From a virus, in IMG/VR virus record IMGVR_UViG_3300034355_000059, positions 1 to 38,180 of that record: 38,180 nucleotides of DNA; one strand, given 5' to 3'. The notes below the pieces were generated by a model, which was not told the origin of the DNA, ran no database searches, and saw only the letters and a list, made by a program, of their open reading frames with translations. Shown here piece by piece: positions 1 through 38,180 of this stretch; within the stretch, counting starts at the first letter, position 1, and each line of letters opens with the position of its first letter. Made by a program: the position numbers and the translations under genes.

Positions 1-143
1 GAATAAGCAGTTTGTAGACCAGCTTCTTAACTTCCCTAACCCGCAGGTCCACGATGACCTAATAGATGCCTTGGCCTACATCGATCAGATTGGTGTCACA
101 GAGTTTGTTGGAGTACTGGATGAAGACGAATACGAAGCCTTAG
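1..143. repeat. Left copy of terminal direct repeat
   Basis: This stretch is repeated at the right end of the window. The first 126 bases match exactly, base 127 differs (C here, A at 38164), and 16 more bases match. It lies wholly inside the 3' part of the large terminase gene, which reads through in frame. The simplest reading is an assembly overlap of a circular or circularly permuted genome. A true direct terminal repeat this short and inside terL is less likely. Confidence 0.95.
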
Positions 144-163
144 ACGATATATCAGGATACTAG
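2..163 (+). CDS. terL: Large terminase subunit, C-terminal part (continues from right end)
   Basis: This is the last 53 codons and TAG stop of the packaging ATPase/nuclease whose start is at 36938. Joining the two parts across the circular junction (38037 to 1) keeps the frame and gives a 420-residue protein. The piece carries the third catalytic block of the RNase H-like nuclease, PQVHDDLIDALAY, with the paired aspartates near residues 385-386 that complete the metal site. It ends in an acidic tail (DEDEYEALDD). The 86-residue gene follows after 8 bases. Confidence 0.95.
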   Translation, partial: NKQFVDQLLNFPNPQVHDDLIDALAYIDQIGVTEFVGVLDEDEYEALDDISGY

Positions 164-171
164 GAGAAAGC

Positions 172-432
172 ATGGAATACGAAATGATGGGCGAACAAGA
201 AGAGATGGTTCCTCTAAACTGGGACTTTCTGATCACTAACGAAGGTGTGTTTGAAGCTATCAAGGAAGAGCTAGATGCTCTGTCCCCTTATTGCATGATG
301 AAGATTATCACTGCAGCCAAGGGCGAAGGCTTGAAAGATGCTCAGATCTTCAAACCTATGACCAAGGAAGTAGAAGTAGAGTACGAGGAATTAGAAGGCA
401 GTGATCCATTTGGTGACTCCACTAAGGACTAA
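172..432 (+). CDS. Small acidic protein between terminase and portal
   Basis: An 86-residue acidic protein with no family that I recognise. ATG at 172 is preceded by GGAGAAAGC, a good ribosome binding site, and the gene sits 8 bases after terL and 2 bases before the portal gene, so it is translated from the packaging/portal message. The C-terminal third is rich in Glu and Asp (EVEVEYEELEGSD). There are no cysteines in pairs, no signal peptide and no membrane segment. A role in packaging or head assembly is a guess from position only. Confidence 0.8.
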   Translation: MEYEMMGEQEEMVPLNWDFLITNEGVFEAIKEELDALSPYCMMKIITAAKGEGLKDAQIFKPMTKEVEVEYEELEGSDPFGDSTKD

Positions 433-434
433 AC

Positions 435-2432
435 ATGGCTGATTTTAAAGAAGATCCTATTTCAGAAGCAGATCGTGCTCTAGTTGAGTACGTTACCACT
501 CACTGCGATAGATGGCGTGAGTTTAAGGAAGTAAACTACGAAAAGAAGTGGGACGAGTACGAGCGGCTCTACTACGGTATCTGGTCTGATGAGGACAAGA
601 CCCGTGAGTCTGAGCGGTCTAAGATTGTGTCTCCTGCTATCCGTCAGGCGGTAGAGAATAAGACCTCAGAGATCATGGAAGCTACCACAGGGCGTGGTGA
701 GTTCTTTGAGCTACAAGACAATGCAATGGATGAGAACCAGATGTCCGTTGATGTTGAGATGGTAAGAAAGCAGCTTCACGAGGATATGAAGAAGACTAAG
801 ACCGATAAGGTTTGGTCAGAGGTAGACAGGAACGCTGAAGTCTATGGCCTCGGTATCGCTGAGATTCAGGTCAAGACACAGCTTGAGATGATTCCTACCA
901 TGCAGCCTCTTCCTGGCGGTCAGGGAGCAGCTATTGGTGTCTCTGAGACAGAGCGTGTTATTGTCCCCTCCAAGTCAATCCATCCTCGTAACTTCCTCTG
1001 GGACCCTAACTCAGACACGATTGATGATGCTCTGGGTGTTGCTGTCGAGGAATACACGAGCCTCTTTAAGGTCGTACAAGGGATTGAGAATGGGGTCTAT
1101 AGAAAAGTTAATATTGGTCCTGAGTATAGTGATAATAGTCTTGAGCCAACACAGTTGGATACACTCTATGAAGAAGATAAGGTCCGTATCCTCCGCTATT
1201 ACGGCTTAGTCCCTCGTGAGTTCCTAGAGACTGTAGAGAATAATGGTGCTGAAGTAGCTGTCCTGTTCCCTGAAGACAGCCAAGCAGCAGACTACCAAGA
1301 TCTGGTAGAGGCTGTGATCGTTATCGGTAATAATCAGTACCTGCTCAAAGCCGAGGCTAATCCGTACATGATGAAGGATCGGCCTATCGTTACCTACACC
1401 CCAGAGAAAGTCCCTGGTCGCTTAGTGGGTATTGGCACAGTTGAAAAGGGCTACAATATGCAGAAAGCTATTGATGCCCAACTCCGTAGTCATCTGGACT
1501 CTTTAGCACTGACTACGGCCCCTATGATGGCAGCAGACGCTACAAGGCTACCCCGTGGTGTGAGCTACAAGGTCCAGCCTGGAAAGACCCTGCTTACCAA
1601 CGGTAATCCTAATGAGATCCTGTTTCCGTTTAAGTTTGGATCTACGGACGGAAGCAATATCACCACAGCCCAGCAGTTTGAGGTGATGCTCCTTCAGGCT
1701 ACAGGAACCCTAGATAGTCAGGCGATGACCCGCTCTGTGGCCCAAGGAGAGGCTGGTGGAGCTTCTATGTCCTTGGCTATGTCTTCTATCATAAAGAAGA
1801 ACAAACAGGCCCTCATGAACTTCCAAGATGACTTCTTGATCCCTCTGATTAAGAAGGTAGCCTACCGCTATATGCAGTATGACCCTGAGCGTTACCCCAG
1901 CCGTGACTTCACCTTTGTCCCTGCCAGCACCCTTGGCATGGTAGCTAGGGAGTATGAGCAGCAACAGTTCATTGGCTTACTCCAAACCCTTGGTCCTGAT
2001 AGTCCTGTACTGCCATTGGTCCTAAAAGGCATCATCAAAGGCTCTAGTCTGTCCAACAAGGAAGAACTGGCTACCGCCCTAGACCAGATGAACCAGCCTG
2101 ATCCTGCCCAACAGCAGATGGTAATGGCCCAACAGGAGGCTCAAATCGGGCTTCTACAGGCTCAGATAGCTGAACTGCAGGGTAGAGCACAGGAAAGCCA
2201 AGCAAACGCCCAGGAGAGCCTTGCAAAGGCCCAGAAGACCAGTGTTGAGACCCAGTTGATGCCTGAGAAGATGAGAATTGATGTGATTCAGGCTTCTTCT
2301 ACCAACCTTTCCAACGAAACTACGGACGATTTTGAGCGTAGGATCAAGTTAGCCAACGTAATCCTGAAGGAACGGGAGCTAAAAACCAAGGAAAACATCG
2401 TAGAAGCACAAATGAATAGAAAAGTACAGTAA
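435..2432 (+). CDS. Portal (head-tail connector) protein
   Basis: A 665-residue protein in the usual place for a podovirus portal, after terminase and before scaffold and capsid. The dodecameric portal forms the DNA entry/exit channel at one capsid vertex and docks the terminase. The N-terminal part (WDEYERLYYGIWSDEDKTRE, then SKIVSPAIRQAVENKTSEIM) is the pattern I associate with P22/pelagiphage-type portals. The last 130 residues are Gln- and Ala-rich and predicted coiled coil (repeated QAQIAELQGRAQES style), consistent with a long C-terminal helical barrel. Length is between T7 gp8 (about 535) and P22 gp1 (725). AAGGA 9 bases upstream of ATG is the ribosome binding site. Confidence 0.9.
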   Translation: MADFKEDPISEADRALVEYVTTHCDRWREFKEVNYEKKWDEYERLYYGIWSDEDKTRESERSKIVSPAIRQAVENKTSEIMEATTGRGEFFELQDNAMDENQMSVDVEMVRKQLHEDMKKTKTDKVWSEVDRNAEVYGLGIAEIQVKTQLEMIPTMQPLPGGQGAAIGVSETERVIVPSKSIHPRNFLWDPNSDTIDDALGVAVEEYTSLFKVVQGIENGVYRKVNIGPEYSDNSLEPTQLDTLYEEDKVRILRYYGLVPREFLETVENNGAEVAVLFPEDSQAADYQDLVEAVIVIGNNQYLLKAEANPYMMKDRPIVTYTPEKVPGRLVGIGTVEKGYNMQKAIDAQLRSHLDSLALTTAPMMAADATRLPRGVSYKVQPGKTLLTNGNPNEILFPFKFGSTDGSNITTAQQFEVMLLQATGTLDSQAMTRSVAQGEAGGASMSLAMSSIIKKNKQALMNFQDDFLIPLIKKVAYRYMQYDPERYPSRDFTFVPASTLGMVAREYEQQQFIGLLQTLGPDSPVLPLVLKGIIKGSSLSNKEELATALDQMNQPDPAQQQMVMAQQEAQIGLLQAQIAELQGRAQESQANAQESLAKAQKTSVETQLMPEKMRIDVIQASSTNLSNETTDDFERRIKLANVILKERELKTKENIVEAQMNRKVQ

Positions 2433-2437
2433 AATAC

Positions 2438-2466
2438 TTGACTTTTTAGTAAAAGTGTGGTATAAT
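2438..2466 (+). promoter_or_regulatory. Sigma-70 promoter for scaffold/capsid unit
   Basis: TTGACT at 2438-2443, a 17-base spacer, and TATAAT at 2461-2466. The -10 box is preceded by TGG, giving an extended -10 (TGTGGTATAAT). It lies directly after the portal stop and in front of four genes that end at the terminator at 4794. The predicted start is near 2473, at the edge of the dyad at 2475. Matches the host sigma-70 consensus at 11 of 12 positions. Confidence 0.9.
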
Positions 2467-2474
2467 TAATACAT

Positions 2475-2492
2475 TGTTGTAGAAATACAACA
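2475..2492 (+). promoter_or_regulatory. Perfect 18-bp dyad at start of capsid transcript
   Basis: TGTTGTA-GAAA-TACAACA: a perfect 7-bp inverted repeat with a 4-base centre, starting 9 bases after the -10 box. In RNA it would be a 5' terminal stem with a stable GAAA tetraloop. In DNA it would be an operator covering the transcription start. The same arms recur at 36331, 35950 and 36000. Which level it works at cannot be told from sequence. Confidence 0.8.
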
Positions 2493-2514
2493 CAGTCCTA
2501 CATAAGGAGAAACT

Positions 2515-2745
2515 GTGGATAAAGAATTACAAGCCTATTACGAGGCTAGATTTGACATGATGACCTCTAAAGGATGGCATGACCTCCTAGAGGACCTAAG
2601 TAAGGTAGCTGAAGTGTCAAGGGATTTAGACAGGTGTACCAGCGTAGAGGATCTGTACTACGCCAAAGGACAACTAGACATCCTGAACTTCATTCTTAAG
2701 CTTAAACAAGCGTCTGAGGATGCTTATGACGAGCTTTCAGCATGA
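2515..2745 (+). CDS. Small helical protein upstream of scaffold
   Basis: 76 residues with GTG start at 2515, preceded by AAGGAG. Mostly predicted helix, with charged N and C termini and a single Cys. It is the first gene after the 2438 promoter and overlaps the next gene by 4 bases (ATGA), so the two are probably translationally coupled. Small proteins of this sort are common beside the scaffold gene in podoviruses, but I do not know a function. Confidence 0.8.
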   Translation: MDKELQAYYEARFDMMTSKGWHDLLEDLSKVAEVSRDLDRCTSVEDLYYAKGQLDILNFILKLKQASEDAYDELSA

Positions 2746-2975
2746 AGCGGATATTTGAATTTAGATGTGTGAAAGACCACATCACTGAGAAATTGGTAGA
2801 TAGTGAGGTAAGGAGCGTAAGCTGCCCTCATTGTCACAATGAAGCTGCTCGTATTATCTCGTCACCCAGAATCAGGCTAGAGGGCATCACAGGTGCGTTT
2901 CCTTCAGCTTACGATGCATGGGCTAGAAAACATGAGCAAGCAGCAAGAGCCTATCAAAAGAAAAGCGAGAGCTAA
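2742..2975 (+). CDS. FmdB-type zinc ribbon protein
   Basis: 77 residues. The N-terminal half follows the FmdB/zinc ribbon pattern: an aromatic start (FEFRCVKDH), then VSCPHCHNEAARIISSP with the second metal knuckle CxxC. The first knuckle is degenerate, C9 followed by H13 instead of CxxC, so metal binding may use Cys-His plus Cys-Cys, or be weakened. The second half is a basic helix with AWARKHEQAARAYQKK. FmdB-like proteins are frequent between portal and scaffold genes in marine and freshwater podoviruses, with unproven function. Confidence 0.8.
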   Translation: MKRIFEFRCVKDHITEKLVDSEVRSVSCPHCHNEAARIISSPRIRLEGITGAFPSAYDAWARKHEQAARAYQKKSES

Positions 2976-3026
2976 TCCGATGGGTATTTTAAATTTCCTA
3001 GAATCCGTTGTGGACAGGAGGATAAT

Positions 3027-3833
3027 GTGGCAGAACTAATCGAAACGCAAGAAGAGTTATTTGACGCAGCAGACATTAACAAGGCAGACGAGCCTCAAGT
3101 AGAGCAAACTCAAGAGCCTGTAGCGCAGGAAGTATCTGAAGAGGATCTTCCACCCAAGTACAAGGGCAAGAGTCTTGATGAAATTGTCAGGATGCACCAA
3201 GAGGCTGAGAAGCTAATTGGTAGACAGGCCCAGGAAGTTGGGGAAGTGCGTAAGCTTGCTGATGAACTCATTAAGCGACAACTCGACACTAAACAAGAGG
3301 TTACTGCTACAAAAGAAGACGAGATCGATTTCTTTGAAGATCCGAAGAAGGCAGTAAGTAAGGCAGTAGAAACACATCCTGCTATTTTAGAGGCAAGGCA
3401 ACAAACCTTGGCTTTAAAACAGCAGCAGACAATGACTAAGTTGCAACAGGACTTTCCTGATTTTCAACAGACGGTAGCTGATCCTGCTTTTGCAGAGTGG
3501 ATCAAAGCCTCACCAGTGCGTATGCGGTTGTATGCTGCGGCTGATGCAGACTTTGACTTCGATTCAGCCTCTGAACTGTTGACAAGTTGGAGTTATGTTA
3601 GACCTAAAGCAGCCCCTGTACAGCAAGCGACTCCTTCACAGGAGATGAAGGCGGCACAGAAGGCAGCAGTTAAGGCAGCAACGGTGGATGTTGGTTCTAA
3701 TTCTGTTGGTAATACTTCTTCTAAGGTTTATCGAAGAGCGGATCTAATCCGACTACAATTGGAAGACCCAGACCGATATATGCAACTACAAGATGAGATT
3801 ATAGCTGCATACTCTGAGGGTCGAGTTAAATAA
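3027..3833 (+). CDS. Scaffolding protein
   Basis: 268 residues directly upstream of the major capsid gene, the usual scaffold position. GTG start at 3027 after CAGGAGGATAAT; an overlapping ATG two bases earlier is out of frame. The N-terminus is very acidic (EEDLPPKYKGKSLDEIVRMH, a motif I recall in phage scaffolds). The middle is helical and Gln-rich, and the C-terminus turns basic (KVYRRADLIRLQLEDPDRYM), as expected for the helix that binds coat protein during procapsid assembly. Scaffold would leave the head before or during packaging. Confidence 0.85.
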   Translation: MAELIETQEELFDAADINKADEPQVEQTQEPVAQEVSEEDLPPKYKGKSLDEIVRMHQEAEKLIGRQAQEVGEVRKLADELIKRQLDTKQEVTATKEDEIDFFEDPKKAVSKAVETHPAILEARQQTLALKQQQTMTKLQQDFPDFQQTVADPAFAEWIKASPVRMRLYAAADADFDFDSASELLTSWSYVRPKAAPVQQATPSQEMKAAQKAAVKAATVDVGSNSVGNTSSKVYRRADLIRLQLEDPDRYMQLQDEIIAAYSEGRVK

Positions 3834-3856
3834 CTTAATCATTTAGGAGATTCAAA

Positions 3857-4774
3857 ATGCCTTTGGGTACTAATAACGTAACCGTAACAACAGCCGCCAA
3901 GTTTATTCCTGAGATTTGGAGTGACGAGATCGTTGCTGCATACAAGAAGAACCTGGTTCTAGCTAACGTCATCAACAAGATGAACTTCCGTGGTAAGAAG
4001 GGTGACACTGTTCACGTCCCGAAACCAACCCGTGGTACTGCTTCTGCTAAAGTTGCTTCTTCTCAGGTTACCCTGATTGCTGCGACTGAAGACGAGGTAG
4101 TAATCAACATCGATAAGCACTTCGAGTACAGCCGTTTGATCGAAGATATCGTCTCTGTACAGGCCCTTGCCTCGTTACGCCGTTTCTACACGGATGACGC
4201 TGGTTACGCTCTTGGCGTACAGACCGATTCAGACATCTGGACACTCTTCAAGTCTATCGGTAACGGTAACGGTTCTTCCTACCAGAACTCTGGTGTCTAT
4301 GAGTTTAGCTCCACCACGGCTGTTGCATACAACGGCTCTGTTGGTTCTGCATTCAATGACGCTGGCTTCCGTAAGGGAATTCAGATCCTTGACGATGCTG
4401 ATGTACCGATGGATGGTCGTTCCTTTGTCATCCCGCCTGTTCTGCGTAACGACTTGATGGGTACTGCACGTTACACCGAGCAAGCCTTCACGGGTGAGAC
4501 TGGTGCAGCTAACACGATCCGTAATGGTCGCGTTGGTAACCTCTACGGTATCGAAGTCTATATCAGTTCCAATGCTCCTTCGCTGGAGTCTGGTGCTGCT
4601 CGTTTGGCTGGTCTGTTCCATCGTGATGCATTTACGCTGGTTGAGCAACTTGGTGTTCGCTCACAGACTCAGTACAAGCAAGAGTGGCTTGCTGATCTGT
4701 TAACTGCTGATACTCTGTACGGTGTTAAGACTATCCGTACCGATGCTGCAGTTGGCTTTGTTGTTCCTGCCTAA
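3857..4774 (+). CDS. Major capsid protein
   Basis: 305 residues, immediately after scaffold, with TTAGGAGATTCAAAATG as a strong translation start. Near the N-terminus, FIPEIWSDEIVAAYKKNLVLAN and then MNFRGKKGDTVHVPK are hallmarks of the coat proteins in the P22 coat/HK97-fold group found in many aquatic podoviruses. The C-terminal part (RNGRVGNLYGIEVYISSNAP and DTLYGVKTIRTDAAV) is also typical. Codons end mainly in T or C for this gene, as expected for a highly expressed product. A factor-independent terminator follows 20 bases after the stop, closing the unit that begins at 2438. Confidence 0.92.
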   Translation: MPLGTNNVTVTTAAKFIPEIWSDEIVAAYKKNLVLANVINKMNFRGKKGDTVHVPKPTRGTASAKVASSQVTLIAATEDEVVINIDKHFEYSRLIEDIVSVQALASLRRFYTDDAGYALGVQTDSDIWTLFKSIGNGNGSSYQNSGVYEFSSTTAVAYNGSVGSAFNDAGFRKGIQILDDADVPMDGRSFVIPPVLRNDLMGTARYTEQAFTGETGAANTIRNGRVGNLYGIEVYISSNAPSLESGAARLAGLFHRDAFTLVEQLGVRSQTQYKQEWLADLLTADTLYGVKTIRTDAAVGFVVPA

Positions 4775-4793
4775 TAGCTTTTAGCTAGTGGCT

Positions 4794-4827
4794 CTCCTCA
4801 GCCTCACAAGGGCTGGGGAGTTTTCTT
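4794..4827 (+). terminator. Rho-independent terminator after capsid gene
   Basis: CTCCTCAGCC (4794-4803), a 7-base loop, then GGCTGGGGAG (4811-4820) and TTTTCTT. The stem is 10 bp with one G-U wobble and is followed by a U tract. It closes the scaffold/capsid unit and would limit readthrough into the fibre genes, which have no clear promoter of their own. Confidence 0.9.
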
Positions 4828-4870
4828 AAGCAGATACTGTCTGTTTAAGCAAACTAACGGAGAATAAACC

Positions 4871-6043
4871 TTGGCTATTTATCGTGGTCCTGGTGGTCCA
4901 GGCGATGCAACAGCAGATGCAGCCAACGCCGCTGCACTAGCCCTACAGTACGCTTCTTTAGCTGCTGACAGAGCCGCTGACGCTGCTGATAGTGCTGATG
5001 CCGCTGAGAATGATTCTACTGGTGCTATAGCTGCTGCTGCGTCTGCAACTGCTTCTGCTGCCGCTGCACTGGCTGCTCAGATTGCTGCAGAGTTAGCAGA
5101 GACTAATGCAGAGACTGCAGAGACTAATGCTGAACTTGCGTCTACTTCTTCTATTAACTTAGCAAATGGTTTTAATGTATCTACTACTACATTAAGTGCT
5201 GGATCATCTGCTACTGCTTCATTCAATAATAGTACCTATGAACTATCTCTAGGACTACCAAGAGGCGATACAGGATCTACAGGGGCCACAGGAGCTACTG
5301 GCGCAACTGGTGCTACGGGATCTCCAGGACCAGCTAACACGCTTTCTATTGGTACTGTTACCACTGGCACTGCAGGCTCTAGTGCCAATGCTACAATTAC
5401 TGGTACTTCTCCTAGCCAGACACTGAACCTAACTATTCCTCGTGGTGATACTGGGGCTACTGGTGCGACAGGCGCTACAGGCTCCACAGGTGCTGCAGGA
5501 ACTGCTGCCACGATTGCAGTAGGAACAGTCTCAACAGGTGCTGCAGGTTCTTCAGCAACGATTACTAACTCAGGTACTAGCTCTGCCGCTGTCTTTGACT
5601 TCAGTATCCCTAGAGGAGACACTGGAGCTACTGGGGCAACAGGTTCTACAGGCGCTGCTGGAGCCGCTGCAACGATTGCAGTTGGTACGACGACTACTGG
5701 CTCCCCCGGCTCTAGCGCAACAGTAACAAACTCTGGTACTAGCTCTGCAGCAGTGTTTGACTTCAGTATTCCTGCTGGTCAGGGAGTACCTACTGGCGGT
5801 ACAATCAATCAAGTATTACAGAAGAATAGTTCTACTAATTATGATACTTCTTGGGTTACGCCTTCTGCTGGCGGTCAGATGGAAGGTTCTGCTGCTGCTA
5901 AAGCAATCTTCTGGAATGCTCAGACTATCGGTGAGAATATAACAATTGATGGTACACACAATGGCTGGACAGTAGGTCCTATAACTGTTAACAATGGCTT
6001 TGCAGTCACTGTTAGCAACGGCGCAAGATGGGTGGTGTTCTAA
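4871..6043 (+). CDS. Collagen-like tail fibre protein
   Basis: 390 residues, TTG start at 4871 (AACGGAG upstream; no ATG or GTG fits better). After an Ala-rich helical segment (about residues 10-100, likely trimeric coiled coil), three blocks of Gly-X-Y triplets (GDTGATGATG style, mostly Thr at Y) alternate with two 40-residue beta modules (ATIAVGT...GSSAT...SAAVFDFSIP) repeated nearly identically. The C-terminus is a small beta domain ending NGARWVVF. Collagen triplets in phage fibres form trimeric stalks. The two module copies share long DNA identity around 5560-5640 and 5725-5780, so recombination between them could change stalk length. Confidence 0.88.
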   Translation: MAIYRGPGGPGDATADAANAAALALQYASLAADRAADAADSADAAENDSTGAIAAAASATASAAAALAAQIAAELAETNAETAETNAELASTSSINLANGFNVSTTTLSAGSSATASFNNSTYELSLGLPRGDTGSTGATGATGATGATGSPGPANTLSIGTVTTGTAGSSANATITGTSPSQTLNLTIPRGDTGATGATGATGSTGAAGTAATIAVGTVSTGAAGSSATITNSGTSSAAVFDFSIPRGDTGATGATGSTGAAGAAATIAVGTTTTGSPGSSATVTNSGTSSAAVFDFSIPAGQGVPTGGTINQVLQKNSSTNYDTSWVTPSAGGQMEGSAAAKAIFWNAQTIGENITIDGTHNGWTVGPITVNNGFAVTVSNGARWVVF

Positions 6044-7186
6044 ATGGCAATCATTCTTACTGGTTCTACTGGAGTAGCAACACCAGCAGTTGTAGACGCT
6101 AGTGGTGGCAATACCGCTACTATAAATAGCATGACCCCTACTGCGGATAGTTTGCAGGGCTTCCGCAACCGCATCATCAATGGTGACATGAGGATAGACC
6201 AGCGTAATGCTGGGGCGGCGGTGACTACAAGTGGTGCTTATCCAGTAGACAGATTTCCCGTGGGTAATAACTCAGACGGAGCATTTTCAGCGCAACAGGA
6301 TACATCTGCACCAACTGGATTTATAAATTCACTAAAAATAACGACTACAACCGCAGACGGAACACTTACAACAAATCAAAACTTAAACCTTAATCAAAAA
6401 ATCGAAGGAACCAATCTTTCTGATTTAGGGTGGGGAACTGCTAACGCAAAAACAGTAACTCTATCTTTTTGGGTTCGTTCTAGTCTTACTGGGACATTTG
6501 GCGGTGCTTTGAGAAACTCAGCCGCAAACAGGTCATATCCGTACACATACACAATTTCTGTTGCAGATACTTGGGAATATAAAACTGTTACCATACCCGG
6601 AGATACAAGTGGTACATGGTTAACCACAACCGGGATAGGATTAAATGTGTATTTTGGTCTTGGTACCGGGCCAGATTTAAGCGGAACTGCTGGTGCATGG
6701 AACTCCAACAATAATGTGTCAGCAACAGGCGCAGTCTCAGTCATCGGCACACTCAACGCCACTTGGTACATCACAGGCGTACAACTCGAAGTAGGCTCTG
6801 TTGCTACACCGTTTGAGCGCAGGGATTATGGGCGTGAGTTGATAATGTGTCAGAGGTATTACTACAAAACGTCGTCAACTAGTACACCATTGGGAACTGG
6901 TTATAACAATACGACAACAACCGCAACAGCAATGACAACATTTCCTGTAACGATGCGAACTGCTCCCACAGCACTAGAACAAACTGGAACAGCGACAAAT
7001 TATAGGGTTTATCACGCTAATACTGCTACGACTTGTAGTTCAATTCCAACTTTTAGTTACGGTGCAGTTAATTTGGCGGTTAGTCTTTTTACTGTGTCGT
7101 CAGGATTAACTGCGGGACAGGGAAGCGCAAGCGGTGGTGCAGGCGTTGGCGTTACATCTTATCTTGCATGGAGCGCAGAACTATGA
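6044..7186 (+). CDS. Tail fibre protein with carbohydrate-binding-like domain
   Basis: 380 residues starting directly after the previous stop. The N-terminal MAIILTGSTGVATPAVV is a short attachment motif common to fibres of this phage type. RNRIINGDMRIDQRN followed by YPVDRF opens the jelly-roll/carbohydrate-binding-like domain (about 40-270), which closes with WYITGVQLEVGSVATPFERRDYGRELIMCQRYY. The last 100 residues are Thr-rich beta sequence, probably the receptor-facing tip. Codon style changes inside the gene, with C-ending codons at 6718-6830 and A/T-rich codons around 6300-6650. Ends with ATGA overlap with the next gene. Confidence 0.82.
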   Translation: MAIILTGSTGVATPAVVDASGGNTATINSMTPTADSLQGFRNRIINGDMRIDQRNAGAAVTTSGAYPVDRFPVGNNSDGAFSAQQDTSAPTGFINSLKITTTTADGTLTTNQNLNLNQKIEGTNLSDLGWGTANAKTVTLSFWVRSSLTGTFGGALRNSAANRSYPYTYTISVADTWEYKTVTIPGDTSGTWLTTTGIGLNVYFGLGTGPDLSGTAGAWNSNNNVSATGAVSVIGTLNATWYITGVQLEVGSVATPFERRDYGRELIMCQRYYYKTSSTSTPLGTGYNNTTTTATAMTTFPVTMRTAPTALEQTGTATNYRVYHANTATTCSSIPTFSYGAVNLAVSLFTVSSGLTAGQGSASGGAGVGVTSYLAWSAEL

Positions 7187-7347
7187 TTTACAAAATGCTT
7201 CCTTTAGTTAACGGCGAACAACAAATCTTTGCCCGTATTGATGACGATGGTCTGTGCAGACTGACCTGTACTGAGGACTACCCAGAACTTAAAACATGGC
7301 TTGAGGAAGGTAATGTACCTCAACCAGCAGATGACCAAGGAGTTTAA
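7183..7347 (+). CDS. Small fibre-associated protein
   Basis: 54 residues, ATG at 7183 overlapping the fibre stop by 4 bases (ATGA), so probably translationally coupled. It ends with DYPELKTWLEEGNVPQPAD, a C-terminal pattern I know from many small phage proteins next to fibre genes (WLxEGNxPxPAD). The body is a short beta-rich sequence. A fibre chaperone or assembly role is plausible from position but unproven. Confidence 0.75.
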   Translation: MIYKMLPLVNGEQQIFARIDDDGLCRLTCTEDYPELKTWLEEGNVPQPADDQGV

Positions 7348-7349
7348 TA

Positions 7350-7781
7350 ATGGCTATTGCAATTAGTGGTGGATCAACCAGCTTTACATCCACAATATCA
7401 GCTTCACCATCGGCTAACCGTACTGTTACAGTGCCTGATGCTACCTTTACAGTAGCTGGATCAGACGCTGCACAGACCTTCACAGCCTCACAGCGTGGTA
7501 CTGTCACTACTGACAACGATGGTTCATTTAACATGAACGTAACTAATAACTTTAAGTGTACACCTACAGGCTCTATAACCCTGACCTTTACTAACATCAC
7601 TGCTGGTCAGTCTGGGTTTATCCTGCTAGTCAACGGATCTAACTACACAATATCTGCCGCAGCTACTACTGAGGTAGCCTCTGGTGCGTTAGCTGCTATG
7701 TCTGTCACTGGTACATACCTGCTTAGTTACTTCTCTGATGGGACTAACGTGTTTGTAGTTAACTCTGGAGCACTAGCTTAA
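7350..7781 (+). CDS. Phage fibre/tail beta-structured protein
   Basis: 143 residues. The N-terminus (MAIAISGGSTSFTST...RTVTVPDATFTVAG) matches short repeat-like motifs of phage tail fibre proteins that attach to the tail, and the rest (GSITLTFTNITAGQSGFILLVN) is the beta domain often seen at fibre tips. Two bases after the previous stop, and its own TAA overlaps the ATG of the next gene by one base. Probably one of several adhesins or a linker between them. Confidence 0.78.
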   Translation: MAIAISGGSTSFTSTISASPSANRTVTVPDATFTVAGSDAAQTFTASQRGTVTTDNDGSFNMNVTNNFKCTPTGSITLTFTNITAGQSGFILLVNGSNYTISAAATTEVASGALAAMSVTGTYLLSYFSDGTNVFVVNSGALA

Positions 7782-10700
7782 TGGCTGTTCTACCTACGGG
7801 CATTGGCCCAGTCACTGGCTACAATGTTGAGCGCAGTCTCAGGTTCAATAGCGCAGACTCGGCGCATCTGAACAGGACTTTGACAACGCCAACAAATAAC
7901 AAGATTTGGACTTGGAGCAGTTGGGTTAAAAAGTCATTTGTAACCTCTGATAAATATTTAGTAACAGCTAATGGTACAACCGCTTATGAATTTATAAAAC
8001 TAAGTAATAGTTCTAGTGACAATTTTGAATACGCATACTGGAATGGGTCTGCTTTTGCGTATCAAATACGGTCTACTTTAGTTTTGCGTGACCCTTCGGC
8101 TTGGTATCATATTGTTGTTTCGGTTGACACTACACAAGCAACAGCCGCTAATAGAGTAAAACTATATGTAAACAATGTTGAAATTACATCTTTTTCTATT
8201 AGTTCATATCCAGCGCAAAATACTAATACTCAAATAAATTCTGCAATTGCAACTAGAATTGGCGGTGGGTTTGCAGGCAACTATTTTGACGGCTACCTAA
8301 CCGAAGTCAACTTCATAGACGGTCAAGCCCTAACACCATCGTCATTCGGTGAAACAGACTCCAACACAGGTGTATGGAAGCCTAAAGCCTTCTCAGGCAC
8401 ATACGGTACTAACGGATTCTTCTTACCATTTAAAACAGCAAGTCAATGGTCTGGATTCTTTGATGGTACTGGTGACTATGTAAACGTAAGCGGAACAGGT
8501 GATGCAATCAACTTTGGAACAAGTGATTTTACAATTGAAGGTTGGGTTTACGTTACAAGTTTAGCAACAAATTTTAACATTTTAGATACTTGCCCAACCA
8601 GTAATGCAACTCCAACTAATAGAATTTTACTTCGTGTTTTAACAAATGGAACATTGCAGTATGCAACTTATCAAGCAACAACAATTCTTATTGCGTCATC
8701 AGCTTCTGCTGTTACAACAAACTTATGGAACCATGTTGCTTTAGTAAAAAGTAGTGGATCTACTAAGTTATATCTCAACGGGACACAGGTTGGAAGCACT
8801 TATGCAGATTCATTAAATTATCCATTACAAACAAATAGACCAATTTTAGTAGGAGATGGTTATAACTCCTCTGCTCTAGGTACTGGTTATCTTTCTAATC
8901 TGCGTATTGTAAAAGGAACTGCTGTTTACACGGCAAACTTTACACCTCCAACATCGCAGCTTACTGCAATCACAAATACTTCTTTACTTACTTGTCAATC
9001 AAGTACGTTTATTGATAACAGCCCAAATAACTATACAATTACTGTTACTGGAGATTCCCGTCCACAGCAGTTCTCTCCATTTACATTAGACATTACAGAT
9101 GACCACTCAGGTCAGGGTAATAACTGGCAGCCTAACAACCTAGACCTGCGTACTACTGGTGCTGGTGCAGACATCTTAGTAGACACGCCCACAAACTACG
9201 GAAGCGATACTGGTGTTGGTGGTGAGGTGCGTGGGAATTACTGTACTCTGAATCCAACAGATTCTAGTGGTGGAACAATTTCAAATGGAAATTTGGATGT
9301 AGTAACTTTAACTACTGGAAGCGGCACAACCCGTGGAACTATTGGAGTTTCTTCAGGAAAATGGTATTGGGAAGGGGTAATAACAAGCGGGACTGGGGGT
9401 ATGCAGATAGGCATTGTTGCTACTAATGTTGCATTACCAACTTACACAGCTTTTACTGCGAGTGGTTATGCTTACAGTAATTCTGGTAATAAAGAGAACA
9501 ACTCAACTGCAACGGCTTATGGTGCGTCATATACAACCAACGATGTTATTGGCGTGGCTCTTGATATGGATGCTGGAACGCTTGTTTTCTATAAAAATGG
9601 AGCAAGCCAAGGAACTGCGTTTTCATCTTTGTCAGGAACATTCGCACCTGGAGTGTCAGACAATTCCTCAACCCTGTCTAGTACAATTGTTTTAAACTTC
9701 GGTCAAAGAGCCTTTGCCTACACCGCCCCCTCTGGCTTCAAAGCACTCTGCACACAGAATCTGCCTACGCCGACTATCGGTGCAACTAGCACGACACAGG
9801 CGAATGATTACTTCAACATTGCGTTGTGGAATGGTGACGGGGCTACATCTAGGGCAATTACTGGATTAAGCCATGCTCCAAATTTTGTCTGGATTAAGAA
9901 AAGAACATCTGGCGGTACTGTAAATCGTGACCACGTTTTGTACGATATTATCCGGGGAACTGGTGCAAATCTGCGGTCAAATCAGACCAACGCAGAATCT
10001 ACTGGCAACACAGACGAATTAAAGTCATTTGATTCTGACGGGTTTACTCTCGGAAGTGGTGACAATGTCAACGGCGCAACCGGAACGCCCCCGTATGTAG
10101 GCTGGGCATGGCGAGCCAACGGTGCTGGTGGTTCTAACACGGCTGGCACTATTACCAGCACAGTCAGCGCAAACACTACTAGCGGGTTCTCGATTGTTAC
10201 TTATACGGGGAACGGTTCAACTAGCCCATATCCCACTGTTGGTCATGGCTTGGGCATAACTCCAAAGATTTACTTGGTAAAACGAAGGGACAATATTGGC
10301 AACTGGGTTTTTTGGCACACTATTGTTGATAATAGTTTAGATTTTATGTATCTAAATACAACCGCAGCAAATGCTAATTCAGCCATTGGAACTGTTCCAA
10401 CAAGTACCGTTATGACTGTTGGTGGCGCAGATGCAAACGCATCCGGTTCTACCTATGTAGCCTACTGCTTCGCACCCGTGGCTGGCTATTCTGCCTTTGG
10501 TAGTTACACAGGCAATGGTTCTGCTGACGGGCCTTTTATTTACACGGGCTTCAAGCCTAGGTATTTACTAACGAAAGAAAGTAGTGCGTCTGGGCAAGAA
10601 TGGTTTATTTGGGACACTGCTAGAGACACCTATAACCAGATGCAAAATGAGATATTTCCGAACAGTTCTGCGGCAGAAAACGCTACTGGATGGACAAATC

Positions 10701-10831
10701 AGCCATTCATAGATTTCACCTCTAACGGATTTAAGTTGAGGTCTATCAACACTCACATAAACAATTCAGGTAGCACGTTTATTTATGCAGCCTTCGCCGA
10801 ACACCCCTTTAAGTACAGTTTAGCCCGATAG
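7781..10831 (+). CDS. Large LamG/SPRY lectin-like tail fibre
   Basis: 1016 residues, the largest gene. Visible order: a LamG/concanavalin A-like domain (about 15-200, RSLRFNSADSAHLNRT to GYLTEVNFIDGQAL), a second LamG (about 225-395, FFDGTGDYVNVSG to GYLSNLRIVKGTAVYT), a linker (ITDDHSGQGNNWQPNNLDL), a SPRY-like domain (about 505-640, GKWYWEGVIT, NDVIGVALDMDAGTLVFYKNG), then a C-terminal region of two similar halves (NFVWIKKRTSGGTVNRDHVLYD and PRYLLTKESS, GFTLGSG) that I recall as a DUF7483-type phage domain. All are glycan-binding or fibre folds, so this is probably the main receptor-binding protein. Local base composition alternates sharply between linkers and domains. Confidence 0.85.
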   Translation: MAVLPTGIGPVTGYNVERSLRFNSADSAHLNRTLTTPTNNKIWTWSSWVKKSFVTSDKYLVTANGTTAYEFIKLSNSSSDNFEYAYWNGSAFAYQIRSTLVLRDPSAWYHIVVSVDTTQATAANRVKLYVNNVEITSFSISSYPAQNTNTQINSAIATRIGGGFAGNYFDGYLTEVNFIDGQALTPSSFGETDSNTGVWKPKAFSGTYGTNGFFLPFKTASQWSGFFDGTGDYVNVSGTGDAINFGTSDFTIEGWVYVTSLATNFNILDTCPTSNATPTNRILLRVLTNGTLQYATYQATTILIASSASAVTTNLWNHVALVKSSGSTKLYLNGTQVGSTYADSLNYPLQTNRPILVGDGYNSSALGTGYLSNLRIVKGTAVYTANFTPPTSQLTAITNTSLLTCQSSTFIDNSPNNYTITVTGDSRPQQFSPFTLDITDDHSGQGNNWQPNNLDLRTTGAGADILVDTPTNYGSDTGVGGEVRGNYCTLNPTDSSGGTISNGNLDVVTLTTGSGTTRGTIGVSSGKWYWEGVITSGTGGMQIGIVATNVALPTYTAFTASGYAYSNSGNKENNSTATAYGASYTTNDVIGVALDMDAGTLVFYKNGASQGTAFSSLSGTFAPGVSDNSSTLSSTIVLNFGQRAFAYTAPSGFKALCTQNLPTPTIGATSTTQANDYFNIALWNGDGATSRAITGLSHAPNFVWIKKRTSGGTVNRDHVLYDIIRGTGANLRSNQTNAESTGNTDELKSFDSDGFTLGSGDNVNGATGTPPYVGWAWRANGAGGSNTAGTITSTVSANTTSGFSIVTYTGNGSTSPYPTVGHGLGITPKIYLVKRRDNIGNWVFWHTIVDNSLDFMYLNTTAANANSAIGTVPTSTVMTVGGADANASGSTYVAYCFAPVAGYSAFGSYTGNGSADGPFIYTGFKPRYLLTKESSASGQEWFIWDTARDTYNQMQNEIFPNSSAAENATGWTNQPFIDFTSNGFKLRSINTHINNSGSTFIYAAFAEHPFKYSLAR

Positions 10832-10840
10832 GAGCAACAA

Positions 10841-11362
10841 ATGTTTTTACTCAATAACGTAGCAATCTCAATCGACTCTGAACAAGTCATCGGTGGCATA
10901 CGCTATCCACACCTGCGTGACCCAGCCCTGCGTGAGCAGTTAGGCGTGACCGAGGTAGCAGACCCAGAGCAGTATGACCAACGGTTCTACTGGGGCGTAG
11001 GCAATCCTAAACTCTTGAATGACCGTGAGGAAGTAGACAACCAAGGCAACCCTATGTGGGTTCAGGTCTTGGGTGTTGTCGATGGTCAACCTGCGATGGT
11101 TGATTCTTCTGAGCGTCTAGTGACTAAGGGACTCAAGAGCCAATGGACTGCACAGGTCAAAGACACGGCTGGCAAGCTGCTGGCACAGACTGACTGGATG
11201 ATTGTCAGGAAGGCTGAGAGAAACATCGATGTGCCTGCTGCAGTAGCTACGAAAAGAGCCGCTATCGTTGCTGAGTGTGACAGGCTAGAAGCTGCTATTG
11301 CTGCCTGTGCAGATGTAGAGGCTTTGATTACAGTGGTTGGTAACCAAAACTGGGGTGAATAA
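10841..11362 (+). CDS. Probable tail fibre assembly/accessory protein
   Basis: 173 residues following the lectin fibre after 9 bases (GGAGCAACAAATG start). The C-terminal half (LLAQTDWMIVRKAERNIDVPAAVATKRAAIVAECDRLEAAI) is the pattern I associate with tail fibre assembly or DUF4376-like proteins, in which a short beta piece is followed by a helix. The N-terminal half is an unrelated beta domain. As in other phages it follows the receptor-binding gene directly, which suggests a chaperone or a capping role. Confidence 0.75.
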   Translation: MFLLNNVAISIDSEQVIGGIRYPHLRDPALREQLGVTEVADPEQYDQRFYWGVGNPKLLNDREEVDNQGNPMWVQVLGVVDGQPAMVDSSERLVTKGLKSQWTAQVKDTAGKLLAQTDWMIVRKAERNIDVPAAVATKRAAIVAECDRLEAAIAACADVEALITVVGNQNWGE

Positions 11363-11529
11363 TGACAACAGGAGACCAAGTTAAGGGACAACTTGATACC
11401 CATGAAGCAGTGTGCGCTGAACGCTATGCAGGCATCAATGCTAGGCTAAAGAGGATAGAACAGATCCTGCTTGGTACTACTGGTTTCATTGTAATTCTGT
11501 TACTCAGCTTAGTTCTTAAAGTAGGTTAA
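11362..11529 (+). CDS. Small membrane protein with N-terminal helix (XhlA-like layout)
   Basis: 55 residues. ATG at 11362 shares one base with the previous TAA, and the next gene starts one base after its own TAA. An amphipathic charged helix (about 8-35, RLKRIEQILLG) leads into one membrane segment (FIVILLLSLVLKV). This layout resembles hemolysin XhlA or similar phage membrane anchors. It stands alone among fibre genes, 10 kb from the lysis cassette. Function unknown. Confidence 0.75.
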   Translation: MTTGDQVKGQLDTHEAVCAERYAGINARLKRIEQILLGTTGFIVILLLSLVLKVG

Positions 11530-11530
11530 T

Positions 11531-11878
11531 ATGAGCAGAAAAGTATCCGCTGTTACAACCAAGACCACCACTACCAAGGAAACTATCCTTACGGTTCCTA
11601 CCAAGAATACTGGTCTTTGGCAGTTAATGTATATCATTAGTCTTACTGGTAACGATACTCCAAAGGTCTACTGGTACGACTCTTCTACTAACACTGAGTA
11701 CTTTATTGTTGGTGGTAAGAACTTAGGTGCTGGTGAGTTTATTATATTAGATGGTCAGACAGAAGTAGTAATGCAAGCTGGTGATGAGATTCGAGTACAA
11801 AACTCTAGCACTAATACAGTAACTTACATAGCTACTGTAGAGTTCATGCCTGAGATGACAGTTCAGTTCCAATTCTAA
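11531..11878 (+). CDS. Hypothetical virion-like beta protein
   Basis: 115 residues, Thr- and Val-rich with regular beta-strand spacing (KETILTVPTKNTGLWQLMYI, EVVMQAGDEIRVQNS). No cysteines, signal peptide or membrane segment. It looks like a small beta-sandwich of the type used for head decoration or tail attachment, similar in feel to small phage proteins found beside adaptor genes, but no family is certain. A ribosome binding site for the next gene (AAAGGAGAATAGT) begins at its stop. Confidence 0.7.
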   Translation: MSRKVSAVTTKTTTTKETILTVPTKNTGLWQLMYIISLTGNDTPKVYWYDSSTNTEYFIVGGKNLGAGEFIILDGQTEVVMQAGDEIRVQNSSTNTVTYIATVEFMPEMTVQFQF

Positions 11879-11889
11879 AGGAGAATAGT

Positions 11890-12075
11890 ATGCCAACGGT
11901 AGACGGAAAGAAATACCCTTACACTAAGAAGGGCAAACAAGCAGCAGCATCGGCTAAGATCAGTAAGCTTCGTAAAGAAGGTATGCCACAGAAGCAGGCA
12001 GTAGCTGTTGGCTTATCGATGGCTGGTGTGAAGAAGAAGAAAGCTAAGAAAATGGGTACTTATCGTGACTACTAA
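11890..12075 (+). CDS. Lysine-rich small protein 1
   Basis: 61 residues with about one quarter Lys. Begins MPTVDGKKYPYTKKGKQAA, a motif found in small basic phage proteins near head-tail genes, followed by helix SKLRKEGMPQKQAVAVGLSMAG and a poly-Lys run (KKKKAKK). AAGGAGAATAGT precedes the ATG. First of three consecutive basic proteins. Binding to packaged DNA or to the acidic virion interior is inferred from composition only. Confidence 0.8.
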   Translation: MPTVDGKKYPYTKKGKQAAASAKISKLRKEGMPQKQAVAVGLSMAGVKKKKAKKMGTYRDY

Positions 12076-12214
12076 ACCGGGATTGTATGCCAACATCAAT
12101 GCAAAGCGTAAGCGGATAGCTGCAGGATCTGGTGAGAAGATGCGTAAGGTCGGCTCTAAAGGCGCTCCCACAGCTAAGGCATTCAAACAATCGAAGAAGA
12201 CTGCGAAGAAATAA
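12065..12214 (+). CDS. Lysine-rich small protein 2
   Basis: 49 residues, GTG start at 12065 inside the end of the preceding gene (11-base overlap), TAA sharing one base with the next ATG. Sequence runs TKPGLYANINAKRKRIAAGS then EKMRKVGSKGAPTAKAFKQS, a layout I recall from small conserved phage proteins. Strongly basic, with no acidic cluster. The overlaps on both sides argue that it is real although it is short. Confidence 0.75.
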   Translation: MTTKPGLYANINAKRKRIAAGSGEKMRKVGSKGAPTAKAFKQSKKTAKK

Positions 12215-12459
12215 TGGTAAAGAAGGTATATCAGAATCCAGAAGGTGGTTTAAACGCCAAAGGTAGAGCATACTTTAAGAACAAGGAAGGTGCTAACCTG
12301 AAGCCTCCTGTGTCTTCTAAAGAGGCTGCTAAGTCTCCTAAGAAGGCTGCTAGGAGGAAGTCTTTCTGTGCTAGGATGAGTGGTGTACCAGGACCTATGA
12401 AGGATGAGAAGGGTAGACCCACCCGTAAAGCATTAGCACTAAGGAAATGGGACTGTTAA
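12214..12459 (+). CDS. Lysine-rich small protein 3 (DUF6321-like)
   Basis: 81 residues. The order GGLNAKGRAYFKNKEGANLKPP, then a spacer, then RRKSFCARMSGVPGPMKDEKG and a C-terminal LALRKWDC is the pattern I know as DUF6321 in phages. Two Cys (in SFCARM and at the C-terminus) may bind metal or pair. The stop is directly followed by the adaptor ATG at 12460, so it belongs to the same message as the head completion genes. Confidence 0.8.
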   Translation: MVKKVYQNPEGGLNAKGRAYFKNKEGANLKPPVSSKEAAKSPKKAARRKSFCARMSGVPGPMKDEKGRPTRKALALRKWDC

Positions 12460-13116
12460 ATGGCTAACAAAACTTATCTAGAACTTGTCAATGATGTGTT
12501 GGTTAGACTTCGTGAGAACGAGGTTACTTCCGTCAATGATACTTCTTACTCAAAACTAATTAGCAAGTTCGTTAATGACGCTAAAAGGCAGGTAGAGGAT
12601 GCATACAATTGGAATGCTCTGTCTGAAACTCTTACTGTGTCTACTACTGCTAACCTGTTTAACTACGTCCTCACTAATGCTGGCATTCGATTTAGGGTCT
12701 TTGATGTTCTGAATGACTCTAGCAACTGGTTCCTAAACAATGCTGCAACGCAAGAGATGGATGCTTGGTTCCTCGTCAACACCCCTGAGTATGGCTCACC
12801 ACGCTACTATAACTTCAACGGTGTAGACGCTAACGGTGACACACAGGTAGACTTGTATCCTATCCCTGATGCTAATTACATTGTTAACTTTAACATCATT
12901 AAGCCACAAGCTCCTCTGTCTCTTAACTCTGACCAGATCAAGGTTCCTGATGAGCCTGTAATCTTCTTGGCCTATGCTAAGGCACTGGCAGAGCGTGGTG
13001 AAGATGGTGGACTTAGTAGCTCTGAAGCTTATGGCCTGTATCAGACATCCTTGGCAGACCATGTGTCGGTTGAGGGCAACAAGTATCCTGATGAATTTAC
13101 CTGGACACCTACTTAA
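12460..13116 (+). CDS. Head-tail adaptor protein
   Basis: 218 residues. The start, TYLELVNDVLVRLRENEV, and FVNDAKRQVEDAYNWNALSE are typical of the phage adaptor family (P22 gp4/T7 gp11-like role) that forms a ring under the portal. The rest includes a beta region and the conserved DEPVIFLAYAKALAERGEDGG helix. Its stop shares one base with the next ATG. Role and order (adaptor followed by tail tube/hub) fit podovirus tail assembly. Confidence 0.85.
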   Translation: MANKTYLELVNDVLVRLRENEVTSVNDTSYSKLISKFVNDAKRQVEDAYNWNALSETLTVSTTANLFNYVLTNAGIRFRVFDVLNDSSNWFLNNAATQEMDAWFLVNTPEYGSPRYYNFNGVDANGDTQVDLYPIPDANYIVNFNIIKPQAPLSLNSDQIKVPDEPVIFLAYAKALAERGEDGGLSSSEAYGLYQTSLADHVSVEGNKYPDEFTWTPT

Positions 13117-14969
13117 TGGCATCTCCATCACAGACCGCTAGTATTGCAGCACCAGGATTCTTTGGACTAAACATCCAAGAGTCTGCAGTATCGTTGTCTT
13201 CTGGCTTTGCGCTAGAGGCTAACAACTGCGTCATTGACCGCTATGGTCGTATGGGTGCTCGTAGAGGCTGGACACCTGTAAACTCAGCAGTCAACACAGA
13301 CTTAGGCGCTGCTAACCCAGTAGAGTTTATGTTTGAGTTAACTGACAATGGATCTAGTCAGTTCCTTAGTGCTGGTAACAATAGACTGTTTACTGGTACT
13401 ACGACTATGACCACCAAGACTGTGCGTAATCAGGCTAACAGTGCAGACCTAGCATACACGATTACTGGTAACAACTGGCAAGGGGCTGCTCTGCCCTACG
13501 GTGATGGCTCTGATGCAGAACCTCATGCCTACCTAGTGCAGTCTGCTCATCCAATGCTGATCTACCATCGCATGGCTACCCCAGGCACTGGTGCTACCTT
13601 TACAGTCTCGACTGTCTCCAGCGGTGCTATCACTGGCTTAACAGTAACTGCTGCTGGGTCAGGCTACAATGTAGGAGACATCCTAACCCTGTCTGGTGGG
13701 ACCACTGCTGCTACTGTGACCGTGGCTACCTTGTCTGGTACAGGTGTGGCTACTGTAACGATTACTACTGGCGGTGCTGGTTACTCAGTATCTAATTCCC
13801 TAACTAGCACAGTAACAACCACTACTAATCCACACTCTCACACAGGCTCATACGGCTTCCAGAGGCTTGGTGACATCGGGTCAATGCCTTTAGGGTATTC
13901 TGTTGGTGACTTCGCCCCTAACTGCGCTTTAGCGGCTTATGGACGTATCTGGGCAGCAGACATAGCAGGAGACCCACAGACGGTCTACTTTACTAGATTA
14001 CTGGACGGATCAGACTTTCAAGGTGGGGACTCAGGCTCTCTGTCCTTAAATGCTGTCTTTCCTAACACAGACAAGATAGTGGCTATTGCAGCGCACAACG
14101 GATTCCTTATTATCTTTGGTCGTAATAACATCGCTGTCTATGCTAACCCAATCGATGTGACTACGTTAACCTTAGCAGACTATATTCCTAATGTGGGCTG
14201 TATCGCTAGGGACTCTGTTCAGAGCACTGGTACGGATATTATCTTCTTGTCTGATTCTGGGGTTAGAAGCCTTCAGCGGGTTATTCAGGAGAAGTCCTTA
14301 CCTATGCGGGATATCTCCAAGAATGTACGGGATGACCTGATGACAAGCGTGGCCTCTGAGACAGCAGCTAATATCAAGTCTGTCTACTATGACAGGGATG
14401 CTTTCTACCTCCTTAGCCTGCCTGTGACTAAGGTAGTCTACTGTTTTGACATGAGGACTCCTCTGCAGGACGGAGCAGCTAGGGCTACTACTTGGACCGC
14501 CATAGAGCCTAAATCCTTTATTGTTACTAACTCTAAGGAGCTATACCTTGGTAAGCCTGGGTATATCGGTAAGTACTTTGGGCACTCTGACAACGGGTCT
14601 GATTATCGGTTTAGCTACTATACCAACTACTTCGACTTTGATCAGCCTACCATAGAAAAGATCATGAAGCAGATTGGCTTTGTGGTCATCGGAGGTTCTA
14701 ACCAGAACGTGGCTGTTAAGTGGGGCTTCGATTATAATGAAAATTACTTTGCTTTTACGAAAAAGCTTGACACTTCGGTAGTTTACGAGTATAATATAGG
14801 AGAATACAATATTGCTGAGTTCTCAGACGGTATTGTCCTAGATAAGTTTAAAATACAGGCTGGTGGCACAGGGTCTGTTATGCAGATTGGACTAGAGGCT
14901 GAGATCAACGGGAACCCTATCTCTATTCAAAGGATTGACATCTATATTAAACAAGGAAAACAAGCATGA
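13116..14969 (+). CDS. Tail tube/hub protein (T7 gp12 or P22 gp10-like role)
   Basis: 617 residues after the adaptor. GFFGLNIQESAVSLSSGFALEANNC and then DRYGRMGARRGW are typical of the beta-propeller tail protein that closes the podovirus tail. Propeller-like repeats follow (WAADIAGDPQTVYFTRLLDG, IIFLSDSGVRSL). Residues about 158-240 are an inserted Gly/Thr-rich beta domain (AGSGYNVGDILTLSGG, GGAGYSVSN, a duplicated motif) that breaks the basic fold and looks like a grafted accessory domain. A consensus promoter lies inside the 3' end of the gene (14767-14795). The stop overlaps the next ATG by 4 bases. Confidence 0.82.
   Translation: MASPSQTASIAAPGFFGLNIQESAVSLSSGFALEANNCVIDRYGRMGARRGWTPVNSAVNTDLGAANPVEFMFELTDNGSSQFLSAGNNRLFTGTTTMTTKTVRNQANSADLAYTITGNNWQGAALPYGDGSDAEPHAYLVQSAHPMLIYHRMATPGTGATFTVSTVSSGAITGLTVTAAGSGYNVGDILTLSGGTTAATVTVATLSGTGVATVTITTGGAGYSVSNSLTSTVTTTTNPHSHTGSYGFQRLGDIGSMPLGYSVGDFAPNCALAAYGRIWAADIAGDPQTVYFTRLLDGSDFQGGDSGSLSLNAVFPNTDKIVAIAAHNGFLIIFGRNNIAVYANPIDVTTLTLADYIPNVGCIARDSVQSTGTDIIFLSDSGVRSLQRVIQEKSLPMRDISKNVRDDLMTSVASETAANIKSVYYDRDAFYLLSLPVTKVVYCFDMRTPLQDGAARATTWTAIEPKSFIVTNSKELYLGKPGYIGKYFGHSDNGSDYRFSYYTNYFDFDQPTIEKIMKQIGFVVIGGSNQNVAVKWGFDYNENYFAFTKKLDTSVVYEYNIGEYNIAEFSDGIVLDKFKIQAGGTGSVMQIGLEAEINGNPISIQRIDIYIKQGKQA
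14767..14795 (+). promoter_or_regulatory. Perfect sigma-70 promoter inside tail hub gene
   Basis: TTGACA (14767-14772), exactly 17 bases, TATAAT (14790-14795): 12 of 12 consensus bases with optimal spacing. The codons read are KLDTS and EYNIG, so the match coexists with coding. The expected start is near 14802, 164 bases ahead of the collar fibre gene, and it would drive the fibre, ejection and lysis genes. No dyad like that at 2475 follows it. Confidence 0.85.
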
Positions 14970-15637
14970 GTAACTATGTAAAAGCTACTAACTTTGCTGT
15001 TAAGGATGGCCTGTCTACTGGCAACCCAGCCAAGATCATCAAAGGCACAGAGATTGATACCGAGTATAACGCTATCGCCTCTGCTATCTCGTCTAAGGCA
15101 GACCTAAACAGCCCTACCTTTACAGGCACTCCAGCGGCTTCTACGGCCTCTGCAGGGACCAGCACTACTCAGATAGCTACCACGGCCTTTGTGACCACTG
15201 CTATAGCGGCTGCTACGGCTGCTCTAGTGCCTGCTGGTATGATTATGATTTGGTCAGGCTCGGTAGGCTCTATTCCTACTGGATGGACTCTCTGTAACGG
15301 TTCTAACAGCACCCCAGACCTACGGGATAAGTTTGTTATAGGCGCTGGTAACTCTTATGCTGTTGGTGGTACAGGTGGTTCTGCTAATGCTGTAGTAGTA
15401 AGCCACACGCACACTGCTACTGTAACTGATCCGGGTCACTTGCATACATACCTTGAAAATACTCAAGCTGAATATATCGGAACTGGTAATCTTCAACAGA
15501 ACGTCTTTAACGATCAAACAAGGAATACATCAACAGCAACCACTGGTATTACTGTTGCTAACAGCACAGAGGGTGTCTCAGGTAACAACGCTAACCTGCC
15601 TCCATACTATGCTCTTTGCTACATTATGAAGACCTGA
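14966..15637 (+). CDS. Tail fibre with phage tail-collar domain
   Basis: 223 residues. After a helical N-terminus and a Thr/Ala-rich connector (TFTGTPAASTASAGTSTTQ, a common phage fibre repeat), PAGMIMIWSGSVGSIPTGWTLCNGS begins the tail-collar domain. It continues PDLRDKFVIGAGNSYAVGGTGG, with the His-rich VVSHTHTATVTDPGHLHTY loop, and ends NANLPPYYALCYIMK. In T4-type fibres this His cluster binds iron along the trimer axis; the same spacing suggests metal here. Probably a second adhesin beside the lectin fibre. Confidence 0.88.
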   Translation: MSNYVKATNFAVKDGLSTGNPAKIIKGTEIDTEYNAIASAISSKADLNSPTFTGTPAASTASAGTSTTQIATTAFVTTAIAAATAALVPAGMIMIWSGSVGSIPTGWTLCNGSNSTPDLRDKFVIGAGNSYAVGGTGGSANAVVVSHTHTATVTDPGHLHTYLENTQAEYIGTGNLQQNVFNDQTRNTSTATTGITVANSTEGVSGNNANLPPYYALCYIMKT

Positions 15638-15921
15638 TGTATAAGTTTCCAGTAGTAAATAGACAAGAATATATAATGTACTTGGAGTTGTTTAGTAACT
15701 TATACTGGCTTCATACAGATGTGTTTAAGTGGTCAGCAGAAACAAAGAAACATTATATTAAAGATTTAAACCAGCTTCAATCACTACTCAATGCTCCTTT
15801 ATATGCAATGATAGACAATGATAAGCTTAGTAAGTTTAGTAAAACGATAGGATTTGAATACTTAAAAAATTTGATAGGAAACGATGGAAATGTTTATCAG
15901 ATTAATGTTAGGAGTTTATAA
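15637..15921 (+). CDS. Hypothetical protein after collar fibre
   Basis: 94 residues from ATG 15637, which overlaps the fibre stop (TGATG). A TTG 21 bases earlier would extend it, but the coupled ATG is better. Aromatic-rich helical sequence (RQEYIMYLELFSNLYWLHTDVF) with A/T-rich codons unlike its neighbours, which may mark recent gain. Last base shared with the next ATG. No recognised family. Fits a fibre chaperone or a virion minor protein, without evidence. Confidence 0.7.
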   Translation: MYKFPVVNRQEYIMYLELFSNLYWLHTDVFKWSAETKKHYIKDLNQLQSLLNAPLYAMIDNDKLSKFSKTIGFEYLKNLIGNDGNVYQINVRSL

Positions 15922-16958
15922 TGGGTAAGTTGATTGGTGGTGTAACGGATGCTTTAGGCTTAACCGACATCAAAGGAACACAGCAACGGGGTGAACAAGC
16001 CGCTGCTGCACAACGTGCTGCTGCTCAACAAGCTGCTCAGATATCAGCATTTAGACCAGTCGGAATGACCTCACGATTTGGCTCTGGGGCTTTTGACATT
16101 ACAGATGTTGGGGGTGCGCCTCGTGTCACAGGAGCTAGGTATACAGTTTCTCCTGAACTAAAGGCTATTCAAGATCAGCTAATGGCCTTAACAGGAGGTG
16201 CTGTTACGACTGCTGAAGAGGCGCAGATGGCAGCACAGCCTCTTGGGGCCGCTGCTCAGAGACTATTTGGTCTAGGTGCTGGTTATCTAGCAGAAACTCC
16301 TGAGATGGCTCGTCAGAGAGCCTTTGATATGCTTCAGGATGTTCGTAGACCTGAACAGATGAGAGAAGAAGAAAGACTAGCCTCTTCTGTCTTTGGTCGT
16401 GGTCGTGCTGGATTAAATATCGGTAGTATAGGACAACCTGAATTGTTTGCTTTAGGACGTGCTCGTGAAGAACAACGTGCTAGGGATGTCTTAGCTGCTG
16501 AACAGGCAGCACAGCAACAGATTCAGTTTGGTTCTGGTTTATTTGGAACAGGCGCTCAAACGCTAGGACAGCAGTATGCTATTCCTACACAGGCTCTTGG
16601 TCCGCTACAATCTTACCTTGGTACTGTTGGTACTATTGAAGAGATGGGCCAACAGCCATTTAAACTTGGTCTTGCTGTTGGTGGAGCTGCTCAACCTGGG
16701 GCAACTGCTGGAGCACAACTTCTTAGCTCTGGGCTATCCAGTGCTGCAGCAACTCAGCAACGTGCTGGTGATGCTGCTTCTGCTCAACTTACTGGTTTTA
16801 TGAATCAGATGTTAGGTGCTGCTATGGGAGCTGCTGGTGGCGGCTTTGGAGGAGGTAGTTTTGGAGGATTTGGAGGAGGCGGTGGTGGTTTTTCTGCTTC
16901 TGATCTGTCCTATTTAGCACAACCAGGAAGACAGCAAGTAGGTTATAGTCCTTTCTAA
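15921..16958 (+). CDS. Probable ejection (internal virion) protein 1
   Basis: 345 residues, first of three large genes between tail and lysis, the place of T7 gp14-16 and P22 ejection proteins. Ala/Gln-rich helices in the N-terminal half (RGEQAAAAQRAAAQQAAQ; EEQRARDVLAAEQAAQQQ) and a Gly-rich C-terminus (16835-16890 region, GGGFGGGSFGGFGGGGGG) able to form a flexible or membrane-active tail. Such proteins leave the capsid with the DNA and form a channel across the cell envelope. Assigned by position and composition, not by a defining motif. Confidence 0.72.
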   Translation: MGKLIGGVTDALGLTDIKGTQQRGEQAAAAQRAAAQQAAQISAFRPVGMTSRFGSGAFDITDVGGAPRVTGARYTVSPELKAIQDQLMALTGGAVTTAEEAQMAAQPLGAAAQRLFGLGAGYLAETPEMARQRAFDMLQDVRRPEQMREEERLASSVFGRGRAGLNIGSIGQPELFALGRAREEQRARDVLAAEQAAQQQIQFGSGLFGTGAQTLGQQYAIPTQALGPLQSYLGTVGTIEEMGQQPFKLGLAVGGAAQPGATAGAQLLSSGLSSAAATQQRAGDAASAQLTGFMNQMLGAAMGAAGGGFGGGSFGGFGGGGGGFSASDLSYLAQPGRQQVGYSPF

Positions 16959-16971
16959 TACGGAGATAATA

Positions 16972-18120
16972 ATGGGAGTAAGCGCACAACAGTTATTACA
17001 AAGTGATCCAGCATACCTACAGCGTCAACTTGCCCAGCAGGAGATGCAAAGATTAAACCCTACAGGCAGTGCTGCAGGTGCTATCGGTGCTTTGCTTGGT
17101 CGTGGTGTTAGTAATCTAGCAGGTGGAAGAGGTTTCTTTGATGTTAATGATGCTGGTCTTCGCAGGGTTGCTGATGTTCAGAGGATTATGAGCAGCACTC
17201 AGTTTGATCCTGAGAATCCTGTCAAGTATTATGAAGAGTTGGCTACTTCTTTACAGCAGGCCGGGTATGGTGATTTAGCTCCTATGGCTTTTCAAGAAGC
17301 TTCAAAGTTTAGAAAAGAGCGTAAGTTTACTACCGTTGCTCCCGGAGCTACTGTCTTAAATGAAAAAGGAGAAGTAGTATACGAGGCTCCTAGTGCTGAA
17401 AAGATGGTTAAGACTCCCCCAGACTTTGCTGCTGCGGGTAAAGAGCTTGGCTTTGGTGTTCGTGCCAACATTGGTGAGTATAGCCAACAAGAAACACAAG
17501 CTATCAACAACCTACTCGAAAGCAGAGGAATTAAACGTGCTGAAGCAGGTGTTCCTAGATCTGGTGAAGTTAAAATAACTGATCTGTCTGTTGCTAATAA
17601 ATTGGTGACTGATCTTACTGGCACATCTAAAGATAGATTAAATACTGTTAATCTTGCTAAAACGCAGTTGGCTTTAGCTAAAAAAGGAGAAGGTGCTGCC
17701 TTACCACAGCTTCAGCGACAGCTAGTTAAGTTAGTTGGGGACAGTCAGATTGGTCAGGGTGAGGTTAGGGACGCACTAGGATCTTCTGGTATTGTTGGGG
17801 ATACGATTAGTGCTGTTAATAAGTTCATGACTGGTGTCCCAACGGCAGATAAACTAAATTCTGTTGAGCAGGTTATTAATGCTTTAGAAAACATTAATGC
17901 ACAGGCTTTCAATAAAGGAAGAACACAAGCAGAAACAGTCTTAGCAGAAGCAAAATTACCAGAAGGTACTAGAAAAGCGTTACTCCCTCCTGCCTATAAA
18001 ACTGCTGCAGAAAAGAAAGACTCAAAACAAGGCGGTAAATTTACTGAAGGTAAGATATACGTTGATGCCAAAGGCAACCGTGCTCGATATGTTAATGGAA
18101 ACTTTGTTTCTGTAGAATAA
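16972..18120 (+). CDS. Probable ejection (internal virion) protein 2
   Basis: 382 residues. Opens with AQQLLQSDPAYLQRQLAQQEMQ, a Gln-rich helix, then a Gly/Ala-rich stretch (AAGAIGALLGRGVSNLAGGRGFF), typical of internal virion proteins in aquatic podoviruses. Long helical middle. The C-terminus GKIYVDAKGNRARYVNGNFVSV is a small repeat-like beta motif seen in other phage virion proteins. CGGAGATAATA precedes the ATG, 13 bases after the previous gene. Confidence 0.72.
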   Translation: MGVSAQQLLQSDPAYLQRQLAQQEMQRLNPTGSAAGAIGALLGRGVSNLAGGRGFFDVNDAGLRRVADVQRIMSSTQFDPENPVKYYEELATSLQQAGYGDLAPMAFQEASKFRKERKFTTVAPGATVLNEKGEVVYEAPSAEKMVKTPPDFAAAGKELGFGVRANIGEYSQQETQAINNLLESRGIKRAEAGVPRSGEVKITDLSVANKLVTDLTGTSKDRLNTVNLAKTQLALAKKGEGAALPQLQRQLVKLVGDSQIGQGEVRDALGSSGIVGDTISAVNKFMTGVPTADKLNSVEQVINALENINAQAFNKGRTQAETVLAEAKLPEGTRKALLPPAYKTAAEKKDSKQGGKFTEGKIYVDAKGNRARYVNGNFVSVE

Positions 18121-18129
18121 GGAATAAAT

Positions 18130-20748
18130 ATGGCTTTTGATCCAACTACTGCAAAAGAAGTTAGTTTTGATTCTAGCACAGCCGTATTTGATCCAGCAAG
18201 TGCTGCGTTAGAAGATGATCAAGCTAAGACAAAGGTAACTGGTTTTCAGTACATTGCTAATCAGGCAAAGCTTGGTCTAGTAGATACTCCTGTCCTTGCT
18301 GAGGCTTTGATTGATACCTTTGTAACAGATCCTTTTAAGAAGTTATATTCAACTGTTACTGGAAAACCTGATACAGCCCCCGGCGGTATTGCTGAACGGT
18401 TTGGTCGTAATATACAGAGGCTTCAGAAAGCAGGCGCAGAGCTTGTGGGAGCACAGCCACAGATGAAAGCCCCTGATGTTCTTAGTGGTATTGTAGGCTC
18501 AGGTGCTCGTGCTGCTACAGATCCTTTAGGTTACTTAGGTGCTCCGCTAAAAGCAGCCCCTGCGGTCGGTAGAGCTACTGGTTTGTTCACTGTCGGAGGA
18601 ACTGCCGAAGTAGGTGGTTTGGTCGGAGAACAAGCAGAAAAGGCAATTACAGGAGAGGACACAGGTGTGGGCCGTGCTATTGGGTCTGTCGCTGCCGCTA
18701 TTAAAGGTGCTCCGCTAGCTGCTGCAGTAGGAGAAGGTGTGGCTGGGACAGGCAATGTTGCAAGGCAGGTTTACGATAAATATAAGGCATTTAAAACAGA
18801 TCCAGATGCTGCCAATCAAGCCTATGCCACAGGAGCTGCAAAGCGCCTACTAAATATCATTGCTAAAGAACAACCAGGAGAAAAGTTAGACGATGTTGTA
18901 ACAGAGTTCAATCGTATTAGCAATGTGATAAATAAAGATGAACTACCTTTAATGGTGGCAATGGCAGATAACCCTGCTGTTCGTCAACAAGTTGCTAGAC
19001 TTGCTAAATCTAACCCAGACTTTCGTAACAGGGTTAACATTGAGTTACAGAACGTAGCTTCTAATATTGATAGACGAGCCGATGTATTATTTGGTCAGCG
19101 GTATGCTCCTGTTCAGGGCGTAGAGACTATTGATGTATCAAACGCTATTCGGCGTAGGGAAGCTATTGACGATCAGATTGACAAGTTAGCTACAAGACTC
19201 GATACTGGTGTTGACGAGGCTGTCATTGGCAGGGCTGTAACAAATCTAGTAGATGCCCGTCTTAAAACAGTTACGGCTGAGATGACTCCTGTTTATGATT
19301 CTATTCTCCTAGAGGCTAAAAAGGCTGGCGCTAAACTACCAGAAGACTCTGTTCGAAATGTGTACAACTTTGTTGCTGCTAACAACATCAGAGATATCTT
19401 TGGTAAAGGTACAGCAGTAGACAAGAAGATTATGAAGGAATGGGGTCCATCAGATATTGGCTTTGCGCCTGTTGGTTTTGAGCAGGTAGACTCTCTTAAG
19501 CGTGAGATCAATAGACTACAGAGAGGAAAGTTAACTCGTGATGAGTCCCGTAGACTAGACCAGCTAGAGGATGTCCTAAATGCAGAGCGAAGAAACATTC
19601 CTGGTGAGTTTAATCAGCGGCTTATTGATGCTGATAAGGCTTACTACGAGAAGGTAGGTGTTCCTTTTAGTGCTCAAGGTATTAAGGACATTGACTCTAA
19701 GAAGTATGCTGAACAGGTAGCTCCAGTAATTATTAAGAATGGTTCTGCCTTGCGTCAGTTTATGAATGCTGTTGGTGATGAGGCGGCTATGCCGATAACC
19801 AGAAATGCTATCTTAGCGGATGCTTATAGTCAGTCTGTTAAGGACGGTGTGGTAAATCCTGTTGCACTGCGAAAATACATTAGTAAGAAGGATGATGTTC
19901 TGTCACAGGTTCCTAGTGTTCGTCAAGAGCTAGAAAGAGCTGCTGTTGATCAGAGCGTATTAGCCTTAGAGAAGAAGCGTATTGACGATGCTGTTAAGGT
20001 AGCTAATCAACGTATTGCAGATAACTTTGTAACTTCTGTTAGGGACTCTGCAGGTGCTTCTGTCCCTAATTACCAACAAGTAACTAATCGGATGTTCAAT
20101 GACCCTCTGTTCTTCCAGAAGATTAAGAAGGACTTAGGAGACTTGGACGCTGCTTCAGCCAATGCCGTTCGTCAATCTATTAGAGCTGAGATAGTTAACA
20201 CAGCCCGTAATAGTTCTGACGGCGGTATTGCTTTTATTACTAACCCTAAGAATGCTAAGGTTGTTAATGAAGTCTTTGGTCCGGGTTATAGTAATGCAGT
20301 CAAAGACGTACTAAAACTCTCTGATGCTGTTAATAAAGCAGACATTAGTAAACTTTCAGCAGTTATTGAAAGGTCTGAACTAGATGCTTTAGCTAAGATT
20401 GTTCCCGGACTTGATGTTCCTTTTGTAACTTCTACTCTTAGGGATAGAATTGCTAGTGTGCCTCAGAAGGTAGTTCGTTTAGCTACGAGAGTTAACACAG
20501 CTCAGTTAGGAGATGCCACAGACAAGGCAATTGCTGATCTACTACTTGACCCACAGGGAGTAAAAGCATTACAAAAGACTGCTAAGGAAATAGACTTTAG
20601 TTTAAATAATCCTTTATCTGTTAAGAAATATACGAATACTCTAAAATCTATACTTCCTCAGTATATGTATGTTGGTGGAAAAGAAGCTGTTGCTCAAGAA
20701 CCTGAAGCACCACAAGAAGAGATGGTATTCGGCGGTTTCGAGGAGTAA
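18130..20748 (+). CDS. Probable large ejection (internal virion) protein 3
   Basis: 872 residues, largest of the internal protein set. The N-terminus (about 1-125) includes FQYIANQAKLGLVDTPVLAEAL. Residues about 130-215 are Gly/Ala-rich and weakly hydrophobic, suited to membrane insertion. The rest is almost all helix with many charged residues. No lytic transglycosylase motif (ES...G) of T7 gp16 type is visible, so wall penetration must rely on other proteins. The acidic C-terminus (EPEAPQEEMVFGGFEE) may be an assembly signal. Position before the lysis genes fits. Confidence 0.75.
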   Translation: MAFDPTTAKEVSFDSSTAVFDPASAALEDDQAKTKVTGFQYIANQAKLGLVDTPVLAEALIDTFVTDPFKKLYSTVTGKPDTAPGGIAERFGRNIQRLQKAGAELVGAQPQMKAPDVLSGIVGSGARAATDPLGYLGAPLKAAPAVGRATGLFTVGGTAEVGGLVGEQAEKAITGEDTGVGRAIGSVAAAIKGAPLAAAVGEGVAGTGNVARQVYDKYKAFKTDPDAANQAYATGAAKRLLNIIAKEQPGEKLDDVVTEFNRISNVINKDELPLMVAMADNPAVRQQVARLAKSNPDFRNRVNIELQNVASNIDRRADVLFGQRYAPVQGVETIDVSNAIRRREAIDDQIDKLATRLDTGVDEAVIGRAVTNLVDARLKTVTAEMTPVYDSILLEAKKAGAKLPEDSVRNVYNFVAANNIRDIFGKGTAVDKKIMKEWGPSDIGFAPVGFEQVDSLKREINRLQRGKLTRDESRRLDQLEDVLNAERRNIPGEFNQRLIDADKAYYEKVGVPFSAQGIKDIDSKKYAEQVAPVIIKNGSALRQFMNAVGDEAAMPITRNAILADAYSQSVKDGVVNPVALRKYISKKDDVLSQVPSVRQELERAAVDQSVLALEKKRIDDAVKVANQRIADNFVTSVRDSAGASVPNYQQVTNRMFNDPLFFQKIKKDLGDLDAASANAVRQSIRAEIVNTARNSSDGGIAFITNPKNAKVVNEVFGPGYSNAVKDVLKLSDAVNKADISKLSAVIERSELDALAKIVPGLDVPFVTSTLRDRIASVPQKVVRLATRVNTAQLGDATDKAIADLLLDPQGVKALQKTAKEIDFSLNNPLSVKKYTNTLKSILPQYMYVGGKEAVAQEPEAPQEEMVFGGFEE

Positions 20749-20751
20749 CCC

Positions 20752-21192
20752 ATGAGTGAACCAGTAACACAAGCTGCCAAGGCTGCTGTCTCTGGCATTA
20801 GGGAAGCTTTAGCCGTAGGTAAGGAGCTAGAGGCTGTTACTAAGGACATTCAAGACCTTGGTAAGTCTGAGATTCAGGCTAGAGATGCCTACCGCCGTAA
20901 GCAAAAGAAGAGACCATCAGATACTTCTGTCTTCTCTGCTGTAGAGGAGTGGCGTGGAGTATACGAGATAAAGAAGCTACAAGACGAACTTAAGCAGGAC
21001 ATCATTGAGAAGCATGGTCAGGCTGCTTGGGAAGAGGTAGAGGTCATCCAGCAAAGAATCCTTAAGGACAACAAGGATTTAACTGATGAGTTTGGTAGAG
21101 ACCTACACAAGCTTGCAATGCTCAAGTGGTACTGCTTTATAACTGCTTTCATCCTAGTTAGTTTTGCCTATGTCATGGGCTATAAGCCTTAA
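20752..21192 (+). CDS. C-terminally anchored membrane protein of lysis region
   Basis: 146 residues. Long charged helical N-terminal part (about 1-122) and a single membrane segment near the C-terminus (WYCFITAFILVSFAYVMG). It lies 3 bases after the ejection gene and 9 bases before the holin. A tail-anchored coiled-coil protein here could be an ejection partner, holin regulator or spanin-like protein. It lacks an N-terminal signal and lipobox, so classical Rz/Rz1 is not supported. Confidence 0.7.
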   Translation: MSEPVTQAAKAAVSGIREALAVGKELEAVTKDIQDLGKSEIQARDAYRRKQKKRPSDTSVFSAVEEWRGVYEIKKLQDELKQDIIEKHGQAAWEEVEVIQQRILKDNKDLTDEFGRDLHKLAMLKWYCFITAFILVSFAYVMGYKP

Positions 21193-21201
21193 GGAGTTAT
21201 T

Positions 21202-21705
21202 ATGTTATCCCTTATTTCCTCTGCAGTTGGTTTCCTAGCCTCTGGTTTACCACAGGTACTTAGCTTCTTTCAAGACAGGGCTGACAAGGCTCAGGAGTTA
21301 AAGCTTGCACAGATGCAGACTGAGCGTGAACTAGCCCTTGCAGAGAGGGGCTTCTTAGCCCAGCAGAAGGTCGAAGAGATCAGGACTGACCAGATTGCCC
21401 TCCAGACCGATGCAGACCGCCAGAGCGCCGCTTTAGACCACGACAAGGCTATTATGTCTAGGGCCTCTAACTGGGTGGTTAACCTGAATGGGATAGTACG
21501 CCCAACAGTAACCTTCATCTTTGTCCTAGAGTTAGTGATGATTAACATAGCCCTGACTTACTTCCTGCTGCGTGGTGGACTAGGCAGCATGGACGTAGAG
21601 CAGTTCATCGCAGCCACTGATGTCATCTTCTCTGAGGATGAGATGGCCTTGCTGTCTGGAATCATTGCCTTCTGGTTTGGTTCTCGTCAGTGGGGCAAGA
21701 AGTGA
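21202..21705 (+). CDS. Holin, three-TM (GTA holin-like)
   Basis: 167 residues, TAAGGAGTTATTATG start. An N-terminal hydrophobic stretch (about 4-22), a long charged helix (Gln/Glu/Arg, about 25-90), a central membrane segment RPTVTFIFVLELVMINIALTY (about 98-118) and a C-terminal hydrophobic helix SGIIAFWFGSRQW. This arrangement matches the 3-TM gene-transfer-agent-type holin family (PF11351). It would set lysis timing by permeabilising the inner membrane. The stop overlaps the lysozyme start. Confidence 0.82.
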   Translation: MLSLISSAVGFLASGLPQVLSFFQDRADKAQELKLAQMQTERELALAERGFLAQQKVEEIRTDQIALQTDADRQSAALDHDKAIMSRASNWVVNLNGIVRPTVTFIFVLELVMINIALTYFLLRGGLGSMDVEQFIAATDVIFSEDEMALLSGIIAFWFGSRQWGKK

Positions 21706-22202
21706 AAGTAAGCAGTGCCTGCATAGAAGGGATAAAGAAAGATGAAGGAGTACGATTTCGTCCCTATCGCTGTCCTGCTTTACTGTGGACTGTTGGCGTT
21801 GGGCACGTTATTGATCCTTACCACATAAGGACACCATTCAATGAACGCAAAGGACTTAGTATCCCTGATGGGTGGGATAGAGTTTTGTCAATGGCTGAAG
21901 TGGATAGAATCCTCGCAGAAGACTTGGCTACATTCGAGCGAGGTGTTCTTAGACTATGCCCTACAGGACTTACCCAAGGTAGGTTTGATGCCTTGGTTAG
22001 CTTTAGCTTCAATGTGGGGCTGGGAAACCTGCAAAGATCCACGATAAGGATGAAGCATAACAGAGGCGAATACGAAGCTGCTGCTGATGCTTTCCTTGCG
22101 TGGACCAAGGCAGGTGGTAAAGAGCTTCCTGGCCTAGTTAAGCGCAGGAAGCATGAGCGAGAGATGTACTTAATCCCAACTGAAGAGGATTCTGAGGAAT
22201 AA
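21702..22202 (+). CDS. Endolysin, GH24 lysozyme
   Basis: 166 residues from GTG 21702, which overlaps the holin stop by 4 bases; a GTG 12 bases upstream is possible but less coupled. The catalytic series E15-x8-C24-x5-T30 (KKDEG...PYRCPALLWTVGVGH) is the T4/lambdoid lysozyme triad with Cys replacing Asp, as in many phage GH24 enzymes. RFDALVSFSFNVGLGNLQRSTI and the C-terminal GLVKRRKHEREMY are also family marks. No signal peptide or SAR segment, so release depends on the holin. It hydrolyses the glycan backbone of peptidoglycan. Confidence 0.92.
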   Translation: MKVSSACIEGIKKDEGVRFRPYRCPALLWTVGVGHVIDPYHIRTPFNERKGLSIPDGWDRVLSMAEVDRILAEDLATFERGVLRLCPTGLTQGRFDALVSFSFNVGLGNLQRSTIRMKHNRGEYEAAADAFLAWTKAGGKELPGLVKRRKHEREMYLIPTEEDSEE

Positions 22203-22298
22203 GACATCAACTACTAGGTAGTTTGTTCCCTCCTCTGGGTCTTGTACATACTCTGCTCCACACATAATACCACAGATAAAGTTTAGTTCGATCATCAT
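22170..22298 (-). CDS. Tiny hydrophobic protein at end of leftward operon
   Basis: 42 residues (MMIELNFICGIMCGAEYVQD...). Its ATG overlaps the RNR stop by 4 bases (ATGA), so it can be translated by coupling. The 3' end runs 33 bases into the lysozyme gene on the opposite strand. The pattern (short hydrophobic start, GAEYVQDPEEG, then VVDVLFLRILFSW) resembles very short proteins I recall in other aquatic podoviruses. A second ATG directly follows the first. Confidence 0.55.
   Translation of the reverse strand: MMIELNFICGIMCGAEYVQDPEEGTNYLVVDVLFLRILFSWD
22209..22223. terminator. Weak hairpin between converging lysis and RNR ends
   Basis: AACTAC-TAG-GTAGTT followed by TGTT: a 6-bp stem with 3-base loop just after the lysozyme stop, at the point where the two halves of the genome converge. 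Too AT-rich and U-poor to be certain. On the minus strand it lies inside the 42-residue gene. Confidence 0.35.
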
Positions 22299-24184
22299 AT
22301 TTCACAGTGCCCCGCTACGCAGGCTAGGGTCTGCGCTCCCTCTACGTTGTCATCTTCTTCCTTCAGATTCTCCCATATAATATCTTTAGGCATCTTAGAT
22401 AGAAGCTCCTCGTACTGCTCTTTAGTACACTCCTCGTATGGTGCTTGACGATAAGAGCCTCCATCCCAAGGCAGAAATGAGATACCACTAAGCTCATCGA
22501 AGTTCCTCCACACCCAAGCCCCTACGTCCATCCACTCGTCTTCCTTGACAGAGATAGTCACTGAAGGCTTGTGCTCACACCAGTGACGCTGATACATCAA
22601 CCACAGGTCTAGGTGCTGCATAGCTGTCAGATCATCACGAGTACGAGAAGACTCTGGTGCTTTGACTGGGAATGAGAAGACTGCTGTGTTGTCTGGTCTC
22701 ATCACACAGTCCTCTGTAGGCACACCTGAGTCTGTTAAGAACTGGGTTAGCGGGTCTTTCTTATCACCACGAACACGGCGAATATAATACTGACTATGTC
22801 GAGTATGAATACCAGAGGCGCTATTAACAAGTTGAGACACAGTGCCAGAAGGTTTAACACAAGTGATCGCAGCAGACACAGGAATTCCCAACTGTGCTGC
22901 AAACTCATTATTGGTATTAACGGAGACATCCCGTAAGTATTCAAGAGATTGCGTAGTGCTTTCACATACCCTCCCCATCCAAGGATTATCTAAGATACCA
23001 GTTAACGATACACCAAGTAAACGCTCATCCTCAGTGTTCTTCTGCCACACCTTACGCAGGTACGGGAAGTGCGTCATAGTGCTCTGGAACGTGCCTAAGA
23101 TTGTAGCAATCCTGACCTTCTTAGCCAAGTCTGCTACAGTATCTTCTGCTCGGACAACAACCTCAGTAAGGTTGCAAAACTGGTAGGGACGGAGGATGAT
23201 TTCTGAGCAGGGATTAGTACCGAAGTCGTAATCAGGATTCCTTCGTCCGTTCTTTTTGCTTTGATTGACTGAGGCTTCTCTACTAAAAATCCCTCTTTCA
23301 CCAGAGTGACTGTTATACAGGCTCGTCCACTCTTGCAGAAACTGTCCAATGTCTGGTTTAGAAGTGTAAGCTGCTGAGTTGTTAGCGAGTGCTCTGTGTC
23401 CATTTTGTTCCCACCAATTTCCTGATTTACAAGACCGCATACGGTCATCCTCGAGGTCCGACAAGCTGATCATTGCAGATCTTCGTACTCCACCGACAAC
23501 AACAACTTCCCCGATTTTACAGAGAAGATCATGACACTCGATTGATGTAAGTTTTCTACCCACTGCTCCTCTGAACTTGGCGATAGTGAACTTAAAAAGC
23601 TCATCCAAAGGTCCTGGACCAGAGGCACGTCCTCCAAAAGTTTTGAGTCTGGCTCCTGCAGGTCGAATTCTATTAAGATCGTATTTTGCAACTTCCCCAG
23701 AGTATAGTAAAGCGATGAGTTGGCGTAGTGCTTTGGCCCATCCTTCTTTTGAATCCGCAACCGAAATAGTAGTCTGAGAATCAAACAACTGATCCGGGAC
23801 TTCAGGCAATTGATCGACATATTTATGCTCCACAGAAAAGCCTACACCAGTACCACAGAGTAGGATGTACATAGCCTCGTCAAAGGCTTTAGGGTCATCG
23901 ATAGGTAGGTAGCTGCAATTGTAGCCAGCAGTGTTGTCACGGTCTAGAGCCTTGCCAGCAGTCATGATAGCCCTCATGGATGGCATAACATCCAGGTTCT
24001 TGACAGCACTGGTAAGCTCTGCTCGTAGCTCCTCGTTAGGAGAGAACTTGTACTTCTCTTGTAAGTGATTAAACATAAAGGTGAAGTATCGATCTACTGA
24101 TTCTTCCCAGTGTTCACGGCGATTCTTCTCAGGTAGGAACCGACTGTAACGGCTCTTAGCAATAAACTGTTGATAGTAATCCAT
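22295..24184 (-). CDS. nrdJ: Class II (B12-dependent) ribonucleotide reductase
   Basis: 629 residues from ATG 24184 (a TTG at 24199 adds five codons but is weaker). Reduces ribonucleoside triphosphates to deoxynucleotides with adenosylcobalamin. It shows the RTPR cysteines: C90 (GYNCS) and C337 as redox pair, C326 in NPCSEII as thiyl radical site with N324 and E328, and C622-x4-C627 at the very end as the shuttle. The spacings C326-C337 (11) and C622-C627 (5) equal those I recall for the Lactobacillus leichmannii enzyme (408/419, 731/736). About 110 residues shorter than that enzyme, about 50 of them between the first two sites. It lets the phage make dNTPs if the host supplies or imports B12. 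Confidence 0.93.
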   Translation of the reverse strand: MDYYQQFIAKSRYSRFLPEKNRREHWEESVDRYFTFMFNHLQEKYKFSPNEELRAELTSAVKNLDVMPSMRAIMTAGKALDRDNTAGYNCSYLPIDDPKAFDEAMYILLCGTGVGFSVEHKYVDQLPEVPDQLFDSQTTISVADSKEGWAKALRQLIALLYSGEVAKYDLNRIRPAGARLKTFGGRASGPGPLDELFKFTIAKFRGAVGRKLTSIECHDLLCKIGEVVVVGGVRRSAMISLSDLEDDRMRSCKSGNWWEQNGHRALANNSAAYTSKPDIGQFLQEWTSLYNSHSGERGIFSREASVNQSKKNGRRNPDYDFGTNPCSEIILRPYQFCNLTEVVVRAEDTVADLAKKVRIATILGTFQSTMTHFPYLRKVWQKNTEDERLLGVSLTGILDNPWMGRVCESTTQSLEYLRDVSVNTNNEFAAQLGIPVSAAITCVKPSGTVSQLVNSASGIHTRHSQYYIRRVRGDKKDPLTQFLTDSGVPTEDCVMRPDNTAVFSFPVKAPESSRTRDDLTAMQHLDLWLMYQRHWCEHKPSVTISVKEDEWMDVGAWVWRNFDELSGISFLPWDGGSYRQAPYEECTKEQYEELLSKMPKDIIWENLKEEDDNVEGAQTLACVAGHCEI

Positions 24185-24351
24185 TATATATTTTCCCAAT
24201 TAACTAGCGACTCTAATCTGTCTGCATTGTCTTCAATAATATCATCAAACCTTTCAACTATATCCTCTGAACGGATTGACAACTCCTCTATGAGTGTTAA
24301 CTCATCCCACCTCTTCATGCGCTCCTTTATCTCTTCTAATGTTAAGGCCAT
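24184..24351 (-). CDS. Small acidic helical protein upstream of RNR
   Basis: 55 residues, strongly charged (EEIKERMKRWDE, SEDIVERFDDIIEDN), predicted helix. TAA overlaps the RNR ATG (TAATG), so the two are coupled. The ATG at 24351 has no ribosome binding site and lies within 3 bases of a strong -10 box. An internal ATG at 24318 behind AAAGGAGCGC is an alternative start giving 44 residues. Function unknown. Confidence 0.6.
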   Translation of the reverse strand: MALTLEEIKERMKRWDELTLIEELSIRSEDIVERFDDIIEDNADRLESLVNWENI

Positions 24352-24353
24352 AT

Positions 24354-24362
24354 ATTATACCA
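24354..24362 (-). promoter_or_regulatory. Extended -10 promoter for RNR genes
   Basis: On the minus strand AGTGTGGTATAAT: an extended -10 (TGG before TATAAT) identical over 12 bases with the capsid promoter at 2455. It also forms the last codons (KSVV and TAA) of the glycosyltransferase gene. No good -35 is present. The predicted start (about 24347) is just downstream of the first ATG of the 55-residue gene. Confidence 0.55.
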
Positions 24363-25344
24363 CACTTTTCTTAGGTTTGCTACGCTTTTTACTAACTACT
24401 TTTGGCAGATGCTCGATAGCCTTCTCTAGCCCTGTATCCCAATCAGCATAATGATCCCACCAGATAGTGGTCATACTGTCGTACCAGTAGGTCTTCTCAC
24501 CGACAGGGAACCACCTCCAGCAGGCTATGTCCTCGTCACCCACTAGGTTCAGAGTTCTGACACCAACACTGGCAGCACAGTGGGCGATAGCAGAATCCAC
24601 CGATATAACGGCATCGAGTGTCTGGATTTTATCTGCTGTCTCAACCCACTTAAAGCTGTCTAGGAACCCTTCTCCTACCTGCAGAGATACAAAGTCATAC
24701 TCAGGGTGTCTAGTGACAAACTCATCTACTACATCTTTAGGAATCTGCTTTGCTGCCATATTCCAAGACTTGTTGTCGGTGCTATAGAAGATACCTACCA
24801 AGGGCTTGCTACGCTTAGGCGCCACTATAGCAGGATTACGGTACAGACCATCTGCACCAAACCACCGATCAGCAGGCTCTGAAGGTAACAGACCATGCTC
24901 CATCAGGAGGTAAGGCATAGACATCATCTTGATCCTGAAGGACGAGGGAGGGCAGTCACGAGGAGCCTTGCTAAACTCCAGCCTAGTATCCATCCTACGG
25001 AGTAGTGGTGCTATCTCGTCAGGGTAGACACAGAAGACATCGTTGGTAAGCTCCTTGATCATAGGTATGAATCGAGAGAACTGAAGCATATCTCCCCAAC
25101 CAGCCTCTGACCAGACGATTACACTGCGTCCCTTGATGTTCTGTCCCGGCATCCAGACAGCAGCCCTATCGAAGTTATTCCTAACTCCTGGGAACTTAGC
25201 ATTAGGATTCCAGAAAGCATCAGGCAGGGACCGAAGCTCGTGCAGTTTAAACCCGTTGGCCCAATCGCCTTTACGGATTAGGTTCTGCCCTTTCTTGTAG
25301 TCCCTGTCAGCGTCACTCCAGTTTATCTTTACTGTTCCAATCAT
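24355..25344 (-). CDS. GT-B glycosyltransferase-like protein (TPR/GT9-GT41 type)
   Basis: 329 residues from ATG 25344 (upstream TTG/GTG in frame are weaker). The N-terminal KGQNLIRKGDWANGFKLHE is the single TPR-like unit that precedes GT domains of this type. Then VIVWSEAGWGDMLQFSRFIP (glycine-rich loop of the first Rossmann domain) and KIQTLDAVISVDSAIAHCAASVGVRTLNLVG followed by WRWFPVG, which is the nucleotide-sugar binding pattern of heptosyltransferase-like GT-B proteins. It may modify host surface sugar, a virion protein or phage DNA. The acceptor cannot be read from sequence. Overlaps the DUF3310 gene by 32 bases. Confidence 0.8.
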   Translation of the reverse strand: MIGTVKINWSDADRDYKKGQNLIRKGDWANGFKLHELRSLPDAFWNPNAKFPGVRNNFDRAAVWMPGQNIKGRSVIVWSEAGWGDMLQFSRFIPMIKELTNDVFCVYPDEIAPLLRRMDTRLEFSKAPRDCPPSSFRIKMMSMPYLLMEHGLLPSEPADRWFGADGLYRNPAIVAPKRSKPLVGIFYSTDNKSWNMAAKQIPKDVVDEFVTRHPEYDFVSLQVGEGFLDSFKWVETADKIQTLDAVISVDSAIAHCAASVGVRTLNLVGDEDIACWRWFPVGEKTYWYDSMTTIWWDHYADWDTGLEKAIEHLPKVVSKKRSKPKKSVV

Positions 25345-25636
25345 AATACTTCTCACCAATCTTATCGTAGTTGTCGATCATAAACTCTAGGTAGTGCTTT
25401 GCCTTCTCAAGATCCTGCTTACCTGCTTTCTTACGATGACGCTGCACATACTTGATCACATTACAGGCCCAAGGGTCTAGCCTCCAGTCTAGGAACACAT
25501 CCCAAGGCTCGATTCTAGTCTTGTAATGATCGCCTCCAATCTGTTTAGACTTAATGTAATCATCTAGTGTCTTGATGTCCGTGTTGTTACGGTAAGCAAC
25601 ATACCAATCATTAGGACTTGCGTTATCAATGCTCAT
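25313..25636 (-). CDS. DUF3310 protein
   Basis: 107 residues. KQIGGDHYKTRIEPWDVFLDW, then LDPWACNVIKYVQRHRKKAGKQDLEKAKHYLEFMID is the DUF3310 signature, common in T7-like and other lytic phages and sometimes annotated as nucleotide kinase. Conserved His, Asp, and Arg-His residues suggest a metal or phosphate site like that of MazG-type helical pyrophosphatases (inference). ATG at 25636 overlaps the phosphoesterase stop by 11 bases. Confidence 0.88.
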   Translation of the reverse strand: MSIDNASPNDWYVAYRNNTDIKTLDDYIKSKQIGGDHYKTRIEPWDVFLDWRLDPWACNVIKYVQRHRKKAGKQDLEKAKHYLEFMIDNYDKIGEKYYDWNSKDKLE

Positions 25637-26393
25637 ACTTCTTCCTTAAATAGTTAAGAGACACAGGCATCTCATCGAAGCTGCCGTTAGTTACCTCATG
25701 CAGCATCCAGATACCACGCCAGTACTTGTTACCTTGACTGCCTAGATAGTCCTCGTCATGCAGGTAGCAGCAGCCGCTAAAGAGGCCAGTGATCTGTGAG
25801 CCATCAGCACGATTAGAGTATGATATCTGTCTGTTCTGCACATGACCCATCACTGATGACATATGCTTCTTAGCTAACAAGGCAGCAGCAGAGGCTACAG
25901 CACGCCCCATAACGCCAGAAGTAAAATAATGAGCGTACACAACCCCATCAATAACAATAGGTTCAAGGAACGGTATAACTTCCCAGCCATGATGTTCGTA
26001 GTTAAGGTCGCTGAGACTAATAGTTCCATCCAGTTTAGGGTCTCCTTCGACAGCTCTGGAAATTCTTTCTTCATGATTTCCGAGAGTAAGGACCATTCTG
26101 GGTTTGTACTGTCGCTCTTTATTTCTCTTTGCTCGTTCATTGTGTTCCTTAATAGGTGCTAATAGCATCTCCATAGCTTTGTTAGTAACTTCGATATCAG
26201 TCTTGTACCGTCTGCCTTCAAAGGACTTCTTACCGACATCGTAGCTAGACAGGCTAGGCATATCTGCAAAGTCCCCAATCTGTACAATCACATCAGGTTT
26301 CTTCTCTACAAGATATTTGCCTACCCATGTCAGATAACTAAGATCAACACCGTCCTTAACTTGGCAGTCCGGGATTATGGCGTGAACAGTCAT
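25626..26393 (-). CDS. Metallophosphoesterase
   Basis: 255 residues, calcineurin-like fold. Motifs in order: PDCQVKDG (D9, with Q11 where the family often has His), QIGDFAD (about 39-44), LTLGNHEERI (103-110, GNHE), VYAHYFTSG, and SSVMGHVQNRQ (GH motif). These form the two-metal site. Aquatic podoviruses often carry such an enzyme near RNR and DUF3310. Its substrate (DNA end, cyclic nucleotide or phosphoprotein) is unknown. TGATG overlap with the upstream 100-residue gene. Confidence 0.85.
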   Translation of the reverse strand: MTVHAIIPDCQVKDGVDLSYLTWVGKYLVEKKPDVIVQIGDFADMPSLSSYDVGKKSFEGRRYKTDIEVTNKAMEMLLAPIKEHNERAKRNKERQYKPRMVLTLGNHEERISRAVEGDPKLDGTISLSDLNYEHHGWEVIPFLEPIVIDGVVYAHYFTSGVMGRAVASAAALLAKKHMSSVMGHVQNRQISYSNRADGSQITGLFSGCCYLHDEDYLGSQGNKYWRGIWMLHEVTNGSFDEMPVSLNYLRKKYEH

Positions 26394-26695
26394 CAGTTAG
26401 CGTCCTTGTCTTCGTTATCTAAAGGCTCATGAACATGAGCGATGTATTGTCCTCGGCTAATAGTCTCAAACAGACCATCACTCTCCATACCATAAGGGTC
26501 TTTGATAACAACACGCTCGATCACACCACTATAACCAGAAGCTTCTAAGAACTTACAGAACTCATAAAGTACCTTGGGCCATGCAGTGAAGTCTGCGAAG
26601 TAGTGACGAACCTTGACAGTCGAAGCCTCTGGATATTCTGTAGGCTCTCCTTCCTGAAACTCAGAATCATAAATGAATCGATAAACTTTACTCAT
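26393..26695 (-). CDS. Hypothetical 100-residue protein
   Basis: Begins MSKVYRFIYDSEFQEGEPTEYPE, rich in aromatic and acidic residues, with STVKVRHYFADFTAWPKVLYEFCKFLEASGYSGV as a likely alpha/beta core. Overlaps the nuclease stop by 8 bases and the phosphoesterase start by 1, so it is part of the replication operon. No recognised domain, no membrane segment. One Cys only. Confidence 0.75.
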   Translation of the reverse strand: MSKVYRFIYDSEFQEGEPTEYPEASTVKVRHYFADFTAWPKVLYEFCKFLEASGYSGVIERVVIKDPYGMESDGLFETISRGQYIAHVHEPLDNEDKDAN

Positions 26696-27029
26696 ACTTA
26701 CTCCTTAATAAGTTAAAGAAATACTCTGCATCTACCACAGCCAGGGGCTTATCTCTGTTTTGTTTGATGACACAAACAGGCTCGTATCCTCCTGCGTTTC
26801 CTCTGGCTTGTTCGTAGTAACCGTATACTGAGATAGCTGCTCTGGACTTGCATTCCAGACTAATTGGCAAGACCCGTCTGGCTGCTGGACTGAGTAGCAG
26901 ATCCTCCCCGGAGACGCCCATACTAACTGAGCGAACATCGTCTGCTTCCAGATTGAACTTGGCTAGTATTAGATCTCTTACCCACTTTTGCAGGTGTCTT
27001 CCTTTGGATTTGGCGCTGCTCGGTTTCAA
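26688..27029 (-). CDS. PD-(D/E)XK family nuclease (putative junction resolvase)
   Basis: 113 residues, TTG start at 27029 after AAAGGATGTAAC. SSAKSKGRHLQKWVRD begins a domain with MGVSGEDLLLSPAARR (D43), SLECKSR (E59-x-K61) and YYEQARGNAGG, the order of a restriction-endonuclease-fold catalytic core. Similar proteins are called putative Holliday junction resolvases in many phage genomes. In this T7-like set it could stand in for gp3 endonuclease I, resolving branched DNA before packaging or degrading host DNA. The first third overlaps the preceding gene by 107 bases in another frame. Confidence 0.8.
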   Translation of the reverse strand: MKPSSAKSKGRHLQKWVRDLILAKFNLEADDVRSVSMGVSGEDLLLSPAARRVLPISLECKSRAAISVYGYYEQARGNAGGYEPVCVIKQNRDKPLAVVDAEYFFNLLRSKYE

Positions 27030-27279
27030 GTGTTACATCCTTTCTTACTTTAATCCACTGCTTAGGTAGATGCATACGGGCATTGCTGTTGTCCATAGAG
27101 ACTGTATTAGCGATGCATAGTGCGTCATCTGTTTCATCAATAATCCACCCAATGCTATGACAAAGGTGAACTTCTGCTTTAACATCTTCTTGCCATTCCA
27201 CATCTGCTACTGCGTCAACCCATTGGATGTACTGCAAAGGGCAGGTGACCAAATCTGGTTTTCGTCTCTTCGTATCCAT
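26923..27279 (-). CDS. Hypothetical protein overlapping exonuclease and nuclease genes
   Basis: 118 residues. ATG 27279 lies 73 bases inside the exonuclease 3' end, and the last 107 bases run through the nuclease 5' end, both in a different frame. The central, uniquely coded part (YIQWVDAVADVEWQED, CHSIGWIIDETDDALCIANT, RMHLPKQWI) follows the pattern of small phage proteins with a W-D...GW...D..IA...IPK core, so the gene is likely real. The tail (QRQIQRKTPAKVGKRSNTS) is basic and low complexity, as expected for an overlap extension. Confidence 0.7.
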   Translation of the reverse strand: MDTKRRKPDLVTCPLQYIQWVDAVADVEWQEDVKAEVHLCHSIGWIIDETDDALCIANTVSMDNSNARMHLPKQWIKVRKDVTLETEQRQIQRKTPAKVGKRSNTSQVQSGSRRCSLS

Positions 27280-27911
27280 AACAATTGTCCATTCTCCAGT
27301 ACTCGTTTATCATCGTTGTCGTATGCTTCCAAGACTGCCTTGTACATATCGGCTTCGGTAATACAGTCCTGAAGAATCTTCTCAGCTTTCTTTGGACCTA
27401 CACCCCGAAGGCCAACAATGTTATCAACTCTATCGCCAGTCAATAGCTGCGTATAGAAATGTTTGATAGCTTGTTGGTCATCGATCAGGTACTTCTTATC
27501 CTTAATAAAGTTATAATGCCAACCACGAATCATATCAAGGTCTTTATCGATGGACATGATGATATATTCTTCAATGTCCCCAATCTCATAAGCCTTGATA
27601 CCGATAGCGTCATCGGCTTCCTGTCCTTCTACTACGATACAACCCCACGCCTTCTCAAGGTACTCTCGAATCAGACCATAGTGTTTAGGTTTATCTGCGG
27701 TTCGATTGCCCTTGTAAGGCGCGGTTACTGCTATTTCAGTCCTGTAGTTCTGTTTGCCAGTGAGATACCCCTGGTAGTCTCCTACATAGGGTTTCATCAC
27801 TAGCTCTTCCATAAACTCAGCACATCGTGCCAAGCAAATCTTGTCGCTAACATCTTCGGAAGCGAATCCGATTCGGTAGCAAACAATGTCGGCATCGATG
27901 AGTGCTAACAT
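27207..27911 (-). CDS. 5'-3' exonuclease (FEN/T7 gp6-like)
   Basis: 234 residues. LALIDADIVCYR (D6, D8), PYKGNRT, VEGQEADDAIG (E98, D100, D101), SIDKDLDMI (D122, D124) and LLTGDRVDNIVGLRGVGPKKAEKIL (helix-hairpin-helix with D160, D163) are the complete metal-site and DNA-binding motifs of the flap endonuclease family. In T7-like phages it removes RNA primers and degrades host DNA to feed nucleotide pools. Located between SSB and the PD-(D/E)XK nuclease genes. The C-terminal 30 residues overlap the next gene. Confidence 0.92.
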   Translation of the reverse strand: MLALIDADIVCYRIGFASEDVSDKICLARCAEFMEELVMKPYVGDYQGYLTGKQNYRTEIAVTAPYKGNRTADKPKHYGLIREYLEKAWGCIVVEGQEADDAIGIKAYEIGDIEEYIIMSIDKDLDMIRGWHYNFIKDKKYLIDDQQAIKHFYTQLLTGDRVDNIVGLRGVGPKKAEKILQDCITEADMYKAVLEAYDNDDKRVLENGQLLWIRRDENQIWSPALCSTSNGLTQ

Positions 27912-28144
27912 TACTTCTTCAGGAACGTAGCCATAGCTTCGAGAGCCTGTGCTGCCTGCTTCTTACTGGAGAACTCATTGTCATTGATAGTGACAGAGCC
28001 ATCCGAAGATACAGAGAACTTGAAGAAGTCCGAACCCCATACTGTATGGTTCAGTCCGTCAACTTCTACCTCAAATACAGACTCTACTGGTGACACCTTG
28101 AAGTTAAACTTAGGTGAGGGTGCTGCTGCTTTCTTTGCTGTCAT
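27911..28144 (-). CDS. Small basic/beta protein downstream of SSB
   Basis: 77 residues if started at ATG 28144, which has GAAAGGAAAGAAG just upstream and lies 13 bases after the SSB stop. A longer in-frame form would run into the SSB gene without a ribosome binding site. N-terminus TAKKAAAPSPKFNFKV, then regular beta strands (VFEVEVDGLNHTVWGSDFFKFS) and a C-terminal helix (KKQAAQALEAMATFLKK). No recognised family. Shares its last base with the exonuclease ATG. Confidence 0.75.
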   Translation of the reverse strand: MTAKKAAAPSPKFNFKVSPVESVFEVEVDGLNHTVWGSDFFKFSVSSDGSVTINDNEFSSKKQAAQALEAMATFLKK

Positions 28145-28157
28145 CTTCTTTCCTTTC

Positions 28158-28583
28158 TTAGAGAACATCATCATCAAGTACAACTGCTTCTTGTGCTTCG
28201 TAGACGATAAGATCAGTAACGATTATTCTACGAATCCCTGCGCCTACACCTTTCTTACCGCTTGGTTTGTGGTTCCATGGATAAGGAGTGATTAAGCCAA
28301 CACCTTTGCTACCGTTGCCAACCTTCGCAGTGATGGGCTTGCCCTCTGCATCGGTGGCTTTGATAACAAAGTTCTTAGACTTAGCCGTAATGAAGTGTCC
28401 CTTCTCAGGCTGGTCATCCCTAATCTTCACAGGGATCTTCAAGCCTTGCAGGACCTCTATAGCAGCGTCACTGAGGTTACACAGGTCTACCTGATACTCC
28501 CCTGACATCTTGTTTGGGGTGTCCAAGCAAGCCCACATAATTGTACCTTGAATCTTAATAGGTTTTACATCATCTTCATTCAT
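28158..28583 (-). CDS. Single-stranded DNA-binding protein (T7 gp2.5-like)
   Basis: 141 residues. OB-fold layout with VGNGSKGVGLITPYPWNH and KKGVGAGIRRIIVTDLIVYE near the end, a pattern shared with gp2.5-type SSBs, and an acidic C-terminal tail (LDDDVL) that in T7 contacts polymerase and helicase. The final residue is Leu where T7 has Phe. Coats single-stranded DNA during replication and recombination. It has its own strong promoter (28613-28640) and AAAAGGAGAAGTG ribosome binding site, fitting a need for many copies. Confidence 0.85.
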   Translation of the reverse strand: MNEDDVKPIKIQGTIMWACLDTPNKMSGEYQVDLCNLSDAAIEVLQGLKIPVKIRDDQPEKGHFITAKSKNFVIKATDAEGKPITAKVGNGSKGVGLITPYPWNHKPSGKKGVGAGIRRIIVTDLIVYEAQEAVVLDDDVL

Positions 28584-28612
28584 TCACTTCTCCTTTTTAA
28601 AGTTACCATAAT

Positions 28613-28640
28613 ATTATACCACATCAGTGGAGTTTGTCAA
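28613..28640 (-). promoter_or_regulatory. Sigma-70 promoter for SSB gene
   Basis: Minus strand TTGACA (28640-28635), 16-base spacer, TATAAT (28618-28613) with extended TGG before the -10. All 12 consensus bases match. The predicted start near 28606 gives a 23-base leader with the SSB ribosome binding site. It overlaps the 3' end of the 69-residue gene. Confidence 0.88.
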
Positions 28641-28833
28641 CATCTTCTGGATTAGATTTCATATCCTGAAACATCGCCATCATATAGGCAGTGCTGAAGA
28701 TACTCTTTAGCTCTTCCATCTTCTTAACCGATGTCTGCATATTGATCGTCTTATCCTTCCTTATGTTGATAAATACCACGTCTTCCATGTCCTTCCAGAA
28801 ATCATCTTCAAAGTCTAGTGGGTTTGTGCCCAT
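28624..28833 (-). CDS. Hypothetical protein between polymerase and SSB
   Basis: 69 residues, ATG 28833 within the polymerase 3' end (19-base overlap). Acidic start (NPLDFEDDFWKDMEDVVF), middle IRKDKTINMQTSVKKMEELKSIF, then Met-rich helix (AYMMAMFQDM). The 3' end doubles as the SSB promoter -35. No recognised family. Confidence 0.7.
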   Translation of the reverse strand: MGTNPLDFEDDFWKDMEDVVFINIRKDKTINMQTSVKKMEELKSIFSTAYMMAMFQDMKSNPEDVDKLH

Positions 28834-30455
28834 GTTGTTCCTTTCTTGTATTCACCGTCTAGTGGGCAGCGAAGACCTAAGACTTCTCCTGCTTCCTTGA
28901 TACTGCTTACTGCTAACTTCCCTACTGCATCTGCATCTTCCTGACTGCATTCTATCTGCCACTCGTCATGCACATTCGCTACGAAGTTGGCGTTAAGCTT
29001 CTGCTCCTGTATCTTCTTGCTTAGTAATACAAGACCCTGCTTCATCACTATCGCACCAGCACTCTGCAGGAGTGTGTTGAGCGCAGCGTGTGCGGAACGC
29101 ACTTGTAGTTTCCTACCGTCCAAACCTGGTAGCGTCCCTTGTTCTGATAGGCGTTCAATCTTTTCTCTAAGACTCTTGAGAGCCGGAGTGTTGCGAAGAA
29201 AATTACTGATGAGTTCCTGACCAGCTTTTGCCGAACCACCAACAATCTTCCCGATTTTGGCAGGCCCTGCACCATAGAGTAAGGCATAAATAAATGTCTT
29301 GGCTTGCGCCCTTGTTTCCAAGCCTGCAGCGAGTTGGTTTTTCGTGTGTACATCGCCTTCAACGATTTCTTTTGCATAGCTTTCATCCTTCATGTAATGG
29401 GCCAGCATCCGTAACTCAAGGGAACTAGCGTCTGCACCAACAAGCACCTTACCATCATCCACTGTCCAGCAATCCCTGCACTCGTGTCCCCAAGGACTGC
29501 TACTGCTAGGAACCTGAGCCATGTTAGGGCTGTGGTGCGTCATGCGTCCCGTGACTGCTCCGTTGGTGATGACCTTACCGTGAACCCTGCGCTCGTCAGA
29601 TACAAACTCAAGCCATGATTCAACTTGAGCCACCCGTTTCTGAATGAGTAAGTACTCTGCGATCCTCTTTGCTTCTGGAATATCAACTCCGTCAAGAACT
29701 GATTCATCAACTATCACCGCTCCTTTCTCAGTGTGCTTAGTAGGTTTCCAGCCTTTCTCAACTAACCGCTTTGCTATCTGCTGGCGTGAACCAGGATTGA
29801 ATACCTCAACATCGTCCTTCAACTGCTTGCCCGTCTTCTCACTGAATCGTTGAGTGATGATTGGTGGAAAGATGGTTTGCAGTTCCTCTTCAATGTCAGA
29901 CAGCTTACGCTTCCATTGTCCAAGCAGGCACTGGGCTTTCACAGTATCGAGTTTAAAGCCATGCTTCTCCTGCTTAGTAATGATAGCCTGCACCTTGTGC
30001 TCCAGTTCAATAGACTGCTCAGAGAATCCTTTCAGTTCCTGAAGCAGATACAGGTACAACTCACCACAAATGATTACATCCTCTTGACAGTACAGAATCA
30101 TGTCATCTGTCAGGCCGCCCTCGAAATCTTCGTATTCCTTCTTGGTTCGGTTTACTAGCTTTGCGAGATTGGCTAGACTGTGTCCACCCTCTCTTGACGG
30201 GTTTGATAGTCTTGACATAACCAGTGTGTCCCGTACTTGGCTCAGTCTGATCGAAGTCTTCCAGACTCTGTTTAGGACGGGGTAGTCGAATGATATTCCG
30301 TTGTGAGCGATTATCAGCTTTGCCTGTTGAATAAACTTGTTGAAGTCTTGTGCGTTTGTCCATGTCTTTACTTCTTTGGTATCCAAATTATAAGTAGAGC
30401 AACACCAGATAGTGTTGTGTTTCAGGTTAGTCTCGATGTCAATTGCAACTCTCAT
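28815..30455 (-). CDS. Family A DNA polymerase (T7-like, with 3'-5' exonuclease)
   Basis: 546 residues. Proofreading exonuclease: AIDIET (4-9), IIAHNGISFDYPV (48-60), YCQEDV (122-127). Polymerase: motif A VGADASSLELR (339-349), O-helix RAQAKTFIYALLYGAG (382-397: R382, K386, Y390) and motif C NVHDEW (494-499: H496, D497). Y390 is at the site equivalent to T7 Y526/E. coli F762. About 160 residues shorter than T7 gp5 (704), so the thioredoxin-binding insertion is probably missing and processivity may come from elsewhere. It has its own extended -10 promoter and its start overlaps the FkbM gene by 17 bases. Confidence 0.94.
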   Translation of the reverse strand: MRVAIDIETNLKHNTIWCCSTYNLDTKEVKTWTNAQDFNKFIQQAKLIIAHNGISFDYPVLNRVWKTSIRLSQVRDTLVMSRLSNPSREGGHSLANLAKLVNRTKKEYEDFEGGLTDDMILYCQEDVIICGELYLYLLQELKGFSEQSIELEHKVQAIITKQEKHGFKLDTVKAQCLLGQWKRKLSDIEEELQTIFPPIITQRFSEKTGKQLKDDVEVFNPGSRQQIAKRLVEKGWKPTKHTEKGAVIVDESVLDGVDIPEAKRIAEYLLIQKRVAQVESWLEFVSDERRVHGKVITNGAVTGRMTHHSPNMAQVPSSSSPWGHECRDCWTVDDGKVLVGADASSLELRMLAHYMKDESYAKEIVEGDVHTKNQLAAGLETRAQAKTFIYALLYGAGPAKIGKIVGGSAKAGQELISNFLRNTPALKSLREKIERLSEQGTLPGLDGRKLQVRSAHAALNTLLQSAGAIVMKQGLVLLSKKIQEQKLNANFVANVHDEWQIECSQEDADAVGKLAVSSIKEAGEVLGLRCPLDGEYKKGTTWAQTH

Positions 30456-31068
30456 GTAGGTAGATCCCGTTTCCTATTGTGTTAAATATTTTATCATACT
30501 TTAGTAGTTTTAGCAAGTTATCGAAGTACTCTACCTTACCGTGGTTCTCAACACAGATGACCTTCGGTCTACCTAACATCGTTTGCAGCACTGGGTAGTC
30601 CAGCCCTTCTATGTCGATACACAATAAATCAGGGACACCATACATATCAAAGAGGCTATCGATGGTCACAACCTCTACCTGTTTTACAGTGTTTATCTTA
30701 AACTCAGGATGGTTCTTGATAAACTCCAAGACAGTGTCATAATCAAAACTATTTCTGCCTGAGAAGTCATCGATCATAAAGAACTCTAACTCTCCGGCCA
30801 CAACACCAACACCTACATTCAGTATCGTGTCTATCGGTCTATGATACTCAAAAGCCTTGATATGGTTAGGGTTAGCCTCGACACAGACACCTCTCCAGCC
30901 ACGCTCATAGAGCAGAGCAGTGTTGCTGATGTTGTAGGGATGGTGTGCCCCAACATCGAAGTATCTACCATCCTCAATACCCAACTTGTTAAAGACATTC
31001 AGTAGGATTAAGTCTTCCCCAAACTGCGAGTAGGTCTTATCTCCGAATGCTTGATCAGGATGTGCCAC
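30439..31068 (-). CDS. FkbM-family methyltransferase
   Basis: 209 residues. YSQFGEDLILLNVF, then GRYFDVGAHHPYNISNTALLYERGWRGVCVEAN is the AdoMet-binding start of FkbM-type methyltransferases, and LLCIDIEGLDYPVLQTM (D-x-E-G) is the second family mark. FkbM enzymes methylate sugars or other small acceptors, often in glycan pathways. Here it sits inside the replication operon between a 76-residue gene (14-base overlap) and the polymerase. Substrate unknown: a modified nucleotide, surface sugar or glycosylated product of the GT-like gene at 24.4 kb are options. Confidence 0.85.
   Translation of the reverse strand: MAHPDQAFGDKTYSQFGEDLILLNVFNKLGIEDGRYFDVGAHHPYNISNTALLYERGWRGVCVEANPNHIKAFEYHRPIDTILNVGVGVVAGELEFFMIDDFSGRNSFDYDTVLEFIKNHPEFKINTVKQVEVVTIDSLFDMYGVPDLLCIDIEGLDYPVLQTMLGRPKVICVENHGKVEYFDNLLKLLKYDKIFNTIGNGIYLHESCN
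30488..30516 (-). promoter_or_regulatory. Promoter for DNA polymerase gene
   Basis: Minus strand TTGCTA (30516-30511), 17 bases, TAAAAT (30493-30488), with TGA forming an extended -10 (GTATGATAAAAT). The predicted start near 30481 leaves a leader of about 26 bases before the polymerase ATG at 30455. It lies inside the FkbM coding region. The TATGATA block recurs at the 33145 promoter. Confidence 0.65.
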
Positions 31069-31285
31069 TGTTCTTCTCCTTTAATTGTTCTTCAAGGTAC
31101 TTAAAAGCAAGATTAAACATTCCTGCTTCAATCAACTTTATTGCTGTGCTTTTATTAGCCTCGGTCAGCCCAACCCATTCACGCTTACATTTTGCCGTTT
31201 CATCGACACGTTCTTGGATCATGTTTACGGCATCGACATCAGGGGTGACTTCAAGGGTGACTTCAGGGGTGACTTGGTCAGTCAT
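31055..31285 (-). CDS. Small protein with N-terminal tetrapeptide repeats
   Basis: 76 residues. After the start come three four-residue repeats (VTPE-VTLE-VTPD) made by 12-base tandem repeats in the DNA, then a charged helical domain (MIQERVDETAKCKREWVGL; GMFNLAFKYLEEQLKEK). Overlaps the primase stop by 4 bases and the FkbM start by 14. No family recognised. Confidence 0.7.
   Translation of the reverse strand: MTDQVTPEVTLEVTPDVDAVNMIQERVDETAKCKREWVGLTEANKSTAIKLIEAGMFNLAFKYLEEQLKEKNSGTS
31237..31272. repeat. Three 12-bp tandem repeats in coding DNA
   Basis: Three copies of a 12-base unit (CTTCAGGGGTGA with one or two changes) at 31237-31248, 31249-31260 and 31261-31272. They encode the VTPE-type repeats on the minus strand. 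Whole-codon units allow copy-number change without frameshift. Confidence 0.85.
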
Positions 31286-32868
31286 AGTTCCTCCACCACA
31301 GTCTCGCTCATGCGTCCAGTAATCCGATCATAGTAGAGACCACAGGCAGGGCCAGTCAGTCCACTGAATCGGTTCTTCAATACCCGTACCCTGGTTGTAT
31401 GCCTCTCCTTCAAGTCCTCAGCCTGTCCGTTACGCTCCAGACCCAGCACCATATCCGACAACTGACCAATCGATCCTGAGCCTCGTAGAGCAGACAGAGA
31501 GGTACTTGCACCTTCCTCGTGACCTTTACCATCAGGCCGCTTTAAATGCGAGACACAGAACAGGGCAATCCCAGTCTCTTGAACCACCATCCGCAACTTA
31601 GTCATGATCTCGTCTAAGGCTTTTCGCTCGTCACCATTGTCTTGTGCAGATACCACGATACTAACGTGATCAAGAAAAATATACTTGCAATCAAGAGCCT
31701 TAGCCATGAAGCGGACTCTGGTGATAATGTTGTCAATGGCAGTAGAGCCAAAGTGATCAAAAAGATAAACACGACCAGTACCCAGTGTAGCGTCAAAAGA
31801 GTCTCGTAATTCTTCATTAGTCACCTCGATATCAGGTAGATGCAGTGGCTTGTTAGCGTGTAGACTCATCAGGCTTTTAGCAGTGCGCTTCACAGACTCT
31901 TCCAAGAACAGCAGACCAATGTTGTCCTGAGTGTTGTTGATGATATGATACACAATCTCCCGTAAGAACTGAGACTTACCTAGCCCTGATCCAGCCGTGA
32001 TAGTGACCATCTCACCAGACCTGATACCGTAGGTTAGGTCATTTAGCCCACCAAAGGGGTAGTTTACGTCAGACTTTTCCACTGGTTGATTCACTAAATC
32101 CCACAATCCAGCACCATCGATGATTCCATCAGGTGTGTACCGCTCAGACCTCCACCACAGGTCTATGAACTCTTTTTCCTTGTTCTCTTGGACGTACTCA
32201 CAGGCGTCTTTAATACCTGTGCGTCCTTTAAATATCTTGGCTTTAGTTCCAAGTACTTCAGCCACCGCATTAGCCGCTCCTCTACCCGCATCATCGTTAT
32301 CAAAACAAATGACGATGTTTTCGAAGGAGTCGAGCCATTCGTAATTCGCTTTAACATCCTGGACTGCATTGCCCGCGCCATTTCTAACAGAAACCACAGG
32401 GTACTTAGAACCCAGCATCTGATACGCTGCCGCAGCATCGAACTCACCCTCAGTAATCGTGACATACTTATCTCCTTTGTTAAACAACTGCTGACCGAAC
32501 AGGCCACCCTTGTTCCAATCTCCCTCGATGCTGAAACGCTTGTCTTCCATGTTCCTGCGCTTGAAAGCCACCAGTGTCTCTTCCTCGTCATAGTACGGAA
32601 AGTAGTAGTAGCCATTCTTGTTACCGATACCGTAGGTCTGACAGGTAGCCCTAGTCAGGTTACGGTCTATCACCTCCTCATAGGACAGATCATGCACATT
32701 AGTCACTTTAGTGTTCACCTTAGTTAGTTTCTGTACTGGTTCCTCTGCATTGGCATTACGCCTAGCCTTGCCACAACTAAAACACCTACTGCCCCAGGTG
32801 TAGTAGGTCAGGGCATCACTGCTCCCACAATCGGGACAGGGCTGGTGTGCTTTTAATTGATCAGCCAC
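31282..32868 (-). CDS. DNA primase-helicase (T7 gp4-like)
   Basis: 528 residues, GTG start at 32868 behind AAGGAGTAACTT. Zinc finger CPDC...CFSC (C11, C14, C29, C32) for template recognition; TOPRIM primase core with TEGEFDAAAA (E140, E142) and VICFDNDDAGRG (D190, D193); then RecA-like helicase with TAGSGLGKS (Walker A, 291-299), FLDH (Walker B, D400) and CVSHLKRP (motif H4). A hexamer that unwinds DNA and lays primers for the polymerase downstream in the same operon. The start overlaps the 56-residue gene by 8 bases. Confidence 0.95.
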   Translation of the reverse strand: MADQLKAHQPCPDCGSSDALTYYTWGSRCFSCGKARRNANAEEPVQKLTKVNTKVTNVHDLSYEEVIDRNLTRATCQTYGIGNKNGYYYFPYYDEEETLVAFKRRNMEDKRFSIEGDWNKGGLFGQQLFNKGDKYVTITEGEFDAAAAYQMLGSKYPVVSVRNGAGNAVQDVKANYEWLDSFENIVICFDNDDAGRGAANAVAEVLGTKAKIFKGRTGIKDACEYVQENKEKEFIDLWWRSERYTPDGIIDGAGLWDLVNQPVEKSDVNYPFGGLNDLTYGIRSGEMVTITAGSGLGKSQFLREIVYHIINNTQDNIGLLFLEESVKRTAKSLMSLHANKPLHLPDIEVTNEELRDSFDATLGTGRVYLFDHFGSTAIDNIITRVRFMAKALDCKYIFLDHVSIVVSAQDNGDERKALDEIMTKLRMVVQETGIALFCVSHLKRPDGKGHEEGASTSLSALRGSGSIGQLSDMVLGLERNGQAEDLKERHTTRVRVLKNRFSGLTGPACGLYYDRITGRMSETVVEEL

Positions 32869-33031
32869 AAGTTACTCCTTTCTGTTTTTCCTTGTGCATA
32901 CATTGTATCACATCTGCCATCACCTTGGCAACCCCTTGATCCAAGGACAGGCGAGCCATAGCGGACACAGTGAACCAGTAGTGTGCTTCCTCTTGCATCT
33001 CAGCAATAAATCTTTGTTCATCATCATTCAT
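32861..33031 (-). CDS. Small protein upstream of primase
   Basis: 56 residues, ATG 33031, stop TGA 32861 inside the primase start. Sequence NDDEQRFIAEMQEEAHYWF, then AMARLSLDQGVAKVMADVIQC, is a two-helix layout. First gene after the 33145 promoter, with a 114-base AT-rich leader and a weak AAGGAAC ribosome binding site. The primase promoter at 32902 lies within its coding sequence. No family recognised. Confidence 0.7.
   Translation of the reverse strand: MNDDEQRFIAEMQEEAHYWFTVSAMARLSLDQGVAKVMADVIQCMHKEKQKGVTCG
32902..32931 (-). promoter_or_regulatory. Candidate promoter for primase-helicase
   Basis: Minus strand TTGCCA (32931-32926), 18-base spacer, TACAAT (32907-32902), with TGA extension (TGTGATACAAT). 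Ten of 12 consensus positions. The predicted start is near 32895, about 27 bases before the primase GTG. It is embedded in the 56-residue gene, so chance is possible. Confidence 0.5.
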
Positions 33032-33144
33032 ACTAAAGAGTTCCTTAATAGTTATTAAGAGTATTAAAGATATGATTATTAATAATTATCTTTTAAGTAA
33101 TAAGTAATAGATACTTGAAAGATTCTTTATAAGTCTATATAGAG

Positions 33145-33173
33145 ATTGTATCATACTTAATAGTCCTTGTCAA
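33145..33173 (-). promoter_or_regulatory. Sigma-70 promoter for replication operon
   Basis: Minus strand TTGACA (33173-33168), 17 bases, TACAAT (33150-33145), with extended TGA (AGTATGATACAAT). Eleven of 12 consensus positions and ideal spacing. It overlaps the 3' end of the 70-residue gene and is followed by an AT-rich leader with short inverted repeats (TTAATA...TATTAA near 33050) before the 56-residue gene and primase. Confidence 0.85.
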
Positions 33174-33369
33174 TATCGAAGTCTAGATAAGAATCATTCT
33201 CATCTGAGTAGTCATCCTCATGGGCTAGGTCAGACCTTTCAATGGTTTGTAAGTCTTCACTAACACTAGCAAAACAATGATTACATAGGTCTATAAACTC
33301 GTCAGTATTAGCAGACTTCCTAGTAGCCTCAAAGTCTGTAAGGTTTTTATCGCAACTTAAGCATCTCAT
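33157..33369 (-). CDS. Small zinc-ribbon protein
   Basis: 70 residues. Two CxxC knuckles, CLSC (3-6) and CNHC (about 29-32), form a likely four-Cys zinc site. The rest is acidic (HEDDYSDENDSYLDFDIDKDY). It may act as a small protein- or nucleic-acid-binding factor, for example on host RNA polymerase; this is a guess from size, charge and early position. ATGA overlap with the DUF1289 gene stop. Confidence 0.75.
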   Translation of the reverse strand: MRCLSCDKNLTDFEATRKSANTDEFIDLCNHCFASVSEDLQTIERSDLAHEDDYSDENDSYLDFDIDKDY

Positions 33370-33560
33370 TTTCCATCATCTCCATAAAGTTTGTTTAGTC
33401 TGTCCCTAGATTCTACCATCACTACTTCCCTGTCCTGATCGGTCATTCTAGACCAGTCCATAATCTCGTCTATACGCCTTCCGCACCCGTAGCATATACC
33501 CCACCCCTTCGCCACCTCACAGAAGCCCGTACAAGGCGTTTTAAGGCTTCCTAGAGGCAT
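33366..33560 (-). CDS. DUF1289-family cysteine protein
   Basis: 64 residues. PCTGFCEVAKGWGICYGCGR (C10, C14, C23, C26), then RIDEIMDWSRMTDQDREVVM is the DUF1289 pattern known from proteobacterial proteins, thought to bind metal or an Fe-S cluster. Its presence in a phage early block suggests capture from a proteobacterial host. Overlaps the coiled-coil gene by 20 bases. Confidence 0.85.
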   Translation of the reverse strand: MPLGSLKTPCTGFCEVAKGWGICYGCGRRIDEIMDWSRMTDQDREVVMVESRDRLNKLYGDDGK

Positions 33561-33735
33561 TATTATTCCTCTCGTTGATCAGTTCAATGTTTAATTTGGA
33601 TAACAACTCGTTGCTAGTCCGTAGTTCATCCTCCAATCGTTCTGTCCTAGCCCTGAGCATAAAGTTCTCACGCTCCAATTCCGACACCATGTCGGGCAGT
33701 TCCACCTCATAAGGTACACCTGAAACTTTTACCAT
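33541..33735 (-). CDS. Small coiled-coil protein
   Basis: 64 residues. A short beta start (MVKVSGVPYEVELPDMV) then a 40-residue heptad-like helix (SELERENFMLRARTERLEDE; LLSKLNIELINERN). GGGAGGA lies 8 bases before the ATG, inside the 24-residue peptide gene whose stop abuts this start. Likely oligomeric; role unknown. Confidence 0.75.
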   Translation of the reverse strand: MVKVSGVPYEVELPDMVSELERENFMLRARTERLEDELRTSNELLSKLNIELINERNNNASRKP

Positions 33736-33810
33736 TTATTTGTCCTCCCAATATGACCGAAGTAGGCCGAAGATAATAGAAAATAGCATCAAAAGCAGGA
33801 AGTTAATCAT
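33736..33810 (-). CDS. 24-residue membrane peptide
   Basis: MINFLLLMLFSIIFGLLRSY plus four charged residues: one strongly hydrophobic helix with a charged tail. The ATG overlaps the upstream stop by 4 bases (ATGA), the upstream GGAAGGAT serves as ribosome binding site, and TAA is followed directly by the next ATG. Too short for homology. The chain of overlaps is the main evidence. Confidence 0.6.
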   Translation of the reverse strand: MINFLLLMLFSIIFGLLRSYWEDK

Positions 33811-33962
33811 GCACCATCCTTCCACGCCACCCAAGCCAAGCCCAAGTTTGAGGCGCTGTAACCGTACCACACTATCGCCATCGGGATATTTCCCATAAGG
33901 ACATATCTAGTCCCTATGAGTCCATATATGACCATTACGATCAAAATCAACCATGTAGCCAT
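33807..33962 (-). CDS. 51-residue membrane protein
   Basis: A first membrane segment, WLILIVMVIYGLIGTRYVLM, and a second weak hydrophobic part (IPMAIVWYGYSASNLGLAWVAW). Trp-rich, nearly without charge. ATG shares one base with the stop of the 89-residue gene (TGATG) and AGGAG lies 5 bases upstream. Unknown role, part of the early cluster of tiny membrane proteins. Confidence 0.65.
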   Translation of the reverse strand: MATWLILIVMVIYGLIGTRYVLMGNIPMAIVWYGYSASNLGLAWVAWKDGA

Positions 33963-34231
33963 CAAAACTCCTGTGGCTTGTAGTTTTTAGCCTTCTCAAT
34001 CAGTTCCTTGCTGTGGATACTGATTAAGAAATCTAACTCCTTGAACACCGCCTCAAGAGTGCCCTTCTGCCTAGCCCCTAGCAAGTGATAGAGAATGTAC
34101 AGTTCATCGGTTTTCATGTCCTTAATAACCTGCTCTAGTTCCTCTATGCGCTCCTCTGACTGCTCTATCGCGCTGTAATCGATAGTGTCCTGATCTGCAT
34201 CGTTCCAGTAATCATAGTTATAGTCCCTCAT
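33962..34231 (-). CDS. Acidic helical early protein
   Basis: 89 residues. Tyr/Asp-rich start (RDYNYDYWNDADQDTIDYS), then a helical coil (EQSEERIEELEQVIKDMKTD) and a second helix (GTLEAVFKELDFLISIHSK). AGGAGG precedes the ATG by 12 bases; it overlaps the 57-residue gene by 14 bases. A DNA-mimic or host-factor binding role is possible given the charge, but not shown. Confidence 0.72.
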   Translation of the reverse strand: MRDYNYDYWNDADQDTIDYSAIEQSEERIEELEQVIKDMKTDELYILYHLLGARQKGTLEAVFKELDFLISIHSKELIEKAKNYKPQEF

Positions 34232-34391
34232 AGTCTAATTCCTCCTGATTAAGTTTAATTGCAATTACTAACTCCTCCGCTAGCCCTGCCCTGCGTTCTA
34301 CTAAGACTCCTGCAAAGTACCCTAGCCCGTAGTGATCAAGGGCTTCCAATTCCATAACTAGCTCGCTAGCGTGTAGATCAATGTTTTTCAT
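34218..34391 (-). CDS. 57-residue helical protein
   Basis: KNIDLHASELVMELEALDHY, then YFAGVLVERRAGLAEELVIAI: two helices, acidic. ATG at 34391 overlaps the upstream TGA by 4 bases (ATGA), and the stop lies inside the 89-residue gene. The good GGGGTGATG upstream acts as ribosome binding site. No known family. Confidence 0.68.
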   Translation of the reverse strand: MKNIDLHASELVMELEALDHYGLGYFAGVLVERRAGLAEELVIAIKLNQEELDYEGL

Positions 34392-34456
34392 ACCATCACC
34401 CCTATAAGAAAAAAGAAAATAACCAATACCATCAATGCCTTAATATTGTCAATCAT
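34388..34456 (-). CDS. 22-residue membrane peptide
   Basis: A short charged start (MIDNIKAL) followed by one hydrophobic run (VLVIFFFLIGVMV). ATGA overlaps at both ends, with the papain-like gene before it and the 57-residue gene after. The coupling on both sides is the evidence that it is translated. Confidence 0.55.
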   Translation of the reverse strand: MIDNIKALMVLVIFFFLIGVMV

Positions 34457-34830
34457 AGCGTTATAAATCCCTCAATCTTAGATTGGCCCCTAGTCATGTT
34501 GCAATCGTATAGCCTACCATCCACCACCGCCATAGCGTGATTGCTTGTGTAAACGATATAGCGACCCTTGGAGTGGGTTTTAATGAATTGGGCTAGGGTA
34601 ACCTTAGACATAGCGGAAAACCGCTTAGAGTCCCGATTAATGCCCTTAGAGGCCATCTCTAACTGAAAAGGGCTTACGCCTTCTCCCTTGTCCCTGCCCC
34701 AATTGAATAGCAAATCCCATGCTTCTCGATAAGATACCCCGCCTGCTATCGAGAGACTAGTCACTCCACAATCACGGGCTTCGCCCTTGATATTGCCCCT
34801 AATGCTTTTTAGATCAATATAAACTTTCAT
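34453..34830 (-). CDS. Papain-like (C39-type) cysteine protease-like protein
   Basis: 125 residues. RDCGVTSLSIAGGVSYREAW places C21 at a helix start, as in papain-fold enzymes. SKGRYIVYTSNHAMAVVDGRLYDC gives H98 followed by a beta hairpin with D104 and D109. The Cys-His-Asp order and strand pattern match peptidase C39/NlpC-like folds. It could cleave a host protein early, act as deamidase or be inactive. AGGAGAATTAAAAA precedes the ATG. It sits among early tiny membrane genes. Confidence 0.68.
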   Translation of the reverse strand: MKVYIDLKSIRGNIKGEARDCGVTSLSIAGGVSYREAWDLLFNWGRDKGEGVSPFQLEMASKGINRDSKRFSAMSKVTLAQFIKTHSKGRYIVYTSNHAMAVVDGRLYDCNMTRGQSKIEGFITL

Positions 34831-34850
34831 TTTTTAATTCTCCTATAAAT

Positions 34851-34940
34851 TCAGTCCAAGTCCCACGGTTTAAAAATCATGATAACGCCTGCACAGCCAA
34901 ACAATAAGACAGCGATACTTGCATAGTCCCACATAGTCAT
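34851..34940 (-). CDS. 29-residue membrane peptide
   Basis: A short N-terminus (MTMWDY), one hydrophobic helix (ASIAVLLFGCAGVIMIF) and a charged end (KPWDLD). ATG lies 1 base after the stop of the GP88 gene, with GGGAG 7 bases upstream. The spacing and the signal-anchor-like shape support it. Confidence 0.6.
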   Translation of the reverse strand: MTMWDYASIAVLLFGCAGVIMIFKPWDLD

Positions 34941-34941
34941 T

Positions 34942-35586
34942 TCAAACTCCCTTCACTTGTAAAATTTTGATCACCTTCGCCATTTTCTTACCATGCGCAG
35001 GATAGGATACTAACGGAACATCTTTAGAATAGCAAGCCCTGCATCCATTGCACCGGCCCTCATGCTCATAAGCGCGACACAAAAAGCCCTTAGCCTGACT
35101 AGGTTCGGGCACGATTACAGAACCATGTTCGGAAGTATATTCTCCCGTCACACTATCGGAAGAGAATCGAACCATGACATTAGGTAACGCCTGCATCTGA
35201 TCCAATACCGTCTGAAACTTGGCGAATTTCTTCATGCGAGTGGGAAGCCAGTGTTTAACCCATGGTGTCTGTTCCATGACTGATAGGATCTTTTCCGCTA
35301 ACTTGATCGAATACATATCGCCCGAGTCAAACCAACGGAAATACCTTTGAGACTCTAAGGCATTGATCATTCTTTCCTCCCAATCGTCACTTTTCCAGTC
35401 TTCCTGATTCTCCAATCGTGGAGCCTTGACATTCGAGAATCTGTAATTGCCTGTAGTGGCATAACAGCCTGAGCACGCCGGAACTAACTCGCCATTTGAA
35501 CCGATAGAACCGGGACAAGTATCGAGGGCTTGAAGTGACCATGAGAGAATACCGTCAAGTTTAGAAGTTTTTGAGAGTTTTAACAT
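34942..35586 (-). CDS. GP88-family cysteine-rich protein (radical-SAM-like layout)
   Basis: 214 residues. DTCPGS (C24), then PACSGCYATTGNYR (C38, C41) and FRWFDSGDMYSIKLAEKIL, with a C-terminal cluster CRAYEHEGRCNGCRACYS (C170, C179, C182, C185). This is the Gene product 88 family of phages. The CxnCxxC group, then a beta-alpha series and a second Cys cluster recall radical SAM proteins with an auxiliary cluster, though the classic CxxxCxxC spacing is not met. Reaction unknown. AAAGGTTCTAAAA precedes the ATG. Confidence 0.8.
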   Translation of the reverse strand: MLKLSKTSKLDGILSWSLQALDTCPGSIGSNGELVPACSGCYATTGNYRFSNVKAPRLENQEDWKSDDWEERMINALESQRYFRWFDSGDMYSIKLAEKILSVMEQTPWVKHWLPTRMKKFAKFQTVLDQMQALPNVMVRFSSDSVTGEYTSEHGSVIVPEPSQAKGFLCRAYEHEGRCNGCRACYSKDVPLVSYPAHGKKMAKVIKILQVKGV

Positions 35587-35604
35587 TTTTAGAACCTTTC
35601 GAGG

Positions 35605-35775
35605 TTAGTCAATTGGATTGTTAAGAGATGCTATTGCGATTGCTAAGGTTACTAACATTAGGACAGAAAGTAAATAGCCTTCTACGGTGTGGCCTGTAAA
35701 GTGGAACAATAAAGCGCCAAGGCCATTTAGTATAGTCCCTGCAAAAAACAAGGCTGTGAAGTGGATTGCTTTCAT
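35605..35775 (-). CDS. 56-residue two-TM membrane protein, first leftward gene
   Basis: Two hydrophobic helices, FTALFFAGTILNGLGALLFHF and YLLSVLMLVTLAIAIASL, joined by a short polar turn (TGHTVEG). AAAGGAAACACC precedes the ATG. The first gene of the leftward block, thus made earliest. Small two-TM phage proteins in this position often act in superinfection exclusion or membrane takeover, but no homologue is recognised. Confidence 0.72.
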   Translation of the reverse strand: MKAIHFTALFFAGTILNGLGALLFHFTGHTVEGYLLSVLMLVTLAIAIASLNNPID

Positions 35776-35805
35776 GGTGTTTCCTTTCGTTTTGTTGATG
35801 TGTCT

Positions 35806-35833
35806 ATGATACCTATAAAACGGATAAGTGCAA
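35806..35833 (-). promoter_or_regulatory. Weak candidate promoter for early leftward genes
   Basis: Minus strand TTGCAC (35833-35828), 16-base spacer, TATCAT (35811-35806), 31 bases from the first leftward ATG. Eight of 12 consensus bases. It is the only reasonable candidate close to that gene, but weaker than the other promoters. Confidence 0.4.
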
Positions 35834-35949
35834 GGGAAAGTTACTAGGGAAAACCCTTATCTTGACAAGCCTAGTCAGGTATAGGACAGATCCCTAGATA
35901 GTGGCTGGAGTGCTTCTATATGGTGCATCAAAGACTCTTACTTGTCACC

Positions 35950-35967
35950 TGTGGTATCTATACAACA
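35950..35967 (+). promoter_or_regulatory. 18-bp dyad, copy A (operator-like)
   Basis: TGTGGTA-TCTA-TACAACA. Same 7-4-7 layout as the perfect dyad at 2475, with one arm base changed (TGTGGTA for TGTTGTA). Flanking bases also match copy B, so that 23 bases repeat with two differences. Confidence 0.7.
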
Positions 35968-35976
35968 CTATCTAAT

Positions 35977-35991
35977 TGATAATCATTCTCA
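35977..35991 (+). promoter_or_regulatory. Fur-box-like sequence
   Basis: TGATAAT-C-ATTCTCA matches the 7-1-7 Fur consensus TGATAAT-N-ATTATCA at 13 of 14 arm positions. It lies exactly midway between the two dyads (centres 35958.5, 35984 and 36008.5). In AT-rich DNA this could be chance. Confidence 0.35.
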
Positions 35992-35999
35992 TTAGCATC

Positions 36000-36017
36000 T
36001 GTGGTATAAATACAACA
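36000..36017 (+). promoter_or_regulatory. 18-bp dyad, copy B (operator-like)
   Basis: TGTGGTA-TAAA-TACAACA, 50 bp from copy A centre to centre. TGGTATAAA could also act as a rightward extended -10, though no -35 is visible. Confidence 0.7.
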
Positions 36018-36047
36018 CTATTCCTTTATCTGTATATCTGCATAGAC

Positions 36048-36059
36048 GGGGGAGGGGGG
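36048..36059 (+). other. G-rich tract
   Basis: GGGGGAGGGGGG in otherwise AT-rich DNA: 11 G in 12 bases on the plus strand, followed by TG. No other such tract is seen in the window. It may mark a packaging or replication site, or only a composition outlier. Confidence 0.7.
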
Positions 36060-36298
36060 TGCTATAGAGTTGTAATATTATGAGGACCCTACAACACAGA
36101 TGAGAGGTCAAAATAGGAATTAAATAGTCAAGAAACCTATCTAAATAGTACGAAATAGGGCTGAATTACCACTATAGAAAAGTCCTTATAAATCAATAAC
36201 TTAGGTTTATGCAGTCCACCCCTGCAGATCTTAATAAAAAAGGACAGGCTATCCAGTACTCTCCAAGCCCTATATAGGGACAGAACAGTAGAAAAGAC

Positions 36299-36327
36299 TT
36301 GACAAATCTCTAAAAATATGCTATAAT
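36299..36327 (+). promoter_or_regulatory. Perfect sigma-70 promoter for terminase unit
   Basis: TTGACA (36299-36304), 17 bases, TATAAT (36322-36327): 12 of 12 consensus bases. The predicted start near 36334 lies within the dyad at 36331, with a leader of about 175 bases before terS. Drives terS, terL and, across the junction, portal. Confidence 0.92.
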
Positions 36328-36330
36328 AGG

Positions 36331-36348
36331 TGTTGTAGTAAAGCAACA
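36331..36348 (+). promoter_or_regulatory. 18-bp dyad at start of terminase transcript
   Basis: TGTTGTA-GTAA-AGCAACA. Left arm identical to that at 2475, right arm 5 of 7. Placed at about -3 to +15 of the predicted start. Confidence 0.65.
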
Positions 36349-36420
36349 TGAAGATGACTATATAGATCTGAGCAGTTAATCGCTTAAGAAGCTCTAACGA
36401 TAATCATCAATTAATAATTA

Positions 36421-36440
36421 ATAATCATCTACTTTAAAGT
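36421..36440 (+). repeat. ATAATCATC/CTTTAAAGT repeat, copy 1
   Basis: ATAATCATC-TA-CTTTAAAGT in the terS leader. Copy 2 at 36990 within terL has the same two blocks separated by one base. ACTTTAAAGT is a perfect palindrome. A further GATAATCATC lies at 36399. Confidence 0.55.
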
Positions 36441-36508
36441 AATCGATTAATAATTATATACCACTACATACAGAGAAACTATGTAGCAACTATATAGAGG
36501 AGAATTTA

Positions 36509-36937
36509 GTGTCAAACACTGAACCTCTGTCTGATGTGTCTGTGTCCCCTTCAAAGAGGAAACGTGGCAGACCCCGTAAGGCAGACATTGAAGCCAAGAA
36601 GAATAGAAATGTAGTAGGAAGACCTCCAGGTGAGGCGGCTAGGATAAAAGAATTCTATGCTCGTTTACTGTCCACTTCAGGTGAGAAGGTAATCGAGACT
36701 GTCCTGCGTAAAGCGATGGACGATGCTGATAAGGATCAGGTTGCCTGTCTTAAGATGTGTATCGATAGGCTACTGCCCCTCAGTCACTTTGAGAAGCAGG
36801 GCCAGGGTAGGGCTGGTGCTATTCAGGTACAGATTGTTACCACTGGTACACCCCAGATAGCTGCCAGGGAAACAGAACAGATTGACTATGAAGTAGTTGA
36901 TGTGGACCCCGAAGGGGCCTCTGAGGAGACCAAATAA
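36509..36937 (+). CDS. terS: Small terminase subunit
   Basis: 142 residues, GTG start at 36509 behind AGAGGAGAATTTA. The N-terminus holds an AT-hook-like run, KRKRGRPRKADIE, and a second basic GRP motif (VVGRPPG), then a helical middle (YARLLSTSGEKVIETVLRKAM, DQVACLKMCIDRLLP) typical of TerS oligomer formation, and an acidic C-terminus (VDVDPEGASEETK) for contact with TerL. It recognises phage DNA and starts packaging. The stop overlaps none of terL; terL ATG follows directly. The AT hooks fit the AT-rich leader just upstream as binding region. Confidence 0.82.
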   Translation: MSNTEPLSDVSVSPSKRKRGRPRKADIEAKKNRNVVGRPPGEAARIKEFYARLLSTSGEKVIETVLRKAMDDADKDQVACLKMCIDRLLPLSHFEKQGQGRAGAIQVQIVTTGTPQIAARETEQIDYEVVDVDPEGASEETK

Positions 36938-38180
36938 ATGGCAAACCTTAGAGTCGAACTACATCCAAAGCAGACGGAAGTATTTAATGATAATCATCGC
37001 TTTAAAGTGGTTGCTGCAGGACGAAGATTTGGAAAGTCTCGCCTTGCTGCTTGGACCCTCATCATTGAGGCTTTAAAAAGTAAAGAGAAGGATGTCTTCT
37101 ATGTTGCCCCAACTTTTCAGCAAGCTAAAGACATTATGTGGACGGTTCTTAAAGAGCTTGGACACGAAGTTATCAAAACTGTCCACGAGAATACGGCGGT
37201 AATAACTTTAGTAAATGATAGGAAGATCTATCTAAAAGGGTCTGATAGACCAGATACGATGCGAGGTGTGGGTCTGGCGTATGTCGTGATTGACGAGTAC
37301 GCTGACATGAAGCCCCAGGTGTTTGAGCAGATCCTTAGACCAGCACTGTCAGATGTAAAGGGTGGAGCACTGTTCATTGGTACACCAAAGGGCAGGAATC
37401 ACTTCTACGAGTTGTACCAGATGGCTCAGAAGGATGAAGATGAAGATTGGTCCTCGTTTCACTTTACTTCTTTTGATAACCCTCTTCTCGATCCTAAAGA
37501 GATTGAGGCTGCAAAGAAGTCAATGTCTTCCTTCAGTTTTAGACAGGAATACCTTGCTAGTTTCGAGGCCGCTGCGTCAGACCTATTTAAGGATGAATGG
37601 ATTAAGTATGTTGATTCTGATGATTTGCCTGACGACGGTAGTTATTACATCGCTGTTGATCTGGCTGGCTTTGAAGATGTAAGCAAGCAGGCTGGTAACA
37701 AGAGGAAGAATCTTGACGAGTCTGCTATAGCTGTGGTCAAGGTTTGTCAGGATGGATGGTTCGTAGATACGATAGTGGCGGGTAGATGGGACATCAAAGA
37801 AACAGCTTTAAAAATACTAGACACAGCAAAAAGTTACGATGTGCGATTAATAGGTATAGAGCGGGGAATGGCCAAGAACGCCGTACTCCCGTACCTACAA
37901 GACTTGATGAGGAGGAAGAACTATTTCTTGTCAGTGATAGATCTGACTCATGGGAACAAGAAGAAGACGGACCGTATAGTATGGGCATTACAGGGTCGCT
38001 TCGAGCATGGAAGGATTAGCTTAGTTAGAGGCGAGTGGAATAAGCAGTTTGTAGACCAGCTTCTTAACTTCCCTAACCCGCAGGTCCACGATGACCTAAT
38101 AGATGCCTTGGCCTACATCGATCAGATTGGTGTCACAGAGTTTGTTGGAGTACTGGATGAAGAAGAATACGAAGCCTTAG
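36938..38180 (+). CDS. terL: Large terminase subunit, N-terminal part (continues at position 2)
   Basis: Packaging motor ATPase and nuclease, 420 residues once joined across the ends. ATPase: VVAAGRRFGKS (Walker A, 24-34), YVVIDEYADM (Walker B, 115-124, with catalytic E120) and LFIGTPKG (coupling motif, 145-152). Nuclease: YYIAVDLAG (D241), LIGIERGMAKN (E308) and VHDDLID (D385/D386, in the left fragment). Shorter than T7 gp19 (about 586) but all catalytic motifs are present. Direct start after terS; ATG at 36938. The last 143 bases repeat the left end. Confidence 0.95.
   Translation, partial: MANLRVELHPKQTEVFNDNHRFKVVAAGRRFGKSRLAAWTLIIEALKSKEKDVFYVAPTFQQAKDIMWTVLKELGHEVIKTVHENTAVITLVNDRKIYLKGSDRPDTMRGVGLAYVVIDEYADMKPQVFEQILRPALSDVKGGALFIGTPKGRNHFYELYQMAQKDEDEDWSSFHFTSFDNPLLDPKEIEAAKKSMSSFSFRQEYLASFEAAASDLFKDEWIKYVDSDDLPDDGSYYIAVDLAGFEDVSKQAGNKRKNLDESAIAVVKVCQDGWFVDTIVAGRWDIKETALKILDTAKSYDVRLIGIERGMAKNAVLPYLQDLMRRKNYFLSVIDLTHGNKKKTDRIVWALQGRFEHGRISLVRGEWNKQFVDQLLNFPNPQVHDDLIDALAYIDQIGVTEFVGVLDEEEYEAL
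36990..37008 (+). repeat. ATAATCATC/CTTTAAAGT repeat, copy 2
   Basis: ATAATCATC-G-CTTTAAAGT at codons 18-24 of terL. The two copies flank terS, the usual place for terminase recognition sites in headful phages, but this copy is constrained by coding. Confidence 0.5.
38038..38180. repeat. Right copy of terminal direct repeat
   Basis: Second copy of the 143-base terminal overlap. The single mismatch at 38164 changes an Asp codon (GAC, left copy) to a Glu codon (GAA, right copy) in the C-terminal tail of the large terminase. A conservative change of this kind points to two closely related genomes in the sample rather than random error. Confidence 0.95.

Follow-up and report, generated by a model that had tools for sequence, protein, structure and literature searches.

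Candidate sites for a host outer-membrane regulator in the control region and on the late promoter of a T7-like lake phage

Introduction

The tectivirus GIL01 employs LexA of its host as a repressor (PMC9700832). With the T7-like podophages (Autographiviridae and relatives), the phage studied here has replication genes of T7 type in common. The timing of late genes in T7-like phages that have no RNA polymerase is an open question.

The DNA analysed was the whole of virus record IMGVR_UViG_3300034355_000059 (38,180 bases; called the window below), which derives from a T7-like lake phage. An original prediction made on this DNA had described an operator-like dyad of 7-4-7 layout at four sites, with a site for a host regulator as one of its alternatives. 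From comparison with related phages and with bacterial genomes, we consider it moderately likely that a host regulator of outer-membrane barrel genes binds the palindrome TGTTGYA-N4-TRCAACA, and that the phage sites serve the timing of late genes.

Materials and methods

The relatives of the window were 160 metagenome loci, for which the DNA polymerase and the portal had served as queries; individual loci are designated by L numbers. Counts of the palindrome, of Fur and Zur boxes and of a panel of regulator consensuses in the relatives were compared with shuffles of single bases within 100-base blocks. Dyad counts in the window were compared with dinucleotide shuffles. Bacterial and archaeal genomes were scanned with TGTTGYATWWATRCAACA. 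TGTTGYA-N4-TRCAACA was counted in samples of Methylophilaceae and Pelagibacteraceae genomes, each drawn from the whole family, and in two class-level samples, with a reversed control in each family.

Results

Gene content of the window

The window codes for a T7-like DNA polymerase, primase-helicase, exonuclease and single-stranded DNA-binding protein, for a ribonucleotide reductase, and for portal, capsid and tail proteins. Its leftward and rightward gene arms diverge at about 35.8-36.5 kb. Among the window proteins tested, no phage RNA polymerase was found and no transcription-regulator domain was recognised, in line with the earlier statement that a regulator gene is not visible; several small early proteins carry no known domain.

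For the ribonucleotide reductase gene (22295-24199), the nearest DNA matches among phage records were Streptomyces phages. The predicted small terminase subunit opens with an AT-hook-like KRKRGRPRK (36509-36600). At the ends of the record, positions 1-143 and 38037-38180 share at least 100 identical bases from their start, followed by at least one difference, and the large terminase gene seems to span the cut. Portal searches of genomes from 399 Burkholderiales and 187 Methylophilaceae found no close homologue, a result that is neutral as to the host.

The dyad copies and their promoters

The features discussed are listed in Table 1. The copy at 2475 is the sole perfect 7-4-7 dyad of the window. 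When up to three mismatches were allowed, 9 matches were found, whereas dinucleotide shuffles gave a mean of 2.5 and none of 100 reached 9; shuffling, proposed at the outset as a possible refutation, gave no comparable counts. Both arms of TGTTGYA-N4-TRCAACA, around its variable 4-base centre, are present in full at 2475 and with a single G at arm position 4 at 35950 and 36000; the agreement is partial at 36331.

Table 1. Dyads, promoters and neighbouring features of the window.
Feature	Sequence	Position	Strand	Remarks
Late promoter	TTGACT-N17-TATAAT	2438..2466	+	ahead of the scaffold/capsid unit (first late gene past the portal); kept in 18 aligned relatives
Perfect dyad	TGTTGTAGAAATACAACA	2475..2492	+	where the transcript is expected to start; may be an operator, a 5' RNA hairpin or both
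Remaining conserved leader	CAGTCCT...AGGAGAAACTGTG	2493..2517	+	able to fold over the ribosome-binding site
Control-region dyad	TGTGGTATCTATACAACA	35950..35967	.	one mismatch (left arm TGTGGTA); class kept in relatives, where the centre varies; G-tract distance about -98
Fur-box-like sequence	ATTGATAATCATTCTCATT	35975..35993	.	between the two control-region dyads; 15 of 16 fixed positions of AATGANAATNATTNTCATT; missed in the original prediction
Control-region dyad	TGTGGTATAAATACAACA	36000..36017	.	one mismatch (left arm TGTGGTA); 18 of 18 to TGTKGYATWWATRCMACA; about -48 from the G-tract
G-tract	GGGGGAGGGGGG	36048..36059	+	control-region landmark in relatives, beside dyads there; missed in the original prediction
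Promoter of terminase/portal unit	TTGACA-N17-TATAAT	36299..36327	+	
Weak dyad copy	TGTTGTAGTAAAGCAACA	36331..36348	+	two mismatches; expected start; without conservation

The copies at 2475 and 36331 begin 14 and 9 bases past the start of a TATAAT that has a TTGAC-type -35 at a 17-base spacing. They overlap the -35 to +20 promoter region and lie near the expected transcript starts of the capsid and packaging units, as had been described. The other two copies were confirmed between the early and late arms and do not overlap a promoter in this way: no -35 at the proper distance from 35950 or 36000 was seen on inspection by eye, and no clear consensus leftward early promoter was found close to them.

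Two parts of the earlier description had to be given up. The copy at 36331 was dropped as a full dyad member because the relatives do not keep it (this position holds TGTAGTAGAAAAACAACA or nothing), so that three of the four proposed sites stand, each within one base of the dyad, and the fourth is weaker. The TGTGGTA half-sites at -10 boxes are present but belong to the extended -10 consensus TGTGGTATAAT, which is kept by dyad-less relatives too, and were ruled out as operator parts.

Conservation of the palindrome in relatives

The non-coding DNA of the 160 related loci held 49 sites of TGTTGYA-N4-TRCAACA, against 0 (0.0) in ten shuffles, an enrichment that is partly circular, as the consensus was drawn from these phages and the relatives are not independent. 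The dyad, whose absence from relatives would have spoken against an operator, recurs there. In the control region its centres vary (TCTA, TTTA, TAAA, AAAA, TATT and TTTT), arm position 4 is G or T and arm position 6 is C or T. Relative to the G-tract, many of the palindromes lie at about -20, -50 or -98. After the portal gene, TGTTGTAGAAATACAACA is unchanged in most relatives with a portal identity of at least 78%.

The register on the late promoter differs among clades. The palindrome lies at +1 in the clade of the window, over the -10 in L129, L131, L140 and L149, and in the spacer in L145, L160 and L162. In the last two registers it is mostly outside the transcript, and an operator is therefore favoured. 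The late promoter of many relatives has no palindrome, which counts against the operator reading.

The G-tract has the form G5AG6, which resembles the G-tract of mitochondrial CSB II; at 36048-36059 and at homologous places it is a possible replication or R-loop element.

Pairing and folding at the late leader

The original prediction had offered a 5' RNA stem with a GAAA tetraloop as an alternative for the dyad. As a common explanation it was rejected for the control-region sites, where at least one impossible pair occurs in 17 of 19 and the centres vary; shuffles fold better than the copy at 36000 (z +1.2). At the +1 sites, all seven pairs are standard in 14 of 15 and the centre is GAAA in 14, whereas over the -10 in other clades the centres are different. 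Because impossible pairs occur in 17 of 19 control-region sites against 1 of 15 +1 sites, and because the leader is conserved, the upstream dyads are, as judged from pairing, DNA sites, and the dyad at 2475 could double as a 5' RNA hairpin. There is no support for placing the four copies in one class, as had been done: the upstream pair, the 2475 copy in its conserved leader and the unconserved 36331 copy stand apart.

In a stronger form, the 2475 dyad would be a 5'-terminal RNA hairpin, capped by a GAAA tetraloop, which protects the late mRNA or acts together with a second hairpin, over the ribosome-binding site, to tune how the first late gene is translated; its resemblance to the upstream sites would then be secondary. 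We regard this as somewhat unlikely, taking its two forms together. The position of 2475 at the transcript start is predicted from that of the promoter, and the copy can fold as RNA. In the aligned relatives the late leader is conserved past the dyad, through CAGTCCT and AGGAGAAACTGTG, and in the window it folds as two hairpins, but with a modest advantage over shuffles (z -1.7; 12 of 200 as good). Arm variation at the +1 sites is scant and consists of one-sided G-U changes, with which L107 and the 36331 copy still pair; L092 loses the top pair. These near-invariant GAAA centres in a conserved leader are RNA-element-like and speak against the host-regulator reading. On the other side, the arms at 2475 agree with the host palindrome described below at 14 of 14 positions, the palindrome of other clades lies in the largely untranscribed registers given above, and a hairpin gives no account of the control-region copies.

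The start codon of the first late gene, under the second hairpin (2493-2517), is GTG in the window and often TTG in relatives.

The palindrome upstream of porin genes in bacteria

Among the matches listed in the bacterial and archaeal scan, eight, all from Pelagibacteraceae, share one orthologous gap flanked by a DUF3576 gene and a porin-like gene; their arms are kept and their centres changed. TGTTGYA-N4-TRCAACA was carried by 72 of 120 Methylophilaceae genomes (reversed control, 5) and by 36 of 147 Pelagibacteraceae genomes (reversed control, 1); the class-level samples gave 22 of 190 (control, 7) and 23 of 185 (control, 5).

Host loci from Methylophilaceae and the two classes numbered 114, and 27 of these were inside long coding frames. 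Downstream of the remaining loci were 35 members of one barrel-protein cluster, 8 Porin_O_P, 4 Porin_4 and 3 MlaA genes; TonB receptors and OmpA-type proteins were also found downstream of host palindromes. Pfam recognises part of the large barrel cluster, and most of its other members begin with a signal-peptide-like sequence and have an aromatic residue at the C terminus. On inspection by eye, a plausible -35 follows the palindrome in Methylophilaceae; that the host copies precede the promoter instead of sitting on it counts against the host-regulator reading.

The occurrence of the palindrome at porin, TonB-receptor, MlaA and OmpA-type genes (L401-L476, L524-L563) points to a widespread outer-membrane regulator. 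We know of no named regulator for it. Since bacteria have the palindrome ahead of porin genes as a regulatory element of their own, the host-regulator alternative of the original prediction became the favoured one, and the idea of an operator-like site that works without a phage regulator gained support. The phage sites probably bind this host regulator of outer-membrane genes, as an operator or as a titration device.

Boxes of known host regulators in the phage family

External consensuses were also enriched in the non-coding DNA of the relatives (observed against shuffled: Fur, 26 and 0.7; Zur, 7 and 0.3; LexA, 7 and 0.3; DnaA, 48 and 3.1), and 14 other regulator consensuses had zero matches there. 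An OxyR-like motif (36 against 11) and TGTA-N8-TACA (7 against 3.9, with shuffles reaching 8) were too degenerate for interpretation. Fur-like boxes numbered 18 in 128 kb of non-coding DNA and 7 in 1457 kb of coding DNA of the relatives.

Of 35 such G-tract regions, 31 contained one or more boxes of the five kinds covered by the scan, some of the Fur matches being doubtful as they lie rightward in AT-rich DNA; those near +365 of the G-tract were discounted as AT-rich, low-complexity DNA. Sequence related to the Fur-like box at 35975 occupies the equivalent place in L085 and L009. Fur-like boxes are present at the late +1 of L123, L132 and L139, and L132 combines a Fur box with Zur boxes that match at 16 to 18 of the 18 positions. 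LexA-box-like sequences (16-18 of 20) were seen left of the G-tract, often adjoining AGGGNNAACCCTAA, in L005, L021, L073, L074, L098, L104 and L109, and DnaA-box arrays (TTATCCACA) within or close to the control region of L139, L121, L073, L157 and L124.

Discussion

Host factors are proposed to bind the boxes because none of the window proteins tested has a recognised regulator domain. The targets of the palindrome's regulator in Proteobacteria would be porins, OprO/P-type porins, TonB receptors, MlaA and OmpA-type proteins. The phage family would place sites for this regulator in the early/late control region and on the late core promoter, and Fur, Zur, LexA and DnaA boxes would fill comparable control-region positions in relatives. 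Early in infection the host factor would sit on the late promoter, in whichever of the three registers the clade has, and restrain late transcription; as phage DNA multiplies, its many sites would titrate the factor and the late promoter would open. Such a timer, with the binding, repression and titration that we infer for it, would need no phage gene.

The boxes may instead be decoys. Phage DNA would then titrate host repressors (the porin regulator, Fur, Zur, LexA and DnaA) and alter host expression, for example of nutrient uptake or host replication, rather than act on phage promoters. Several boxes per genome far from any clear promoter, and the mixture of unrelated host regulators, would fit this; the late core promoters carry boxes too, which a pure decoy does not need, and each genome has few of them (one to five). 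We judge this reading unlikely.

Less likely again is that the control region is a replication origin, with the boxes and the G-tract as its parts and the host proteins as architectural factors or roadblocks. It would suit the universal G-tract of form G5AG6 and the DnaA boxes of L139, which lie at -19 and -49 from the G-tract, the distances of palindromes elsewhere (-20 and -50). To our knowledge, LexA, Zur and Fur have no role in phage origins, and the late-promoter copies would be left unexplained. The decoy and origin readings can be combined.

Binding of the dyad by one of the small early phage proteins of unknown fold, for which the several such proteins without a known domain are candidates, is very unlikely, given that bacteria themselves conserve the palindrome and that relatives carry boxes of known host factors at comparable positions.

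With the host-regulator reading preferred, the comparisons suggest that the phage times its genes by borrowing host regulators or by soaking them up. We hold more tentatively, and at less than even confidence, the broader proposal that in a lytic T7-like family without RNA polymerase the early/late switch consists of exchangeable host-regulator boxes (porin regulator, Fur, Zur, LexA and DnaA) read by titration, and that the data also expose an unnamed, widespread SAR11/Methylophilaceae porin regulator. A timer made of host sites, if true, would answer how late genes are timed in these phages. Exchange of boxes among relatives, if true, would show which host regulators are exploitable and may aid host prediction. 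On the host side, the conserved porin-upstream palindrome in two abundant aquatic bacterial groups would belong to an outer-membrane regulator unmatched to known ones. In a literature search with most subscription papers outside its reach, no precedent was found for Fur plus Zur sites, or for several host boxes, in one phage genome.

The window phage differs from the T7-like podophages in its two oppositely transcribed arms, with no RNA polymerase among the proteins tested, and its portal is remote from those of isolates (best identity about 25%). As is proposed here, a phage promoter of GIL01 is under a host repressor that acts on operators carried by the phage; however, GIL01 is temperate and has the co-repressor gp7, whereas the present family has no known co-repressor and has several unrelated candidate host boxes swapped among relatives (PMC9700832 for GIL01). 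Matches to the consensuses of the Proteobacterial Fur, Zur, LexA and DnaA boxes recur in the family's non-coding DNA, but here the boxes are predicted and lie on phage DNA. The porin-upstream palindrome of Pelagibacteraceae and Methylophilaceae has the same arms (TGTTGYA and TRCAACA) and variable 4-base centre as that of the phage; in the host it lies, as judged by eye, well upstream of the porin promoter, whereas the phage copies precede the early arm or sit on late promoters.
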